Shown here: positions 1 through 57,268 of the stretch, piece by piece
Layout of the letters: each line of letters starts with the position of its first letter
Numbering within the stretch: the stretch's first letter is position 1
IMG/VR virus record: IMGVR_UViG_3300021964_000075
Coordinates: 1-57,268 of that record
Origin: a virus
Direction: 5' to 3' (one strand)
Length of the DNA: 57,268 nt
Made by a program: the position numbers and the translations under genes
The notes under the pieces: generated by a model
Seen by the model: the letters and a program-made list of their open reading frames with translations, nothing else
Databases searched by the model: none
What the model was told of the DNA's origin: nothing

Positions 1-11
1 ATTTCAATTGC

Positions 12-284
12 ATGACACTAATGCCTGAAGAAAATGACATCAATAAACTTCTGGAGAGTAAGTTCTACTGTCCTAGAAAGTTTACAGAAGAGATTGAAAA
101 AATTCATTCTGACAATGCCGGTATGACATACATTGATTCTATTGTTTTCTTCTGTGAGAAGAATAGTATTGATGTTGAGTCTGTTCCCAAACTTATCTCA
201 AAACCTCTGAAGGAAAAGATTAAATGTGAGGCTATTGAACTGAACTTTTTGAAGAGAACATCTCATGCAAAACTTCCTATATGA
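12..284 (+). CDS. 33: gp33-like late-transcription co-activator
   Basis: Ninety-residue acidic/basic mixed protein. In T4, gp33 bridges host RNA polymerase and the sliding clamp so that the gp55 sigma factor can fire late promoters. The C-terminal half (YIDS..FCEKNSIDVESVPKLISKPLKEK..) matches my memory of cyanophage gp33 proteins, and the position immediately before gene 59 is the T4 order (33-59-32). The stop overlaps the start of gene 59 by 4 nt (ATGA), so translation is probably coupled. An alternative start is Met4. The identification rests on pattern and synteny rather than a catalytic motif. Confidence 0.78.
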   Translation: MTLMPEENDINKLLESKFYCPRKFTEEIEKIHSDNAGMTYIDSIVFFCEKNSIDVESVPKLISKPLKEKIKCEAIELNFLKRTSHAKLPI

Positions 285-886
285 TTCCAAAATTGAAAGC
301 ATTTGACGTTTATAAGTCCTATCTGGGATTAAAAAATCATTTTACTAAAAAGACTTATGATTATCACAAATATTGTGGTAAGTCAAGAGCATCTTTACAA
401 TCCTTTTACAAACGTCGTGACAGATTTTTCTTTGAGAAATTGTCTAGACAGAAGGATGATAGTGAGGTTGTAGAATACTTCGTTGCAAACTTTGTCTCCT
501 GTGATGACCCTCAGGCTCTCTGGATTGGTCAGATTATGAAGGAAGGAGAAGAGAATTACTCTGACTGGAAGAGAAAGAATCAATCAATGTCTTATGTCTT
601 CAAGAATGAAGTCAGTGATTTATTTGATATGAAAAAGTTTGATGATGTGTTCTTCATTGATGGAACTAGACATCCTCTTATTGTAAAGGAACACCTCGCA
701 AATAAAGTTTCACTAGAGACACTGATCATTCTGGATAGGATTCTAGGATTCAAAAAGAACTTTGATAAGAAACTGAAAGATCCTGTTTGGGAATTTCTGT
801 CAATGAGGATTGACAAATATAGTCCCTTCATACATACTGATATATTCTCATACAAACGTATTTTAAAACAGGTAATAGGAGTCTAA
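281..886 (+). CDS. 59: gp59 DNA helicase loader
   Basis: 201 residues (T4 gp59 is 217). gp59 loads the gp41 replicative helicase onto gp32-coated forked DNA and coordinates recombination-dependent replication. The T4 signature regions can be followed: VYKSYLGLKNH near the N terminus, Y.KRRDRFFFEKLS around residues 43-55, then LVAN/FVAN and AWIG/LWIGQI around residues 72-86, and a C-terminal SLETLIILD helix. It overlaps gp33 by 4 nt and the next gene by 1 nt (TAATG), forming a tight operon. The protein is strongly basic, as expected for a DNA-fork binder. Confidence 0.88.
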   Translation: MIPKLKAFDVYKSYLGLKNHFTKKTYDYHKYCGKSRASLQSFYKRRDRFFFEKLSRQKDDSEVVEYFVANFVSCDDPQALWIGQIMKEGEENYSDWKRKNQSMSYVFKNEVSDLFDMKKFDDVFFIDGTRHPLIVKEHLANKVSLETLIILDRILGFKKNFDKKLKDPVWEFLSMRIDKYSPFIHTDIFSYKRILKQVIGV

Positions 887-1224
887 TGAGTAGTTTCTTT
901 GATTCAGAATTAGTTCAAAAGGAGATGGGGAATATTACTAAACTTCAAGAAGAAGTTTATAAAAAGGTCTTTGAATTTCCTACAATGACCAAGCAAGATA
1001 AACTTGATCATGTTGAAAAACTAAGTAATCTTTTAGAGAAACAACAGATTCTTTACACACGTTTGAAATTATCTGATGATCCAGAGGCAAAGAAAATGAG
1101 AGAAGAGATTATCAATAATGCTAAGGAGTTAGGTTTCTCACAGGATGTGGATATTAGTTACGTCTTCTCAAACATAACCAAGGTTCTTGGTCAAATGAAA
1201 ACTGCCATCCTTGACAACCCCTGA
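886..1224 (+). CDS. DUF1825-type cyanophage/cyanobacterial protein
   Basis: 112 residues, mostly helical. FFDSELVQKEM, LQEEVYKKVFEFP and LLEKQQILYTRLKLSDDPEAK match the DUF1825 family, which is found in marine cyanobacteria and their T4-like phages. Function is unknown. It is coupled to gene 59 by a TAATG overlap, so it is expressed with the replication/recombination genes. Confidence 0.75.
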   Translation: MSSFFDSELVQKEMGNITKLQEEVYKKVFEFPTMTKQDKLDHVEKLSNLLEKQQILYTRLKLSDDPEAKKMREEIINNAKELGFSQDVDISYVFSNITKVLGQMKTAILDNP

Positions 1225-1345
1225 CCAAAGGGTTATGACCTGGAATGTCATTAAACTTATCCAGGGGTACGAGAGACGGTAAGAGACATAGTAGGTAAGT
1301 CTGGGGAGACATAACTCTATAAGTCTTACCTTCTCTCTTAACCTT

Positions 1346-1374
1346 TTGACTTTTTTTGAAAAATAATCTATAAT
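1346..1374 (+). promoter_or_regulatory. sigma70-type promoter upstream of HNH gene
   Basis: TTGACT at 1346-1351, a 17-nt spacer and TATAAT at 1369-1374: near-consensus for the host housekeeping sigma. The predicted start at about 1381 gives a leader of about 40 nt before the HNH gene at 1423. The sequence after the -10 (TATAATAAAtag...) partly resembles the one after the gene 32 promoter at 1943. Confidence 0.7.
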
Positions 1375-1422
1375 AAATAGTGTGAGTCTCCCCGACTTTG
1401 CAACCTATTATAGAGTTATCTT

Positions 1423-1911
1423 ATGAATTATCAGAAAATTTATGCTGTCCACCCTGACGGAAAAGTAATCAGGGAGGATGGAAAAGAGATGAGACAATAT
1501 GAAAGAGATGGATACAAGTCCGTCTGTCTGAAGTGTACCGATCAAAAGTTTCGTTTCTTCTATATTCACAGATTGGTATGTCATGAATGGGTCTCCAACC
1601 CTTCTAACTTACCTATTGTACTTCACTTAGACGACGACCCTTCCAACAACCACTGGACCAACCTCCAATGGGGAACACAGAAGGATAATATTCGAGACAT
1701 GATGAATAAGGGTCGAAGAGGAAACCCCCGAAGGATTAAACATTATAAACTCGTATCACCCGAAGGAGTGCTGTACGAAATAACCAACATGAGAGAGTTT
1801 TGTAAGGACAAAGACCTTGATCCTGGGGCAATGACAAAAATGCATGCTGGAATAAAAGGAAGAGCAACACATAAAGGTTGGACTAAATACCAGGGACAGT
1901 TGGGAAACTGA
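1423..1911 (+). CDS. HNH homing endonuclease (free-standing)
   Basis: 162 residues. Central HNH fold: YIHRLVCHEWVSNP (first His region, about residues 47-60), then VLHLDDDPSNNHWTNLQWGT (about 67-86: H, paired acidic residues, and the N-x-x-N-L-x-W signature), followed by Q.DNIRDM. The C-terminal part (YKLVSPEGVLYEITNMREFCKD..) looks like a NUMOD1-type helix-turn-helix DNA-recognition module. Such enzymes nick or cut at intronless target sites and spread by recombination. It sits between the gene 59 operon and gene 32, the neighbourhood where T4 carries the homing endonuclease gene segG. It has its own promoter at 1346. Confidence 0.85.
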   Translation: MNYQKIYAVHPDGKVIREDGKEMRQYERDGYKSVCLKCTDQKFRFFYIHRLVCHEWVSNPSNLPIVLHLDDDPSNNHWTNLQWGTQKDNIRDMMNKGRRGNPRRIKHYKLVSPEGVLYEITNMREFCKDKDLDPGAMTKMHAGIKGRATHKGWTKYQGQLGN

Positions 1912-1919
1912 CCGTCACA

Positions 1920-1948
1920 TAGACACTACCCTTTTATTCTGTTATAAT
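1920..1948 (+). promoter_or_regulatory. sigma70-type promoter of gene 32
   Basis: TAGACA at 1920-1925, 17-nt spacer and perfect TATAAT at 1943-1948. The transcript would start near 1955 and carry a leader of about 70 nt containing the hairpin at 1961-1978. It lies just past the HNH stop codon, so gene 32 can be expressed independently of the upstream operon. Confidence 0.72.
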
Positions 1949-1960
1949 AAAGGGGTGGGT

Positions 1961-1978
1961 TTCTCGGACAACCGAGAG
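1961..1978 (+). promoter_or_regulatory. gene 32 leader hairpin (candidate operator)
   Basis: Stem TCTCGG (1962-1967) with CCGAGA (1972-1977), loop ACAA, extendable by one T-G pair. It lies about 47 nt upstream of the gp32 start and is followed by an A/U-rich, unstructured leader. T4 gp32 represses its own translation by nucleating on an upstream pseudoknot and spreading over an unstructured leader. Position and layout here are analogous; autoregulation itself is inferred. Confidence 0.45.
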
Positions 1979-2023
1979 ACACACACTATACATACACACA
2001 TTTCTAATACGGAAAATACGAAC

Positions 2024-2959
2024 ATGAACTTCAGCAATCTTAAAAAGAACTCCTCTCTGGGGAACCTAACACAAAAACTTATCCAACAAGTCGAAAAGGA
2101 TAACAAGGGTTCAGGTGGAGGACCAGACGAAAGACTCTGGAAACCTGTAATGGATAAGTCCGGTAATGGTTATGCCGTTATTCGTTTCCTGCCTGCTCCC
2201 AATGGAGAAGATCTTCCTTGGGTAAAAACATTCTCCCATGCTTTCCAGGGCCCTGGTGGATGGTACATTGAAAATTCTCTGACCACTATTGGTCAACAGG
2301 ATCCTATCGGTGAACTAAACCGTGAACTGTGGAACACTGGTAATGAGAGTGATAAAGATACTGTTCGTAAGCAAAAGCGTAAACTGTCTTACTATGCAAA
2401 CATCTATGTCGTAAAAGATCCTGCCAATCCTCAAAACGAGGGTGGAGTATTCCTTTACAAGTTTGGTAAGAAGATCTTTGACAAGATCATGGATGCAATG
2501 CAACCTGAGTATGAGGATGAGACTCCTATCAATCCCTTTGACTTCTGGCAAGGTGCCAACTTCAAACTGAAACTGGCAAAAGTTGCTGGTTATTGGAACT
2601 ATGATAAGTCTGAGTTCGCTGCAACATCTGCTCTTCTGGATGATGATGATGCCTTGGAAGCAATCTGGAATAAGGAGTATTCTCTCCAAGAACTGGTTGC
2701 TCCCGATAAGTTCAAGTCTTATGATGAACTGAAGAAGCGTCTTGATTATGTTCTTGGTAACAAGAAAGCAAAGGCCGTTGAAGCAGAAGAGACTGAGTAT
2801 GATAGTTATTCTTCTACTGAACAAAGTCGTGTCAGTGAAGAAGATGCTTTGAAGAAACTGGAACAACAAATCATCCAGTCCAACTCTGCACCTCAGACTT
2901 CAACTAATGATGATGAGGATGATGCCATGTCATATTTCTCAAAATTGGCTGATATGTGA
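2024..2959 (+). CDS. 32: gp32 single-stranded DNA-binding protein
   Basis: 311 residues from ATG 2024; a GTG at 1955 would add 23 residues, but it lies in the leader/promoter start region and the extra residues look non-coding. gp32 coats ssDNA in replication, recombination and repair. Clear T4 landmarks: basic N-terminal cooperativity segment, GNGYAVIRFLPAP, GWYIEN, KRKLSYYANIYVVKDPANPQNEGGVF.YKFGKKI, and an acidic C-terminal tail (NDDEDDAMSYFSKLADM) used for protein contacts. The T4 zinc ligands (H-C-C-C) are not present in the corresponding segment after IENS. A terminator follows. Confidence 0.95.
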   Translation: MNFSNLKKNSSLGNLTQKLIQQVEKDNKGSGGGPDERLWKPVMDKSGNGYAVIRFLPAPNGEDLPWVKTFSHAFQGPGGWYIENSLTTIGQQDPIGELNRELWNTGNESDKDTVRKQKRKLSYYANIYVVKDPANPQNEGGVFLYKFGKKIFDKIMDAMQPEYEDETPINPFDFWQGANFKLKLAKVAGYWNYDKSEFAATSALLDDDDALEAIWNKEYSLQELVAPDKFKSYDELKKRLDYVLGNKKAKAVEAEETEYDSYSSTEQSRVSEEDALKKLEQQIIQSNSAPQTSTNDDEDDAMSYFSKLADM

Positions 2960-2985
2960 TACCAAAATCGGCAATTAAATCCAAA

Positions 2986-3035
2986 AAAGGGCCTTTAATT
3001 TTTCCCAGGAAAAATTGGGCCCTTTACTTTTTTTT
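2986..3035. terminator. Bidirectional terminator between gene 32 and gene 53
   Basis: Long hairpin: AAAGGGCC (2986-2993) pairs with GGCCCTTT (3018-3025), and the inner arms AATTTTTCC (2997-3005) and GGAAAAATT (3008-3016) close on a 2-nt loop. A T-run at 3028-3035 serves the plus strand, and the A-run at 2983-2988 serves as a T-run for the convergent minus-strand genes. Confidence 0.9.
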
Positions 3036-3705
3036 ATTGGAACAATCTAATGTTCTCTCCCCTTACCAGTCTCTTATTAACGTATTGACTACTACCTTTT
3101 TTGTAAATCATTGACCCCCTAAGGTCATTTTCAATAATATTGACATATTCCTCTTTTAGAAGAAAAATGTTTCTCTTTTCATCGTCTCTTTTTACTTCAT
3201 AATCATGATTTGTAAATTCTTGAGTAATACCAGTCTTTGTCAATTCAGTTCCTAACTTGGTATCATAATAGGTAATACTGAAGTCTTTATCAACTTCAAG
3301 ACCTTTTGGAACTACAACAAACCCAGATTGGTCTTTTACTTCAATAGTCTCATAATGATGAATTGCGAAGAGATTTTGTTGTGTGACGTATTTTGTATCT
3401 AAGTAGTTTTCAAATGACTTTTGAGATAGTGGCCATTCGTCTTGAAAGTGAATTACATTGTTACAAAGAAGAACTAACCAATCATAGTATTGAGAACCAT
3501 AATATTTGTATGCAACATTATCTGGTCTATCATCACCAACTATAGAGTATTTCGTAAAATATGATAAATCTGTAAATATGTCTTCGCGAAGAACACCTCT
3601 CTTGAAGAGGTTTTTGGTTTGAATATATGCAGATATAGTCTTATTATCTCTGAGCCTATTGACATACTCAAAGTTAGGAACATATCTAAAGTATGGTGTT
3701 GACAT
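3034..3705 (-). CDS. 53: gp53-like baseplate wedge subunit
   Basis: 223 residues (T4 gp53 is 196). gp53 joins baseplate wedges around the hub. Recognisable features: N-terminal YFRYVPNFEY, DNVAYKYYGSQYYDWLVLLCNNV (about residues 62-84) and DEWPLSQKSFENYL, the gp53 core shared with LysM-like wedge proteins. It lies 2 nt after gp48 in a minus-strand late operon, next to the same partners as in other cyanomyoviruses. Confidence 0.82.
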   Translation of the reverse strand: MSTPYFRYVPNFEYVNRLRDNKTISAYIQTKNLFKRGVLREDIFTDLSYFTKYSIVGDDRPDNVAYKYYGSQYYDWLVLLCNNVIHFQDEWPLSQKSFENYLDTKYVTQQNLFAIHHYETIEVKDQSGFVVVPKGLEVDKDFSITYYDTKLGTELTKTGITQEFTNHDYEVKRDDEKRNIFLLKEEYVNIIENDLRGSMIYKKGSSQYVNKRLVRGENIRLFQ

Positions 3706-3707
3706 TT

Positions 3708-5222
3708 TTAGTAACCTGTTGGGTGGTTGTCATTCTTATAATCAATATCGTAAATTGGTTCAAGTTCACTGAAATTTAGAGTAAGTGTAGTTTGAACCAT
3801 AGAACCACCACCAGCATATGTCATATATGTACCATTTGGTGTATAATTCACACTAACGTTAGTAAGAGCACAAGGTTTAATTTTATTTAAGTATGGATGA
3901 GTGTTACCGTCGGCGGTATCACTACCATCTCCATTATATATGTACTCTAACTGAAATATTTTTGGTGTTCTGAGGAAGATATTTCCAGTTTTTTCAATAA
4001 CTGGGGCAGAGAACTTTTTGAATGTTTTAATAATTTCTCTAACCTGTTCTGCCTCTTTTTCAAATCTTGGTGCAAAATTAAATTGGAACGCAAATGATCT
4101 TAATTTTGGACCACTAAAGAGAAGTTCCATATTTGGGTTGATTGTGAGACCACTTTGTCTTGTGGCAAAAGATGTGTTTCCAATAACATATCCTGCAAGA
4201 AGTGCTGCAACACCATCTTTCTCTTTTTTTGCCTCATTAAGAAATCCTTTGGCACTGTTAAGAGTATCTCCTAGAATTTCTGTTGCTTTGCCCAATTTAT
4301 CATCAAAATTAGCTTCAGAAACACCCTTCAGTAAATCACCAACACTAGCTGCCATTGCTAACTCAATTGCATTTGCATTACTTTCTCCCCAATTTATACC
4401 ATTTTGTGTTCCTAAACCGTTGGTCATTGGAAGAATAATCGTTCCAAGACTTCCTTTTGTTTCTTTGTATCTACCTACTGCAGCACTATTATTATTACCA
4501 GCACTCATAGAACTCACCCAGTCTTGGATGCTTATTTTAATGTAATCATAGGTAATACCAGTAATATCTTCGACAACTTCTAAGTTGACAAGAGGGTACT
4601 TTAAAACACCTACGCTTTCAAATTTAGGTTTTGATGTTGATTCGGTTTTTTTGGAGATATCTTTTGAATCTTCTTCTATTACTGAAGTATTATCTGTAGA
4701 TATTGGTTGATCGGCTACCGGTGAAGAGGATGGTGGTGCATCTTCTTGTCTTTCTGTTTGATCGTCTTCTACCGTGACTGGTGGTGTTACTGGTTCTGTA
4801 GTTACTTTACCGGTAGTAGGACTGACTGTCTGTCTAGTTTTTGGATCAGTAATACCCGGTGTCTTTTGATCAAAAAATCTTTGACTTGCAACCACATAGT
4901 CTCTATTGCTAGGAAAATTTTCGGGATTCTTTAATACTGCAGCCCTATCATTATTAAAAACTTTATAACCTTCTAAAAAGAATGCTTTCTGAACTTCTTT
5001 AACAGAACTCCGAGTATTATTTCTTCTATTATATACATCTGTAAAACTCTGAGGATTATTTAATTTCCAATCACTACCCTTTCCTTCACTTGATGCAATT
5101 AGTACATCTACACCAAAAAGTCCAGAACCAATTGCAAAAACTTCTATTTCTCCAGTTTCGGTATTTACCTCTTGTTTAGTCTGAATCTTATTCCAGGTTC
5201 TATATTGGGGAATTATTGCCAT
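3708..5222 (-). CDS. 48: gp48-like baseplate tail-tube cap protein
   Basis: 504 residues, longer than T4 gp48 (364). gp48 caps the baseplate hub and, with gp54, starts tail-tube polymerisation. The C-terminal half has the tube-like fold signature (LTINPNMELLFSGPKLRSFAF.F.FAPRF..EAEQVREIIKTFKKFSAP, about residues 355-405). Residues about 125-205 form a Pro/Thr/Ser/Glu-rich low-complexity linker that probably explains the extra length. The gene follows a minus-strand late promoter at 5247-5254. Confidence 0.8.
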   Translation of the reverse strand: MAIIPQYRTWNKIQTKQEVNTETGEIEVFAIGSGLFGVDVLIASSEGKGSDWKLNNPQSFTDVYNRRNNTRSSVKEVQKAFFLEGYKVFNNDRAAVLKNPENFPSNRDYVVASQRFFDQKTPGITDPKTRQTVSPTTGKVTTEPVTPPVTVEDDQTERQEDAPPSSSPVADQPISTDNTSVIEEDSKDISKKTESTSKPKFESVGVLKYPLVNLEVVEDITGITYDYIKISIQDWVSSMSAGNNNSAAVGRYKETKGSLGTIILPMTNGLGTQNGINWGESNANAIELAMAASVGDLLKGVSEANFDDKLGKATEILGDTLNSAKGFLNEAKKEKDGVAALLAGYVIGNTSFATRQSGLTINPNMELLFSGPKLRSFAFQFNFAPRFEKEAEQVREIIKTFKKFSAPVIEKTGNIFLRTPKIFQLEYIYNGDGSDTADGNTHPYLNKIKPCALTNVSVNYTPNGTYMTYAGGGSMVQTTLTLNFSELEPIYDIDYKNDNHPTGY

Positions 5223-5241
5223 TAACTGTGGTTCATCCAGT

Positions 5242-5622
5242 TTAGTTATTTATCCTAAATTTTTGATAAGGTATAGACCTCATATCTTGTAATTCATTTG
5301 GATACACGACAAGTAGGTCATTATTTGCGACTTCTTGCCAGGTATAGTTTCTAAAATCTCCCCAATGGTAGTTAATACCTTTAAATCCCCACTTATAAAC
5401 ACCGACACATGCAATTAAAGGAAACTCATCATATTTAATTCTTGGTGTTTTTGGTTGATATATGAATGTGTAGTATTTACCAACTTCTGGAACCAAATCT
5501 TTGGTTGTCAATATTTGCATTATTTCCAAAAACATATCATCTGGACCACCAGAAGTTCTGATCTTATCGACGAGGTTTTCTACTCTTTGTGTGTCGCTTG
5601 CCAGATAATCTTCTTGTTCCAT
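5242..5622 (-). CDS. Conserved-looking hypothetical protein between gp4 and gp48
   Basis: 126 residues, not recognised with certainty. It has a compact beta-rich core (VGKYYTFIYQPKTPRIKYDEFPLIACVGVYKWGFKGINYHWGDFRNYTW) and many aromatic residues, which suggests a small virion or assembly protein. The start overlaps the last 59 nt of gene 4 in another frame; a later start at Met30 is possible but would remove the helical N terminus. It is transcribed with the head-completion and baseplate genes. Confidence 0.65.
   Translation of the reverse strand: MEQEDYLASDTQRVENLVDKIRTSGGPDDMFLEIMQILTTKDLVPEVGKYYTFIYQPKTPRIKYDEFPLIACVGVYKWGFKGINYHWGDFRNYTWQEVANNDLLVVYPNELQDMRSIPYQKFRINN
5247..5254 (-). promoter_or_regulatory. 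Late promoter (minus strand) for gp48-gp53
   Basis: On the minus strand reads GATAAATA, matching the T4-type late -10 element, 25-32 nt upstream of the gp48 start at 5222. No -35 is expected for gp55-type promoters. Confidence 0.6.
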
Positions 5623-6067
5623 TAGTTTTAATGCCCAACTCTATTTCCGTAATGATCTTAAATTCACAACCATTATCTAACGCAAATTCACGAGCCGCAT
5701 TCCACTTTGCTTCATTGACAGCATAAGTGATACTCTCCATAATAAAAGATTTTGTCTCCCTTTGAGGTTTTGAAGGAGGTACACATTGTTTTGCAGGTTT
5801 CACCTCTACTATGTATTTTTTCGTCTTACCATCTCTGGTTTCTACTTCTACTAAACCATCAGGATAATATCTATGAACTCTATTATCCTTTGGTGAAACA
5901 TAAGGAATACTAAACTCTTCTGATGCCCACTTTTTAACACTCTCTCTTCTATCACACCATCGAAAAAATTCTAATTCCCAACTACTTCTGTAAATTATAT
6001 TATTGATATCACCCATATACTTTTTAGGGTTTTGGGGATGAAATCTCCCTTGATGAAATTTACTCAT
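5564..6067 (-). CDS. 4: gp4 head completion protein
   Basis: 167 residues (T4 gp4 is 150). gp4 acts after DNA packaging to complete the head before tail joining, and has a TnsA/endonuclease-like fold. The family core is clear: NPKKYMGD.NNIIYRSSWELEF, WASEE.SIPYVSP.DNRVHRYYPDG (D in the Y.PD motif), YIVEVKPAKQ (E-x-K catalytic-type pair), AVNEAKWNAA..F and the terminal ELGI. About 18 basic residues after ELGI are an extension relative to T4. Preceded by a perfect minus-strand late promoter. Confidence 0.9.
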   Translation of the reverse strand: MSKFHQGRFHPQNPKKYMGDINNIIYRSSWELEFFRWCDRRESVKKWASEEFSIPYVSPKDNRVHRYYPDGLVEVETRDGKTKKYIVEVKPAKQCVPPSKPQRETKSFIMESITYAVNEAKWNAAREFALDNGCEFKIITEIELGIKTNGTRRLSGKRHTKSRKPRR

Positions 6068-6097
6068 CCCTTATACATAGTATATAATAGTCAAGTG

Positions 6098-6105
6098 TAT
6101 TTATA
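6098..6105 (-). promoter_or_regulatory. Late promoter (minus strand) for gene 4 operon
   Basis: Perfect TATAAATA on the minus strand, 31 nt upstream of the gene 4 start at 6067. It lies directly before the plus-strand gene at 6107, so this is the divergent hinge between the two late operons. Confidence 0.8.
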
Positions 6106-6106
6106 G

Positions 6107-6862
6107 ATGGCTGGTGCATTACCTAATGGTATAAGAACGTCAGACCTAAAGAGTAGGATAATGCATCTTGCTCAAACTTCTGTATATCAAATTAAGATGA
6201 GTCCTACACCAGAGGTGATAGCACTCATGAACACAAGAGGTTTTAATTTTAATTTAGACTCACCGAATATTGAACTCCTATGTAATTCTGTAAGTCTTCC
6301 AGGTACAAGTCTTCAAACGGCAGAAGTAACTAATAATTATGCTGGTGTAACAGAAAAGATGGCAAATCGTCGTTCTTTTGATACCACCATGACGATGACA
6401 TTTTATGTTGATAGAAACTATAAAGTGATTGATTTCTTTGAAAGTTGGATGGACTGGATTTCTAATCAAACAGACACCAGTGCATATAAGAATGTTACCG
6501 CATCTTATAGAATGAATTATCCAGCCACATATAGAGGACAGGTATTTATTAGTAAGTTTGAAAAAGAAGGTTATGGGACTGCAAATAGTTATACCTTAGT
6601 TGGTGCATATCCTATATCAATTAACTCCACACCTCTTTCATATTCTGCCAGTCAAATTATGGAATATACCGTGAACTTCACATTCTTGAGATACACTAGA
6701 GATAAACTAAGGTGGAGGCAGAGTTCAAATTCATTATTGAACAATGCTAGTAGAGTAACCTCAGAAGTTCTTGCGGCATTTAATAGTAATACAAATCTTA
6801 CCGGATTTTTGAGAGATGATGTGGGGGATGAAGGGAATACAAGACCTGGAACTGCCAACTAA
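6107..6862 (+). CDS. 54: gp54-like tail-tube initiator / baseplate protein
   Basis: 251 residues. FNFNLDSPNIELLCNSVSLPGTSLQ, MTMTFYVDRNYKVIDFFESWMDWI and YPISINSTPLSYSASQIMEYTVNFTFLRY follow the pattern of phage tail-tube-fold proteins (T4 gp19/gp54 family). In T4, gp54 sits on gp48 and initiates tube assembly. Its place beside gp4/gp48 and before gp26 favours gp54 over the major tube protein gp19. It is divergent from gene 4. Confidence 0.72.
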   Translation: MAGALPNGIRTSDLKSRIMHLAQTSVYQIKMSPTPEVIALMNTRGFNFNLDSPNIELLCNSVSLPGTSLQTAEVTNNYAGVTEKMANRRSFDTTMTMTFYVDRNYKVIDFFESWMDWISNQTDTSAYKNVTASYRMNYPATYRGQVFISKFEKEGYGTANSYTLVGAYPISINSTPLSYSASQIMEYTVNFTFLRYTRDKLRWRQSSNSLLNNASRVTSEVLAAFNSNTNLTGFLRDDVGDEGNTRPGTAN

Positions 6863-6865
6863 ATA
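6859..6865 (+). promoter_or_regulatory. Late promoter upstream of gp26 gene
   Basis: CTAAATA overlapping the stop codon of the preceding gene and 30 nt before the gp26 start. The same CTAAATA form appears before other structural genes in this window (18927, 28089). Confidence 0.55.
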
Positions 6866-6894
6866 CTAATAACTGATTTCTTTATTAAGTCATT

Positions 6895-7614
6895 ATGCCT
6901 TTACCAAAAATTGCAACTCCAACTTATGAGTTGACTTTACCCTCTACTAAAAAGAAAATTAAATATAGACCATTTCTTGTTAAAGAAGAGAAACTTCTGG
7001 TTCTTGCTCTTGAAAGTGATGACACAAAACAAATCACTAATGCAATCAGGGCAGTTCTAAAGAGTTGTATTGAAACCAGAGGTGTGAAGGTAGAAACCCT
7101 TCCTACATTTGATATTGAATATCTTTTCTTAAATATTAGAGGTAAGTCTGTTGGTGAAGAAGTTGAAGTAAATATTCTTGCTCCTGACGATGGTGTGACT
7201 GAAATTCCTATTACTATCTTATTGGACGAAATTGAAGTAAAGGAAGGTGAGGGTCATGACAAGAAAATTAAACTTGATGATAGTTTAATGATGGAAATGA
7301 AATATCCGTCACTAGATGAATTTATTAAAAATAATTTTGATGTTAAGGGTGAGGTTGACGTTAATAAATCATTTGAATTGATTGCAGGTTGTATTGATAA
7401 AATCTTTAGTGAAGAAGAAGTTTGGTCTACTGCAGATTGTTCAAAAAAGGAAGTTATTGACTTTTTGGAACAAATGAATTCTGTTCAATTTAAACAAATT
7501 GAAAAGTTTTTTGAGACTATGCCAAAACTTTCTTATGAAGTTGAGGTTACTAATCCCAAGACTGATGTAAAAAGTACTGTCGTCTTGGAGGGCTTATCCA
7601 GTTTTTTCGCATAG
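6895..7614 (+). CDS. 26: gp26-like baseplate hub assembly chaperone
   Basis: 239 residues of the T4 base plate protein family (gp26/gp51 type): PLPKIATPTYELTLPSTKKKIKYRPF at the N terminus and LVKEEKLLVLALES. Family members are assembly factors for the hub and tail. The 3' end carries T TTT TTC two codons before the stop, and the -1 frame after it stays open into the 59-residue reading frame at 7617. That arrangement is typical of tail-assembly chaperones made in short and frameshifted long forms. It lies directly upstream of the long, tape-measure-like gene. Confidence 0.82.
   Translation: MPLPKIATPTYELTLPSTKKKIKYRPFLVKEEKLLVLALESDDTKQITNAIRAVLKSCIETRGVKVETLPTFDIEYLFLNIRGKSVGEEVEVNILAPDDGVTEIPITILLDEIEVKEGEGHDKKIKLDDSLMMEMKYPSLDEFIKNNFDVKGEVDVNKSFELIAGCIDKIFSEEEVWSTADCSKKEVIDFLEQMNSVQFKQIEKFFETMPKLSYEVEVTNPKTDVKSTVVLEGLSSFFA
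7602..7608 (+). promoter_or_regulatory. Candidate -1 programmed frameshift site
   Basis: T TTT TTC in the zero frame (codons TTT 7603-7605 and TTC 7606-7608) is a canonical X-XXY-YYZ slippery heptamer, two codons before the gp26 stop at 7612. A -1 slip reads CGC ATA GGT and continues in frame into the 59-residue ORF, giving a protein of about 300 residues. Confidence 0.55.
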
Positions 7615-7616
7615 GT

Positions 7617-7796
7617 ATGATCCACATGGATCTTGAGAACTACTTCAGGTTAAATTTTGCCCTGATGCAGTATCATAAATATTCATTAACGGAGATTGAA
7701 AACATGATGCCGTGGGAGAGAGACATTTACGTAGCCCTCTTACAGCAACACTTAGAGGAAGAAGAAGAAAAAGCAAAGGCACAACAAAATGGCTAG
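7617..7796 (+). CDS. Small tail-chaperone extension ORF (-1 frame)
   Basis: 59 residues if started at ATG 7617 (MIHMDLENYFRLNFALM...). It includes the motif SLTEIENMMPWERDIYVALLQQHLEEEEEK, which resembles the distal domain of many phage tail-assembly chaperones (MPWER.IY..LL...LEEE). There is no convincing ribosome binding site. The frame is -1 to gp26 and open across the slippery site, so the natural product may be the gp26 fusion. It overlaps the start of the next gene by 8 nt. Confidence 0.7.
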   Translation: MIHMDLENYFRLNFALMQYHKYSLTEIENMMPWERDIYVALLQQHLEEEEEKAKAQQNG

Positions 7797-10380
7797 AGAT
7801 CCTCAAAAACTAAGAAAAGCTTATGAATATAAGTTAGGGAAGGATCTTGCCGATAAGTTAAGTGATGCTCATATTGCATCACTATCAAATTACTATAATC
7901 GTGCTTCAAACGAAGAACAGAGTAAGATTGATAGTGAACTTATAAAGGGAATGGGAGACTTTCTGAATAGTGCCAGAGACCTGGCGAAGGAAGGTTTTGT
8001 TCGTGACCCAAAACTTCCTATTCAGAAGTATCAACCAGAGGATTTGAGTGAAGTTAAGGCAAAGGAAGATGCCTTTCAGAAGTATCAACCAGAAGATAAA
8101 GCCAAAGACGATTTTGTAGAGAGTGTAGATAAGAAACTGGATGAAAAGCTGAGTGAGACTTCTGACTCTATTATGAGTGAGATTGATAAACTCATTGCAG
8201 AGTATCAGAAAAAGGTAGATGATTATAAAAAACCAAAAGAGGAAGAGGAAAAAGTTCCTGAGGGTCTTGATTCTCTTCTAAAAGATATTAGAAGTGAAGT
8301 TGGTGGTGACACTCCTAAGAAGGGCGGTGCTCTTGCAGTTATACCTAAACCAGACAACGCTAAAGAAAAGAAACTTTTAGGTGATGAAGATATTAATCCA
8401 GAAATACTTAAAATTCTTGGTATTGATGACGTTATAGACCTAGATTATGGTGAGTATCATACTCTCTTAAGAGAGTCTATGGTAAAAAATAAGGATAAAT
8501 TTTCAGCCGAGCAACAGGCTCTATTTGCCGAGGAGAGGAGTAGGGTTCGTGGAAAAACAGGTTCATTTAAAGTTAAGTCTAAAAAAATTAATGCACAATC
8601 TTTTGTAGCAAAAACAAAACCAAGTTCTTATGTTAAAAAAGTAACACCATTATTACCATCAGTAACACCACAAGAAACTGAACAACCTATTCAACCCGAG
8701 AGACAGGGGATGGATAAAACTCTTGCATTGATTGCAAGTAAGTTGAATAGTGTTGATAAGAATGTTCAACAAACTACTAGGAATCTTCAGGATAAAGATG
8801 CTGCTGAAAATAAACAGAAAAACCAGGATAGACTTACTGCAGAAAATACAGCTGCTCAAAGAAAGGAAGAGAGAATAGAGAGAGCGGCGGTTCTGGGTGG
8901 GGTAGTTGCAGGTGTGAAGAAAACTGTTAAACCATTAACTGATATGATGGGTGGTTTATTTGATTTCTTCAAGAGACTTGGATTTGCTATGTTTATTATG
9001 GAATTGTTGAAATTCCTTCAAGATCCTGCAAAATATATTAATGGTATTACCAAATGGATAAATCTACAGATTGCCAAATTGGAAATGAAGATAGAAAATT
9101 TTGTTGTTGATCAGATTATCAAACCTACGAATGATATGATAAGAGGTCTTAACACAAAACTAAAAGAGTTTGTGGATGGTATTAATCCGTTCATAGAAGA
9201 GTTCAAAAAACTTCCTGGTATGGGAAATATTCCTAATTTACCAACACCACAAATACCAATAATTGAAGAATCCATTATCAGAGATAAAGTATTCTTAGGA
9301 AGACTTCCAGAGGTAGATGATGATTTTATGAAATTTGATAAGGCACCACCTGCACCAGAACTTCCTGCACCAGGTACAACACAACCTGGAGGTGGGACTA
9401 GGGTGCAACCTCAAGAGACTTTAATGGGACAACAACCTTCTCAATCAGGAAATGGTTTAACCCCACAACAACCTTCTCAATCAGGAAATGGTTTAACCCC
9501 ACAACAAAAAGCCTTTGCTGAGACTGTTAGTTATGCAGAAGGAACATCTGGTAGTGCTGGTTATAACACCTGGTTTGGCGGTCGCACTGATTTGGATCTA
9601 AGTAAACTGACGATCAATCAGGTTGTAGAGGAACAGAAGAAACGTATGAGGGAGAAAGATCCATCAGCACAATTTATAAATGGTGCAGGTCAACCTGATG
9701 CCAGTTATGCTGTTGGTAAATATCAGATGACACATCCAGAAACTTATGCCAAAGCCGCAGGCCTTAATCCGGCAGTAGATAAATTTACCCCAGAAAATCA
9801 GGATAAACTATTCTTATATGGTTACATAATGAAACAAGCCGGTGTGACAGAGGCTGAAATCAATGCTCCTGAAATGTCGGACCAGACTATTGACAAATTG
9901 GCACCAGTGTTTGCATCTTTCCCTAATCTTTTTGGTCCTGATTATAAAGGAAGAGATATTCAAGGAACCAGTTATTATGGTCAGGGGGGTAAATCAAAAG
10001 AACAAATAAAGGAAGTATATAAAAAACAACGAGAAAAAATGCCGACCCAAACTACTGAACCGGCACCCCCACCAACTTCGGCATTACCAATAACTGTACC
10101 CCTAGAAGATGTGAATAGAAGGTTGGAAAAAGATCCAGACCAATTCCTTAAAGATCTAGATGCTGGAAAATTGACCCGTCCTAATCCTTATGCAATAAAC
10201 CCACCAGTTCAAAAAGCTTCTTTGACTACAATTGGAGGTTTGACCGGTGGTGATGCTCCAGGTGTTGCTCTTGCAGCTGCAGGTGGTTCACAAAGTCAAG
10301 TGTTTCCATTTTCTGCAACCAATGGTGCAGATCTAAGTGTACTTTCTACAAAAGAAACTTTACGTGTGGTGGGGACATAA
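7789..10380 (+). CDS. Tape-measure/hub-like tail protein with GH104-like lysozyme domain
   Basis: 863 residues. The N-terminal third is charged and helical (coiled-coil-like, residues 1-130). A hydrophobic stretch follows at about 368-415 (GGVVAGVKKTV..MMGGLFDFFKRLGFAMFIMELLKFL), as in tape-measure proteins. Residues about 577-735 resemble lambda-R-type (GH104) transglycosylases: YAEGTSGSAGYNTWFGG with candidate catalytic Glu584, then ASYAVGKYQMTHPETYAKAAGL. It probably acts in the virion tail, opening peptidoglycan during DNA entry. Two Pro/Gln-rich direct repeats (PSQSGNGLTPQQ) precede the enzyme domain. Confidence 0.7.
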   Translation: MARDPQKLRKAYEYKLGKDLADKLSDAHIASLSNYYNRASNEEQSKIDSELIKGMGDFLNSARDLAKEGFVRDPKLPIQKYQPEDLSEVKAKEDAFQKYQPEDKAKDDFVESVDKKLDEKLSETSDSIMSEIDKLIAEYQKKVDDYKKPKEEEEKVPEGLDSLLKDIRSEVGGDTPKKGGALAVIPKPDNAKEKKLLGDEDINPEILKILGIDDVIDLDYGEYHTLLRESMVKNKDKFSAEQQALFAEERSRVRGKTGSFKVKSKKINAQSFVAKTKPSSYVKKVTPLLPSVTPQETEQPIQPERQGMDKTLALIASKLNSVDKNVQQTTRNLQDKDAAENKQKNQDRLTAENTAAQRKEERIERAAVLGGVVAGVKKTVKPLTDMMGGLFDFFKRLGFAMFIMELLKFLQDPAKYINGITKWINLQIAKLEMKIENFVVDQIIKPTNDMIRGLNTKLKEFVDGINPFIEEFKKLPGMGNIPNLPTPQIPIIEESIIRDKVFLGRLPEVDDDFMKFDKAPPAPELPAPGTTQPGGGTRVQPQETLMGQQPSQSGNGLTPQQPSQSGNGLTPQQKAFAETVSYAEGTSGSAGYNTWFGGRTDLDLSKLTINQVVEEQKKRMREKDPSAQFINGAGQPDASYAVGKYQMTHPETYAKAAGLNPAVDKFTPENQDKLFLYGYIMKQAGVTEAEINAPEMSDQTIDKLAPVFASFPNLFGPDYKGRDIQGTSYYGQGGKSKEQIKEVYKKQREKMPTQTTEPAPPPTSALPITVPLEDVNRRLEKDPDQFLKDLDAGKLTRPNPYAINPPVQKASLTTIGGLTGGDAPGVALAAAGGSQSQVFPFSATNGADLSVLSTKETLRVVGT

Positions 10381-10383
10381 TAT

Positions 10384-12237
10384 ATGGCACTTCCAATACT
10401 GGCAAAGGGGATTACAAGTGCATTGGTAAAGAAGGGCAAGAGTGCAAAAAAAGATGATAAGGTATCAGCACAAAAACTTCTTCCTAACTCAACTACTTCT
10501 CCTGCAAAAAGTAGAGCACAATTCTCTAAGGTTGAACCTAGAAAACTTGCACCCTATAGAAAAAAAGTTGAGACGACTAAGTTTCTTCCCCCCTCAAAAG
10601 TTGATGAAAAGTTTAGTATCAATAAACTTGATGCTCTTCTCACGTCTTTAGTTGGTTCCACCGCTAACTTACAGAGAATAACCAAGAAAGATTTAAGTGA
10701 CGAGAGGAAAAATAATAGAACTAAGGAGAATATAAAGCAGAAATCAAAACGTCAAAGAAATGAAGAAAAAACAGAATCCAAGAAAACTGTAGCAAAAGTT
10801 TCAAAACCAATGAAACTTACGATGCCTTCCCTTTTTATGGATATTTTCAAGATAGGTGGCAGACTTATCTTGTCGTTGGGTATCATGGAGTTATTAAAAT
10901 TCCTTGATCCAGAGAAAAAAGAATCTATTTTTGGATTCTTGACGGAACACCTTGACAAAATTATTTTAGGAACTCTTGGGATATTGGGTATTACATTTGT
11001 AGCTTCATTTTTACCTGTTATTAGTATGGTAGGGACTATTCTCTCAATCGTTAGTCCAATTATAATGGCCATGGCAGGTCTTTTGTTAAATCCTATGATT
11101 TGGGCCCTTCTTGGTGTAGGATACGCCGCAACAAAACAGAAATTGGGTGATGGTGAGAAAGAAATGGTGAGACAGTTAGAAAATCAACTTCCTAATAAAA
11201 AAGATCGTGACAATCCTTTGAAAGTATTTGCTAAGAGTAATAGAAACAAACTTATTGAAAAATTGAAAAAACAAAAAGAAAACCTAAATCCATTAGAGAT
11301 TGTTCAGGGTGTAGGTCTTGAAATTGATGAAAATATTGGTTTCTTGGAAACTGGAAAGTTTAGACATGGTATAGAAATTGAAGGTTTGAAAGTACCTGGA
11401 CTTCCCTTTAATTATGAAATGGGAGGTGAATTGGATTTTGAAACAGGAGAAGCTACTGGTGGTTTCAGTTTTAAAAAGTCACCTGAAGTACAAACTCAAC
11501 CACAATCACCTATGATGGGTGATACCAAATTGGGTGGTGTATCTGGTGATAGTGGTAGTGCAATGTACAAGGGTCGAGGAAAAAAAGCGGCATTGTCCAC
11601 AGGAATAACTCCATTCCTTCAGAGTGATATTGATAAACAAGGTATATCAATTATATCTGGATTTGGAAAAAGATTTGGTAGAGATCATAAAGGATATGAT
11701 CTACCTGCGGCTGAGGGAACTCCACTTCATGCATACTTACCAGGAGTTGTTGTAAGAAACATGCCAAATGTAAGTGGATATGGAAATCTTGTGGAATGGA
11801 AAGATGATGTATATGGTCAGACTCATATGTTTGCTCATATGATGGAACCATCCGAACTCAGATCTGGAACTAAGTTTAAAGCAGGAACTGTGTTGGGAAA
11901 AGTTGGTACTACTGATGGTGGAACTGGCATATCTGAAGGTCCTCATTTACATTGGGAAATTGGTCCTCAAGGTTCTGAAGTAGATCCTGGAGAATGGCTC
12001 AAATCACATCCTATCAACATGGCACCAAAAAAACCACCCAATAAAGCACAGGAAGTTAGTTCTACTACATCTTACGAAGAAACAGGAACACAGGTTGCAA
12101 TGATTCAAGTACCTTTACCAGTTCCTATGCCACTTCCTGGTGGCGGCGGTGGTGCTTCTTCCGGTGGTTCCCGTAGTTCTGGTGGTATTGATGATATAGA
12201 TAGCATAATCTTAGGACGATCTTTTTCTAACGCATAA
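10384..12237 (+). CDS. Tail protein with M23 (LytM-like) metallopeptidase domain
   Basis: 617 residues. Basic N terminus, then a long hydrophobic region at about 147-249 (ILSLGIMELLKFLDP.. then ILGTLGILGITFVASFLPVISMVG), with local similarity to the preceding protein (IMELLKFL.DP in both). Residues about 420-540 are an M23 peptidase: H435-K-G-Y-D439 (HxxxD) and H521-L-H523 supply the zinc ligands and catalytic His, with G.LVEW and GTTDGGTGIS.GPHLHWE around them. It would cleave peptide crosslinks while its neighbour cleaves glycan. It ends in a Gly/Ser-rich tail and overlaps the next gene by 1 nt. Confidence 0.78.
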   Translation: MALPILAKGITSALVKKGKSAKKDDKVSAQKLLPNSTTSPAKSRAQFSKVEPRKLAPYRKKVETTKFLPPSKVDEKFSINKLDALLTSLVGSTANLQRITKKDLSDERKNNRTKENIKQKSKRQRNEEKTESKKTVAKVSKPMKLTMPSLFMDIFKIGGRLILSLGIMELLKFLDPEKKESIFGFLTEHLDKIILGTLGILGITFVASFLPVISMVGTILSIVSPIIMAMAGLLLNPMIWALLGVGYAATKQKLGDGEKEMVRQLENQLPNKKDRDNPLKVFAKSNRNKLIEKLKKQKENLNPLEIVQGVGLEIDENIGFLETGKFRHGIEIEGLKVPGLPFNYEMGGELDFETGEATGGFSFKKSPEVQTQPQSPMMGDTKLGGVSGDSGSAMYKGRGKKAALSTGITPFLQSDIDKQGISIISGFGKRFGRDHKGYDLPAAEGTPLHAYLPGVVVRNMPNVSGYGNLVEWKDDVYGQTHMFAHMMEPSELRSGTKFKAGTVLGKVGTTDGGTGISEGPHLHWEIGPQGSEVDPGEWLKSHPINMAPKKPPNKAQEVSSTTSYEETGTQVAMIQVPLPVPMPLPGGGGGASSGGSRSSGGIDDIDSIILGRSFSNA

Positions 12238-13628
12238 TGGCAAATACTCCATATAAACAATCCATTAGACCTGGAGATATAAAATTCTTTAAGATCAAAG
12301 GATCTAATGGTAAGTCCACTGATCTTAGTGGTTCTATTGCAGAATTTTATTATTATGAAAGTATTCTAGCCAATACTGTGACGGCTACGGTTGCCTTTAT
12401 AGATACTGGATTTGAAAAAGAAGGTAATACTAGACTGAATACCAGTGGTATTATTGATGACCTTGAATTGGTTGGTGGTGAAGAAATTGAGTTTGAAGTT
12501 ATTGATAATAACGATGTAACTTCTGAAAGTGAAGGAACACTTACCTCTGCAGTCTGTGATTCGGACGTAATGTACATTAAGAAGATCAGAAATGTTGCTA
12601 CTCAAGGTACAAAGAAGATGTTTGTTTTGGATTTAGTTACTAAAGAGTACTGGACTAATGAAGAAACAAGAGTTACCAAGAGATATAATGGTAATCCAGG
12701 AGACCATGTTAAGGATATTCTTCAAAATATTTTAGGTTTAGGAGCAGATGTCTTTGATATTGAACAGAGTAGTTATGATTATAACTTTATCGGTAATACA
12801 AAGAAACCACTTTACACCTGTACCTGGTTAGCATCTAAGTCTGCAACTTCACAAACTGCATCAGATGATCCAGAGAAAGGAACTCTTTTAGGTGCTACTG
12901 CAGGTTTTTTCTTCTTTCAAACTAGAGATAAGTATTACTTCAAGTCGGTTGATACTCTTGCTGACCAATTGGTAAAACCAGGTCGTGATTTTATTTACAA
13001 TAATACAGGTAAGGAACCAAAGGGTGGTATTGGTGGAAAGAAAATTAATATTTTAGATTATACTACTCAACAACAGGTAGATATTGGAAAAGACTTATCA
13101 TTAGGTGTGTATAATAGTAAGACGATTTTCTTTGACTTATATTCGCTTAGTTACAGAGTAGTGGATTTTAGTTTTGATGAAAATAAAAAAGGCAAAGTAA
13201 AATTATTGAATGAGAGCACAAATAATCCACAAAAAGAAATTACAGAAAAACCTTCAAGGTTATTTTTTAGTTATCTTGATGTTGGAACTTTGCCTAATGA
13301 TAGTAAAGATAGTAAAGATAGTAAATTAATAGATGATAGAAAGGATCCATCGTCTACCACTAGGTCTCCAGAGTCAATGGTTCAATCTATTACGAGATAT
13401 AATGAACTATTCAGAACTAAAATAAATATAATCATACCCGGAGATTTTAGTATTAGGGCTGGGGACGTTGTAAACTGCACATTTGTAAATTTGAATACTG
13501 AAGTTTCTGGTGGTAGTCAAACTCTTTCTGGAAGATTTATTGTTGCAAATGTCTGCCACAAAGTAAATTCAGAACAAACACTATCAAGCATTGATATCAT
13601 TAGAGATAGTTTCGGAGACATTGGATAA
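12237..13628 (+). CDS. 27: gp27-like baseplate hub subunit
   Basis: 463 residues (T4 gp27 is 391). Hub proteins of this family form the trimeric ring that holds the gp5 spike and connects to the tail tube. Supporting regions: IRPGDIKFFKIKGSNGK at the start, the YYYESILANTVTATVAFID beta segment, FVLDLVTKEYWTNEETRV.KRY, and the C-terminal INIIIPGDFSIRAGDVVNCTF typical of hub beta-barrels. Its place directly upstream of a gp5-type OB-fold protein fits the hub assignment. Confidence 0.75.
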   Translation: MANTPYKQSIRPGDIKFFKIKGSNGKSTDLSGSIAEFYYYESILANTVTATVAFIDTGFEKEGNTRLNTSGIIDDLELVGGEEIEFEVIDNNDVTSESEGTLTSAVCDSDVMYIKKIRNVATQGTKKMFVLDLVTKEYWTNEETRVTKRYNGNPGDHVKDILQNILGLGADVFDIEQSSYDYNFIGNTKKPLYTCTWLASKSATSQTASDDPEKGTLLGATAGFFFFQTRDKYYFKSVDTLADQLVKPGRDFIYNNTGKEPKGGIGGKKINILDYTTQQQVDIGKDLSLGVYNSKTIFFDLYSLSYRVVDFSFDENKKGKVKLLNESTNNPQKEITEKPSRLFFSYLDVGTLPNDSKDSKDSKLIDDRKDPSSTTRSPESMVQSITRYNELFRTKINIIIPGDFSIRAGDVVNCTFVNLNTEVSGGSQTLSGRFIVANVCHKVNSEQTLSSIDIIRDSFGDIG

Positions 13629-16088
13629 ATGTTAGATCAAGTTCTACAAAATAAAGAATTTATAGGAAGAGACGGATTCTATTGGTGGGTTGGTCAGATT
13701 CCTAAAGAGGAGGTTTGGAGAGACAACATTTCTGGTTTTCCGTCAAATGATAATACAGAATCAAAAGGATTTGGTGAGAGATATAAAGTCCGTATTATGG
13801 GTTCTCACCTAGGTGGATGGGAGAGTCAATCTGCATCAGAAGATCCTGATATTGCTGATGAGGATTTACCTTGGGCAGTTGTGATGTATCCTGTGACTGC
13901 TGGTGGAGGAGGAGGTGGATGTTATACTTCTGCAAATCTAACACAAGGATCATTCGTATTTGGTTTTTACTTTGATGGTAAGGATGGACAACAACCTGTT
14001 ATCATGGGTACCTTTGGGTATAATGATTTCAACCAAGTTAGTGTCATTCCGTCATCATCATTCGAGCCATTCACAGGATACGCTGATGGATTTGTTCCAT
14101 ATTACTCTCAGAAAAATAGTCTTGGTGGAACATTTGCTGATGCACTCCGAATTACTGGCAATCTTGCTGAGAAACAGTCAGAGTCTGTAAATGGTTCTAA
14201 CACAGCATCGGATATTGGTTCTGTTAAGAGCGGGGAAGATGGTAAAGAAAAAACACAACTTCCTCCACCACCAGATTGTAAGTCTCCTTTGACTTCAATG
14301 CAACTTCAAATAAAAAATACTATTCAACAAATTGAAAAGGCAAAGAAAAGCGTATATGATTTTAGGTTTAATTTAAACAAAGACATTGCAAAAACACAAG
14401 AATGGATTGATAAAAAAATTGTAGAAGGTGCAAAAATAATTGCAGGTGCTGTCAAGTGGTTGTTTACGGAAATTGAAAAGTTTGTTATTGGAAAGTTTAA
14501 TTCTGTTGCAAAGAAATTTTATAACTTGTTGATGCCTAATGAACAACCTACCATGAAAGAGGCCATGGAGAAAGGTAGTGACATTATTGCATGTCTTTTC
14601 AAAAAAATTATTGGTAAATTGTTTGACATGGTTCTTGGATTCCTCAAGGGAGCAGTTGATAGAGTTGTTAACACTGCCGAGTGTCTTGTTAATAACTTCT
14701 TAGGTGGATTACTTGGTCAACTTGCTGGTTTGATTGATGGTGTAGTAAGTCAAGCCTTCGGTGCAATTCAATCTATTATCAATGGGGTTGGTGGTATTGT
14801 TGATAGTGTTCTTGGTATTGCTGGAGGAGGTCTGCAAATTATCTTGGATGTTATTTCTTTCTTGAGTTGCGAGGAGAAACCAGAGTGCTCCACGGTAGAA
14901 AACTGGAGTATATGGGATGGTAGTAATTCTGGAATAATTGATAATTTTGATTCATTGATTGAAAATATTACAAGTACGGCAGAATCATTTACCAATGCAA
15001 TAGACATTGATAATTTTAATTTCAACTTAGATTTTAATAATTTATTTGATGCGGGTTCTTGTTATACTGGACCAAGAACTTGTGGAACACCTACTCTTGA
15101 TACTTTTGGTTCAGGTACAGGTGCTGCTATCAATCTTATCGTAAGTGGTGGTGGTGAGATTCTTGGTGGTGATGTGGTTAATGCGGGTTATGGTTATGTT
15201 GTAGGAAGTACTTATACAAAGGTTGTCGATGATTGTGGTATAGGTCAAGGTGGTATTGTAACTCCTGTATTTGGAGGAACACTTCCTGATGGAACCCCAA
15301 TTACTTCAGGAGATGGAGGAACACTTCCTGATGGAACCCCAATTACTTCAGGAGATGGAGGGACACCTGATGTTGACGTTAGGGATCCTAACGGCAATCC
15401 TACTGTTGGTATAGTTGATATTATAGTCGTTCAACCTGGTAAAGATTATCTTCCTACACCAAATGGTTCTATTGGTGGTGATGGTAGAGTATGGGCAAAT
15501 CCAGAAGATACTAATATCACTAATGGAGATGGAACTATTAGAGTTCCTATTCCTCCAGAAAACCCTGTTAATGTAAGTCCTGGTGATGAGGTTACTATTC
15601 CACCGGGAACAGAGATTGAAACAGATGCTGGTCAAATTATTCCTGGTGGAATACCAACAATCATTACACAAGAATCAGTTCTTACCACTCCACCACTTAC
15701 TATAGTAAAACCTTTTGTAAATTACCCATCACTGGATACTGGTTCTTATCCAGTTATTCTCTATCTTTGTGAGGTAATTATTGACAATCCAGGTATTAAT
15801 TATAGTGAAGGTGATGAAATTGTTATTGAACCCAATTTTGGTGCCAAGGCTGTACCCAAACTTGGAGACTTTGGTAAAATTGTATCCATCAAAGTTACTG
15901 AAGGTGGTGAAGGATTTACTGAGATACCAAAGATTACTATGAAATCTCAGTCAGGCTTCAATGCAGAACTGATTCCGAAGTTCTGTATAGATAGAATAGG
16001 AGAGAATGATTTGGAGAGAGAACCAGACTTCCAAGATAAGGTTATTTCTGTTATAGATTGTGTAGGTAAGTTTAATGTCCCAAACTAA
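13629..16088 (+). CDS. 5: gp5-like baseplate hub/spike protein (OB-fold, no T4 lysozyme domain)
   Basis: 819 residues. The N-terminal 130 residues match the gp5 OB-fold (YWWVGQIP, RYKVRIMGSHLGGWE, DLPWAVVMYPVTAGGGGGG, GSFVFGFYFDGKDGQQPVIMGTFGYNDFN). No T4-lysozyme-type domain follows; the middle is helical with hydrophobic glycine-rich segments (about 330-420), and the C-terminal part is Gly/Pro-rich beta repeat including two near-identical copies of GTLPDGTPITSGDGG. The lost muramidase function is probably covered by the two upstream enzymes (inference). Confidence 0.75.
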   Translation: MLDQVLQNKEFIGRDGFYWWVGQIPKEEVWRDNISGFPSNDNTESKGFGERYKVRIMGSHLGGWESQSASEDPDIADEDLPWAVVMYPVTAGGGGGGCYTSANLTQGSFVFGFYFDGKDGQQPVIMGTFGYNDFNQVSVIPSSSFEPFTGYADGFVPYYSQKNSLGGTFADALRITGNLAEKQSESVNGSNTASDIGSVKSGEDGKEKTQLPPPPDCKSPLTSMQLQIKNTIQQIEKAKKSVYDFRFNLNKDIAKTQEWIDKKIVEGAKIIAGAVKWLFTEIEKFVIGKFNSVAKKFYNLLMPNEQPTMKEAMEKGSDIIACLFKKIIGKLFDMVLGFLKGAVDRVVNTAECLVNNFLGGLLGQLAGLIDGVVSQAFGAIQSIINGVGGIVDSVLGIAGGGLQIILDVISFLSCEEKPECSTVENWSIWDGSNSGIIDNFDSLIENITSTAESFTNAIDIDNFNFNLDFNNLFDAGSCYTGPRTCGTPTLDTFGSGTGAAINLIVSGGGEILGGDVVNAGYGYVVGSTYTKVVDDCGIGQGGIVTPVFGGTLPDGTPITSGDGGTLPDGTPITSGDGGTPDVDVRDPNGNPTVGIVDIIVVQPGKDYLPTPNGSIGGDGRVWANPEDTNITNGDGTIRVPIPPENPVNVSPGDEVTIPPGTEIETDAGQIIPGGIPTIITQESVLTTPPLTIVKPFVNYPSLDTGSYPVILYLCEVIIDNPGINYSEGDEIVIEPNFGAKAVPKLGDFGKIVSIKVTEGGEGFTEIPKITMKSQSGFNAELIPKFCIDRIGENDLEREPDFQDKVISVIDCVGKFNVPN

Positions 16089-16662
16089 AGATTACCATGT
16101 TATAAGATATGGTAACATGCATGGCGAGATAAAATTTGGTCACATTTGGCCAGATAATAATCAGTCTGCTGCACTCTTAAGAAGTGGTAAGAATGAAAAA
16201 CATTATATCACTTTAGAGCAAAAGGGTGAAAATCATAGGAAACATGGTACAATCTGTAGATCACCCGGTGCATTTCAGGTAAAGGCTGGTGATAATTGTA
16301 CTACAAAAGATGAACCTGCTGTCTTTATTGATGCGGTAAGTGGAAACCTGGTTCTCAACGCACTTAACGGCAATGTTGAGATTAGAGGAAGAAACGTTCT
16401 GATTCAAACTACTGGTCCAGATAACAAGGGTGGTAGTATTAGAATGTATGCCAATGAGAAGATCATTGGTAAGGCACAAACCATTGATTTTAACTCAAAA
16501 ATTTCTACAAAAATATTCTCTGAAAAGTCTGTAGAAGTTATTGGTAAATCGGTGTTAAATATATACGGTGGAATGATTGACTGTGCCGATGGTGCTACAG
16601 AAGTCAATGGATCTAAAGGAACACCATCATCTAATGAACAAAAAAACAGAGCAATAGTATAA
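16075..16662 (+). CDS. Spike/beta-helix-like virion protein
   Basis: 195 residues, overlapping the gp5-like gene by 14 nt. The second half (NGNVEIRGRNVLIQT..SIRMYANEKI.G..QTIDFNSKI.TKIFSEKSVEVIGKSVLNIYGG) is a regular beta-repeat like the gp5 C-terminal/VgrG needle, so this may be the separately encoded membrane-puncturing part of the spike. Known homologues are cyanophage virion proteins; the exact role is inferred from fold pattern and position. Confidence 0.62.
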   Translation: MSQTKDYHVIRYGNMHGEIKFGHIWPDNNQSAALLRSGKNEKHYITLEQKGENHRKHGTICRSPGAFQVKAGDNCTTKDEPAVFIDAVSGNLVLNALNGNVEIRGRNVLIQTTGPDNKGGSIRMYANEKIIGKAQTIDFNSKISTKIFSEKSVEVIGKSVLNIYGGMIDCADGATEVNGSKGTPSSNEQKNRAIV

Positions 16663-17360
16663 TGAAAGTACCTGACATTGCAGTAGGAAAAAGATTATTT
16701 TGTGGTTTAGGAAAACCTGAACTTCTTGGTCGTGGACCTTTAGAGGTTCGTGGTTCTGCTTATGTAGAGGGCCCGGAGATTGTTGGTGATCCTACTGGTC
16801 AGTTTGACCCTGTGACAGCTGTTGCCGATGGTTTACCTGCAGGACCAACTAATGGTATTGCCAATGTAATGATTGGTCAGAACAAGAATATTGAGATGAA
16901 ACCCATCCCGTTTTATGCGTTGATGGTGAAGTCATTTGCAAGAATCAAAAGTTTTTTGAAAGTTGACACTCTTCTGACTGTAAAGACAATCAAGTCAAAG
17001 ATTATCTACACTGAAGTTCTTCTTGCAAGATCAAAGAACTTCATGATCCCTCATCCAGACGACCCTAACAAACAACTTGTTTATGCTTGTTTAGAAGGTC
17101 CAGAACATTCTGTATATGTAAGAGGACAACTAAAGAACAAAGATACTATTATTCTTCCAGAAGTTTGGAGAAACCTTGTGGATGAAAGGACTATCACAGT
17201 TTCCTTGACTCCAGTTGGAACTCATCAAGAGTTAATCGTGAAGAGAATACAAGATAATCAAATTGTCGTAGGAACAAAACCAGGTCTTCCTATCAACTGT
17301 TATTACCATGTATTTGCAGAAAGAAAAGATATTCCTAAATTAGTGACGGAGGTAGGTTGA
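16662..17360 (+). CDS. Virion structural protein, paralogue A
   Basis: 232 residues, 1-nt overlap with its upstream neighbour. The C-terminal module (about 125-225: MIPHPDDPNKQLVYACLEGP, VYVRGQL, ILPEVWRNLVD, SLTPVG..QELIVK, CYYHVFAERKD) is shared with the next gene, so the two are paralogous fibre or spike-associated proteins. Located at the end of the hub operon. Function not established. Confidence 0.62.
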   Translation: MKVPDIAVGKRLFCGLGKPELLGRGPLEVRGSAYVEGPEIVGDPTGQFDPVTAVADGLPAGPTNGIANVMIGQNKNIEMKPIPFYALMVKSFARIKSFLKVDTLLTVKTIKSKIIYTEVLLARSKNFMIPHPDDPNKQLVYACLEGPEHSVYVRGQLKNKDTIILPEVWRNLVDERTITVSLTPVGTHQELIVKRIQDNQIVVGTKPGLPINCYYHVFAERKDIPKLVTEVG

Positions 17361-18256
17361 TGCCAGGACCATTTCAGTTAAGAAATTATGCAACATTTAC
17401 TGGACCTCTCCAGAAAGATGAAGCCGCATATAATTATGAACTTTCAGAAAAAGAGGGTATTTGGCATACTGACATTCCAACAGACACATCATTTCCGTTG
17501 ACAGATGTTGGTCTTGTCTTTTTTAGAGATTTTAGCGACTTCAGTTATTTCCATCTTTATGCTTCAGCACCACAAATTGTTGTTCTTGAAAAACAAGCAG
17601 GACAGAAACTTCCCAGTTTGTTTCTACAGGTTCTTAACACTATTGTAAATGGTAATATTATTGTTAATGGAACTATTGTTGCCAATAAAACAATTACTTG
17701 TAATGGCATTGTTGTTTGTAATGGTGTGATGAAGAATACTGGAGCAGTTATTCATGGATCATCATCAACTATGAATGGTGCAGTTGCTATGACTGCTACC
17801 GCAACACTGGCAGGTGTTGGTGACATGGCATCATACATGACCACCACTAGAGGTATTGCATTATCCAAGAAGTCATTTGATATTCCACACCCATCAAAGA
17901 AAGATCATAGACTAAGATATGTCTGTGTTGAAACTCCAAAGGCAGATGTATATGTTAGAGGTAAGTTGAAGGGTAGTAATGTAATCAATCTTCCTGAATA
18001 CTGGAAAGGTTTGGTTGATCCTGATAGTATTGATGTTGTCCTTAGTCCCATTGGTTCTTTTCAGGAACTTTATGTAGAGGATGTTCAGTGGGGAACTAAG
18101 GTGATTGTGAAGAATAGTGCTGGTGGTCCTGTTAATTGTAGTTATGTTGTCTATGGTGAAAGAAAAGATACTGAACCTAACATTCCTGAGTATAAAGGAT
18201 TGACAGAAGCAGACTATCCAGGTGATAATAGTGGGTATAATATTAATAGTGATTGA
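17357..18256 (+). CDS. Virion structural protein, paralogue B
   Basis: 299 residues; the start overlaps the previous stop (ATGA-type overlap). The middle part has short beta repeats (NTIVNGNIIVNGTIVANKTITCNGIVVCNGV), like a thin fibre shaft or beta-solenoid. The C-terminal module (DIPHPSKKDHRLRYVCVETPKADVYVRGKL..INLPEYWKGLVD) is homologous to that of the preceding protein. Probably a baseplate-attached spike or short fibre. Confidence 0.62.
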   Translation: MMPGPFQLRNYATFTGPLQKDEAAYNYELSEKEGIWHTDIPTDTSFPLTDVGLVFFRDFSDFSYFHLYASAPQIVVLEKQAGQKLPSLFLQVLNTIVNGNIIVNGTIVANKTITCNGIVVCNGVMKNTGAVIHGSSSTMNGAVAMTATATLAGVGDMASYMTTTRGIALSKKSFDIPHPSKKDHRLRYVCVETPKADVYVRGKLKGSNVINLPEYWKGLVDPDSIDVVLSPIGSFQELYVEDVQWGTKVIVKNSAGGPVNCSYVVYGERKDTEPNIPEYKGLTEADYPGDNSGYNINSD

Positions 18257-18930
18257 TGAATAAGGTACATGAGATATTCCCTCTGGTAATTTATCAAGAT
18301 AGTATTGAATGTCATGAAGAGTTTAAAAAAGAAAATATAATCTCTATAAAAAAGTATTGGTTCAATGGATATGAGAATGAGAGCCCAGAATACTCTGGGA
18401 AAATCTTTTTACACCTAGATCCACAATATAATCTTTTCTTCAGTGACCTAAAAAAATCTATTGATAATTACTTTTATCATCTGAATGTTGACTACTCAAA
18501 ACTTGATTATCATGTAACCAAGTCTTGGGTTGGGTATCATAACAAAGAAATACCTGGATTGAATCTACATAATCACAATGAGTCAAACATAAGTTTTGTT
18601 TACTATCTCAAGTCAAGTGATACCTCAGATAAATTTTGTGTATCACAATCTCGAAATGTAAATGAGAATACTGGTGGACTATTTGAAACTAGTAAACAAA
18701 GGAATACAATCAAAGGATTTAACAAATACAATTGCAATAATTACACTATTACACCATATGAAGGTAGTGTTCTCATCTTCCCAAGTAGTACTCTTCACTC
18801 TACATTGAAAATATCAGAAAAAGAAGATGAAAGAATTGTAATAGCTGGTGATGTGAGAGTCACTCTTAAAGAAGAACATTACAATCATCATCAAGGTTCT
18901 ACTCATCCAAATCAATGGAAACAGATCTAA
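18256..18930 (+). CDS. 2OG-Fe(II) oxygenase-like protein
   Basis: 224 residues from ATG 18256 (TGATG overlap with the previous gene; a TTG one codon earlier is less likely). Features of the putative 2OG-Fe(II) oxygenase family common in cyanophages: LHNHNESNISFVYYLK (metal-site region), GSVLIFPSSTLHST (distal His) and DERIVIAGDVRV (Arg for 2-oxoglutarate). Substrate unknown. It is embedded in structural genes, which suggests action on a virion component or host surface (inference). Confidence 0.65.
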   Translation: MNKVHEIFPLVIYQDSIECHEEFKKENIISIKKYWFNGYENESPEYSGKIFLHLDPQYNLFFSDLKKSIDNYFYHLNVDYSKLDYHVTKSWVGYHNKEIPGLNLHNHNESNISFVYYLKSSDTSDKFCVSQSRNVNENTGGLFETSKQRNTIKGFNKYNCNNYTITPYEGSVLIFPSSTLHSTLKISEKEDERIVIAGDVRVTLKEEHYNHHQGSTHPNQWKQI

Positions 18931-18933
18931 ATA
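18927..18933 (+). promoter_or_regulatory. Late promoter
   Basis: CTAAATA overlapping the end of the oxygenase gene and 22 nt before the next start at 18955. Confidence 0.5.
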
Positions 18934-18954
18934 ACAAAATAGTAGTTTTATAAT

Positions 18955-20223
18955 ATGTCTACATTATCAACAACAGGACAATTTGTTACTACCGGACTTT
19001 CATCTGAAAAATCTGCTAGAGATGAGGAGAATAATGTATTTGACTATCCTATAGGAATTGCGTCAACTGCGGTAAATGAATTTCAGAAGGTATCGAGAGA
19101 ACTTGACTTAAAAGTTCTTGAAGAAGTTACAGGACAGATAGAGATAATCAACAGTAAGAAGAAAGAGTTGGTTGATTTAGGTAATTCTGCACTAGGATTA
19201 TTCAAACCAGGAGTATTTCCACCAGCTTGTGGAACATACGAATCTGTTGATAGTGGTAATAATGACATTTCTTCAGGAAATGCATCAATTGGTGCAGAAG
19301 AAGATGCAGGTACACCTGGTATTGGTACAGCAACTCCGAAAGTTGGTTATTCGGTTGTAAGAGCTGATGCGATTAGGATAATAAGATATCCTTATCTAGA
19401 GCAAAGAATTGCTCCTAATGATAATGCACTGGAAGGGTTGAAATATCCTATTTTGACCAATGGAAATGCGGGCGAGGGCGAAGAAGATATTTGGGTCAAA
19501 AACTCAATCTATGCTGATCCTGTAGGACTAAACATTTACATTAGTAGTGATGATGGTGACTGGGATGTTACTGGATTTCCTAGTGGTTTGGAGGGAGGAG
19601 ATACATTAGGAAGATATTATCCCATTGATCCCACAGGAGTAGGAGTATCAGAATATAAAGTAACTGGTTCATGTACTATTGGAGGCCAATTTAATATTGA
19701 TCCTTTGTATGAATCTGCAACTAGTTTCTATGTTGGAGTTCAGACAGGTTGTACTTGGTCTGTTGGTGTAGGATCTACTGGCAGTATTCAAATCGTAAGT
19801 TGGGATGTTGAAGATGGTTCATTAGGATTGACTACTTCTATTCCTGGATTTGGACCGGCGCCTGGAAGCGGAACACTACAAGTTCCTGTTAATCAAAATT
19901 GTTCTGATTTCCAATCAAAACAACAGACATTATTAACTGAAATTGATAATATCAGAGTTGGTGTTTCTTCTTATCTAGTTTCTGTTAACACAACAAAGGC
20001 AAGAAAGACGAATAGTCAACTAGAACTTTGGTCAGCAGAAAGAACAAAGACACGAAATAAACAAGAGAGTGAAGGTGTAAATAATAATCCAAGAGACATT
20101 CAAGAGACTATTCCTGCAACCGTAGAAATTGATCCACAATTACCAACCAATGAAAATACATCAGATGCAGATAGAGGTCAATTAACGGCAGACAGTACTG
20201 TATTTACTGCAGACAGTAAATAA
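18955..20223 (+). CDS. Cyanophage virion structural protein of unknown role
   Basis: 422 residues. Helical flanks (residues 40-80, and 310-370 with LLTEIDNIRVGVSSYLVSVNTTKARK) surround a beta-rich, Gly/Thr-rich core. A charged C-terminal tail ends in two near-repeats (LTADST / FTADSK). No enzyme motif is seen. It has a late promoter before and after it, so it is probably a baseplate or fibre connector. Confidence 0.6.
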   Translation: MSTLSTTGQFVTTGLSSEKSARDEENNVFDYPIGIASTAVNEFQKVSRELDLKVLEEVTGQIEIINSKKKELVDLGNSALGLFKPGVFPPACGTYESVDSGNNDISSGNASIGAEEDAGTPGIGTATPKVGYSVVRADAIRIIRYPYLEQRIAPNDNALEGLKYPILTNGNAGEGEEDIWVKNSIYADPVGLNIYISSDDGDWDVTGFPSGLEGGDTLGRYYPIDPTGVGVSEYKVTGSCTIGGQFNIDPLYESATSFYVGVQTGCTWSVGVGSTGSIQIVSWDVEDGSLGLTTSIPGFGPAPGSGTLQVPVNQNCSDFQSKQQTLLTEIDNIRVGVSSYLVSVNTTKARKTNSQLELWSAERTKTRNKQESEGVNNNPRDIQETIPATVEIDPQLPTNENTSDADRGQLTADSTVFTADSK

Positions 20224-20229
20224 TAAATA
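20223..20229 (+). promoter_or_regulatory. Late promoter
   Basis: ATAAATA at the end of the preceding gene, 22 nt before the start at 20251; a good ribosome binding site (CGGAG) lies between. Confidence 0.6.
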
Positions 20230-20244
20230 ACCCTACGGAGATAA

Positions 20245-20607
<363 letters not shown>

Positions 20608-20621
20608 GTGTCACAGTACCC

Positions 20622-20650
20622 TTGACAGGTCGTCTTACACACCCTATGAT
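20622..20650 (+). promoter_or_regulatory. sigma70-type promoter before small-gene island
   Basis: TTGACA at 20622-20627, 17-nt spacer and TATGAT at 20645-20650. AAGTGTCACA lies just upstream (20606-20615), a motif that recurs before other promoters at the right end. The -10 overlaps the likely start codon of the next gene, so either that gene starts later (ATG 20673) or the promoter serves the downstream genes. Confidence 0.5.
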
Positions 20651-20891
20651 AAGAGAGTTCATAATCAAGTTTATGCAATACAATAAAGAGGATTTTCTCA
20701 TTGAGAGTCCAGACGACGAGTATATTACAACTTGTGTTATTGATGTAATGAGACGTAAATTCATACTTTATTCTAACGAGGGTGGCAAGAACACTGCTAA
20801 TTGTGAAACTCCAGAAGAGTTTATGAATGTACTTGAAGCAATTAGATCGGTAATTCCAGAAAAAATTATTAAGTATGTGGATCCTCAATGA
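20646..20891 (+). CDS. Conserved-looking cyanophage small protein
   Basis: 81 residues from ATG 20646 (alternatively 72 from 20673). REFIIKFMQYNKEDFLIESPDDEYITTCVIDVMRRKFILYSNEGG is a pattern I associate with T4-like cyanophage small proteins of unknown function. Mixed alpha/beta, no catalytic motif. Confidence 0.6.
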   Translation: MIREFIIKFMQYNKEDFLIESPDDEYITTCVIDVMRRKFILYSNEGGKNTANCETPEEFMNVLEAIRSVIPEKIIKYVDPQ

Positions 20892-20939
20892 TTCAACATC
20901 AATCTAATTTATATCAAGAAATTCTAACCTGTTACGATT

Positions 20940-21116
20940 ATGAGACCAGAAACCCGTCAGTCTATGGAAATGTTATTCACAGCAAAATGGAACTTACCCA
21001 AGGCAGCAAAGAATGCCAACTTGACAGACAAGGAGATGAAGATCACCTTCAATGAATATTGTGTTCTTCATCCTGTAACTTGGACTAGTGAAGATAAATT
21101 GAATAAATTGGAATAA
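20940..21116 (+). CDS. Small hypothetical protein
   Basis: 58 residues: METLF-type opening (RQSMEMLFTAKWNLPKAAKNANLTDKEMKITFNEYC). The helix-turn-helix-like spacing (ALxxAKxNANLTDKEMK) hints at nucleic-acid binding, but this is weak. An overlapping frame from 20888 is less convincing. Confidence 0.5.
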   Translation: MRPETRQSMEMLFTAKWNLPKAAKNANLTDKEMKITFNEYCVLHPVTWTSEDKLNKLE

Positions 21117-21123
21117 TATTCGT

Positions 21124-21255
21124 ATGAAGGATTATTTCTGTATCATGACATGGAATTTTATGCTTGAATGTATACGTTATCATTGGATACATAAGTCAGA
21201 AAAAGATCCTGTGCAATTCGTGAAAAATCTCAATCCTGATGAGGTAGTTCTTTGA
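21124..21255 (+). CDS. Very small aromatic-rich protein
   Basis: 43 residues: MKDYFCIMTWNFMLECIRYHWIHKSEKDP... It has a hydrophobic/aromatic first half and a charged end. It starts 7 nt after the previous stop, and its stop overlaps the TTG start of the next gene (TTTGA). Function unknown. Confidence 0.45.
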   Translation: MKDYFCIMTWNFMLECIRYHWIHKSEKDPVQFVKNLNPDEVVL

Positions 21256-21545
21256 AACAACTGTTTATAGTATCTATTGGTGACAACTCCTGTGTTACTC
21301 ATGACGGACACGTTCAGATGGGGATCTTCAATCATTCTGTAGAGAAACATCTTGAACTATGTTCCGAACAAGAATGGCAAGTAACGTATTGGATGCCCGA
21401 TCCATTAGGGTTACGATATAAGAGAGCAAACTTCCAGCATACTATGAAGGCAAATGAAGGTTCTGCTAGAACTGATAATGCTGGTGATAGTCGTCCAAGA
21501 GACTTTCCTGACCAAGCAACAAATAGATTAGAGAGAACCGTCTAA
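21252..21545 (+). CDS. Conserved-looking hypothetical protein with TTG start
   Basis: 97 residues beginning at TTG 21252, coupled to the upstream stop. The N-terminal KQLFIVSIGDNSCVTHDGHVQMGIFNHSVEKHLELC is compact and plausibly structured; the C-terminal 35 residues are polar and disordered (SARTDNAGDSRPRDF). The next in-frame ATG (Met at HVQMGIF) would cut the first strand, so TTG is preferred. Confidence 0.45.
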   Translation: MKQLFIVSIGDNSCVTHDGHVQMGIFNHSVEKHLELCSEQEWQVTYWMPDPLGLRYKRANFQHTMKANEGSARTDNAGDSRPRDFPDQATNRLERTV

Positions 21546-21551
21546 CTATTA

Positions 21552-21558
21552 ATAAATA
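21552..21558 (+). promoter_or_regulatory. Late promoter
   Basis: ATAAATA 21-27 nt before the start at 21579, followed by a strong GAGGGG ribosome binding site region. Confidence 0.6.
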
Positions 21559-21578
21559 TCTCAAACGAGGGGTTTCTT

Positions 21579-21848
21579 ATGAAATATAAAATTGAAACCA
21601 AGTTTGTTTGGCTCAATGATACTTCTAACTTAGTGTTGATGTATTTCATTCAAGGTATACCATTTACTTTTGATGATGCTGAAGAAGAATATTACTATAA
21701 CTACGATGTCATTGATGCTGCAAATAATTCTCCAACATATACCTTAGATGGTTTGTATAAGGCTTCATCATATTTGTTGGCAGAAGAATGTCACCCCATG
21801 TTATATGACCTAGAATTAGAAAATCCCGAACTTTTACCTATAGAGTAA
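21579..21848 (+). CDS. Small acidic hypothetical protein
   Basis: 89 residues, acidic, many tyrosines (EEEYYYNYDVIDAANN). It has a late promoter and a strong ribosome binding site (CGAGGGG), so it is expressed late with virion genes. No family recognised. Confidence 0.6.
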   Translation: MKYKIETKFVWLNDTSNLVLMYFIQGIPFTFDDAEEEYYYNYDVIDAANNSPTYTLDGLYKASSYLLAEECHPMLYDLELENPELLPIE

Positions 21849-21849
21849 C

Positions 21850-22029
21850 ATGCAAATAAATCTGTGGTATTGTGATAAAATGGAACAGTGGAGATGGACT
21901 CTTTGTGGTAATGATAATGATGAGACTCTTTGGCAAGAGTCGGGTCAAAGAGAAGATTTGAGAATAGCAATGAATGATGTGGCAACAACAGTAGAGTATT
22001 TACTTGAAGAGAAAAGTGTGGTAAGATAA
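21850..22029 (+). CDS. Small Trp-rich hypothetical protein
   Basis: 59 residues starting 1 nt after the previous stop. The opening MQINLWYCDKMEQWRWTLCGN resembles small proteins I recall from other T4-like cyanophages. The C-terminal helix is DLRIAMNDVATTVEYLLEE. Ends before a strong terminator. Confidence 0.55.
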   Translation: MQINLWYCDKMEQWRWTLCGNDNDETLWQESGQREDLRIAMNDVATTVEYLLEEKSVVR

Positions 22030-22070
22030 TAGAGCCGTGTGAAGGAAGGCGCCACTCTGTGGTAATGTAT

Positions 22071-22094
22071 CCACCCTTTTTGGGTGGTTTTTTT
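22071..22094 (+). terminator. Intrinsic terminator
   Basis: CCACCC (22071-22076), T5 loop, GGGTGG (22082-22087) and a run of seven T. It isolates the small-gene island from the giant fibre gene. Confidence 0.92.
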
Positions 22095-22098
22095 ATGG

Positions 22099-22105
22099 AT
22101 AAATA
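22099..22105 (+). promoter_or_regulatory. Late promoter for giant fibre gene
   Basis: GATAAATA-type element (ATAAATA at 22099-22105) directly after the terminator and 30 nt before the start at 22135. Confidence 0.65.
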
Positions 22106-22134
22106 ACTCATAATGAAGACGGCCTGTAGGTAAA

Positions 22135-25100
22135 ATGCCCTTATCACGTTTAGACAATTTTCTGAAGAACGTTCGTGGAAATATTCTTTATGTTGATCCT
22201 AACAGTCTAGATGCTACTGATAGTATCACTAATCAGGGCAATTCACTTGCAAGACCCTTTAAAAGTATTCAGAGAGCTTTAGTAGAATCCTCTAGATTTT
22301 CTTATCAGAGAGGTTTGGATAATGATAGATTTGAAAAGACAACTATCATGTTGGCTCCTGGTGAGCACTTTGTTGATAATAGACCTGGATGGATTCCAGT
22401 CAATACCAATAGTTACAAACTAAGAAATGGTACGACTAGTAATGATTTTTCACAGTTTGATGTATATACTAACTTTGATGTAAAGTCTTCCACTAATCAA
22501 CTCTATAAACTGAATAGTATTCATGGTGGTGTTATCATTCCCAGAGGTACTTCTATTGTCGGACAAGATCTTCGTAAATGTAAGATTCGTCCTCTGTATG
22601 TTCCAAACCCAGAGAATGATGATATTGAAAGATCTGCTATTTTTAGAGTAACGGGGGGTTGTTACTTACAAAGTTTCACTGTATTTGACGGTAGTCCAAA
22701 TGGTAATGTTTACAGGGACTATACTGAGAACACGGCTGTTCCTAATTTCTCACACCATAAACTAACCACATTTGAATATGCAGATGGTGCTAATAACGTA
22801 AGCATTAACGATCAATTTATCAGTAACTATACCACTAATAGAACTGATCTTGACATGTATTATGAGAAGGTTGGTAAGGCCTACGGACCTTCTTCCGGTC
22901 GTGCAATCAGTCCTGACTATCCTTCATCTGGTGTAGACATTGAACCAAAGATTGATGAATTTCGTATTGTTGGACCAACTGGTGGTACTACAGGTATTAG
23001 TAGTATAAGATCGGGTAATGGTTCAGTTGTAGATACAACAATTACTGTCAATCTGAGTGATGGTATTAGTGGATTAAATGTTGACACATATTTCCAGGTC
23101 AATGGTGTAACTGACGATGCATATAATGGCACATTCGTTGCAACCGAAATTCTTTCTCAAGATAGTGATGGAAAAACCACATCTTTTACATACGAGTCTT
23201 CAACACTTCCATCAAATGCTCTTCCATCAGTAACTGGTGTTTCTATAGAACTTTCGACGGATACAGTTTCTGGTGCTTCACCATATATCTTTAATGTGTC
23301 AATGAGATCTGTTTATGGTATGTGCGGTATGCATGCCGATGGCTCTAAGGCAGCTGGCTTTAAGTCAATGGTTGTTGCGCAATTCACAGGTGTCAGTGTT
23401 CAGGTTGATGACAATGCATTTGTAAAATATAATTCAGTTACTGGTTCTTATGACGATTCGACAACAGTAACAAATATTCATTCTGATACTGAGGCACAAT
23501 ATAAACCAAGTTATTCTAACTTCCATATCAAGGCATCCAACAACTCTATCATTCAGTTGGTGTCTATCTTTGCAATTGGTTTCTCAAATCATTTTGTAAC
23601 AGAATCTGGTGGTGACTTCTCCGTCACCAACTCTAACAGTAACTTTGGACAAACTTCTTTAACGTCCAAAGGATATAGAGAAGATGCATTTGATGTAGAT
23701 GATATTGGTTACATCAGTAATACTGTTCCCCCAAGAAAAATTGACACTACAACTGTTAATCTTGAATATACTTCAATTGATGTTTCTAGAACTGTTGGAG
23801 TAGGGTCTACAAGTAGACTTTACTTATATAATCAAAACAATCCAGACATTAGACCCGAATCCAGAATCCAGGGATATAGAGTTGGTTCCAAGAGTGATGA
23901 TAGACTTTATGTTCTAATTCCTGATGGTGTAACTACTGAGGCATACAATGCAAGAATTGTGATGCCGGAGACTCATATTGGTTCAAGTAATGTAACCAGT
24001 GTGAAGGTCTCAAGAGTCGGTAGATCTGTAGGAACAGGTAATAGCATTGCAAGTAATATACTTACATTTACCGAAGATCATAGTTTTCAGAATGGTGAAT
24101 CTATTAGAGTTGTGAGTGATAATTCAAGACTTCCTGATGGTCTTGAAAATAGTTATGTTTACTATGCGATCACAAATGGTCTGAATGATGATCAAATTAA
24201 GATTGCACAAACTACAAAAGATGCTGAGTTTGGAACAGAGTTAGTTCTCAACAATCTTGGTGGTAATCTGAGTGTTCAGAGTAGAGTTAGTGATAAGAAT
24301 TCTGGTGATATTGGACATCCAATTCAGTTTGACTCTGATGTAAACCAATGGTATATAACTGTTGGAACTGCAACATCCGATAACACACTGTATTCTAAAC
24401 TGGTAAGTCTTGGAACTACCACTCTTGGTGATTCAACTTCTAGAACATACATTACAAGAACACCTGATACCAGATCATCTGACGATAGGATTTATCAGTA
24501 TAGATACATACTTCCTGCTTCTTCAGGTATTGGAACTGCTAGAGTTCCTAAAGATAGTTTCATTGTTCAAGAATCCAATCGTGTCAATGGACAAACAGAT
24601 ATTGAAGTAGGACTTCAATACAATCCAGGATCTGTTACTATGAGTAACAGTGGACAACTCCGAAATCCATCTTACATCACTAATGCAAAGTATAGTGGTG
24701 GAATTGCATTCTATGAGACAGAAAGAAATCATCGTCTCTCTATTGGTTCCACTGTTGAAGTCAATAATGTAACCAGTACAAACTTTACTGTTGGTACAGC
24801 ACAATCTGGTTATAATGGCAAATTTAGAGTTGTTGGTATTCAAAGTGCCAGATCATTCTCTGTAGAAGGTGTTTCTACTGATCCTGGAACCTTTACTAAT
24901 AATGTTTCTAACAGAACTACAAGTCTTCCTACTTTCAAACGTAAGAACTTTAATAATGATTATTTTGTTTATGATGTTCAACAGGTTAAGGAGTATGTTC
25001 CTGGTCAACAGGATGGTGTTTATTATCTGAATATTCTTAATACTTCAAACATACCTCAAGTATTACCATTTAATGATTCTCAGGATCATAGTTTCAGACA

Positions 25101-28092
25101 ACCTATTATCAATCTTTACCCACAAGTTGATAGAGATAATCCAATATCAGATCCAAGTCCCTCTATAACTTATGCACTTCCTGATAAGATTGGTAAGACC
25201 GTTATCAGTGAACCAAAAAATAGTACTACCAAAGAAACACTTGACAAGATTAATAATGAAAACAATTTGGGTGTTGGTATCACTGATATCCAATCTGCAG
25301 CGGATGGTTCAAACATTGTTATCTTTACTGACCGTGACCATGGACTACAACAAATTACTAGAGTAAGTATTAATAGTAGTGGTTCTGGATATGGTAATGG
25401 TAGTGGTGGAACAGAAAACCTCTATAATGCAATTCTGTCTGGTTCAAGTTCCGGTACTGGTGGTTTAGCAAGAATTACCGTTAATGCATCTGGTAGTATT
25501 ACTGATGTTCATATTATGAATGGTGGTAGTGGTTATGTTCTATCAGAAACATTGAATGTTGTCGGAACTTCTCAAACCACAGGTTATAGTCAAGGTTCGG
25601 TTACTGTTGATAAGGTTTATAATAATCTCAACGACACTATTCAAATTTCTGGTGTCGTATCCGATGATCATGTACAATATAATCAACTCTATAGAATTTC
25701 TGAAATCATCAGTAATAACTCTATTAGAGCAATCCCTGTCGATACTATTACCTCTGGTATCAATACCACTGGTATTGGTTCTGTTACAACTACAGATGCA
25801 CTATTCAGTCTTACAGGTCCAACTCTTGGTATCAGTACATTTGTTTATGATAATGTTAGTGGTCTGGCAACAGTCACCACAAACCAGGGTCATGGTCTGA
25901 GAGTTAATAACACTGTTAGAATTGGTGGAGCTACGACAGATTTCTTTAATAAAGATTTCCTTGTTACTGATAACGTAGGTATCAATACATTTACAATCAA
26001 CGTGGGTGTCAATACAGTTAATCCAGGAACCGGTGGAACTATTCGTGCATACTATCCTGGTAACACTGCTCAAGGTGGAGCACTTCTATCAGGTTCTGAT
26101 GAAAACTTTGGTGGAAGAGATATCACCCCTTATATTGGTATCACTACTGTTATTTCTTCTCCCATCACTAATGCAACAACAGATGAAATTAATATCAGAA
26201 ATCTTACCGATTTTAACCTTCAGATAGGTGATTATCTGAAGATTGATGATGAAATTGTAAGAATTAAGACAACCGTAACCTCTAATCCTGTTAAGGTATT
26301 CAGAGGTATGATGGGTACAAGACCCACCAGTCACCTAGATGAGAGTGTGGTCAAGAAGGTTTCTGTCTCACCTGTTGAATTTAGAAGAAACTCAATTATC
26401 CGTGCTTCTGGTCATACATTTGAGTATCTCGGTTATGGTCCTGGTAACTATTCTACTTCACTACCTGTCAAACAGAAGAAACAACTTTCTGTTGATGAAC
26501 AATTGACCGCACAGTCACAAACTACCTCTGGTGGTGTTGTTGTTTACACTGGTATGAACGATGCTGGTGACTTCTTTATTGGTAACAAGAGAATTTCCTC
26601 CAATACTGGTAAAGAAATTGTTTATGACACTCCGATTCAAACCTATACTGGTGAAGACTTTGTTAATGGTGAGAATGCATCATTTGGTATTGATGTTCTT
26701 GAGACACAAGAGGTCATTGCTTCTAGAGCACTGAGAGTTAATGGTGGTCCTTCAAATAATATTCTTTCAGAATTTGATGGTCCAGTTGTATTCAATCAAA
26801 AACTGACATCTACCTCAGACAAAGGTATTGAGGCAAACTCATTATTCCTTCAAGGTGATACAACTGTTTCTAGAAACTATACTGTTGGTATTGCAACTCC
26901 TACAGACTCAGGAAACCCTGGTGATGTGGTCTACAATGCAAACCCAACTAAGGGTGGAACAATTGGTTGGACTTATACTGTAGAAAATGGTTGGTATGCC
27001 TTCGGTGGTGTTACCTCTGATGGTGACGAGTTTATCTTTGAAAAAGTTGGTATTGGGACTACAACTGTGGGAGATTGTACTCTGAAAGTTGGTTCTGGTT
27101 CTTCAATGTTCTGTGTTGATGAGAACGGTGTTGGTATTGGTACTACTTCTAGTGGTTATAACTTAAGTGTTGAGGGTAATGTCAATGCAAACTTCTATTA
27201 TGGGGATGGTTCAAACCTTTCAAACCTATCATCCGATAGTCTTTGGAGTAATACTGGTACTGCAGGAACTTCAATATGGTATGATAAGAATGTTGGTATT
27301 GGTACAACAGTAGTTAATACTGAATATACATTATTACTTGGTACTCCTGGTACAGGAAAAACTGATTTATATGTCAGTAATCAGTCTAGATTTATCTCCA
27401 CTGCCACATTTGATGGTGATGTTAATTTTGATGGACAAGTAAACATACAAAATCTGGTGTCTAATGGTGGTAATGTTCTTGCAGGATTCATTACAGCGAC
27501 AAACGCACTGAGAGTCGGAGCAAGTAATACTACATTCTCTGCTGTAACTAGTCAGGGTGTTGGTATTGGAACCGCAACTCCTAGAGAAAATCTGGATGTT
27601 GAAGGTAGAGCAAGATTTAAGTCATATTATGAGATAACTCAACAACTTGTCTCTGTAAGTAACATTGTTACTATTGACTTGTCTCGTGGCAATTCCTTCA
27701 CACATACTACCACAGAAGATGTTGGTTCATTTCAAATTATCAATCCTCCAGCGGGTGGTACATTTGCATTCACACTGAAAATCTCACAAGGTTCTACACC
27801 TACGTCAGTTGGTATTTCTACATTTACTAATAGTGTTGGTGGTTCCGTTGCTGTCTATTGGCCTGGTGGATTGATACCTGAAGTTACTGGAGTTGGAACT
27901 GCTACAGATGTTTATTCCTACATGAGTTTTGATGGAGGTGCTTCACTGTTTGGTGGAGTTATTGGTCAGAACTTCATTACTGGTGTTGGTGGAACTGCTC
28001 CATATAGTGGTTGGACATATGATTCCACCTCTAGGACAGTCACCATCTATGACAATCTCACTACAATTGGTGACATTAACTCTGGTACCTAA
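22135..28092 (+). CDS. Giant tail-fibre/baseplate structural protein
   Basis: 1985 residues, the largest gene here. N-terminal part: RGNILYVDPNSLDATDS..ARPFKSIQRALVESSRFSY.RG introduces a parallel beta-helix (pectate-lyase-like) domain (about 15-220), with further beta-helix segments around 390-520 (IKASNNSIIQLVSIFAIGFS). The middle is repetitive Ser/Thr/Gly-rich beta structure with recurrent GVGIGTT segments. The last 150 residues resemble a cyanophage fibre tip (GWTYDSTSRTVTIYDNLTTIGDINSGT). Probably a long tail fibre or proximal fibre part; not closely related to T4 gp34/37. Confidence 0.7.
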   Translation: MPLSRLDNFLKNVRGNILYVDPNSLDATDSITNQGNSLARPFKSIQRALVESSRFSYQRGLDNDRFEKTTIMLAPGEHFVDNRPGWIPVNTNSYKLRNGTTSNDFSQFDVYTNFDVKSSTNQLYKLNSIHGGVIIPRGTSIVGQDLRKCKIRPLYVPNPENDDIERSAIFRVTGGCYLQSFTVFDGSPNGNVYRDYTENTAVPNFSHHKLTTFEYADGANNVSINDQFISNYTTNRTDLDMYYEKVGKAYGPSSGRAISPDYPSSGVDIEPKIDEFRIVGPTGGTTGISSIRSGNGSVVDTTITVNLSDGISGLNVDTYFQVNGVTDDAYNGTFVATEILSQDSDGKTTSFTYESSTLPSNALPSVTGVSIELSTDTVSGASPYIFNVSMRSVYGMCGMHADGSKAAGFKSMVVAQFTGVSVQVDDNAFVKYNSVTGSYDDSTTVTNIHSDTEAQYKPSYSNFHIKASNNSIIQLVSIFAIGFSNHFVTESGGDFSVTNSNSNFGQTSLTSKGYREDAFDVDDIGYISNTVPPRKIDTTTVNLEYTSIDVSRTVGVGSTSRLYLYNQNNPDIRPESRIQGYRVGSKSDDRLYVLIPDGVTTEAYNARIVMPETHIGSSNVTSVKVSRVGRSVGTGNSIASNILTFTEDHSFQNGESIRVVSDNSRLPDGLENSYVYYAITNGLNDDQIKIAQTTKDAEFGTELVLNNLGGNLSVQSRVSDKNSGDIGHPIQFDSDVNQWYITVGTATSDNTLYSKLVSLGTTTLGDSTSRTYITRTPDTRSSDDRIYQYRYILPASSGIGTARVPKDSFIVQESNRVNGQTDIEVGLQYNPGSVTMSNSGQLRNPSYITNAKYSGGIAFYETERNHRLSIGSTVEVNNVTSTNFTVGTAQSGYNGKFRVVGIQSARSFSVEGVSTDPGTFTNNVSNRTTSLPTFKRKNFNNDYFVYDVQQVKEYVPGQQDGVYYLNILNTSNIPQVLPFNDSQDHSFRQPIINLYPQVDRDNPISDPSPSITYALPDKIGKTVISEPKNSTTKETLDKINNENNLGVGITDIQSAADGSNIVIFTDRDHGLQQITRVSINSSGSGYGNGSGGTENLYNAILSGSSSGTGGLARITVNASGSITDVHIMNGGSGYVLSETLNVVGTSQTTGYSQGSVTVDKVYNNLNDTIQISGVVSDDHVQYNQLYRISEIISNNSIRAIPVDTITSGINTTGIGSVTTTDALFSLTGPTLGISTFVYDNVSGLATVTTNQGHGLRVNNTVRIGGATTDFFNKDFLVTDNVGINTFTINVGVNTVNPGTGGTIRAYYPGNTAQGGALLSGSDENFGGRDITPYIGITTVISSPITNATTDEINIRNLTDFNLQIGDYLKIDDEIVRIKTTVTSNPVKVFRGMMGTRPTSHLDESVVKKVSVSPVEFRRNSIIRASGHTFEYLGYGPGNYSTSLPVKQKKQLSVDEQLTAQSQTTSGGVVVYTGMNDAGDFFIGNKRISSNTGKEIVYDTPIQTYTGEDFVNGENASFGIDVLETQEVIASRALRVNGGPSNNILSEFDGPVVFNQKLTSTSDKGIEANSLFLQGDTTVSRNYTVGIATPTDSGNPGDVVYNANPTKGGTIGWTYTVENGWYAFGGVTSDGDEFIFEKVGIGTTTVGDCTLKVGSGSSMFCVDENGVGIGTTSSGYNLSVEGNVNANFYYGDGSNLSNLSSDSLWSNTGTAGTSIWYDKNVGIGTTVVNTEYTLLLGTPGTGKTDLYVSNQSRFISTATFDGDVNFDGQVNIQNLVSNGGNVLAGFITATNALRVGASNTTFSAVTSQGVGIGTATPRENLDVEGRARFKSYYEITQQLVSVSNIVTIDLSRGNSFTHTTTEDVGSFQIINPPAGGTFAFTLKISQGSTPTSVGISTFTNSVGGSVAVYWPGGLIPEVTGVGTATDVYSYMSFDGGASLFGGVIGQNFITGVGGTAPYSGWTYDSTSRTVTIYDNLTTIGDINSGT

Positions 28093-28095
28093 ATA
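28089..28095 (+). promoter_or_regulatory. Late promoter
   Basis: CTAAATA overlapping the giant gene stop, 24 nt before the next start; a GTAGGGAAG ribosome-binding region follows. Confidence 0.55.
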
Positions 28096-28118
28096 TCAAT
28101 GTAGGGAAGTAGAAACTA

Positions 28119-29711
28119 ATGATACCATTCGGTCTTAGGGCATTTAGAACACCACCTACAGAGTTGTATTTGAATGGTCCTGAGTTAGAAATACTAACTC
28201 AACCACAAAATACAATATCCGTTGTGGGTGGTACGTCTACTTTTACATCATCTGTTAGAGCTTTTTTTAAAAGTAGTCATGAAAGTGCGGTACCTGACGG
28301 TGTAATTTTGTATCAATGGTTTGATCAAAATGGTCCATTGAGTGATGGAACCAAAATTAGTGGTTCTCAATCAAATACACTTACCATAAGTAATGTACAA
28401 TCTCCAAATGATAGTAGATCTCTTTACTTAAGAGGAACTTATATCCCTGGTGGATATGATAATAAGAAAGAAGATTACTACTTAGAACTTAAAACTTCAG
28501 GTAGCGCACACAATAGTCCGATATTTACAAATAATGTCTCACTGAATATTATACCTACAATTACAATTACAACTCAACCTGACTCACAAACTGCGGGTTT
28601 GGGTCAGGATTTAACTTTCACAGCAGCTGCTTCTACTTCAGACCCATCAATACCTCTTAATTACTATTGGACTATTGACGGTACAATTCAACCTAGTTCA
28701 AATTCAACTTCTTTCACATTTACAACAACAACTATTGGAACACAGAAAATTCAGTTTCATACATTTGTAACTATTGATGGCACCCAATATGTTACTTCAT
28801 CAAATGAAGCAGACATTATTACAGTAACACCCAGAAGTATTGTTAAGTTTGAAGCTTTTGATACCATTAATAATCTGATGGTATCACAAGAAGTAAATCT
28901 TGATGATGGTGTTTTCGAATTGACAGATTCTATCTTTTTGAGTAGTTACAGTGTTGTGACTTTCTATGCAAAAGAGAAGAATCTTACTCTAAACTTGAAT
29001 ATTAAGGCGTCTAAAGGATCTGATAGTTCAGGTAGTTCTGGTGGTCAGGGAGGAACATCTGTAATTGAAATTGATATGTTAAAAGATGTAGAACATACAC
29101 TATTAGGTGTAACCAATAATTCATCAGTATTCCTTTATAAAGGGTCTCAATTATATGTGGTTGTTGGACAAGGTGGTCAAGGTGGATTGACAAATGGCGG
29201 TGCTGGTGGTGGAATTGGACTTGCAGGAATAGATGGTATAGGAAGTAATGGTGGAACTGGAGGTCAGGTACCTACTGTCTCATTGAATGGTATATTTGGT
29301 TCAGTTCTTTCAAGTACAACACTACAGTCTGGTGACAGTTTAGCAACAACACCTGATGGTGGTAGAACTATTTCATGTAGTAAAGGTCAGTATTGGTTAA
29401 GTCAAGGTGTTTCTCCATGTTCTGATAACTCTAATAATTCTATTAAGTTTAGATCTACTGATGGAACAGAAATTTCTGGTAGTGATGAGATAATTAGAGG
29501 ATTCAAACCAGGATATACTATAACAACAACTGCTGGTGCAAAAGGTTCAATTAACGGTGGTAATGGTGGTAATGGTGCTGAAGGTGGTCAAGGTGGAACC
29601 ACTGGAGGTGGTGGAGGAGGAAGTGGATATACTAATGGTTCAGTTACTCTTATTTCTTCAACTTCTGGTGGAAATAATACTAATAAGTCGTCTGTGTTGT
29701 TCTCTTTATAA
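28119..29711 (+). CDS. Ig-like-domain structural protein with glycine-rich tip
   Basis: 530 residues. Two Ig-like repeats at about 30-235 (TQPQNTISVVGGTSTFTSSV... and TQPDSQTAGLGQDLTFTAAAST..YYWTIDG), typical of surface decoration on phage tails. The C-terminal region is glycine-rich (GGQGGLTNGGAGGGIGLAG, then GGNGGNGAEGGQGGTTGGGGG), as in polyglycine-sandwich adhesin tips. Probably a host-surface-contacting fibre component. Confidence 0.65.
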   Translation: MIPFGLRAFRTPPTELYLNGPELEILTQPQNTISVVGGTSTFTSSVRAFFKSSHESAVPDGVILYQWFDQNGPLSDGTKISGSQSNTLTISNVQSPNDSRSLYLRGTYIPGGYDNKKEDYYLELKTSGSAHNSPIFTNNVSLNIIPTITITTQPDSQTAGLGQDLTFTAAASTSDPSIPLNYYWTIDGTIQPSSNSTSFTFTTTTIGTQKIQFHTFVTIDGTQYVTSSNEADIITVTPRSIVKFEAFDTINNLMVSQEVNLDDGVFELTDSIFLSSYSVVTFYAKEKNLTLNLNIKASKGSDSSGSSGGQGGTSVIEIDMLKDVEHTLLGVTNNSSVFLYKGSQLYVVVGQGGQGGLTNGGAGGGIGLAGIDGIGSNGGTGGQVPTVSLNGIFGSVLSSTTLQSGDSLATTPDGGRTISCSKGQYWLSQGVSPCSDNSNNSIKFRSTDGTEISGSDEIIRGFKPGYTITTTAGAKGSINGGNGGNGAEGGQGGTTGGGGGGSGYTNGSVTLISSTSGGNNTNKSSVLFSL

Positions 29712-29713
29712 AT
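29706..29713 (+). promoter_or_regulatory. Late promoter (perfect TATAAATA)
   Basis: TATAAATA overlapping the preceding stop codon, 42 nt before the next start at 29755. Confidence 0.75.
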
Positions 29714-29754
29714 ATAAGAAAATGTGGGGTGGATAGTGAAACCCTAGGAGAACC

Positions 29755-32046
29755 ATGGCTGTAAACAAGAATTTTGTAGTCAAGAATGGTATAGAGGTCG
29801 CAACAGATCTTATTTTTGCCGAAGCTGTATTAAATAAAGTTGGTATTGGTACCACTATTCCTAATGCTGAACTTGATGTTATTGGAGAATTAAGATCAGA
29901 AAATTTAAATATAACTGGAATTTCTACTTTAGTTAGTGTTTCGTTAAATGACTTACAAAGTAATGAAATTTCTGTTGGTGGAAGTATTACCGCAGTCAAT
30001 TATTATGGTGATGGTTCAACTTTAAGTGGTATCACTACTACACTAACTCCTGCAGGAAAAACAATATATGTTACTAAAAATGGTGATAACACTAATGATG
30101 GTTTAAGGGAAGCATCTGCGAAATCATCAATCGAGGCAGCACTTACTCAAGCAGTTTCGGGAGATACTATCAAAGTATTACCAGGTGTTTATATTGAAAC
30201 TAACCCACTTGTTGTACCAGAAGATGTTTCTATAGAAGGTGCAGAATTACGAAATTGTATCATAAGTCCAGCAGATCCAAATTTAGATTTATTTTGGGTC
30301 ACTAATGGTGCTCACATTACCGATTTATCATTTCAGGGCCAAGCAGCATCTGCATCACCATTCCCTGCAATAATTTCATTTAAACCACTCATTAATGCGA
30401 ATTCTGATAGATATTTTGATGCTGCAAGATTGATTCGATATAATTTAGATTTTATAGCATCGGAAGCGGTTGGGTATATCACAAGTACAGATTATAAAAG
30501 TCCAGCACTTACTTTAACACCTGGTGATTATATATCATATAAAAGTAGTATTAGAGATAGTATGAGGGCAACTGCCCATGATATCACTAGAGGTGGAAAT
30601 TCAAAATGTGTTGGTGCAGGTGTATCTTATGTTGGTGTAGCAACAGACACTGCGGCTGCCATTTATTACGCAGCAGGTATTGCAGTTTCTTGTGTTAATA
30701 ATGTTTCTTGGAATGGAAATTATCAGTCAGAATTTTATCAATTAAAGGATTTAAGTATTCAAGCAGATTCTGCAACAGGATCGAATACAAATATTCATTC
30801 ATGTGCAAATGTGGTTTCAGCAGTTTATACATGTAGTAGTATTGTTAGAGACATTATTTTAAATGGATCTACTTCTGGAATTACAACCACATATCCAGGC
30901 GGGGGTACAGATCCCAACGCCATCCCATCTCAAGGTGTAGGTGTAGTTACAAAAGGTCCATATATTCGTAACTGTACAAACTTTATTCCAAATACAGTTG
31001 GTATGAGAGTTGATGGATTCCATGCAGATCCTGGTAATGAGGAGGATATTGGTGTCCAAGGAGCAATGAGTGTTGATTCATATACTCAATATAATCAAGG
31101 TGGTACTGGTGTAGAAATTAAAAATGGTGCTTATGCGCAATTAGTTTCTATATTTACAATTTGTACAAATGAAGCAATTGTGACAGAAGGTGGTGGCCAA
31201 TGTGATGTATCAAACTCAAATTCCTCATTCGGAACTTTTGGATTAGTATCTAATGGTGTTGGAGGTCCGACATCAAAATCAATTTACAGATATAGTGGAG
31301 AAGTAATTTCATCAGTATCAGAAGGAGATACTACTATTAGTATTAGTGGTATCGGAACAAATAAACCATATACTGGACAAGTCGTTTACTTTGATGAACT
31401 TTATTATGATGTTAAAAAGGTAACTATTACTAATGGTGGGTCTGGTTATGTAACCGCACCACAAGTATCTTTTACTTCTCCAAGTGGTCCTAGTGGTATT
31501 GTCGCAGAAGGTATTGCAACAATAGAAAATGGTTCTGTTACGGGAGTTACTATAACTGGTAATGGAAGAAATTATCTTGAATCTGAAGCTGGAATTGTAT
31601 TTACTTCTCCAGGAGCGGGAACAACTGCAGCTGGAGTAGTTATTGAAAGACCCTTGTATTATAAAGTTAGAAGTTCCACAACTCCATCATCAGGTGTTTC
31701 TACTGTATCTTTGGCAACTCAATTATTGACAGATGTTGGTATCGGAACAATAGCATATTTTTCAAGACAAAGTTTGCAAATTGTTTCATCACATTCTTTT
31801 GAATTTATTGGTTCTGGAAATACAATTACTTTAGCAAGACCTTCATTGGGAGGTGTAACTATTACTGAGAATGAAGTTATTAAAAATAATGGTGGTGAAG
31901 CTGTATTTACTAGTACAGATCAAGATGGAAACTTTGCAATTGGTGAAGATGTATTAATCGATCAATCAACCGGAACTATTTCTGGCAGAGCCTTCGATAA
32001 AAGTCTTCTAAATACAGTAACCCCTCTTATCATCGCATTAGGATAA
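29755..32046 (+). CDS. Beta-helix tail-fibre protein
   Basis: 763 residues. The N-terminal fibre-attachment-like segment (NKNFVVKNGIEVATDLIF..GIGTTIPNAELDVIGELRS) is followed by a parallel beta-helix start at about 100-205 (TIYVTKNGDNTNDGLREASAKSSIEAAL.Q..SGDTIKVLPGVY), the same architecture as in the 22135 gene, to which it is probably distantly related. C terminus: FAIGEDVLIDQSTGTISGRAF. Likely a fibre shaft or baseplate spike protein. Confidence 0.7.
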   Translation: MAVNKNFVVKNGIEVATDLIFAEAVLNKVGIGTTIPNAELDVIGELRSENLNITGISTLVSVSLNDLQSNEISVGGSITAVNYYGDGSTLSGITTTLTPAGKTIYVTKNGDNTNDGLREASAKSSIEAALTQAVSGDTIKVLPGVYIETNPLVVPEDVSIEGAELRNCIISPADPNLDLFWVTNGAHITDLSFQGQAASASPFPAIISFKPLINANSDRYFDAARLIRYNLDFIASEAVGYITSTDYKSPALTLTPGDYISYKSSIRDSMRATAHDITRGGNSKCVGAGVSYVGVATDTAAAIYYAAGIAVSCVNNVSWNGNYQSEFYQLKDLSIQADSATGSNTNIHSCANVVSAVYTCSSIVRDIILNGSTSGITTTYPGGGTDPNAIPSQGVGVVTKGPYIRNCTNFIPNTVGMRVDGFHADPGNEEDIGVQGAMSVDSYTQYNQGGTGVEIKNGAYAQLVSIFTICTNEAIVTEGGGQCDVSNSNSSFGTFGLVSNGVGGPTSKSIYRYSGEVISSVSEGDTTISISGIGTNKPYTGQVVYFDELYYDVKKVTITNGGSGYVTAPQVSFTSPSGPSGIVAEGIATIENGSVTGVTITGNGRNYLESEAGIVFTSPGAGTTAAGVVIERPLYYKVRSSTTPSSGVSTVSLATQLLTDVGIGTIAYFSRQSLQIVSSHSFEFIGSGNTITLARPSLGGVTITENEVIKNNGGEAVFTSTDQDGNFAIGEDVLIDQSTGTISGRAFDKSLLNTVTPLIIALG

Positions 32047-32050
32047 TAAA

Positions 32051-32383
32051 ATGGCAGCAATTGCACTCAATACATATAAAACAGTAAGATCAGATGTCAC
32101 AACTGGTATAACAACAGTTTATACTGCTCCAGTTGGTGTTGCTAGTATCATTCTTTATTCTCAAGTTGCGAATGTATCTGCAGGAATTGTGACGTTAACT
32201 GCATATCATGGTAGAGGTGGAAATCCTGTGGAACTTTTTAATGATTTTGAAATACCTGCGAACGATTCTTTAAATCTTGTTGATGGAAGACTGGTTCTAG
32301 AAGGTGGAGATACTTTTGAATTAGAAGGATCATCAAATGGTACTATGAGAGCTGTTTTAAGTATTCTAGAATCTGCAAAATAA
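32051..32383 (+). CDS. Small virion-associated beta protein
   Basis: 110 residues, beta-rich ([34 protein letters not shown]), similar in style to small tail-fibre connector proteins. Lies 4 nt after the preceding fibre gene and just before the collagen-like fibre gene, so the three are one transcription unit. Function inferred only from context. Confidence 0.6.
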
Positions 32384-32387
32384 TCAA

Positions 32388-35096
32388 ATGGCAAGACTAA
32401 AAAGCGGAAAAGTTTTAAATTCTGATGGGAATTTTATAACTTTAGAAGAAACACAAAGATGGCTTAACAACCCAAGTTTAAATGGTCAGGTATTATCATC
32501 AGATACTGCTGGTAATCGTTTTTGGATTAACCCACCAGCAGGAGCTCAAGGTGGTCCAGGTGCTCAGGGTTCTACAGGTTCAACTGGTCCTCAAGGTCTT
32601 CAAGGACCTCAGGGGCAAGATGGACCTCAAGGTTTTCAAGGTGTTTCTGGAATAAGTGGAAGTCAAGGATTCCAAGGTGTTCAAGGTTCTCAAGGTGCTG
32701 CTGGAACATCAGTAATCATTATTGGATCAGTTCCTGATGTTTATGTAAATCCACCCAACGATCCTCAAATAACATTAAATGCAGCATTTCCTTCTGCAGT
32801 TACTTCAAATGCTGCAATTGATCAAGGATTGGGTGAATTGTGGGTTTATGATGGAGCAACTTGGAATAATGTCGGACAAATTGTAGGCCCTACAGGACCT
32901 CAAGGAAATCAAGGAAATCAAGGATATCAGGGTACACAAGGATCTGTAGGACCTCAAGGTAATGTAGGTGCTCAAGGATTACAGGGGGTTCAAGGTTCTA
33001 CAGGTTTCCAAGGTATATCTGGTGGAGCTGGATTTCAGGGAAATCAGGGTGAACAGGGTTCTGTTGGATCACAAGGAGTTCAAGGTGCTCAGGGATCTCA
33101 AGGTCGTCAAGGTGTTCAGGGATCAGTTGGTGCCACAGGTCCAACGGGTCCTCAAGGGGTCCAAGGTTCTACAGGGTTAAGAGGTTTTCAAGGTTACCAA
33201 GGTCGTCAAGGGGCTCAGGGATCACAAGGTTTTCAAGGTTCTCAAGGTAATGATGGAACATCAGTAAGTATTATTGGCGCAGTTCCTGATGTCAATGTAA
33301 ATCCACCAAATAATCCACAAACAACATTAAATACTGCTTTCCCATCAGCTACTGTAGGAAATGGCGTAATTGATGATGCTACTGGTGATTTATGGGTTCT
33401 TAATTCACAATGGAATAATGTTGGCCAAATTGTAGGTCCACAAGGTTCACAGGGTATTCAAGGTGTTCAAGGTTCACAAGGAAATCAAGGAATACAAGGA
33501 TCTCTAGGATCTCAAGGAGTTCCTGGAATACAAGGTAGTGTTGGTGCACAAGGAGCACAAGGTTCTACCGGTACACAAGGACCACAAGGTTTCCAAGGAG
33601 TACAAGGTGCTCAGGGAGCGGGAGTACAAGGTGCAACTGGAGCAACTGGACCACAAGGTTTTCAAGGTTCTACAGGTGATGTTGGGGCAACTGGGCCCAC
33701 TGGAGCAACTGGACCACAAGGTGTTCAAGGTTCTACGGGTACTGGCGGAGCAACTGGGTCCACTGGACCAGCAGGACCACAAGGTTTCCAAGGAGTTCAA
33801 GGTGCTCAGGGATCACAAGGTCGTCAAGGTCGTCAAGGTTCTACAGGTACTGGTGGAGCAACAGGTCCAACTGGTGCTCAGGGATCTCAAGGTCGTCAAG
33901 GATCTCAAGGTCGTCAAGGATCTCAAGGTCGTCAAGGATCTCAAGGTCGTCAAGGATCACAGGGACAAGGTGGTACATCAGTCACCATTGTAGGATCAGT
34001 TCCATCCGTAACAACATCAAGTCCAAACACAACACTAACTTCTGATGACACTGGATTTTCTTGGTACCCTCCATCAACTGGTAATGGTGTAATTGCAACA
34101 GATACTGGTGATTTATGGGTCTACGATGGATCTGATTGGAATAATGTAGGTCAAATTGTAGGTCCCCAAGGTTTCCAAGGAGTTCAAGGTGCTCAGGGAT
34201 CACAAGGTCGTCAAGGTTCTACAGGTACTGGTGGATCAACTGGACCAACTGGACCAACTGGTGCTCAGGGATCTCAAGGTCGTCAAGGATCTCAAGGTCG
34301 TCAAGGTTCTGCAGGTCTAACAGGTTCTACAGGTTCAACCGGTCCAACGGGTCCTCAAGGTTTACAAGGTCGTCAAGGATCTCAAGGTCGTCAAGGTTCT
34401 ACAGGTTCTACAGGTTCTACAGGTTCAACCGGTCCAACAGGTCCTCAAGGTAACCAAGGTCGTCAAGGATCTCAAGGTCGTCAAGGTTCTACAGGTCCAA
34501 CAGGTCCAACAGGTCCTCAGGGCAACCAAGGAAGACAAGGTTCTCAAGGTCGTCAAGGTGCTGTAGGTGCTCAAGGTTCTACAGGTCCAACAGGTCCAAC
34601 AGGTCCTCAGGGCAACCAAGGAAGACAAGGTTCTCAAGGTCGTCAAGGTTCTACAGGTCCAGCTGGACCTTCTAATGTAATATCTGCATCGGCCACTACT
34701 ACTAATTCAACATTTTATCCAGTATTTGTTGCTGGAACTGGTAATCGAACACCAAGTATTAGAACGTCTTCTGTTGCATTAAGTTTTAATGCTTCCTCTG
34801 GAACTTTATCAGCAACTAATTTTAATTCTGGTTCTGATGAGAGACTTAAAGAAAATGTGGAAACTATTAATAATGCACTTTCTACAATAGAAAAAATACG
34901 TGGTGTTAAATTTAGTTGGAAGTCAAGTGGTAATCAATCAATTGGTGTAATTGCACAAGAAATTGAAGAAATTTTACCAGAACTTGTTGAAGGTGATGAT
35001 AATAAAACTGTAAACTATAGTGGAATTATTGGTGTTCTTGTTGAAGCTGTGAAGGAACTTTCTACAAGAGTAGAGGAATTAGAAAATGATAAATAA
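32388..35096 (+). CDS. Collagen-like tail fibre with S74 intramolecular chaperone
   Basis: 902 residues. After a short attachment domain (1-50) come long Gly-X-Y runs (GPQGxQG, GRQGSQ), which should form collagen-like triple helices. They are interrupted by three copies of a globular module (begins GTSV.IIGSVP, ends [15 protein letters not shown]; about residues 105-170, 290-350 and 525-590). The C-terminal 90 residues are an S74 peptidase/chaperone: Ser816-D-E-R-L-Lys821 is the self-cleavage dyad region, then [18 protein letters not shown] and a terminal coiled coil. The chaperone trimerises the fibre and is then released. Confidence 0.9.
33887..33960 (+). repeat. Tandem 18-bp collagen repeat DNA
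   Basis: At least four near-perfect copies of GGATCTCAAGGTCGTCAA coding G-S-Q-G-R-Q. The same unit recurs around 34260-34400 and 34460-34640. Identical DNA-level copies can expand or contract by slippage or recombination and so change fibre length. Confidence 0.85.
35088..35095 (+). promoter_or_regulatory. Late promoter for DGR target gene
   Basis: GATAAATA overlapping the stop of the collagen-like fibre gene, 76 nt before the target gene start. The leader ends in a strong GGGAGGG ribosome binding site at 35158-35164. Confidence 0.6.
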
Positions 35097-35170
35097 TAAC
35101 AGTATAACGTACCGAGTGGAGACGCGACGATGGTAAGAGACAACTTTTCATTGACATGGGAGGGTGACTA

Positions 35171-35758
35171 ATGGCTATTCAGATTTCAGGAACTACTGTT
35201 ATTGACAACAGTAGGAATATCACTAATTTTGAATCTGTTTCTGGTAATGGAGTAGCTACTCAGGCAGAGGCCGAAGCAGGTACAAATAATGATCAAGTAA
35301 TGACCCCATTAAGGGTCACACAAGCAATCGCAGCTGCAGGAGGCGGTATGGTAGACGACGACATTAACTGGTCAGGGTGCAATGTAGGATGTGCCGTCAG
35401 AGGTGGCGGTAATGTATTCCGTAAAACTACAGGACTCATTTGGATTGTAGCACCATCAACAACACAAGTAGGTTCCACATGGCCTATGGGTTATTGTAAT
35501 GGTGAGGGTGGTGCTACTCCAAATCAAGCCCAAAGAATCACTGGTCGTTCCGGGTGGTTTATTCCTGATCTAGGAATGCTTCAATGTGGTTATGCATGTA
35601 GAACTTATTGGGACAGTTACTCCACGACCAGCTACTGGAGTTCTACTGAGTTCACTACCAGCACTGCGTACGTTGTGTTCTTTAATAGTGGCGGCGCGCT
35701 CGGCGGCAATAAGAGCGGCATCCGCTGTGTTCGTCCGTTTCGGGTCGTGTGCTATTGA
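35171..35758 (+). CDS. DGR target: variable C-type-lectin-fold adhesin
   Basis: 195 residues. N-terminal fibre-association part (IQISGTTVIDNSRNI, then TQAEAEAGTNNDQVMTPLRVTQAI). The C-terminal about 120 residues have the FGE/DUF1566-like C-type lectin pattern used by DGR variable proteins: TGLIWIV, W.P..GML, YWSSTE, AY.V.F..G, and closing CVRPFR. The variable repeat spans codons 151-191. Compared with the template, 17 codons differ, all non-synonymous; most are template Asn codons (AAY) now encoding T, S, F, V, G, L or R. A strong ribosome binding site (GGGAGGG) lies 7 nt upstream. Located directly after the collagen-like fibre gene, so probably the receptor-binding tip or a baseplate adhesin. 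Confidence 0.93.
   Translation: MAIQISGTTVIDNSRNITNFESVSGNGVATQAEAEAGTNNDQVMTPLRVTQAIAAAGGGMVDDDINWSGCNVGCAVRGGGNVFRKTTGLIWIVAPSTTQVGSTWPMGYCNGEGGATPNQAQRITGRSGWFIPDLGMLQCGYACRTYWDSYSTTSYWSSTEFTTSTAYVVFFNSGGALGGNKSGIRCVRPFRVVCY
35621..35744 (+). repeat. DGR variable repeat (VR)
   Basis: 124 bp aligned without gaps to TR at 36292-36415 (offset 671). 98 positions are identical and 26 differ; at every one of the 26 the TR base is A (26 of 47 TR adenines). The 3' end (35725-35744) is 20 bp identical to TR and contains no A, as expected of an initiation/homing region protected from adenine mutagenesis. VR ends 14 nt before the target stop codon. Confidence 0.96.
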
Positions 35759-35799
35759 ACTTTGTACTTTGATTTTTGTATTTTGTAACGAGATTTTTT

Positions 35800-36135
35800 A
35801 TGGTAGAAGAATTGAAAATATATAAAGATACAAGTGAATTAGTTAAAAGAGTTTTTATAATAGTTAAAAATTTTCCTAGAGATTATAAGTATACTATTGG
35901 ATCTAGAATTCAAAATACTGCATTAGATTGTGTTGAGTTGATTTATAAAGCATCTAGACATAAACAAAAGGAAAAAGACTTAGATGAGTTAGTATCTTCT
36001 TTAGATTTTTTATCTTATTTAATTAGAATTTCTAAAGATATGAATATCATTACTGAAAAACAATATGCTCTTTATATTGAAAGAAGTGTTCCTTGTGTAA
36101 AACAAGCATCAGGATGGTTGAGGTCTGCTAAATAG
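35800..36135 (+). CDS. avd: Avd accessory variability determinant (four-helix bundle)
   Basis: 111 residues from ATG 35800 (an upstream in-frame ATG at 35776 adds 8 hydrophobic residues and is less likely). Helical pattern of the four-helix-bundle/Avd family: ELVKRVFIIVKNFPRDYKYTIGSRIQNTALDCVELIYKA, then LVSSLDFLSYLIRISKDMNIITEKQYALYIE. Avd forms a positively charged pentamer that binds the RT and the template RNA and is required for mutagenic homing in the Bordetella phage system. Its place between VR and TR is the canonical one. Confidence 0.88.
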   Translation: MVEELKIYKDTSELVKRVFIIVKNFPRDYKYTIGSRIQNTALDCVELIYKASRHKQKEKDLDELVSSLDFLSYLIRISKDMNIITEKQYALYIERSVPCVKQASGWLRSAK

Positions 36136-36291
36136 TTGAGTCATTCATAATGAGCAGAATATTATTTCATCAAGAAATAGTAGTGTACTCAACTCACGCG
36201 ATTTTCATACCTTAATCGGGTAAAAGTTTTAAATTATATTTAAAACACTTTCTTCTAAAGAGAAACATGTGAATGAAAATCAAATTGATGT
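36135..36291 (+). ncRNA. DGR RNA leader upstream of TR
   Basis: Non-coding A/U-rich stretch between avd and TR. It contains a long-range pair GTTGAGT (36135-36141) with ACTCAAC (36187-36193) and a perfect 9-bp hairpin GTTTTAAAT / ATTTAAAAC (36226-36246, loop TAT). In studied DGRs the RNA flanking TR is needed for priming and RT/Avd binding; a structured role here is inferred from position. Confidence 0.4.
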
Positions 36292-36415
36292 TCCACGAAC
36301 AACTACTGGAGTTCTACTGAGAACAATACCAACAATGCGTACAATGTGAACTTTAATAATGGCAACACGAACAACAACAATAAGAACAACATCAACTGTG
36401 TTCGTCCGTTTCGGG
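36292..36415 (+). repeat. DGR template repeat (TR)
   Basis: 124-bp template copied into VR with adenine mutagenesis. In the VR frame it is rich in AAY codons (18 of 41) placed at the lectin surface positions, with structural codons (Y-W-S-S-T-E, CVRPFR) kept. Same-frame reading runs into GAG TGA, and the RT start lies 12 nt after TR. Transcribed on the plus strand with avd and RT. Confidence 0.96.
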
Positions 36416-36426
36416 AGTGAGAAGTT

Positions 36427-37467
36427 ATGAATGACATCACATTTGAAGAAGTTGTAACAGCATATTACGACTGCAGAAGAAATAAAAGAAATACATCACA
36501 ACAATTAGAATTTGAGTTTCATCTAGAAAAAAATCTCTGGAAACTTTATGAAGAACTAAATCAAGAAATTTTTATTCCAGAAGCACATAATTTTTTCATC
36601 ATAACACATCCCAAACCAAGAGAAGTTTGGTGCTCAAATTTTAGAGATAGAATAGTTCATCATTTAATTTATAATAGAACAAATTATATTGAGAGTGACT
36701 ATATTGATAATACTTTTGCATGTTTAAGAGGAAAAGGAACTTTAAGATGTGCTCAAAAAGTACAAAAAACTATGAGATCTTTATGGAAAGATAAAGATAA
36801 TTACAAATTTCTTCATGTTGACATTGCAAACTTTTTTGTTTCCATTGATAGAGAAATTATTAAGAAGCAATTATATCCAAAAATAGAAAATGAAACTACA
36901 ATAAAGTTAATAGAAATATTTTTAAATCAAAGTCCCACAGAAAACTATTATTATACTGGTGATCCAAAACTTAAAGAATTAATACCTGATAGAAAATCAT
37001 TATTTGGGAAATCTACTGGTCTTACTATTGGAAATTTGACATCTCAAATTTTTGCCAATCATTACTTAAATGAATTTGACTGGTACTGTAAAGAAAATAT
37101 ATCTCAATATTACTTTAGGTATATGGATGATTTATTATTTTTTATTCATAAAGATCAAAAAATATATCAAATTATTGATGATATTAATGATTATTTGGCA
37201 ACTTTAAATATGACTTTAAATTCATCAAAAACAAAACATAATAAACTTGAGCATGGTGTGAATTTTGTTGGATACTTTATTAGACCTTTCTGCAAATATG
37301 TAAGAAATTCAACTAAACAGAGAGCAAAATTGGCAACAGAATGGCAATCAATTAATTCATATTATGGACTCATGAGACAAGCAAACTGTTATAATTTAAG
37401 AAAAAAGATTGCTATTCAAAACAATATAAATATGATAAAATATGAAAAACTGAATCAATTAATATGA
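36427..37467 (+). CDS. DGR reverse transcriptase
   Basis: 346 residues, group-II-intron-like RT of the DGR clade. Motifs: RDRIVHHLIYN (motif 2 region, about 77-87), HVDIANFFVSID with catalytic Asp132, GLTIGNLTSQIFAN at 198-211 (the GxxxGNLxSQ form with SQ typical of DGR RTs), YMDD at 232-235 with the two catalytic Asp, and HGVNFVGYFI. Together with Avd it makes adenine-mutated cDNA from the TR RNA that replaces VR. The ribosome binding site GGGAGTGAG overlaps the end of TR. The stop overlaps the next start (ATGA), coupling it to the downstream modification operon. AT-rich like avd. Confidence 0.96.
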   Translation: MNDITFEEVVTAYYDCRRNKRNTSQQLEFEFHLEKNLWKLYEELNQEIFIPEAHNFFIITHPKPREVWCSNFRDRIVHHLIYNRTNYIESDYIDNTFACLRGKGTLRCAQKVQKTMRSLWKDKDNYKFLHVDIANFFVSIDREIIKKQLYPKIENETTIKLIEIFLNQSPTENYYYTGDPKLKELIPDRKSLFGKSTGLTIGNLTSQIFANHYLNEFDWYCKENISQYYFRYMDDLLFFIHKDQKIYQIIDDINDYLATLNMTLNSSKTKHNKLEHGVNFVGYFIRPFCKYVRNSTKQRAKLATEWQSINSYYGLMRQANCYNLRKKIAIQNNINMIKYEKLNQLI

Positions 37468-38090
37468 ACTTGATAAGCATTTATTCAACTCCAATTTGGC
37501 AAACAGAATATCCAGAATTTGAAGAAAATAAGACACAATTTATTCAAGCAATAAGAGACTTAAAAGAAAAAAGTCCAGAAGGAATTAATAAATCAAATCT
37601 TTTTGGATATCATTCTTCTGAAAGAATTCATGAAGAAGAACCAAGAATTCATCCATTACTTCAATATGTTGGAGAAACGGTAGTTAAGGCAGCAGAAGAT
37701 CTTGGTTTTATTTCAGTTGATGTTGCATTGACTTCTGTTTGGTTTAATATTAATGATAGTCGTCAGTGTATGAATGCAGAACATACTCATGGAGATACAT
37801 TTTCTGGAGTATTTTATCTCAAAGCACCAGAAGGTAGTGGTAAATTAGTTTTGCAAAATCCAGGAATTAACAGATTGTGGCAAGGACTTTCTTTGGTTGA
37901 AAAGAAAAATCAATTTACTGGAGAAAAGATTAGTATTGCTCCAGTAGAAGGTAATATTGTAATATTCCCTTCATATCTTCCTCATTGGGTAGAACCTAAT
38001 GATCATGATGATGAAAGAATTTCAATTTCTTTCAATGCAATTTGCTTACCTGAAGGTTCACTTGGAGTTCCTCAACAAAATGCAGAATAA
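37464..38090 (+). CDS. 2OG-Fe(II) oxygenase family protein
   Basis: 208 residues, start overlapping the RT stop by 4 nt. H107-x-H109-G-D111 (AEHTHGDTFSGVFYLK) gives the HxD metal motif, H174 (LPHWVEP) is the distal ligand, and the Arg in DDERISISF would bind 2-oxoglutarate. This phage family hydroxylates unknown substrates. Being co-translated with the DGR RT suggests it is expressed with the adhesin diversification genes; acting on adhesin or glycan is inference. Confidence 0.8.
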   Translation: MNLISIYSTPIWQTEYPEFEENKTQFIQAIRDLKEKSPEGINKSNLFGYHSSERIHEEEPRIHPLLQYVGETVVKAAEDLGFISVDVALTSVWFNINDSRQCMNAEHTHGDTFSGVFYLKAPEGSGKLVLQNPGINRLWQGLSLVEKKNQFTGEKISIAPVEGNIVIFPSYLPHWVEPNDHDDERISISFNAICLPEGSLGVPQQNAE

Positions 38091-38889
38091 GCAATATTAT
38101 TTTATCTCTGGACTTCCAAGATCAGGTTCTACACTACTTTCTGGAATATTAAAACAAAATCCAGAGTTTTATGCAGATATAACTTCGCCAGTATCTGGAA
38201 TTATTCAAAGCACAATTAATGGAATTACTGGAAGTGAAAATAATCATAATGTCAATGAAGAAAGAAGAAAATCTGTTATTCATGGAATCTTTGATGGTTA
38301 TTACTCATCCATAGAAAACCCAGTAATTTTTGATACTTCAAGAGGATGGACAAGTCAAACACCAACACTTAAAGCACTTTTTCCTTACACCAAAATCTTA
38401 TGTTGTGTAAGAGATATTGGATGGATTTTGGATTCCTTTGAAAGAATTTCTGCAAAAAATCCATTTCATACAAATACATTAATTGCACAAGAACACAATA
38501 CAAATGTCTTTTCAAGATGTGATGCAATGATGAGTAAAGAAGGTGGAATAGTCATGAGTGTCTGGGCACTACTTCATGAAGGTTATGCAATGAATCCGAA
38601 TATGATTAAGTTGATTGAATATGAGGACTTGTGTAAGACTCCAGAGAAAACTATAAGATCAATTTACAAATTCATTGATAAACCATACTATGATCATGAT
38701 TTTGATAATGTAGAATACTCAAATGAAAATTTTGATTTATCATGCAATCTAAAAGACCTACACACAGTAAAGAGAAAAGTAGAGTGGATTGAGAGAAAAT
38801 CTATTTTACCTCAAGATGTTTGGGAAAAGTATTCTAATATGGAATTCTGGAGACAAACAAACAAAAAACCTACATTAGATTATAACTGA
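38080..38889 (+). CDS. Sulfotransferase
   Basis: 269 residues from ATG 38080 (overlaps the previous gene by 11 nt; upstream in-frame ATGs lie deep inside the oxygenase gene). PAPS-dependent sulfotransferase signature: YYFISGLPRSGSTLLSGIL at residues about 6-24 is the 5'-phosphosulfate loop, and ILCCVRDIGWILDSF (about 105-119) the 3'-phosphate binding segment; IEYEDLC.TPEKTI.SIY..I follows. It would transfer sulfate from host PAPS to a sugar or protein hydroxyl. Confidence 0.85.
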   Translation: MQNKQYYFISGLPRSGSTLLSGILKQNPEFYADITSPVSGIIQSTINGITGSENNHNVNEERRKSVIHGIFDGYYSSIENPVIFDTSRGWTSQTPTLKALFPYTKILCCVRDIGWILDSFERISAKNPFHTNTLIAQEHNTNVFSRCDAMMSKEGGIVMSVWALLHEGYAMNPNMIKLIEYEDLCKTPEKTIRSIYKFIDKPYYDHDFDNVEYSNENFDLSCNLKDLHTVKRKVEWIERKSILPQDVWEKYSNMEFWRQTNKKPTLDYN

Positions 38890-38890
38890 C

Positions 38891-40603
38891 ATGAACATTT
38901 TAGGACTTTATGGTGGATTTGATTGGGATGCAAATAAATCCTTTGATGAATATCAAGATCTAACATGGACACATGATTCAGGAGCAACACTAATTTCTAA
39001 TGAAAATCATGTTACAAGTATTTCACAAGAAAGACTTACCAGAATTAAATACGATGGAAACTTTCCACAGAATTCAGTAGATTATTGTTTATCAGCCGGA
39101 AATTTATCTTATGAAGATATTGATTTAGTTTGTGTTCCTTCAATGTGTCTTACTATTTGGTATAAACAATATTATGAGGGAACCATTCATACCAAATTAA
39201 ATACATTATTTCCCAATGCAAAACTAAAGTTTGTTTCTCATCACTTAAGTCATGCAGCATCTGCAGTATTCTCATCAGATTTTAATGAGGGTTCTTTTTT
39301 AGTTCTTGATGGTGCTGGTTCACTTTTATATGCTCATAATTACCAAGATGTAAAGCATGTTGAGACTAATTCAATAGGATATTTTAATAAAGAAAAAGGA
39401 ATTTTTAGATTCTTTCCAGGTCTTCCAAATGTCAATGAATTTGGTTCTTATTATCACTCATTGTCCCACAAAATCTATTGTGAAAAAATACAAAGACAAA
39501 TTAATGGTCATGATGAAAAATATAGAGAATCTTGGGATGGTAAAATCATGGGACTTTCTGCATATGGAAGTCATTTAAACTTTACAGAAGAACTCAAAGA
39601 CTATCAACTCTCAAAAGATCTTGTTTATGAAGATGTTCCTTATGTGACTTTTGATAGTAGACCCTATAAAGAAAATCATACCTTTAAAAATCCAGATGAA
39701 AAAGCATATATTCTCCAAAGAAATTTTGAATGTGCTTTGATTGATTATGTAACCGAACTGAAAGAAAAATCATATCTTGATGATTATATTTGTCTTGCTG
39801 GTGGTTCTTTCCTAAATGTTCTTGGGAATAGTCTTTTAAAACAAAGTGGTTTATTTGAAGATATTCATGTTCCACCATATCCAAATGATGTAGGACTACA
39901 TTTTGGTGCTGCTTGTTTTGGCGCATTCCAAAATAAAGAAGAAATTAATCTTCCAAATAATATTGCACTTCTTGGGAAAGAATATACACAAGACACTATT
40001 GAACAACAATTAATAAGAGGTGATCTGAACTATCAGAAGTATGAAAGCTTTGAAGAACTTTGTGATTTTACTGCAAAGGAACTCAATAAAAACAAAATTA
40101 TTGGCTGGTTCCAGAATAGAAGTGAATTTGGTCCAAGAGCATTAGGATCTAGATCACTTCTAATGCATCCTGGTCCAGCAAAAAATAAGGACATCATGAA
40201 CTCTAGAGTGAAACATAGAGAATACTGGAGACCTTTTGCTGGTATTATTCTTGAAGAACATCTTAATGATTACTTTGAAGAAGATTTCTGTTCTCCTTAT
40301 ATGTTGTATTCACTTACAGTAAAAGAAGAAAAGAGAGGTGAGATTGCTGCCATTACTCATGTAGATAATACCTGTAGAATTCAAACAGTTACCAAAGAAC
40401 TTCAACCAGAAGTTACTACATTGATTCAAAAGTTTAAAGAAGTTTCTGGTATTCCTGTAGTTCTTAACACTTCATTTAATGATAACGGAGAACCTATCGT
40501 AGAAACACCAGAAGATGCGATCAAGGCATTTAATAATCTTGATATTGATTACTTGGTCATTGGAAACTATATTGTCAAAAAAAATGAGGTTGTATATTCA
40601 TGA
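38891..40603 (+). CDS. Carbamoyltransferase (NodU/CmcH family)
   Basis: 570 residues. N-terminal Kae1-like domain with HHLSHAASAVFSS (about 116-128; metal-binding His) and LVLDGAGS; C-terminal domain with GWFQNRSEFGPRALGSRSLLMHP (about 412-434) and NTSFNDNGEPIVETPEDA (ATP/carbamoyl-adenylate site). These enzymes use carbamoyl phosphate and ATP to carbamoylate a sugar hydroxyl, as in Nod factors and cephamycins. Starts 1 nt after the sulfotransferase stop, inside the same operon. Confidence 0.92.
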   Translation: MNILGLYGGFDWDANKSFDEYQDLTWTHDSGATLISNENHVTSISQERLTRIKYDGNFPQNSVDYCLSAGNLSYEDIDLVCVPSMCLTIWYKQYYEGTIHTKLNTLFPNAKLKFVSHHLSHAASAVFSSDFNEGSFLVLDGAGSLLYAHNYQDVKHVETNSIGYFNKEKGIFRFFPGLPNVNEFGSYYHSLSHKIYCEKIQRQINGHDEKYRESWDGKIMGLSAYGSHLNFTEELKDYQLSKDLVYEDVPYVTFDSRPYKENHTFKNPDEKAYILQRNFECALIDYVTELKEKSYLDDYICLAGGSFLNVLGNSLLKQSGLFEDIHVPPYPNDVGLHFGAACFGAFQNKEEINLPNNIALLGKEYTQDTIEQQLIRGDLNYQKYESFEELCDFTAKELNKNKIIGWFQNRSEFGPRALGSRSLLMHPGPAKNKDIMNSRVKHREYWRPFAGIILEEHLNDYFEEDFCSPYMLYSLTVKEEKRGEIAAITHVDNTCRIQTVTKELQPEVTTLIQKFKEVSGIPVVLNTSFNDNGEPIVETPEDAIKAFNNLDIDYLVIGNYIVKKNEVVYS

Positions 40604-41391
40604 AACCAATACATGTATTTTTAAGACACTGCTATTATTCCAAACTTCAAGAACTTCCAACAAGGAACAGACCAGTTTGGTTCAACAAAGAAAAGGTATT
40701 TGAGAACTTTAAGAACACAATAGATCCAGAACTTGCTGATTATACTATTGTGTATGATGAACACTTTGGTACTGTTGAAGATACTTTTCTTAAAGATGAA
40801 AAGAATGTAGAAATTATCAACTGTGGAAAAGAGACTACAAGTTTCTTAAAGACACTGGATATTGTTCAATCTAAAAAATTTAATGATAATAAGATTATAT
40901 ATTTTTTAGAAGACGATTATCTACATCGTCCAAACTGGTGTAGTGTAATTCTTGAAGGATTAAATGTTAAACAATTTGATATCAGTTATATTAGTCTAAC
41001 TGACTTTGATTTTCTTTATGGTTTTGAGGAATACAATAAACTCTTACATACTAAAACCACTCATTGGAAGTCTTCTAGTGGAACAACAAATACTTTTGCA
41101 ACTAGATATAAGACACTAAAGGAAGATTTGGATGTTCATAAGCATTATTCATTGAATCCTTATATTCCAGAATTGGACGGACAAAAAATGATTGATCATG
41201 AGTTTTCAATTGATTTTGATAAGTTTGTTCAATTATTGGCAGAAAGAGATAGATTATTAATTTCTCCCATTCCGGGATATGCAACTCATTGTCAATATGG
41301 TAAAGAAATTGCAGATCACTTGTCTCCATGTATCAGGTGGGAAGACTATCTAAATATTCCCAAATCAAATAATACTTTATTATATTCATGA
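40600..41391 (+). CDS. Glycosyltransferase-like protein (GT-A-like)
   Basis: 263 residues, overlapping both neighbours by 4 nt. KIIYFLEDDYLHRPNWCSVILEG (about 103-125) looks like the nucleotide-sugar DxD region of GT-A glycosyltransferases; HWKSSSGTTNTFATRY follows. Substrate unknown. The operon context (sulfate, carbamoyl, second glycosyltransferase) supports a glycan role. Confidence 0.6.
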   Translation: MKPIHVFLRHCYYSKLQELPTRNRPVWFNKEKVFENFKNTIDPELADYTIVYDEHFGTVEDTFLKDEKNVEIINCGKETTSFLKTLDIVQSKKFNDNKIIYFLEDDYLHRPNWCSVILEGLNVKQFDISYISLTDFDFLYGFEEYNKLLHTKTTHWKSSSGTTNTFATRYKTLKEDLDVHKHYSLNPYIPELDGQKMIDHEFSIDFDKFVQLLAERDRLLISPIPGYATHCQYGKEIADHLSPCIRWEDYLNIPKSNNTLLYS

Positions 41392-42404
41392 GTACTGTAA
41401 TTGTTATTAGTGGTGGAGTCGGGAGAGCAATAGCAGCAATACCAGCACTTCTAAAATATCATAAAAATCATCTAGATGAAGAGTGGTATGTGATGGTTCA
41501 TGGTTGGGATTTTATGTTCTGGGGATTTCCAGAACTTCAGGAAAGAACATTTAATCCTGATGATAAGTCGGTGTTTAAAAATTACTTTTGGAATGCTACT
41601 AAAGTTCTCTCACCAGAACCATATTGTCTTCCTGCATACTATAGGAATGAGATCTCATTAAGAGAAGCATTTGATATTCAAATTAATGGTTCCACTGATG
41701 AAGATTTACCAGAGATGCAATTAAAACTCTCTATGACTGAAATTAGAAATGGTCATAGAGTCATTGCAGAAGCAAAGAACCAACAAAAGAAAAATAAAAC
41801 CATAGTAATTCAACCTTATGGAAGTGCGGCACTCATGTGTCCATTAGAAATCTATGACGAAACTTTAAGATCCATTCCACAAAAAATGTATCTTACTCTG
41901 GTCAAAAAACTATCAAAAGATTATAATATCATCTATATGGGTGCAAAGGAGTTTTATGATGGAAAAACATATAAACCAGATCCAGATCCATCATTAAGAG
42001 ACTGGGCAGGAGTGATTAAAGTGGCAGACTATTTTATTGGGTGTGACAGTTGTGGACAACACTTTGCAAAGGCAGTAGGTCAAAATGCCTCTGTAATGGT
42101 TGCAGGAACCCATAAGAACAACACCACATACCCTGATACATTTCATATCATTGAGAGGGATCATAAGTTTCACCCAGATGCTATGAGAGTTTCACAAATT
42201 CAAGGACAACTTTCTACAAGATTGAATGAAGAAAGGTATATGTTCACTGATGAAGAGATTGAGAGCGCCTATCAAACTATTATTCAAAGGATTGAAGGTG
42301 AAAAGAAAGTTGAGATTAATGAGATTGAAGAATGGAAAACCAATTTGAATCCTCCTAGTCCTGGGAGGATTCAGTTAGATCAACAAAATTTACTTTATGA
42401 CTAA
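41388..42404 (+). CDS. GT-B/GT9-like glycosyltransferase
   Basis: 338 residues. Opening VIVISGGVGRAIAAIPALLKYHK (Rossmann-like first strand and helix), and later NKTIVIQPYGSAALM.PLEIYDE and VADYFIGCDSCGQHFAKAVG (about 215-240), as in heptosyltransferase-type GT-B folds where a Gly-rich turn and acidic residue bind the nucleotide sugar. Ends with PPSPGRIQLD, encoded over an inverted repeat (CTCCTAGTCCTGGGAG). Overlaps the previous gene by 4 nt. Confidence 0.62.
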   Translation: MSTVIVISGGVGRAIAAIPALLKYHKNHLDEEWYVMVHGWDFMFWGFPELQERTFNPDDKSVFKNYFWNATKVLSPEPYCLPAYYRNEISLREAFDIQINGSTDEDLPEMQLKLSMTEIRNGHRVIAEAKNQQKKNKTIVIQPYGSAALMCPLEIYDETLRSIPQKMYLTLVKKLSKDYNIIYMGAKEFYDGKTYKPDPDPSLRDWAGVIKVADYFIGCDSCGQHFAKAVGQNASVMVAGTHKNNTTYPDTFHIIERDHKFHPDAMRVSQIQGQLSTRLNEERYMFTDEEIESAYQTIIQRIEGEKKVEINEIEEWKTNLNPPSPGRIQLDQQNLLYD

Positions 42405-42406
42405 TT

Positions 42407-43048
42407 ATGAGTAGTGAAATTTGCAAATATTCAAATTCTAATTGGATCATAGAAACTCAATATGATCAACTGGATCTATTAAAAGGTTTTTTGGATTCAA
42501 ATGAAGGTGTTTCTTATAAAAAAGGATTAAGTACATCGGGTAATGCGGATCAACATTGGTTTCTTGGGAGGGGTGCTAATTACTTAAAGAATAAAACTTT
42601 TATAAAAATACACAAATCAATATCTAAAATAATATCTAAAGAACTAAATGATCATTCTCTTTTAGATGTTGATATATTTTTGAAACCAACTAATTCTTGG
42701 GAAGTTACTGGTAAAAAAGGAGGTTTTCATACAATTCATGAGCATTCATCTTCCCATGAAGTGATTTGCACAGTAATATACACACAAGTTCCTGAAACGA
42801 TAACTGATACAAATATTGAAGGTCATGTTTATTTTGTAATGTCTGCCGATAGGAAATCGGAATTTTACTCATCCGTTCCAAAAGCAGTAAATATTAAACC
42901 AGAACTTGGTAAAATGATTATATTTCCTTCTCATATGTTACATGGGGTTTATCCATATCCAGAAGGAAATCGTCAATCTTTTAATATGGATTTTTTTATG
43001 ATACCTTTGGATCAAATGCAAAATAAAACCTCATTGAGTTATGATTAA
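42407..43048 (+). CDS. 2OG-Fe(II) oxygenase-like protein
   Basis: 213 residues. GGFHTIHEHSSSHEVICTVIYTQVPE (about 106-131) and GKMIIFPSHMLHGVYPYPEGNRQSFNMDFFM (distal His and Arg) have the layout of phage putative 2OG-Fe(II) oxygenases. Third such enzyme in the window. Overlaps the next gene by 8 nt. Confidence 0.68.
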   Translation: MSSEICKYSNSNWIIETQYDQLDLLKGFLDSNEGVSYKKGLSTSGNADQHWFLGRGANYLKNKTFIKIHKSISKIISKELNDHSLLDVDIFLKPTNSWEVTGKKGGFHTIHEHSSSHEVICTVIYTQVPETITDTNIEGHVYFVMSADRKSEFYSSVPKAVNIKPELGKMIIFPSHMLHGVYPYPEGNRQSFNMDFFMIPLDQMQNKTSLSYD

Positions 43049-43403
43049 AGTTCCTATTTCAGTTGGAGAATTGTTGGACAAAATCACAATACTCCAAATC
43101 AAATCAGAAAAAACAAATAATCAATTTGTTCATAAAGAACTTAAAGAACTCATACAGACTGCAAAATCTACTAATGTTTATAATGAGGAATATCTCAATC
43201 AACTAAAAGATGTAAATTCTACATTATGGGTTGTTGAAGATGACTTAAGAGTTCTTGAGAAACAACAAAGATTTGATGATCACTTTATTCAACTTGCAAG
43301 GTTGGTTTACACTACCAATGACGAGAGGTCTTTCATCAAAAGAGAAATAAATAAAAGATATAATTCCACTTATCAAGAAGTGAAACTATATACAAATAAA
43401 TAA
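43041..43403 (+). CDS. DUF6165-like small protein
   Basis: 120 residues. The opening VPISVGELLDKITILQIKSEK, followed by paired helices (HKELKELIQ..., LKDVNSTLWVVEDDLRVLEKQQRFDD) and VYTTNDERSFIKREINKRYNS, matches a family found in LPS-type gene clusters and cyanophages; function unknown. It closes the RT-linked operon. Confidence 0.68.
   Translation: MIKVPISVGELLDKITILQIKSEKTNNQFVHKELKELIQTAKSTNVYNEEYLNQLKDVNSTLWVVEDDLRVLEKQQRFDDHFIQLARLVYTTNDERSFIKREINKRYNSTYQEVKLYTNK
43396..43402 (+). promoter_or_regulatory. Late promoter
   Basis: ATAAATA at the end of the DUF6165-like gene, 22 nt before the start at 43425. Confidence 0.5.
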
Positions 43404-43424
43404 TCCAACAAGTACATTATAAAA

Positions 43425-43739
43425 ATGGCAGTAACAAGATTAGTTCCAGAAGATCCATATAGTCCACCAAATATTCCTGTGGATGATATGAACAACACTC
43501 CATATGTTTATCAAAATAGATATTATCCAATAATGCCTCTTCCTTGGTATCCTATAGATTCTGGTGATACTAAAGATAGATTTGATTTGAGAGTTCTCCC
43601 TGATAGTAATCTTGCAGAACTTGGATGGACTCCTGCGCCAGCACAACCATCCTTTGATCCAGAAACTGAAATGTGTCAGTGGGATGATGAGACCGGTAAC
43701 TGGACAGTATCTACAATTCCAGCAGAACCAGCAGAATAA
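43425..43739 (+). CDS. Proline/tryptophan-rich hypothetical virion-type protein
   Basis: 104 residues rich in Pro, Tyr and Trp (YYPIMPLPWYPIDSGDTKDRFDL), ending in a Trp-containing beta motif (FDPETEMCQWDDETGNWTVSTIP) reminiscent of fibre-tip or chaperone adaptor ends. Late promoter just upstream. No family assigned. Confidence 0.55.
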   Translation: MAVTRLVPEDPYSPPNIPVDDMNNTPYVYQNRYYPIMPLPWYPIDSGDTKDRFDLRVLPDSNLAELGWTPAPAQPSFDPETEMCQWDDETGNWTVSTIPAEPAE

Positions 43740-43743
43740 TTGA

Positions 43744-44238
43744 ATGACTTTTGAGATTATAGATAATGTTCTCACTGAAGATGAATTGATCCCGATCAGG
43801 AACGTCATATTTAATACATCATTTCCTTGGAATTTTACTCCAGTGGTATCATCATTAAATGATAGTGATGATACTATCATGGGATCTTATTATTTTACTC
43901 ATACTTTTTATAATAAATTTCATGCTGATGAATTTTGTCCTGTTTTTGCTCCAGTCTTAAATAAGATTGGTGTGAAGGCATTGATAAGAGTCAAAGGAAA
44001 TTTATATACGTCTACAGAAAAACTGATTCATCACAATAATCATTGTGATTTTCCTTTTGAACATCGCGGTGCTATTTTTTATCTGAATACTAATGATGGA
44101 TTAACTGTTCTTGAAGATGGTACCGAAGTTCAATCCGTAGAGAATAGATTATTACTTTTTGACCCATCTAAATCTCATCATAGTACAACTTGTACGGATA
44201 GTCAGTGTAGAATAAATGTAAACTTCAATTTCTTTTAA
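43744..44238 (+). CDS. 2OG-Fe(II) oxygenase (prolyl-hydroxylase-like)
   Basis: 164 residues, short for the fold but complete in motifs: HHNNHCDFPFEHRGAIFYLNTNDG (H-x-D metal pair), EVQSVENRLLLFDPSKSHHSTTC (distal His) and CRINVNFNFF (Arg for 2-oxoglutarate). N-terminal EIIDNVLTEDELIPIRN is the usual lead helix. Fourth oxygenase here, placed 4 nt after the Pro-rich virion-type protein, which makes that protein a candidate substrate (inference). Confidence 0.75.
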   Translation: MTFEIIDNVLTEDELIPIRNVIFNTSFPWNFTPVVSSLNDSDDTIMGSYYFTHTFYNKFHADEFCPVFAPVLNKIGVKALIRVKGNLYTSTEKLIHHNNHCDFPFEHRGAIFYLNTNDGLTVLEDGTEVQSVENRLLLFDPSKSHHSTTCTDSQCRINVNFNFF

Positions 44239-44242
44239 AAAT

Positions 44243-44578
44243 ATGGAAAAACTGAATAAGAATGATATTGTATCTCCAGTCAATTATGATGTGAATGATT
44301 TTCCTTTTCTAACTTATGAGCAACTTTTAGTTTTAAGACTTGAAGTTGCAGAAAGACTCACAAAACAGATGAGTGAAGAGGAAAAGTTTGAATTTGTTAA
44401 GGAAAGTACTTATCACAGTCTACCATTACAGCATATTGAGATTCAAGCATTATTAATTAAATGTGGTGTTGGTGATTTACTTGATCAAGTATTGAAAGAA
44501 ATTCTTGGAGAAGATTACAAACAAACTGCAAAGAAGACTTCTGAGCTCAGAAAAGAGAATGGTCTTCCACCACCATAG
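44243..44578 (+). CDS. Helical hypothetical protein
   Basis: 111 residues, helical and acidic (YEQLLVLRLEVAERLTKQMSEEEKFEFVKEST), ending TSELRKENGLPPP. Starts 4 nt after the oxygenase gene and precedes a strong hairpin, so it ends this transcription unit. No family recognised. Confidence 0.55.
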   Translation: MEKLNKNDIVSPVNYDVNDFPFLTYEQLLVLRLEVAERLTKQMSEEEKFEFVKESTYHSLPLQHIEIQALLIKCGVGDLLDQVLKEILGEDYKQTAKKTSELRKENGLPPP

Positions 44579-44603
44579 GTACACTTCTTAAAGTGTCACA
44601 GAA

Positions 44604-44628
44604 CCCCTCTGGAAACCCTCCAGAGGGG
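44604..44628 (+). terminator. Terminator-like hairpin
   Basis: Perfect 9-bp stem CCCCTCTGG / CCAGAGGGG with a 7-nt loop, followed by TTATTATAT rather than a pure T-run. AAGTGTCACA sits just upstream (44591-44600). Probably terminates the fibre-modification unit; the AT-rich sequence after it could also act as a -10. Confidence 0.7.
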
Positions 44629-44656
44629 TTATTATATCTGGAGACCCACAGATACC

Positions 44657-44761
44657 ATGAGACTTACAGGAACAGAAAAACTATTGTTCATCTCTTCCTT
44701 TCTTATCTTTCTTCAATGGGGCGTAAGACTTACAGAGAGGTTAGTGTATGCACTCTATTGA
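44657..44761 (+). CDS. Small single-pass membrane protein (34 residues)
   Basis: MRLTGTEKLLFISSFLIFLQ... with one hydrophobic segment of about 14 residues and basic flanks. It overlaps the start of the metallopeptidase-like gene by 14 nt. A GGAG lies upstream at 44640. Small membrane peptides are common among phage takeover genes; function unknown. Confidence 0.4.
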   Translation: MRLTGTEKLLFISSFLIFLQWGVRLTERLVYALY

Positions 44762-45098
44762 AGTCCTGGGTATACAAGAACACTCTAACACCTCTGAGAC
44801 CCTCTCTAGACAGTTGTTTCATTGGTTTATGATGGAATACCTACCTGATAGGAGTATTGACCTTACACTGGTTCATATGGACTTAACTGATGAAGGGGTT
44901 TGTGGGTGGATGATGAGGGAGAGTGATTATGAGTTTATTATTCAAATAGAGGAGACTCTTGAGGGTAATGAATATACCAGAACTCTTCTTCATGAGTATT
45001 ATCACCTCATGCAACATGTTCTGAATATTTCCAGGTGTGAGACCTGTGCATATCTCAGTGAAAAGATAAACCTTGACAAGTTGAACAAACTCCAGTAG
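44748..45098 (+). CDS. HExxH zinc-peptidase-like protein
   Basis: 116 residues. H82-E-Y-Y-H86 in RTLLHEYYHLMQHVLN is a minimal gluzincin zinc motif, and E in CETCAYLSEK could be the third ligand, as in SprT- or ImmA-like compact proteases. It has a good ribosome binding site (GAGAGG). Substrate unknown; a cytosolic protease directed at a host protein is plausible (inference). Confidence 0.6.
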   Translation: MHSIEVLGIQEHSNTSETLSRQLFHWFMMEYLPDRSIDLTLVHMDLTDEGVCGWMMRESDYEFIIQIEETLEGNEYTRTLLHEYYHLMQHVLNISRCETCAYLSEKINLDKLNKLQ

Positions 45099-45142
45099 GA
45101 TAGGCTTGTCCGGGTTGATAAGGAATTTAACTTTAAGTAACT

Positions 45143-45337
45143 ATGAAGACAAAATTTGTTACAGTTCAACCTAAGTCCAATAAAGCAAGGAACCGATTTG
45201 CAAACATGATGGATGGTCTTCACTCTTGTAAAGTTCAACAAGAAGATGATGGTCGAATGTTTCTTGAATCAATCACTGGAAGGTATTTCTTTTGGATGAG
45301 TAAGTTCAATGACCCAAACTGGACAATCATTAAATAA
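45143..45337 (+). CDS. Small cyanophage protein
   Basis: 64 residues, basic N terminus (KTKFVTVQPKSNKARNRFANMMDGLHSCKV) and aromatic C terminus (GRYFFWMSKFNDPNWTIIK). It looks conserved among cyanophages; function unknown. Confidence 0.6.
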   Translation: MKTKFVTVQPKSNKARNRFANMMDGLHSCKVQQEDDGRMFLESITGRYFFWMSKFNDPNWTIIK

Positions 45338-45357
45338 ACACAATTACTAAAAGTAGA

Positions 45358-45546
45358 ATGAACTCTTCTGAAAAACATGACAAAAGAAAAGATGCACTTG
45401 GTCTTTTCGTTGAATCAGTAATTAAACCAGACTCACAACTTCGGAAATGTGCTCACAATCAAGGATGTTATAATGAACTAATGGAATGGAGACAGGATAT
45501 TTTGGAATACCTATCAAATAGAAGAAAAGAAGAGTTTGAGGGTTAA
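45358..45546 (+). CDS. Small helical protein
   Basis: 62 residues, charged, with CAHNQGCYNELMEWRQDILEYLSNRRKEEF. Two cysteines, no known motif. Head-to-tail with neighbours. Confidence 0.5.
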   Translation: MNSSEKHDKRKDALGLFVESVIKPDSQLRKCAHNQGCYNELMEWRQDILEYLSNRRKEEFEG

Positions 45547-45572
45547 ATAGACATAACCAGGAAAGATTGTTC

Positions 45573-45887
45573 ATGTTGTCAACACAGTATCGATTAAAAC
45601 TTGAATTTATTTGTAAATGTATTGCCAATGGTGAAGAAGTCAAACTGGATGATATGGTCTGGGCACAGAAACTTGCTAAGGCAAATACATCAGCCAATGA
45701 GATGTTAAAGATGGCAAGACGCCAACACTCTCAAAACATTGAAGAAGGTAGTATGGACGACTTTATGAACCGTATGGGACTAGGAGATCCCGACCCATCT
45801 AATCATAGGACAGGATTTGATAGTGCTGATGACATTAAAGATTGGTTTAAGAGGGATGATATTTCTGATTGGCGCCAGAGGGATTAG
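45573..45887 (+). CDS. Conserved-looking cyanophage protein
   Basis: 104 residues from ATG 45573 (a TTG two codons earlier is not needed; GGAAAG lies 8 nt upstream). LSTQYRLKLEFICKCIANGEEVKLDDMVWAQKLAKANTSANEMLKMARR is a helical domain, followed by an acidic tail (FDSADDIKDWFKRDDISDW). Function unknown. Confidence 0.6.
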   Translation: MLSTQYRLKLEFICKCIANGEEVKLDDMVWAQKLAKANTSANEMLKMARRQHSQNIEEGSMDDFMNRMGLGDPDPSNHRTGFDSADDIKDWFKRDDISDWRQRD

Positions 45888-45950
45888 TTTTAATATATCT
45901 AAATTAAAATTTAATGAGAATTGTTAAATAAGACAACTGTTATTATATCA

Positions 45951-46061
45951 ATGACTACATCAAACAGAAGAAAGAAAAGAGACGATGAAGGTAAATTTTT
46001 CTTATATGTCGCATTCCATTCTGCATTTGTTGCCCTAGCTAATTTTTTTAATGATGACTGA
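45951..46061 (+). CDS. Tiny basic-then-hydrophobic protein (36 residues)
   Basis: MTTSNRRKKRDDEGKFFLYVAFHSAF...: basic N terminus followed by a hydrophobic segment (FFLYVAFHSAFVALANFF), so probably membrane-associated. Overlaps the next gene by 11 nt. Confidence 0.45.
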   Translation: MTTSNRRKKRDDEGKFFLYVAFHSAFVALANFFNDD

Positions 46062-46245
46062 TCTTTTTACAATTTCTAACGTAGAAGCTCCCTCTGGTGT
46101 CGAATATGATAAGTGGGGGTTTACAATTAAACCTACTATCACCGATACAGAATTAATCTTGATGTGTTTAAGAAATGCTCCCTGTGGAGCAGATAAAAAA
46201 CAGGTAGAAAGATTAGTTAAATACTACGAACAAAATCCTGATTAA
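46051..46245 (+). CDS. Small hypothetical protein
   Basis: 64 residues (ATG 46051 or 46054). WGFTIKPTITDTELILMCLRNAPCGADKKQVERLVKYYE: helical, two cysteines. No family recognised. Confidence 0.5.
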   Translation: MMTDLFTISNVEAPSGVEYDKWGFTIKPTITDTELILMCLRNAPCGADKKQVERLVKYYEQNPD

Positions 46246-46247
46246 CT

Positions 46248-46385
46248 ATGTCTAAAGAACAATGGCAAGAAGTCATTCTATGTGTCAAGAAAGAACAGGA
46301 CAAATCTCTTCAACACATGAACAAACCAAAGTATAAAGAACTGAGTGAAATCTTAGTTCAGCTACAAAAACTACAAAATACCTAA
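46248..46385 (+). CDS. Very small helical protein
   Basis: 45 residues, MSKEQWQEVILCVKKEQDKS... ending LSEILVQLQKLQN; a probable coiled-coil pair. Starts 2 nt after the preceding stop and ends 1 nt before the glutaredoxin-like gene. Confidence 0.45.
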   Translation: MSKEQWQEVILCVKKEQDKSLQHMNKPKYKELSEILVQLQKLQNT

Positions 46386-46386
46386 T

Positions 46387-46635
46387 ATGTCTAAAACTGC
46401 AGTCATTTATACAAATGGAAGTCAAGAATGTGAGAGAATGAGCTCTCTTCTCACTGCACTTCCAGAGGTGTCTGAATTTTTACAATACAGATTAGGTGAA
46501 CATTTCACAGAGAAATCTTTTTCTGATGAATTTGGTGATGAAGCAACATTTCCACAAGTTGCAATTGGAAATGAACATATTGGGAGTATGAAAGAAACTC
46601 TCCAATTCTTATCAAGTGAGGGTTATTATGATTAG
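46387..46635 (+). CDS. Glutaredoxin-like protein (single active-site Cys)
   Basis: 82 residues. Thioredoxin-fold pattern: AVIYTNGSQECERMSSLL (site S-Q-E-C in place of C-x-x-C, only the second Cys kept), YRLGEHFTEKSF, and TFPQVAIGNEHIGSMKETLQFL, where the cis-Pro precedes QV and the GS turn replaces the usual GG. Phage glutaredoxins reduce ribonucleotide reductase; with one Cys here, a monothiol or binding role is more likely. Confidence 0.65.
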   Translation: MSKTAVIYTNGSQECERMSSLLTALPEVSEFLQYRLGEHFTEKSFSDEFGDEATFPQVAIGNEHIGSMKETLQFLSSEGYYD

Positions 46636-46879
46636 TACAGAAACTAAAGAAGTTGTTGTACCTGAGGGTGCAGAATTGATTGATGATGTATTTTATATCT
46701 GGAAGACCAAATATGGTTTGTATTCATCAATGACCAAACAAGGTAGACAGATGATGACAGGATTACATAAGAGTGATGTGACTAGTATGACAAGAGCTCA
46801 TCTCATGTATGAACAGGATGGAACACTTGACCAACACTCAAGAGTTGTTGCTGGTGCCACTATGGGAGTCAAACTGTAA
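46628..46879 (+). CDS. Small conserved-looking hypothetical protein
   Basis: 83 residues from ATG 46628 with GTGAGGG as ribosome binding site (upstream GTG 46616 not needed). VPEGAELIDDVFYIWKTKYGLYSSMTKQGRQMMTGLHKSDVTSMTRAHLMYEQDG suggests a compact alpha/beta fold. It overlaps the glutaredoxin-like gene by 8 nt. Function unknown. Confidence 0.58.
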   Translation: MISTETKEVVVPEGAELIDDVFYIWKTKYGLYSSMTKQGRQMMTGLHKSDVTSMTRAHLMYEQDGTLDQHSRVVAGATMGVKL

Positions 46880-46891
46880 CAGTTTACAGTT
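46872..46891 (+). terminator. Hairpin at gene end
   Basis: AACTGTAA (46872-46879) pairs with TTACAGTT (46884-46891), loop CAGT; includes the stop codon. No T-run. The 3' arm overlaps the -35 of the next promoter. Confidence 0.4.
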
Positions 46892-46911
46892 ATTGATTAA
46901 AGTTGTATAAT
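46883..46911 (+). promoter_or_regulatory. sigma70-type promoter
   Basis: TTTACA at 46883-46888, 17-nt spacer and perfect TATAAT at 46906-46911; the start site would be about 17 nt before ATG 46935, with a GAGG ribosome binding site between. Confidence 0.68.
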
Positions 46912-46934
46912 TATTACATTGAGGAAAAACTTGA

Positions 46935-47156
46935 ATGAAACTACTTACACTTGAAGACTACCAAAAGGCAGGAGAAACTTTCTGGCCAAAATATTTTTAT
47001 GTGGCAAAAGAACTTGGTGAAGGTTCTAAACCAGAAGATATTCTAAAAGTTATGGAAGCTGTTGGTGGTGTAGCACTCAAGTTGAAATTGGAAGAGGACA
47101 AGTCCGGTCCTTTTGGTTTCAACAAAAAGAAAGAGGAAGAAGATGAAGTCATCTGA
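46935..47156 (+). CDS. Small acidic-tailed hypothetical protein
   Basis: 73 residues: LEDYQKAGETFWPKYFYVAKELGEGSKPEDILKVMEAVGGVALK then a charged KKKEEEDEV tail. First gene after a strong early-type promoter; overlaps the next by 14 nt. Seems conserved in cyanophages; function unknown. Confidence 0.55.
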   Translation: MKLLTLEDYQKAGETFWPKYFYVAKELGEGSKPEDILKVMEAVGGVALKLKLEEDKSGPFGFNKKKEEEDEVI

Positions 47157-47547
47157 CATACAATTAACAAAAGTTTCAAAGAATTTTGAATTTGAGAAAC
47201 TCTCTAGAGAAATTGATACAGTTAATGATATCAATACTCTCAAAGAGATGTTAAAATGTTATGTTAAACTTTATCTAAAACAACAAGAAACTGTACAAGC
47301 CATTGGTTTAATAGAAATTGAACCTCCAAGAAAAGAAGGTGAGATTCGTACTGGAGATAAAGTTATTTTTGTTGGTGGAACAAAAGAACAAAGAAATTGG
47401 GGAGGTTGTGACCCTGCACATCATTTAAATGAAGGTGTAACATATACTGTCACAAATGTGGAAGTTAAATCACAACACACTAGAATAGAGTTGAAAGGTC
47501 TTCAGGGATGCTTTAATTCAGTTTTATTTCGAGTAGATGATGAGTGA
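47143..47547 (+). CDS. Hypothetical protein with SH3/KOW-like C-terminal domain
   Basis: 134 residues from ATG 47143 (GAGGAAGAAG ribosome binding site). Helical first half: LSREIDTVNDINTLKEMLKCYVKLYLKQQE. Second half: TGDKVIFVGGTKEQRNWGGCDPAHHLNEGVTYTVTNVEV...CFNSVLFRV, a small beta-barrel pattern. The helical motif recurs in cyanophage small proteins; function unknown. Confidence 0.58.
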   Translation: MKSSDIQLTKVSKNFEFEKLSREIDTVNDINTLKEMLKCYVKLYLKQQETVQAIGLIEIEPPRKEGEIRTGDKVIFVGGTKEQRNWGGCDPAHHLNEGVTYTVTNVEVKSQHTRIELKGLQGCFNSVLFRVDDE

Positions 47548-47749
47548 CAATTATTGGAAAGAAAGATTCTTCTCACTTAAAAGATGGGTAGAACAACAAC
47601 CTAACATTTCAGAGGCAGCTGAAAAAGATTGGGAAGATTTTTGGTATAATAGTATTACAGTACCCACACTAGAAGAAGTGTGGAATGAAGTGGAGGAAAT
47701 TGAACCTCTTACACCTAAAATTAAAGGAGATACAAATGGCATTGAGTGA
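47537..47749 (+). CDS. Small Trp-rich acidic protein
   Basis: 70 residues (Met1 or Met2): YWKERFFSLKRWVEQQPNISEAAEKDWEDFWYNS. Overlaps both neighbours, suggesting coupled translation. No family recognised. Confidence 0.5.
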   Translation: MMSDNYWKERFFSLKRWVEQQPNISEAAEKDWEDFWYNSITVPTLEEVWNEVEEIEPLTPKIKGDTNGIE

Positions 47750-47966
47750 CAGTGTAAATGAAAGTTTGGATGATGCAACATCAAGTCTAAGGAATGCCCT
47801 TGCATTTGCTGCTCGTAGTGAAAAACCATTCATCTGTAAAGAGATTGCAAATCTCATTCATAAGATTGAAAGTGTAAAACAATCAGAGAAAGTTCTTGAC
47901 ATGTTGGAGACCCGTAAAAAAGGTGATAATGGTCTATTTGGTTCCTTCTTTGATGGAGATGAATAA
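47736..47966 (+). CDS. Small helical protein
   Basis: 76 residues from ATG 47736, chosen because AAAGGAGA sits 6 nt upstream. ALSDSVNESLDDATSSLRNALAFAARSEKPFICKEIANLIHKIESV: helical, possibly a bundle. Function unknown. Confidence 0.55.
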   Translation: MALSDSVNESLDDATSSLRNALAFAARSEKPFICKEIANLIHKIESVKQSEKVLDMLETRKKGDNGLFGSFFDGDE

Positions 47967-48053
47967 ATATCAAAACAACCTGAAAACAATCTAAAGAAGG
48001 GAAAGTTTCCAGGTTTTCTGGTCTAAACTATTGGTGTTTCAACACATACTCCC

Positions 48054-48218
48054 ATGACTCTTCAAAACAAAAATTCAAAACTAACTCAAAATGAACTTGA
48101 TAGTATTGAAATTGCTGTAAAAGAGACAGGAATCAGGGCAATTCACCCTGAAAGAATGGAAGCTTATGCTGATAGTCTAGTAGAACGACTCAAAAATATC
48201 TCTAACGAAAATAAATAA
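48054..48218 (+). CDS. Small helical protein
   Basis: 54 residues: LTQNELDSIEIAVKETGIRAIHPERMEAYADSLVERLKNIS. Just upstream of cp12, 20 nt apart. An ATAAATA at 48211 overlaps its stop. Confidence 0.45.
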   Translation: MTLQNKNSKLTQNELDSIEIAVKETGIRAIHPERMEAYADSLVERLKNISNENK

Positions 48219-48238
48219 TAAGAAAACTGACAACCCAT

Positions 48239-48454
48239 ATGGAAAAAACTATCGAGGATCATATTAATAAGGATAAAAATATCCTTGATGATCCCACTAT
48301 CTCACCTCAACAACGTCGTCACATTGAGTCTGAACTTCATGATCTTGAAGAGTATCATGAACACAATCCAGAAGATCATCATGATCCCACTCCACTAGAA
48401 ATGTATTGTGATGCGAATCCTTCTGAACCAGAATGTTTGGTCTATGAAGACTGA
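48239..48454 (+). CDS. cp12: Phage CP12 (Calvin-cycle inhibitor)
   Basis: 71 residues. The C-terminal CP12 loop is intact: PLEMYCDANPSEPECLVYED with Cys57 and Cys66 forming the redox disulfide that binds GAPDH and PRK. The N-terminal Cys pair of plant and host CP12 is missing, as is usual in cyanophage copies; instead there is a helix IEDHINKDKNILDDPTISPQ and a His/Glu-rich linker. Phage CP12 is thought to shut down carbon fixation and divert NADPH and pentose to nucleotide synthesis. A terminator follows. Confidence 0.92.
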   Translation: MEKTIEDHINKDKNILDDPTISPQQRRHIESELHDLEEYHEHNPEDHHDPTPLEMYCDANPSEPECLVYED

Positions 48455-48477
48455 ACCAATTAAATAAGTGCCACAAG

Positions 48478-48500
48478 GAGGGTTGAAAGACCCTCTTTTT
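48478..48500 (+). terminator. Terminator after cp12
   Basis: GAGGGT (48479-48484) pairs with ACCCTC (48490-48495; ends may shift by a base), followed by six or more T. Its loop contains TTGAAA, the -35 of the following promoter. Confidence 0.85.
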
Positions 48501-48511
48501 TATTGTATTAT
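48483..48511 (+). promoter_or_regulatory. Promoter with -35 inside a terminator loop
   Basis: TTGAAA at 48483-48488, 17-nt spacer and TATTAT at 48506-48511, immediately before the 37-bp repeat copy 1. The preceding AAGTGCCACA (48466-48475) matches a motif also seen before 20622, 44604 and 53340. Confidence 0.5.
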
Positions 48512-48512
48512 T

Positions 48513-48549
48513 GTTAGTAACCTCCAAAGTGTCCCAGTAGTGAATCCAC
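48513..48549 (+). repeat. 37-bp upstream repeat, copy 1
   Basis: GTTAGTAACCTCCAAAG... variant with C at position 13 and a diverged tail (AGTAGTGAATCCAC). It lies 45 nt (first base to ATG) upstream of the ligase-like gene at 48558. Confidence 0.85.
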
Positions 48550-48557
48550 ACCACATT

Positions 48558-49439
48558 ATGACTCTCAACACGCATTTGAACCACCCAGAAGATATGATCC
48601 TCACTGGTGACTTGGGTGTCATTAATGCACTTTATGGTGATGCATTCGTCAGCGTAAAAATAGATGGAAGCCCGGCTGTGGTTTGGGGCACTCACCCTGA
48701 GAATGGTGAGTTTTTCGTTTCGACAAAAAGTGCCTTTAACAAGAAGAAAATCAAGGTCTGTTATACCAAGAAAGATGTCATCCAACACTTTGGTCATCAA
48801 CCAAATGTTGAAACTATTCTTATCAATTGTTTGAAGTATCTTCCTCGGACTGAAGGTGTCTACCAAGGAGATTTTCTGGGGACAGGAGGTAATACATCAT
48901 ACAAACCTAACACTATCGAATATGTTTTTGATGAGATTGTAACTGAAAATATCATCATTGCTCCTCACACATATTACACTGGTGATTGTCCTCTCTATGA
49001 GATGGAGGCTCATGCACTGGAGGGTGACCTTTGTGAGACTAATGACTGTAAGTTTGTTCAACCCTTTGTTGACCGTGTAAACTGTAACATTACCGCTCCA
49101 GTCATTGATACTGACAAATACACATTCCTCACAGAGAAAGAGGCTTGTCAGGCAAAGGTTGCCATCAATGCTCTTATCAGGTCTGGACAGAAACTCCATG
49201 AGGTTGACCTGATTGACATCCTTGGTTCACTTCAACTTGCCAATCTTTACCTATTAGTTGTTGAGATGAAGGAAGAACTTATGGAAGACATGATTGTCTA
49301 CAACTGCCCTAAGTCTTACATTGGTGGACTAAAGGTCAATCAAGAAGGATTTGTCATGTCCACAGAGTATGGTATGATTAAACTCGTAGACCGTGAACAG
49401 TTCAGCTACGCCAATTTCGCACAGGGTAGATTTCAATGA
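48558..49439 (+). CDS. Nucleotidyltransferase / RNA-ligase-like protein
   Basis: 293 residues from ATG 48558, chosen because the upstream in-frame start at 48468 lies in the terminator. Ligase-superfamily motifs: K34-I-D-G (VSVKIDGSPAVVWG, motif I lysine), EGVYQGDFLG (motif III-like), NQEGFVMS (motif IV-like) and GMIKLVDR (motif V lysines). It would form a lysine-AMP intermediate; substrate (RNA, DNA or protein) unknown. First gene behind repeat copy 1; the start of a group of short coupled genes. Confidence 0.65.
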   Translation: MTLNTHLNHPEDMILTGDLGVINALYGDAFVSVKIDGSPAVVWGTHPENGEFFVSTKSAFNKKKIKVCYTKKDVIQHFGHQPNVETILINCLKYLPRTEGVYQGDFLGTGGNTSYKPNTIEYVFDEIVTENIIIAPHTYYTGDCPLYEMEAHALEGDLCETNDCKFVQPFVDRVNCNITAPVIDTDKYTFLTEKEACQAKVAINALIRSGQKLHEVDLIDILGSLQLANLYLLVVEMKEELMEDMIVYNCPKSYIGGLKVNQEGFVMSTEYGMIKLVDREQFSYANFAQGRFQ

Positions 49440-49558
49440 GTGATGAACAACTTCAACAAATGGAACCGGTAGAACTTGAACGGTTCTTGGAGGAATGTGC
49501 CGATAAGGCCAAAGAATATGGTGTCTCATTTGAATACTACATGGCGGAGTTCGCATGA
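49436..49558 (+). CDS. Very small acidic protein (40 residues)
   Basis: MSDEQLQQMEPVELERFLEE... helical and acidic, ending YYMAEFA. ATGA overlap with the ligase-like gene and a 4-nt overlap with the next gene, so translation is coupled on both sides. Confidence 0.5.
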   Translation: MSDEQLQQMEPVELERFLEECADKAKEYGVSFEYYMAEFA

Positions 49559-49734
49559 CTGAAACCCAAAAGATCACCAGTGCATTGTCACAAATTGACA
49601 ATCTAACTATTCTTCTTGAGGATAATGAATGGAAAACCTTTCTTTATTCACATCTCATTCCACTCAAGTATGAGCTACAGAGACAACAAGGTCTCTTGAC
49701 TAATCAGACTAATTCCACTAACATTGAAGAGTAA
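49555..49734 (+). CDS. Small helical protein
   Basis: 59 residues: TETQKITSALSQIDNLTILLEDNEWKTFLYSHLIPLKYELQRQ. Looks like a cyanophage small coiled-coil protein; no function known. Confidence 0.5.
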   Translation: MTETQKITSALSQIDNLTILLEDNEWKTFLYSHLIPLKYELQRQQGLLTNQTNSTNIEE

Positions 49735-49747
49735 TCAAACCAAACCA

Positions 49748-49981
49748 ATGAAGACCCTGTTTATTGTTGACCACTTTGTCCCATTCCCACAATCAGAGTA
49801 TGGTGGAGTTTGGAATGTTATTGCCGATGATGAAGATGAGTGTTTTGATTTGATTACATCTGAAGATGACAGTAATTATTTTGAGTATTATGGTGTTTTG
49901 AGAGAAAATATTAGTAAGGCATATAAATATACTATTACATCCGAGGCAGAACCAGGAATTGTTACCTCATTCCTTACTTAA
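49748..49981 (+). CDS. Small acidic protein
   Basis: 77 residues from ATG 49748 (a TTG at 49724 inside the previous gene is less likely). KTLFIVDHFVPFPQSEYGGVWNVIADDEDECFDLI: alpha/beta, acidic. Function unknown. Confidence 0.52.
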   Translation: MKTLFIVDHFVPFPQSEYGGVWNVIADDEDECFDLITSEDDSNYFEYYGVLRENISKAYKYTITSEAEPGIVTSFLT

Positions 49982-49987
49982 ACTCAT

Positions 49988-50137
49988 ATGTCAAACTATT
50001 CAACAGAGTCTCTTCTGATTGATCTTCAACGTACGATAAAACATCTTGAAGACAATATCAAAGAGAAGAACAAAGAGATTGAAAATCTTAAAGGTCTAAT
50101 TTTCAAACTCCAAGACAACATTCAAAAAAGTGACTAA
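49988..50137 (+). CDS. Small coiled-coil protein
   Basis: 49 residues, almost entirely a heptad-type helix (LLIDLQRTIKHLEDNIKEKN, then IENLKGLIFKLQDNI). Starts 6 nt after the previous stop. Confidence 0.5.
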   Translation: MSNYSTESLLIDLQRTIKHLEDNIKEKNKEIENLKGLIFKLQDNIQKSD

Positions 50138-50141
50138 CTAA

Positions 50142-50441
50142 ATGATTGAACTTGAACTCCCCAATGATTTTATTCATGAAGCCCCAACAGGTTATTCATA
50201 TTCAGTTAGTGAATTCAAAACCAATGTCTTATCAATTTGGTTAAATCATCACAAAGAATATATCTACACATCAGAACCTGTTAAGACTATCTGGGGGTTC
50301 GTGCGGTTCACAAAGAAAGGTCACAAATACTATTCACCAATCAACTCTAAAAAAGTTGGTAAGGAAATAGATATTGATGAAACACGCCCATTCACTTCAA
50401 TGAGACTTCACCTCAATCCTCTAGAGGCGGCATTTTTCTGA
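50142..50441 (+). CDS. Small beta-rich hypothetical protein
   Basis: 99 residues: LSIWLNHHKEYIYTSEPVKTIWGFVRFTKKGHKYYSPINSKKVG then RPFTSMRLHLNPLEAAFF. The pattern is reminiscent of small phage proteins next to 50441 in other cyanophages. 1-nt overlap with the next gene. Confidence 0.55.
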   Translation: MIELELPNDFIHEAPTGYSYSVSEFKTNVLSIWLNHHKEYIYTSEPVKTIWGFVRFTKKGHKYYSPINSKKVGKEIDIDETRPFTSMRLHLNPLEAAFF

Positions 50442-50710
50442 TGGAAACCCGTAAAGATCGTATGGCCTACCCATATATCCCACAGGTTGATGATTACGTC
50501 ATCTGGAGACGTACTACTGGACAGATTGATAAAGGATGGGTATATTTTGTTGATAAGGAATATATTACTATTGAGACTGGTGTAAAGGATAAACCCAACT
50601 GTGAATATACAAGAGAAGAGAAACATAAGAAGATTCACACTTTGGTAGTATGTCATCCTTGTTTCTGGAATCAGTTAGAATATGTCAAGAACAGAAGAGG
50701 TGATGACTAA
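50441..50710 (+). CDS. Conserved-looking cyanophage protein, SH3-like
   Basis: 89 residues: YIPQVDDYVIWRRTTGQIDKGWVYFVDKEYITIETGVKDKPNCEY then KKIHTLVVCHPCFWNQLEYVKNRR. The first half has a small-barrel pattern (VDDYVIW..GWVYFVDKEYITIE). Cys pair near the end. Function unknown. Confidence 0.6.
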   Translation: METRKDRMAYPYIPQVDDYVIWRRTTGQIDKGWVYFVDKEYITIETGVKDKPNCEYTREEKHKKIHTLVVCHPCFWNQLEYVKNRRGDD

Positions 50711-50720
50711 CAATACTGAA

Positions 50721-50744
50721 TTACTAACCAATTATTGTTAGTAA
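50721..50744 (+). other. Hairpin over repeat copy 2 start
   Basis: TTACTAAC (50721-50728) pairs with GTTAGTAA (50737-50744), 8-bp stem and 8-nt loop; the 3' arm is the first eight bases of repeat copy 2. Not seen at the other copies. Confidence 0.5.
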
Positions 50745-50773
50745 CCTCTAAAGTGTCCCTGTAGTGTAACCAA
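50737..50773 (+). repeat. 37-bp upstream repeat, copy 2
   Basis: Close to consensus (GTTAGTAACCTCTAAAG..., tail GTAGTGTAACCA). First base lies 46 nt before ATG 50783. Confidence 0.9.
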
Positions 50774-50782
50774 TCAATCATC

Positions 50783-50995
50783 ATGACGACTCCAATCGTA
50801 ACCCAACTCTCAGAAATTCGTGACCAAGTTCGTAAACAGGATTACAAATGGACTAACGACCAACGTCAACGTTATGCCACCCTTATCGATCAACGTCACG
50901 CACAAATTGCACAATGGCGTGAGGAAGGTCGTGTCTGGGTAGGCCCTTCTAACATTGGTAAGGATAAGCCACAGGAGCAAGAATCAGACGATTGA
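50783..50995 (+). CDS. Small helical, Gln/Arg-rich protein
   Basis: 70 residues: TPIVTQLSEIRDQVRKQDYKWTNDQRQRYATLIDQRHAQIAQWREEGRVWVG then an acidic disordered tail. Behind repeat copy 2, with no Shine-Dalgarno visible. Function unknown. Confidence 0.6.
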   Translation: MTTPIVTQLSEIRDQVRKQDYKWTNDQRQRYATLIDQRHAQIAQWREEGRVWVGPSNIGKDKPQEQESDD

Positions 50996-51011
50996 TAAAC
51001 TGTCTATTACC

Positions 51012-51042
51012 TCTTGACTTTCACCAAGTCAGGGGGTATTAT
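51012..51042 (+). promoter_or_regulatory. Terminator-like hairpin containing a promoter
   Basis: TTGACT at 51014-51019, 17-nt spacer, TATTAT at 51037-51042. The spacer forms the stem TGACTT / AAGTCA (51015-51020, 51026-51031), extended by ACCTCT with GGGGGT through G-T pairs. Immediately followed by repeat copy 3. Confidence 0.55.
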
Positions 51043-51043
51043 T

Positions 51044-51080
51044 GTTAGTAACCTCTAAAGTGTCCCTTTAGTATGACCAC
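51044..51080 (+). repeat. 37-bp upstream repeat, copy 3
   Basis: Tail reads TTAGTATGACC, so an ATG (51073) lies inside the repeat, 29 nt from its first base. Confidence 0.88.
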
Positions 51081-52278
51081 CACCACACCTGAAATGATTA
51101 CTCTTCGGCCTCACCAGCAACGTGGACTTGACGCACTTGAAAAATACTCCAAAGGACAATGCATTGTCCCGACTGGAGGCGGTAAGACTCTGATTGCAAT
51201 CATGGATGCAAAGAGACAACTAGAGACTAAACCTTCTACCATTGTTGTTGTCTGTCCTCGTATTCTTCTTGCAGAACAACTCTGTAGTGAGTTTCTTGAG
51301 GTTATTGATACTTCTACTGTTCACACTATTCATGTTCACAGTGGTGAAACTACTCACTTTAGTTCCACCAGACCAAAAGATATTCACCTATTCACCAACG
51401 TAGCACGTAGTGAAGGTGAGAGTGTCCTTATTTTCACCACATATCACTCTCTACATCGCGTACAAGAGGCAGACATTGAAGTCAATACCATTTACTTTGA
51501 TGAGGCACACAACAGTGTTCAACGCCACTTCTTCCCTCCTACAGAGTTCTTCTCTAACGAAGCAGATCGTTCATACTTCTTTACTGCAACCCGTAAGACT
51601 TCTGTCACTATCAATAAGCCTGGTATGAATGATCGTGAGGTTTATGGTGACATTATTTGTCGTGTTTCTGCACCTGAACTTGTTCAAGGTGGATACATTG
51701 CTCCACCTAAAATTCATGTGAAAGAATTTGACGTTCATAACAATACCAAACTGATTACCTGTGACACTGATTGTGAACATCTCATCTCCACTGTTGATGA
51801 AGTTCAGATGAAGAAACTTCTGGTCTGTGTGAAGACTTCCAAACAACTGGTAAATGTCATCACTCATACCGATTTCACTACTCAGTTGTCTGATCGTGGT
51901 TATTCTTACCTTTATATTACCGCAAAAACTGGTGCAGTTGTTGATGGTAAGAAGGTCAATCGTGAGGAGTTCTTCAACGTCCTAAACACCTGGGGTAAAG
52001 ATCCTGATAAAAAGTTCGTTGTTCTTCACCGTTCTATTCTGTCAGAGGGTATCTCTGTCAACCGTCTGGATTGTGTTATCTTCCTTCGTAATATGGACAC
52101 CATTGAATTAACTCAGTCGATCGGTCGTGTTCTTCGTACCTGTCCTGATAAGGCCTTCGGTCTATGCGTCGTACCGATTTACAGCCGAGTGGGTATTGCC
52201 ACAGAAAGAGCTCTTCAAAATGTTGTTGATGCCGTGTTTGAGAAGGGTGAGTTGTTAGATAGTGTAGTGCGGAAGTAA
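51073..52278 (+). CDS. DEAH-box superfamily 2 helicase
   Basis: 401 residues. Motif I PTGGGKT (about 35-41), Ia VVCPRILLAEQL, II DEAH (about 143-146), III FFTATR, and VI QSIGRVLR (about 350-357). UvsW-like in organisation but shorter than T4 UvsW (587), so probably a recombination or branch-migration-type helicase, or a small DNA/RNA translocase of cyanophages. The start may instead be ATG 51094 (MITLRPHQQRGLDAL), which would restore the 45-52 nt spacing to the repeat seen at other copies. Confidence 0.85.
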   Translation: MTTTTPEMITLRPHQQRGLDALEKYSKGQCIVPTGGGKTLIAIMDAKRQLETKPSTIVVVCPRILLAEQLCSEFLEVIDTSTVHTIHVHSGETTHFSSTRPKDIHLFTNVARSEGESVLIFTTYHSLHRVQEADIEVNTIYFDEAHNSVQRHFFPPTEFFSNEADRSYFFTATRKTSVTINKPGMNDREVYGDIICRVSAPELVQGGYIAPPKIHVKEFDVHNNTKLITCDTDCEHLISTVDEVQMKKLLVCVKTSKQLVNVITHTDFTTQLSDRGYSYLYITAKTGAVVDGKKVNREEFFNVLNTWGKDPDKKFVVLHRSILSEGISVNRLDCVIFLRNMDTIELTQSIGRVLRTCPDKAFGLCVVPIYSRVGIATERALQNVVDAVFEKGELLDSVVRK

Positions 52279-52280
52279 TT

Positions 52281-52445
52281 ATGGACATTAAAAGAGAACT
52301 GACTAATAGTTTATTACAGGCGTCATTGTGTAACACAAGAGAAGAAGCAAGAAATATTATCAGGAAGGCTGATCAGGCATCAATAAAGTTGTCAGGATTA
52401 CCCTATGGATTCCCTATGAACATAAAAACAGATGAAACTAACTGA
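52281..52445 (+). CDS. Small helical protein
   Basis: 54 residues starting 2 nt after the helicase stop: DIKRELTNSLLQASLCNTREEARNIIRKADQASIKLSGLPYG. HTH-like spacing is possible but weak. Overlaps the next gene by 14 nt. Confidence 0.48.
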   Translation: MDIKRELTNSLLQASLCNTREEARNIIRKADQASIKLSGLPYGFPMNIKTDETN

Positions 52446-52641
52446 ACACAGAAGTGATATCCTAGATGCCAAAGTTCGGGAACTAGGGTTCACTGTAGGT
52501 AAAGATGATGAGTATGCAGCCATACCTTTGACAGGTAGTGAGACCAAGTTGGTTATCATTCACAAGGGTAATATCCTGAAGACTTGTCGTAACCGAAAGG
52601 CAGCACTTACCTTTATCAAGAAACATAGTAAAACTAAATAA
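52432..52641 (+). CDS. Small hypothetical protein
   Basis: 69 residues: LTEHRSDILDAKVRELGFTVGKDDEYAAIPLTGSETKLVIIHKGNILKTCRNRKAALTFIKK. Mixed alpha/beta with a basic C terminus. Followed by a CTAAATA late promoter. Confidence 0.52.
   Translation: MKLTEHRSDILDAKVRELGFTVGKDDEYAAIPLTGSETKLVIIHKGNILKTCRNRKAALTFIKKHSKTK
52634..52640 (+). promoter_or_regulatory. Late promoter
   Basis: CTAAATA overlapping the preceding stop, 23 nt before ATG 52663; the only clear late promoter within the right-end small-gene region. Confidence 0.55.
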
Positions 52642-52662
52642 GACATAGGATAAAGAAAGAAG

Positions 52663-53295
52663 ATGCAGACCTTTCAACAATTTCAAGAAAAATTGACAGA
52701 AGTCTATGACCCTGAAGTACAAGGAAGGTCACAGATTCGTAAGACGGGTGAAGGTGGAAGAGTAGGAAGAGACCGCAGAAAGAGTGAACCAGAACGCCGT
52801 AGAATGAAGGCCACTGGTGGTGGTAAGACTGCACCAGTTAGTTACAAGGACCGAAAGGACATTGGTGATCAGAAACAGGCAGCAAGTAGAGTTCAACAAC
52901 CAACCAAAGAACGTGGCTCTGCAGAAGTCAAACAGTCATATGCTGATAAAGTCAAGGCAGAAAGAAAGGCCGCAGCATTGGCAAGACGCCAGGCCAAATC
53001 AGGTGGTGGAGAGGTAACTAAAACTAAAACATCTTCTAAAGACGCTGAGAAACAAGCATCCAAACTTCTGACCAAGAAGACACCATTGAAGAAAGTTGAT
53101 CCTGATTATAAACCAGCCAAGGCGTCTGGACTTACTCGTAAAGAGAGAATGTCCCAGCAACGTAAGGGTGAGACCATGTTACGTGGTATATTTAAAGACC
53201 AAGAAACTGACAAATACCGCAAGGCAACGGGCAAGAATCCCGATGCCAAAGGTAGAACCAAGATTATGGGTAGAGTTCATGCAAGAATGAAATAA
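52663..53295 (+). CDS. Highly basic protein, possible internal head/capsid-associated protein
   Basis: 210 residues, very Lys/Arg-rich and mostly disordered. N-terminal MQTFQQFQEKLTEVYD resembles the MKTFxxFxE leader that I recall at the start of several cyanophage capsid and prohead proteins; near the C terminus GLTRKERMSQQRKGETMLRGIFKDQETDKYRKATGKNPD is the best-ordered stretch. It has a late promoter, unlike its neighbours. A DNA-binding or packaged internal protein is plausible (inference). Confidence 0.5.
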   Translation: MQTFQQFQEKLTEVYDPEVQGRSQIRKTGEGGRVGRDRRKSEPERRRMKATGGGKTAPVSYKDRKDIGDQKQAASRVQQPTKERGSAEVKQSYADKVKAERKAAALARRQAKSGGGEVTKTKTSSKDAEKQASKLLTKKTPLKKVDPDYKPAKASGLTRKERMSQQRKGETMLRGIFKDQETDKYRKATGKNPDAKGRTKIMGRVHARMK

Positions 53296-53332
53296 AAATA
53301 TAATCAAAGTAACCAGTTTTTGAACTGTCACA

Positions 53333-53368
53333 AACCCTCTTGACTTTTTGTCAGAAGGGTTTTATAGT
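53333..53368 (+). promoter_or_regulatory. Terminator hairpin overlapping a promoter
   Basis: AAACCCT (53333-53339) with AGGGTTT (53357-53363) and the inner TGAC / GTCA around a T5 loop make a terminator-like hairpin. In the same bases lie TTGACT (53340-53345), a 17-nt spacer and TATAGT (53363-53368). AACTGTCACA (53323-53332) precedes it. The start site would fall at or near ATG 53375. Confidence 0.55.
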
Positions 53369-53374
53369 ATGCAT

Positions 53375-53566
53375 ATGAACTACCAACAACTGACAGATAC
53401 AATCTATCCAGACTTTGTTGAATACACTCTGGATAAACATTCAAAAGAAATAAAAGATTTGTACAGGGGTTTCATTGATGAATATCTCAATGAAAGTCTT
53501 GGTGAGTTGAATCCAAAGACACGTAATAAACTGACAAAAGAGTTACTTAATCGACTTATTAGTTGA
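53375..53566 (+). CDS. Small acidic helical protein
   Basis: 63 residues from ATG 53375 (ATG 53369 two codons earlier is possible; a TTG at 53348 lies inside the terminator). NYQQLTDTIYPDFVEYTLDKHSKEIKDLYRGFIDEYLNESLGELNPKTRNKL. With a start site about 7 nt after the -10, the mRNA would be nearly leaderless. Function unknown. Confidence 0.5.
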   Translation: MNYQQLTDTIYPDFVEYTLDKHSKEIKDLYRGFIDEYLNESLGELNPKTRNKLTKELLNRLIS

Positions 53567-53573
53567 TATTATT

Positions 53574-53610
53574 GTTAGTAACCTCTAAAGTGTCCCTGTA
53601 GTGTAACCAC
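53574..53610 (+). repeat. 37-bp upstream repeat, copy 4
   Basis: Consensus copy with tail GTAGTGTAACCAC, preceded by TATTAT. First base 48 nt before ATG 53622. Confidence 0.92.
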
Positions 53611-53621
53611 ACAAACAACTC

Positions 53622-53969
53622 ATGACTTTCACCGCTCCACAATACAAAACTGAATTTCTGACTGAATCTCTTGTTGAACAACTAAACATCCGTTTTAAGG
53701 TTGATTCTGTTGAGTCTGGTCACAATCACACATATCTCTTCAAGTATGATGTGGCCAAGAAATACATCAAGGTCTGGCGTCATGATGTATACAATGGTGA
53801 GGTTCGTGAGGGTCGTTCAATCTTCCTCTTTGTTGATAAAGAGACTGGAGCTGTGTACAAACCTGCATCATGTAAGGCACCAGCCAAAGGTATCAGGTTC
53901 TACATTGATTTCCTGGTTGATCATCCTGAGCTTGTTGACCAATACGGTTCCTTCCTTTATCTTCGTTGA
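53622..53969 (+). CDS. Conserved-looking cyanophage protein
   Basis: 115 residues: FLTESLVEQLNIRFKVDSVESGHNHTYLFKYDVAKKYIKVWRHDV then FLFVDKETGAVYKPASCKAPAKGIRFYIDFLVDHPELVDQYGSFLYLR. The DKETGAVYKPASCKAPAKG motif is distinctive and recurs, as far as I recall, in other T4-like cyanophages. Function unknown. Behind repeat copy 4 and just before copy 5. Confidence 0.65.
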   Translation: MTFTAPQYKTEFLTESLVEQLNIRFKVDSVESGHNHTYLFKYDVAKKYIKVWRHDVYNGEVREGRSIFLFVDKETGAVYKPASCKAPAKGIRFYIDFLVDHPELVDQYGSFLYLR

Positions 53970-53973
53970 TATT

Positions 53974-54010
53974 GTTAGTAACCTCTAAAGTGTCCCTGTA
54001 GTGTAACCAC
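53974..54010 (+). repeat. 37-bp upstream repeat, copy 5
   Basis: Consensus copy, tail GTAGTGTAACCAC. First base 46 nt before ATG 54020 and only 4 nt after the preceding stop codon. Confidence 0.92.
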
Positions 54011-54019
54011 TCAATTATT

Positions 54020-54598
54020 ATGACCACCACTTATCAACAATTTGTTGATGATCTTCATTCTATCCCTGATAAAGTTTTTATCGATTTTCTAATTGAATGT
54101 AAGAAAATTTATATGAGATATTCTGGAGTAGGACTTTATAATTTTGTCAAAGGTCATAAGGTTGAACATGAATTTGTGAAATATGTTAAATCATATATTG
54201 ACTTGAGAGCCAGTAAAAAACAATCACCAGATGATCCCGATTGTGTTTATGGTGAGAATTATCTCCCAGATATTAAAACAAAGCAAGATGGTCTTAAGAC
54301 AAAGAAAAATGGCGAATTTTATGCAAATCCATGGATCTTAAAGAATCCCTATTCAAATAAAGATGTTTTTACAACTAGGGCAGACTCATATATCTTAATT
54401 GATCCCACTTGTAGTAAAATTGCGGTCGTTGATTCAGAATATTTCTCTGGATGTTTTAATAATCAAAACTCAACTACTTGTTATTTCAATGTATGTCGAG
54501 ATCAAGTTGACATGATTTTTGATGGTACCGGCAAAATTCCTTATGTCGAACCAATTGAACCCATCAGTGAGTATGATTTAATGGAGTCAATTCCATGA
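54020..54598 (+). CDS. Hypothetical protein
   Basis: 192 residues. N-terminal helices (TTYQQFVDDLHSIPDKVFIDFLIECKKIYMRYSGVGLYNFVKG), then DPDCVYGENYLPDI and beta-rich DSYILIDPTCSKIAVVDSEYFSGCF..QNSTTCYFNVCRDQVDMIFDG with five cysteines. No family recognised. Slightly more AT-rich codon use than its neighbours. Confidence 0.6.
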   Translation: MTTTYQQFVDDLHSIPDKVFIDFLIECKKIYMRYSGVGLYNFVKGHKVEHEFVKYVKSYIDLRASKKQSPDDPDCVYGENYLPDIKTKQDGLKTKKNGEFYANPWILKNPYSNKDVFTTRADSYILIDPTCSKIAVVDSEYFSGCFNNQNSTTCYFNVCRDQVDMIFDGTGKIPYVEPIEPISEYDLMESIP

Positions 54599-54606
54599 AT
54601 GTTATT

Positions 54607-54643
54607 GTTAGTAACCTCTAAAGTGTCCCTGTAGTATAACCAT
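54607..54643 (+). repeat. 37-bp upstream repeat, copy 6
   Basis: Tail GTAGTATAACCATC. First base 45 nt before ATG 54652. Confidence 0.9.
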
Positions 54644-54651
54644 CCAATCAA

Positions 54652-54855
54652 ATGCCACTTTCTGAATCCACTGTCTCACGTATTGTCGATGCACTAAAAG
54701 ATGACATCATCGAACACATTTATACAAATGAGAAATACAATGAGGTTATGCGTCAATGTATTGAAGAGGCATTAGATGCTAAAATGGGTGAGATGGATGA
54801 GGATCTATATTTTGACCTTGGTATGTGTTTATACGAACGAATTGAATTGAAATAA
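54652..54855 (+). CDS. Small acidic helical protein
   Basis: 67 residues: LSESTVSRIVDALKDDIIEHIYTNEKYNEVMRQCIEEALDAKMGEMDEDLYFDLGMCLYERI. All-helical, acidic. Function unknown. Repeat copy 7 begins 1 nt after its stop codon. Confidence 0.58.
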   Translation: MPLSESTVSRIVDALKDDIIEHIYTNEKYNEVMRQCIEEALDAKMGEMDEDLYFDLGMCLYERIELK

Positions 54856-54856
54856 A

Positions 54857-54893
54857 GTTAGTAACCTCTAAACTGTCTCTATAGTATAACCAC
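54857..54893 (+). repeat. 37-bp upstream repeat, copy 7
   Basis: Variant class: AAACTGTCTCTATAGTATAACC in place of AAAGTGTCCC. First base 52 nt before ATG 54909. Confidence 0.9.
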
Positions 54894-54908
54894 ACGCCGA
54901 GCAATCAA

Positions 54909-55076
54909 ATGAGCATCTATGTAAGATTCGATTCAGTTGAATGTGATGAGCCACAATTCATCGGTCCGTTTCAAACTGAAGAGGCTGCTGATGATTATGC
55001 AGACTATCAGAACACAGGTCTTTCACTAAATGGTGTTCCTGGTCATGTTGCATCCTATTCTGTATCTGGTTGTTGA
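54909..55076 (+). CDS. Small acidic protein
   Basis: 55 residues: SIYVRFDSVECDEPQFIGPFQTEEAADDYADYQNTGLSL, ending VASYSVSGC. Pattern of small acidic phage proteins (DNA-mimic-like charge), but no family recognised. Between repeat copies 7 and 8. Confidence 0.55.
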   Translation: MSIYVRFDSVECDEPQFIGPFQTEEAADDYADYQNTGLSLNGVPGHVASYSVSGC

Positions 55077-55083
55077 CATTATT

Positions 55084-55120
55084 GTTAGTAACCTCTAAAC
55101 TGTCTCTATAGTATAACCAC
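55084..55120 (+). repeat. 37-bp upstream repeat, copy 8
   Basis: Same variant class as copy 7 (CTGTCTCTATAGTATAACCAC). First base 51 nt before ATG 55135. Confidence 0.9.
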
Positions 55121-55134
55121 TCTCCCCCAACACC

Positions 55135-55326
55135 ATGAGCAACAATATCAAACAAGAATCTGTTGATCTAATGGCAGAACAACTTTATCAACAGATGGTA
55201 CAACATGTTGATAATGACAACTATGGTAATTCTGACGCCATCCATTCTGAATGGGTTGTTGATGGTCAAGATCCCGAAGATGGTGAATATGAGTTCATGT
55301 TCATTGACTATCTCTCACAAGTTTAA
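55135..55326 (+). CDS. Small very acidic protein
   Basis: 63 residues: SNNIKQESVDLMAEQLYQQMVQHVDNDNYGNSDAIHSEWVVDGQDPEDGEYEFMFIDYL. Strongly acidic. Function unknown. Confidence 0.57.
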   Translation: MSNNIKQESVDLMAEQLYQQMVQHVDNDNYGNSDAIHSEWVVDGQDPEDGEYEFMFIDYLSQV

Positions 55327-55350
55327 TTTACATCACACACAAACTAAATC

Positions 55351-55893
55351 ATGAAAAAGTTTCTCACCTCTGTTATTGCAGGCGCTTCTGTTATTTTCAC
55401 ACCAGGATCAGCCATTGCTGGTAACACTTATGAAGACCATGTAGATCTCTTTAATGCACTCAACGAAGTTGGTATTATTACTAGTATCAACTCTAAACTT
55501 CATTGTAGGTCTGGCGTAGATGGCAAGTATAATACAAGGTCAGGTATGTTGATCGTATGCCAAGACAATGGCGTTCCTGGTGGCCCTCAAGTAACCTGGA
55601 CTTTAAATGACTTAGACACACTTAGACATGAATCTCATCATGTTGTTCAGGACTGTAATGAGGGAACAATTGCAGATGGGTTAACGGATAACCTTTTTTA
55701 TGAAGAACAAGAGTTAATTGAATTTATCTCAAAGTCATCACTTACTACAGAGCAATTAAAAAATCTGATGGAGTCATTAAAAAATGATGGACTGAGTTAC
55801 ACCTCAATCATGATTGAAGTTGAGGCATACATTGTAGCAAAAGATATTGAGGCATCAAGTATTGCTAACAAAGTTAGGGAGTTCTGTTCCTGA
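55351..55893 (+). CDS. Secreted HExxH metallopeptidase-like protein
   Basis: 180 residues. Signal peptide MKKFLTSVIAGASVIFTPGSAIAG (basic n-region, hydrophobic core, A-x-A/AG cleavage near residue 23). Zinc motif H93-E-S-H-H97 in LRHESHHVVQDC, with E in IEVEAYIVAKDIEA as a possible third ligand. Four cysteines (CRSG, CQDN, CNEG, FCS) fit an oxidised, periplasmic protein. Rare among T4-like takeover genes to be exported; it may act on envelope or lysis proteins (inference). No 37-bp repeat before this gene. Confidence 0.7.
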   Translation: MKKFLTSVIAGASVIFTPGSAIAGNTYEDHVDLFNALNEVGIITSINSKLHCRSGVDGKYNTRSGMLIVCQDNGVPGGPQVTWTLNDLDTLRHESHHVVQDCNEGTIADGLTDNLFYEEQELIEFISKSSLTTEQLKNLMESLKNDGLSYTSIMIEVEAYIVAKDIEASSIANKVREFCS

Positions 55894-55900
55894 TGATTGA

Positions 55901-56010
55901 TGGGCATATGTAACATGTTTTGGTGTGGTTACCTTGTTACATTGTAAGACCCATGTAGTAGAGGCATCAATCACATAATTGTGGTGGTTACAGTGATTGA
56001 GTAAGGCCTC
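55901..56010 (+). ncRNA. Two adjacent stem-loops (candidate structured RNA)
   Basis: Non-coding stretch between two genes. Stem-loop 1: TGGG/CCCA (55901-55904, 55950-55953) and TGTAACA/TGTTACA (55909-55915, 55935-55941). Stem-loop 2: GAGGC/GCCTC (55961-55965, 56006-56010) and TCAATCAC/GTGATTGA (55967-55974, 55993-56000). Both loops contain GTGGTTAC (55925-55932 and 55984-55991), the reverse complement of GTAACCAC found at the end of several 37-bp repeats. A regulatory RNA is a hypothesis only. Confidence 0.35.
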
Positions 56011-56026
56011 ATTGTTGGATAATAAA

Positions 56027-56063
56027 GTTAGTAACCTCTAAAGTGTCCCTATAGTATGACTAA
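56027..56063 (+). repeat. 37-bp upstream repeat, copy 9
   Basis: Tail ATAGTATGACTAAC, so ATG 56056 lies inside the repeat; the next in-frame ATG (56074) is 47 nt from the first base. Confidence 0.88.
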
Positions 56064-56340
56064 CACCAAAACCATGTTTCCACACCTCCACATTTCAGAG
56101 TCCAACCTTGGACCTCACACATCAACATTTTTCAAAGTATCATCACAACACAAAGATGAGTGGAGTAATGGTATTTTTCACAACTCACCTTATGGTATCT
56201 TTCATCTTCATTCTGAGAAAGGTGTTTATAAGTTAGAACTCACATCTGGTGGGTTAGGAACTCCCAAGTTCCGCAAGTGTAAGTGTCAAGACGAACTCAC
56301 TGCACTCTCTAAGATTCGCAAATGGATGGATAAGTTCTGA
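56056..56340 (+). CDS. Small hypothetical protein
   Basis: 94 residues from ATG 56056, or 88 from ATG 56074 (FPHLHISESN...), which matches the usual repeat-to-start spacing. SNLGPHTSTFFKVSSQHKDEWSNGIFHNSPYGIFHLHSEKGVYKLELTSGGLGTPKFRKCKC: beta-rich, ending in a basic helix LSKIRKWMDKF. Function unknown. Confidence 0.6.
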   Translation: MTNTKTMFPHLHISESNLGPHTSTFFKVSSQHKDEWSNGIFHNSPYGIFHLHSEKGVYKLELTSGGLGTPKFRKCKCQDELTALSKIRKWMDKF

Positions 56341-56347
56341 ATAGATT

Positions 56348-56384
56348 GTTAGTAACCTCTAAAGTGTCCCTGTAGTGTAACCGC
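56348..56384 (+). repeat. 37-bp upstream repeat, copy 10
   Basis: Tail GTAGTGTAACCGC. First base 47 nt before ATG 56395. Confidence 0.9.
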
Positions 56385-56394
56385 AACAAGCATT

Positions 56395-56592
56395 ATGACA
56401 TTTCTCAACTGGGTTCAAGAATCAATTGGTTGTAAAGTAGAAGACGAAAAAACTGGAATGGTTCATACCATTACCGGTGGTAAGTTGTTAGCTGATTCAC
56501 CTATGTGGCCTATGATTCAACTCACAGATGAGAATGGAGTTGTAAGATATGCAACTCTTGATAGGTTTGAAGAACTGATCTCTGTGGGATAA
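56395..56592 (+). CDS. Small beta-barrel-like protein
   Basis: 65 residues: TFLNWVQESIGCKVEDEKTGMVHTITGGKLLADSPMWPMIQLTDENGVVRYATLDRFEELI. The pattern suggests a small SH3-like fold (G-K-V..V.TI.GG..M..L.DE.G...YA). Function unknown. A strong terminator follows. Confidence 0.6.
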   Translation: MTFLNWVQESIGCKVEDEKTGMVHTITGGKLLADSPMWPMIQLTDENGVVRYATLDRFEELISVG

Positions 56593-56619
56593 GTTTTGAA
56601 TTGATAAGATAACACTTTC

Positions 56620-56644
56620 ACCCTCTCTTTGAGAGGGTTTTTTT
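56620..56644 (+). terminator. Intrinsic terminator
   Basis: ACCCTCTC (56620-56627), TTT loop, GAGAGGGT (56631-56638) and seven T. Perfect 8-bp stem. Confidence 0.92.
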
Positions 56645-56738
56645 ATGCGTAGAGACCATCACCCATCAGACAGAACAAACCTACTACTCAAGACCCCAGT
56701 GATACCAAGGGCTCTCACGATATCAAAAACTCTTTTTT

Positions 56739-56791
56739 CCATATCGGGGGTTTTCAGGTGTGATAGGTCGTTTGACCCGATAAAATTATGG
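56739..56791 (+). other. Long imperfect stem-loop in an otherwise empty 200-nt stretch
   Basis: CCATA-TCGGG (56739-56748) pairs with CCCGA and TATGG (56776-56780, 56787-56791) around an asymmetric internal loop. The stretch 56645-56830 has no convincing gene; it lies between a terminator and repeat copy 11. Confidence 0.35.
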
Positions 56792-56831
56792 AAAAATCAG
56801 TTTATGACACTAACTGGTTCAGGGTATTATT

Positions 56832-56868
56832 GTTAGTAACCTCTAAAGTGTCCCTATGGTATGAATAC
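56832..56868 (+). repeat. 37-bp upstream repeat, copy 11
   Basis: Tail ATGGTATGAATAC; preceded by TATTAT. The only start codon of the next gene (ATG 56861) lies inside this repeat. Confidence 0.88.
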
Positions 56869-57034
56869 TTCTAATCCTTACATTGAAACGCTAACCCAAA
56901 AGGGATACTCTGTTAAAGAGTGTCAAACACCATCAAAGACTAAAAAGTCTTTCCCATGTGTGATTCATGGAAGAACATTCCAAACCGAAGAAGAGTACCA
57001 CGAAGCTCTTCATGAGTTCCTGAATGGTAACTAA
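56861..57034 (+). CDS. Small hypothetical protein
   Basis: 57 residues: NTSNPYIETLTQKGYSVKECQTPSKTKKSFPCVIHGRTFQTEEEYHEALHEFLNGN. Looks like a small structured alpha/beta protein. The start codon is 29 nt into repeat copy 11, so if the repeat's TAGTAT were a -10 this gene could not be made from it. Confidence 0.55.
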   Translation: MNTSNPYIETLTQKGYSVKECQTPSKTKKSFPCVIHGRTFQTEEEYHEALHEFLNGN

Positions 57035-57038
57035 CATT

Positions 57039-57075
57039 GTTAGTAACCTCCAAAGTGTCCCTGTAGTATGAGAAC
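57039..57075 (+). repeat. 37-bp upstream repeat, copy 12
   Basis: ACCTCC variant (as copy 1), tail GTAGTATGAG. The ATG inside it opens only a six-codon frame whose stop (TAATG) overlaps the real start at 57088, a possible coupling leader. Confidence 0.88.
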
Positions 57076-57087
57076 ATCTTCAAACTA

Positions 57088-57240
57088 ATGCGTTACACAA
57101 ACCCCTCTGGTCAAGAGTACATTTTTCCTTATTCAATCTCCCGTGAAGAAGCACTACAACGTATGGAAGAATATGAAAAGAAAGTAGAACAAGATGAACG
57201 TTCTGGACAACAATTATTCGATGATATGTTCGGAGGTTGA
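57088..57240 (+). CDS. Small hypothetical protein
   Basis: 50 residues: RYTNPSGQEYIFPYSISREEALQRMEEYEKKVEQDERSGQQLF, ending FDDMFGG. Helical C-terminal half. Behind repeat copy 12 (49 nt from its first base). Confidence 0.5.
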   Translation: MRYTNPSGQEYIFPYSISREEALQRMEEYEKKVEQDERSGQQLFDDMFGG

Positions 57241-57248
57241 TTAACATT

Positions 57249-57268
57249 ATGCAAGAGACTAAGTTTAT
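57249..57268 (+). CDS. Start of a gene cut by the window edge (tentative)
   Basis: ATG 57249 opens MQETKF before the window ends. Too short to judge; noted because the spacing from the preceding stop (8 nt) fits the local gene packing. Confidence 0.25.

Follow-up and report, generated by a model that had tools for sequence, protein, structure and literature searches.

A complete diversity-generating retroelement (DGR) that diversifies a lectin very probably resides in the genome of a T4-like cyanophage, as one member of a family that usually lies beside a 2OG-oxygenase gene and has been deleted repeatedly; the probability of this reading is put at roughly 0.93. The stretch of DNA analysed, referred to here as the window, comprises the last 57,268 bases of IMGVR_UViG_3300021958_000028, an IMG/VR contig of 125,107 bp. 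The cassette occupies positions 35171-37467 on the + strand, where a target gene with its VR is followed by avd, TR and the gene for the reverse transcriptase (RT), and its open reading frames are intact. A first-pass annotation, made from the letters alone, had described these parts in this canonical order and had placed a collagen-like fibre with an S74 chaperone ahead of the target. Its coordinates are correct and every part is confirmed, including the fibre, whose ORF at 32388-35096 matches Pfam Collagen (4e-74, repeats) and Peptidase_S74 (5e-16). The features are the following:

32388-35096, + strand: collagen-like fibre with S74 intramolecular chaperone, directly upstream of the target (Pfam)
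35171-35758, + strand: DGR target gene, 195 aa, with an N-terminal tail-fibre-type repeat and a predicted C-terminal C-type-lectin-like (Lcl_C/DUF1566-like) domain
35621-35744, + strand: VR at the 3' end of the target, 124 nt; 26 of 26 mismatches to TR lie at TR adenines
35726-35744, + strand: invariant VR 3' end (TGTGTTCGTCCGTTTCGGG), putative IMH position; TR copy at 36397-36415
35800-36135, + strand: avd (accessory variability determinant), ATG start, 111 aa; Pfam bAvd, PHROG_3206
36133-36429, + strand: structured template RNA region, comprising a hairpin-bearing 5' spacer, the TR and a closing stem
36292-36415, + strand: TR, 124 nt, with 18 AAY codons in the target's frame
36427-37467, + strand: DGR reverse transcriptase, 346 aa; IGNLTSQ, YMDD; PHROG_1423

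VR and TR are 79% identical over 124 nt without gaps. Adenine accounts for 47 of the 124 TR positions, and the confinement of all 26 mismatches to these has a hypergeometric P of 3.2e-14; this A-only pattern, together with Avd and the placement of the RT in a tree, bears out the identity of the cassette as a DGR. Read in the target's frame, TR contains a single codon (AAG) able to become a stop, and free change at all of its adenines would give ~10^27 possible protein variants as computed from the codons, a number far above any real sampling. The two repeats share identical 19-nt 3' ends and diverge right after CGGG. This shared end is found in just two copies in the 125-kb contig, one in VR and one in TR, and by analogy with Bordetella phage BPP-1 it is the candidate IMH.

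What kind of phage carries the cassette? The contig encodes a gp43 that is 74% identical to that of Synechococcus phage RN05-S, as well as uvsX, gp41 and NrdAB, and the T4-type families gp32, gp59, gp54 and gp19 are present in the window itself. A search of the carrier for the Gp23 family gave no match, the controls were likewise without a match, and the contig is partial. The T4-type head genes (gp23, gp20) are either absent from it or were missed. On the strength of its core genes the carrier is a T4-like cyanophage, as the first-pass annotation had proposed. Elsewhere, contig L149 has a nicotinamide phosphoribosyltransferase ORF of 783 aa (6973-9321), the middle of which (~267-615) matches segments common to ribonucleotide reductase (RNR), thymidylate synthase and PhoH-like families and is possibly an intein.

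Relatives of the cassette and the target lectin

A search for the cassette in other cyanophages found five further lineages that carry this RT, all of them uncultured contigs (the record containing the window, L002, was left out of the count). Identity to the window RT is 94% for L003/L004, 73% for L153 and for L154/L155, 61% for L047/L156, and 60% for L157. The order of target, avd, TR and RT, followed by the same 2OG-oxygenase gene, recurs in L003, L153, L155, and L157. T4-like tail genes were seen where the contig is long enough: those of L155 and L047 include a T4-like long tail-fibre protein and a tail-tube gene, and that of L157 has a weak match to the latter. In the window, the block downstream of the cassette (37464-42404) consists of 2OG oxygenase, sulfotransferase-like, carbamoyltransferase-like and glycosyltransferase-like ORFs, all named by eye except the oxygenase, and its gene order is largely kept in relatives.

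VR/TR mismatches fall at TR adenines at 28 of 28 positions in L003, 20 of 21 in L155, 21 of 23 in L157 (with one 3-nt gap), and 12 of 12 in L047, whose contig begins inside TR. L153 is different, in that its TR (3860-3984) is 26% adenine against 31-39% in the others, and A-only changes do not explain its VR. The avd and RT genes of L153 are intact despite this adenine-poor TR, and either decay or overwriting of the template is possible; overwriting is not claimed here, since the sites at which this TR departs from that of L155 show a weak enrichment at adenines (16 of 27). L047 also has an unusual layout, with the target (2079-2561) downstream of the RT rather than upstream, and a small ORF of the same contig (3786-4259) ends in ARPFKLVCF, resembling the lectin C-terminus. 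A weak match in L020 was discarded as spurious.

The C-terminus of the target matches Pfam Lcl_C weakly (8.2e-5, under the family cut-off). An AlphaFold2 model of residues 60-195, built on an alignment of 45 relatives, has a pLDDT of 81.8 for the lectin domain; its closest structure is the C-terminal domain of Legionella Lcl (8q4e, Z 12.7, VIA), followed by Bdellovibrio Bd2740 (Z 9.0) and animal C-type lectins (Z ~7). The C-type lectin fold suggested in the first-pass annotation is borne out by this model, and the VR is predicted to fall within the C-terminal C-type-lectin-like domain. The N-terminus has a profile match to the repeats of a T4-type long-tail-fibre proximal subunit (9x3r, 1.6e-6) and a PHROG match to tail collar fibre. 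The S74 fibre upstream and the gp34-like N-terminal tail-fibre repeat together suggest that the target is the receptor-binding tip.

The target could instead be another lectin-like product, such as a protein that decorates the head or baseplate, or one secreted or displayed on the surface during infection. It is a free-standing gene whose place on the virion is deduced, the L047 target adjoins no fibre gene on its contig, and the targets of L153, L155, and L157 have different N-termini, all of which would suit such a role. However, an S74-type fibre ORF stands directly upstream in the window and in L005, L127, and L014, with a single gene intervening in L155 (assigned by Pfam in the window only, and by sequence likeness in the other four), and the N-terminal matches are to T4-type proximal tail-fibre repeats and tail collar fibre. 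A role away from the fibre tip is therefore unlikely, and the receptor-binding tip is retained as the preferred reading.

Template RNA and copying into the VR

Between the avd stop codon and the start of the RT gene, the sequence folds more stably than its shuffled versions (z -3.0). When seven helices, belonging to the 5' spacer and the closing stem, were followed through five lineages, 94.7% of the alignment cells were paired, as against 40-52% with the partners slid, a share that is favoured by deriving the structure from the same alignment. The stronger point is the presence of compensatory changes at 16 of the 46 pairs across the five lineages. One stem pairs the spacer with the bases immediately 5' of the RT start and encloses the whole TR. 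Rfam has no RNA family that matches the template RNA region. The compensatory changes support the placing of TR in a conserved structured RNA, and this covarying RNA is a further example of a template RNA with a structured spacer 5' of TR.

Has TR been copied into VR since these lineages separated? The TRs of the window and L003 differ at 2 of 122 positions, and at both, each VR matches its own TR in the sense expected of A-changing copying. At the 5' edge, one lineage has A in both TR and VR and the other has T in both; at position 99, the window has T in both, and L003 has A in TR and G in VR. Each VR follows its own TR, therefore TR-to-VR copying took place after the lineages split. This is direct evidence of adenine-changing copying after the split, although it does not by itself date that copying. 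The lectin domains of the two phages are 81% identical outside the VR and 51% inside it. Ongoing diversification is not seen in the assembled consensus: L003 and L004 are near-identical contigs, as are L154 and L155, and within each pair the VRs are the same.

If the cassette works as does the DGR of BPP-1, the avd-TR-RT transcript would fold, RT and Avd would copy the TR RNA into cDNA with misincorporation at adenines, and the cDNA would take the place of the VR, beginning at the GC-rich 3' end of the latter, so that the lectin acquires new surfaces. The later steps are less certain: the lectin may be shown on the tail fibre or its tip, where the variable face might bind the cyanobacterial surface, and progeny phages might thereby vary in adhesion. 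The DGR of the window is probably still active.

Losses of the cassette

Three relatives have apparently lost the cassette and retain scars of it. In L127, the target and most of avd are fused to the final RT codons, which we read as the trace of a deletion. In L014/L015 the target is kept, with a VR whose 3' end is intact, whereas avd is reduced to roughly twelve codons and the RT to a short tail; compared with the window TR, the L014 VR differs at 33 adenines and at 2 other positions, as expected if a similar TR had written it before it became frozen. In L005 (5587-7977) and L006, four lectin genes stand in tandem, and what is left of the RT 3' end comes after them. Identity among the four paralogues is 67-78% outside the VR and 21-44% within it, and the array has the look of DGR output that was frozen once the cassette had gone. 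The losses and their scars indicate that the cassette is old in this phage group and dispensable; the L127, L014/L015, and L005/L006 contigs are fragments, and the cassette could sit elsewhere in those genomes. A more tentative idea is that the locus switches between a DGR rewriting one lectin and, after its loss, frozen tandem variants that archive past DGR output; this is possible but rather doubtful.

A T4 late-promoter-like motif, TATAAATA, lies at window position 37425 within the RT 3' end, 39 nt before the start of the 2OG-oxygenase gene. The stretch of RT 3' end bearing this motif or a close variant is what the three deletion lineages have all retained, perhaps because it is required by the gene that follows. 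It was also considered whether the RT 3' end common to L005, L014, and L127 represents an ancestral promoter into which the RT grew. Deletion scars are the better reading, because the same residues are kept in the distant RTs of L047 and L157, and because L127 retains further RT codons fused to avd.

Might the DGR of the window be silent too, once active and with intact-looking genes, but with a frozen VR and a cassette heading for deletion? The deletions in L014/L015, L127, and L005/L006, with their avd and/or RT remnants, the identical VRs of the near-identical contig pairs, and the L153 TR, which no longer accounts for its VR, would all fit with silence. By contrast, the ORFs and RT motifs of the window are all intact, TR retains its 47 adenines and 18 AAY codons, the TR-VR pairs have tracked each other since the split from L003, and the RNA structure has been kept by compensatory changes across lineages. 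In addition, a long-frozen VR should gather some non-A differences, as that of L014 may have done, and the window VR has none. Silence in the window is thus quite improbable, and an active DGR remains the favoured reading.

The reverse transcriptase family and known systems

The window Avd matches Pfam bAvd (4.8e-19) and PHROG_3206, Avd of DGR (9.9e-26); its match to NCBIfam DivGenRetAVD has an E-value of 9.3e-18, but scores 64.5 bits against a cut-off of 80. The RT matches PHROG_1423 (5.7e-78), and its best PDB match is 8ub7 (8.5e-26), deposited as a reverse transcriptase and presumably that of the BPP-1 DGR; group II intron RTs match far less well. The motifs IGNLTSQ, with SQ in motif 4, and YMDD are of the DGR type, as first noted. 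In a tree of 34 sequences that included DGR RTs, group II introns and six cyanophage RTs, the DGR RTs split from the group II introns (support 99/98), with the window RT inside the DGR clade; the first-pass annotation thereby passes the first of its own two tests, which turned on this placement. The six cyanophage RTs are monophyletic (100/100) and group with the DGRs of proteobacterial phages, Bacteroides phages and others, apart from those of Anabaena and Acaryochloris. Weak PADLOC and NCBIfam matches to RT families would favour an RT from a defence system (retron, DRT/UG) or a group II intron, with the repeat being incidental. There is practically no chance of this: no NCBIfam RT model reaches its cut-off, motif 4 is IGNLTSQ and not QGxxxSP, Avd is present, and the tree and the A-only VR/TR pattern refute such an identity.

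From ~85,000 bacterial and archaeal species genomes, the RT matches among the 80 loci listed are all at ≤40% identity, and no cyanobacterium is among them. Similarly, in a collection of 50,697 phage records that includes hundreds of Synechococcus phages, no cyanophage is among the RT matches listed, nor among the Avd matches. Judged by sequence, the cyanophage RTs are a distinct DGR family, all members of which come from contigs of uncultured cyanophages.

Picocyanobacteria and the T4-like phages that infect them are a main model for studying how viruses and hosts coevolve in natural waters. To our knowledge, there is no good explanation of how T4-like cyanophages keep up as cell surfaces change, and this DGR family would offer a concrete mechanism. 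The A-only footprint lies in a known VR stretch of 122 nt and is readable directly from existing metagenome reads, and the repeated losses permit phages with and without targeted hypermutation to be compared.

DGRs are reported to be absent from Synechococcus and Prochlorococcus genomes (PMC7517822), and for this reason a host origin of the cassette is not supported. DGRs of phages, including those with receptor-binding targets, are well known (PMC8144416, PMC10743442; BPP-1). The same kind of metagenomes was mined in PMC8144416, the main text of which makes no mention of myoviruses, Synechococcus, or Prochlorococcus. A search of the open-access literature on DGRs with cyanophage, cyanomyovirus or Kyanoviridae found no description of a DGR in T4-like cyanophages, which agrees with the first-pass annotation, whose author knew of none; among the phage matches listed, none is from an isolated cyanophage. 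Large DGR catalogues drawn from the same public metagenomes may list this RT unnamed. The type of DGR is itself known; what is new here is the monophyletic cyanophage family, the agreement of each VR with its own TR in a sister lineage, the losses with scars and the four tandem lectin paralogues beside one of them, and the covarying template RNA.

How does the cassette compare with known systems? The DGR of BPP-1 (mtd-avd-TR-brt) has the same gene order, a lectin-fold target with a 3' VR, A-specific differences and a related RT. However, its RT is 29% identical to that of the window and lies elsewhere in the DGR tree. About 144 nt separate TR from brt, whereas the window TR ends 11 nt before the RT, and the long spacer of BPP-1 is on the other side of TR from the structured spacer of the window, which is upstream. 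Moreover, BPP-1 is not T4-like, and its target is Mtd rather than an Lcl_C/DUF1566-like protein. DGRs of filamentous and other cyanobacteria (Anabaena, Acaryochloris) show that DGR machinery exists in the cyanobacterial world, but their RTs are ~31% identical and on another branch, and their neighbours are formylglycine-enzyme-type proteins, which are probably the targets.

The nearest RTs from annotated phages, among the matches listed, are those of Burkholderia phage Magia, Shewanella phage QDWS and Pseudomonas phage DGRs, at 36-40% identity. Their Avd proteins are 27-35% identical to that of the window, TR-like sequence lies directly upstream of the RT, and related IMG/VR loci have DUF1566/Lcl-type targets ending in YWSST...VRAVRR. 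In contrast, the cyanophage RTs are a clade by themselves (100/100), the flanking genes are unrelated, and the DGRs of Magia and LPPA56 are near tyrosine recombinase genes.
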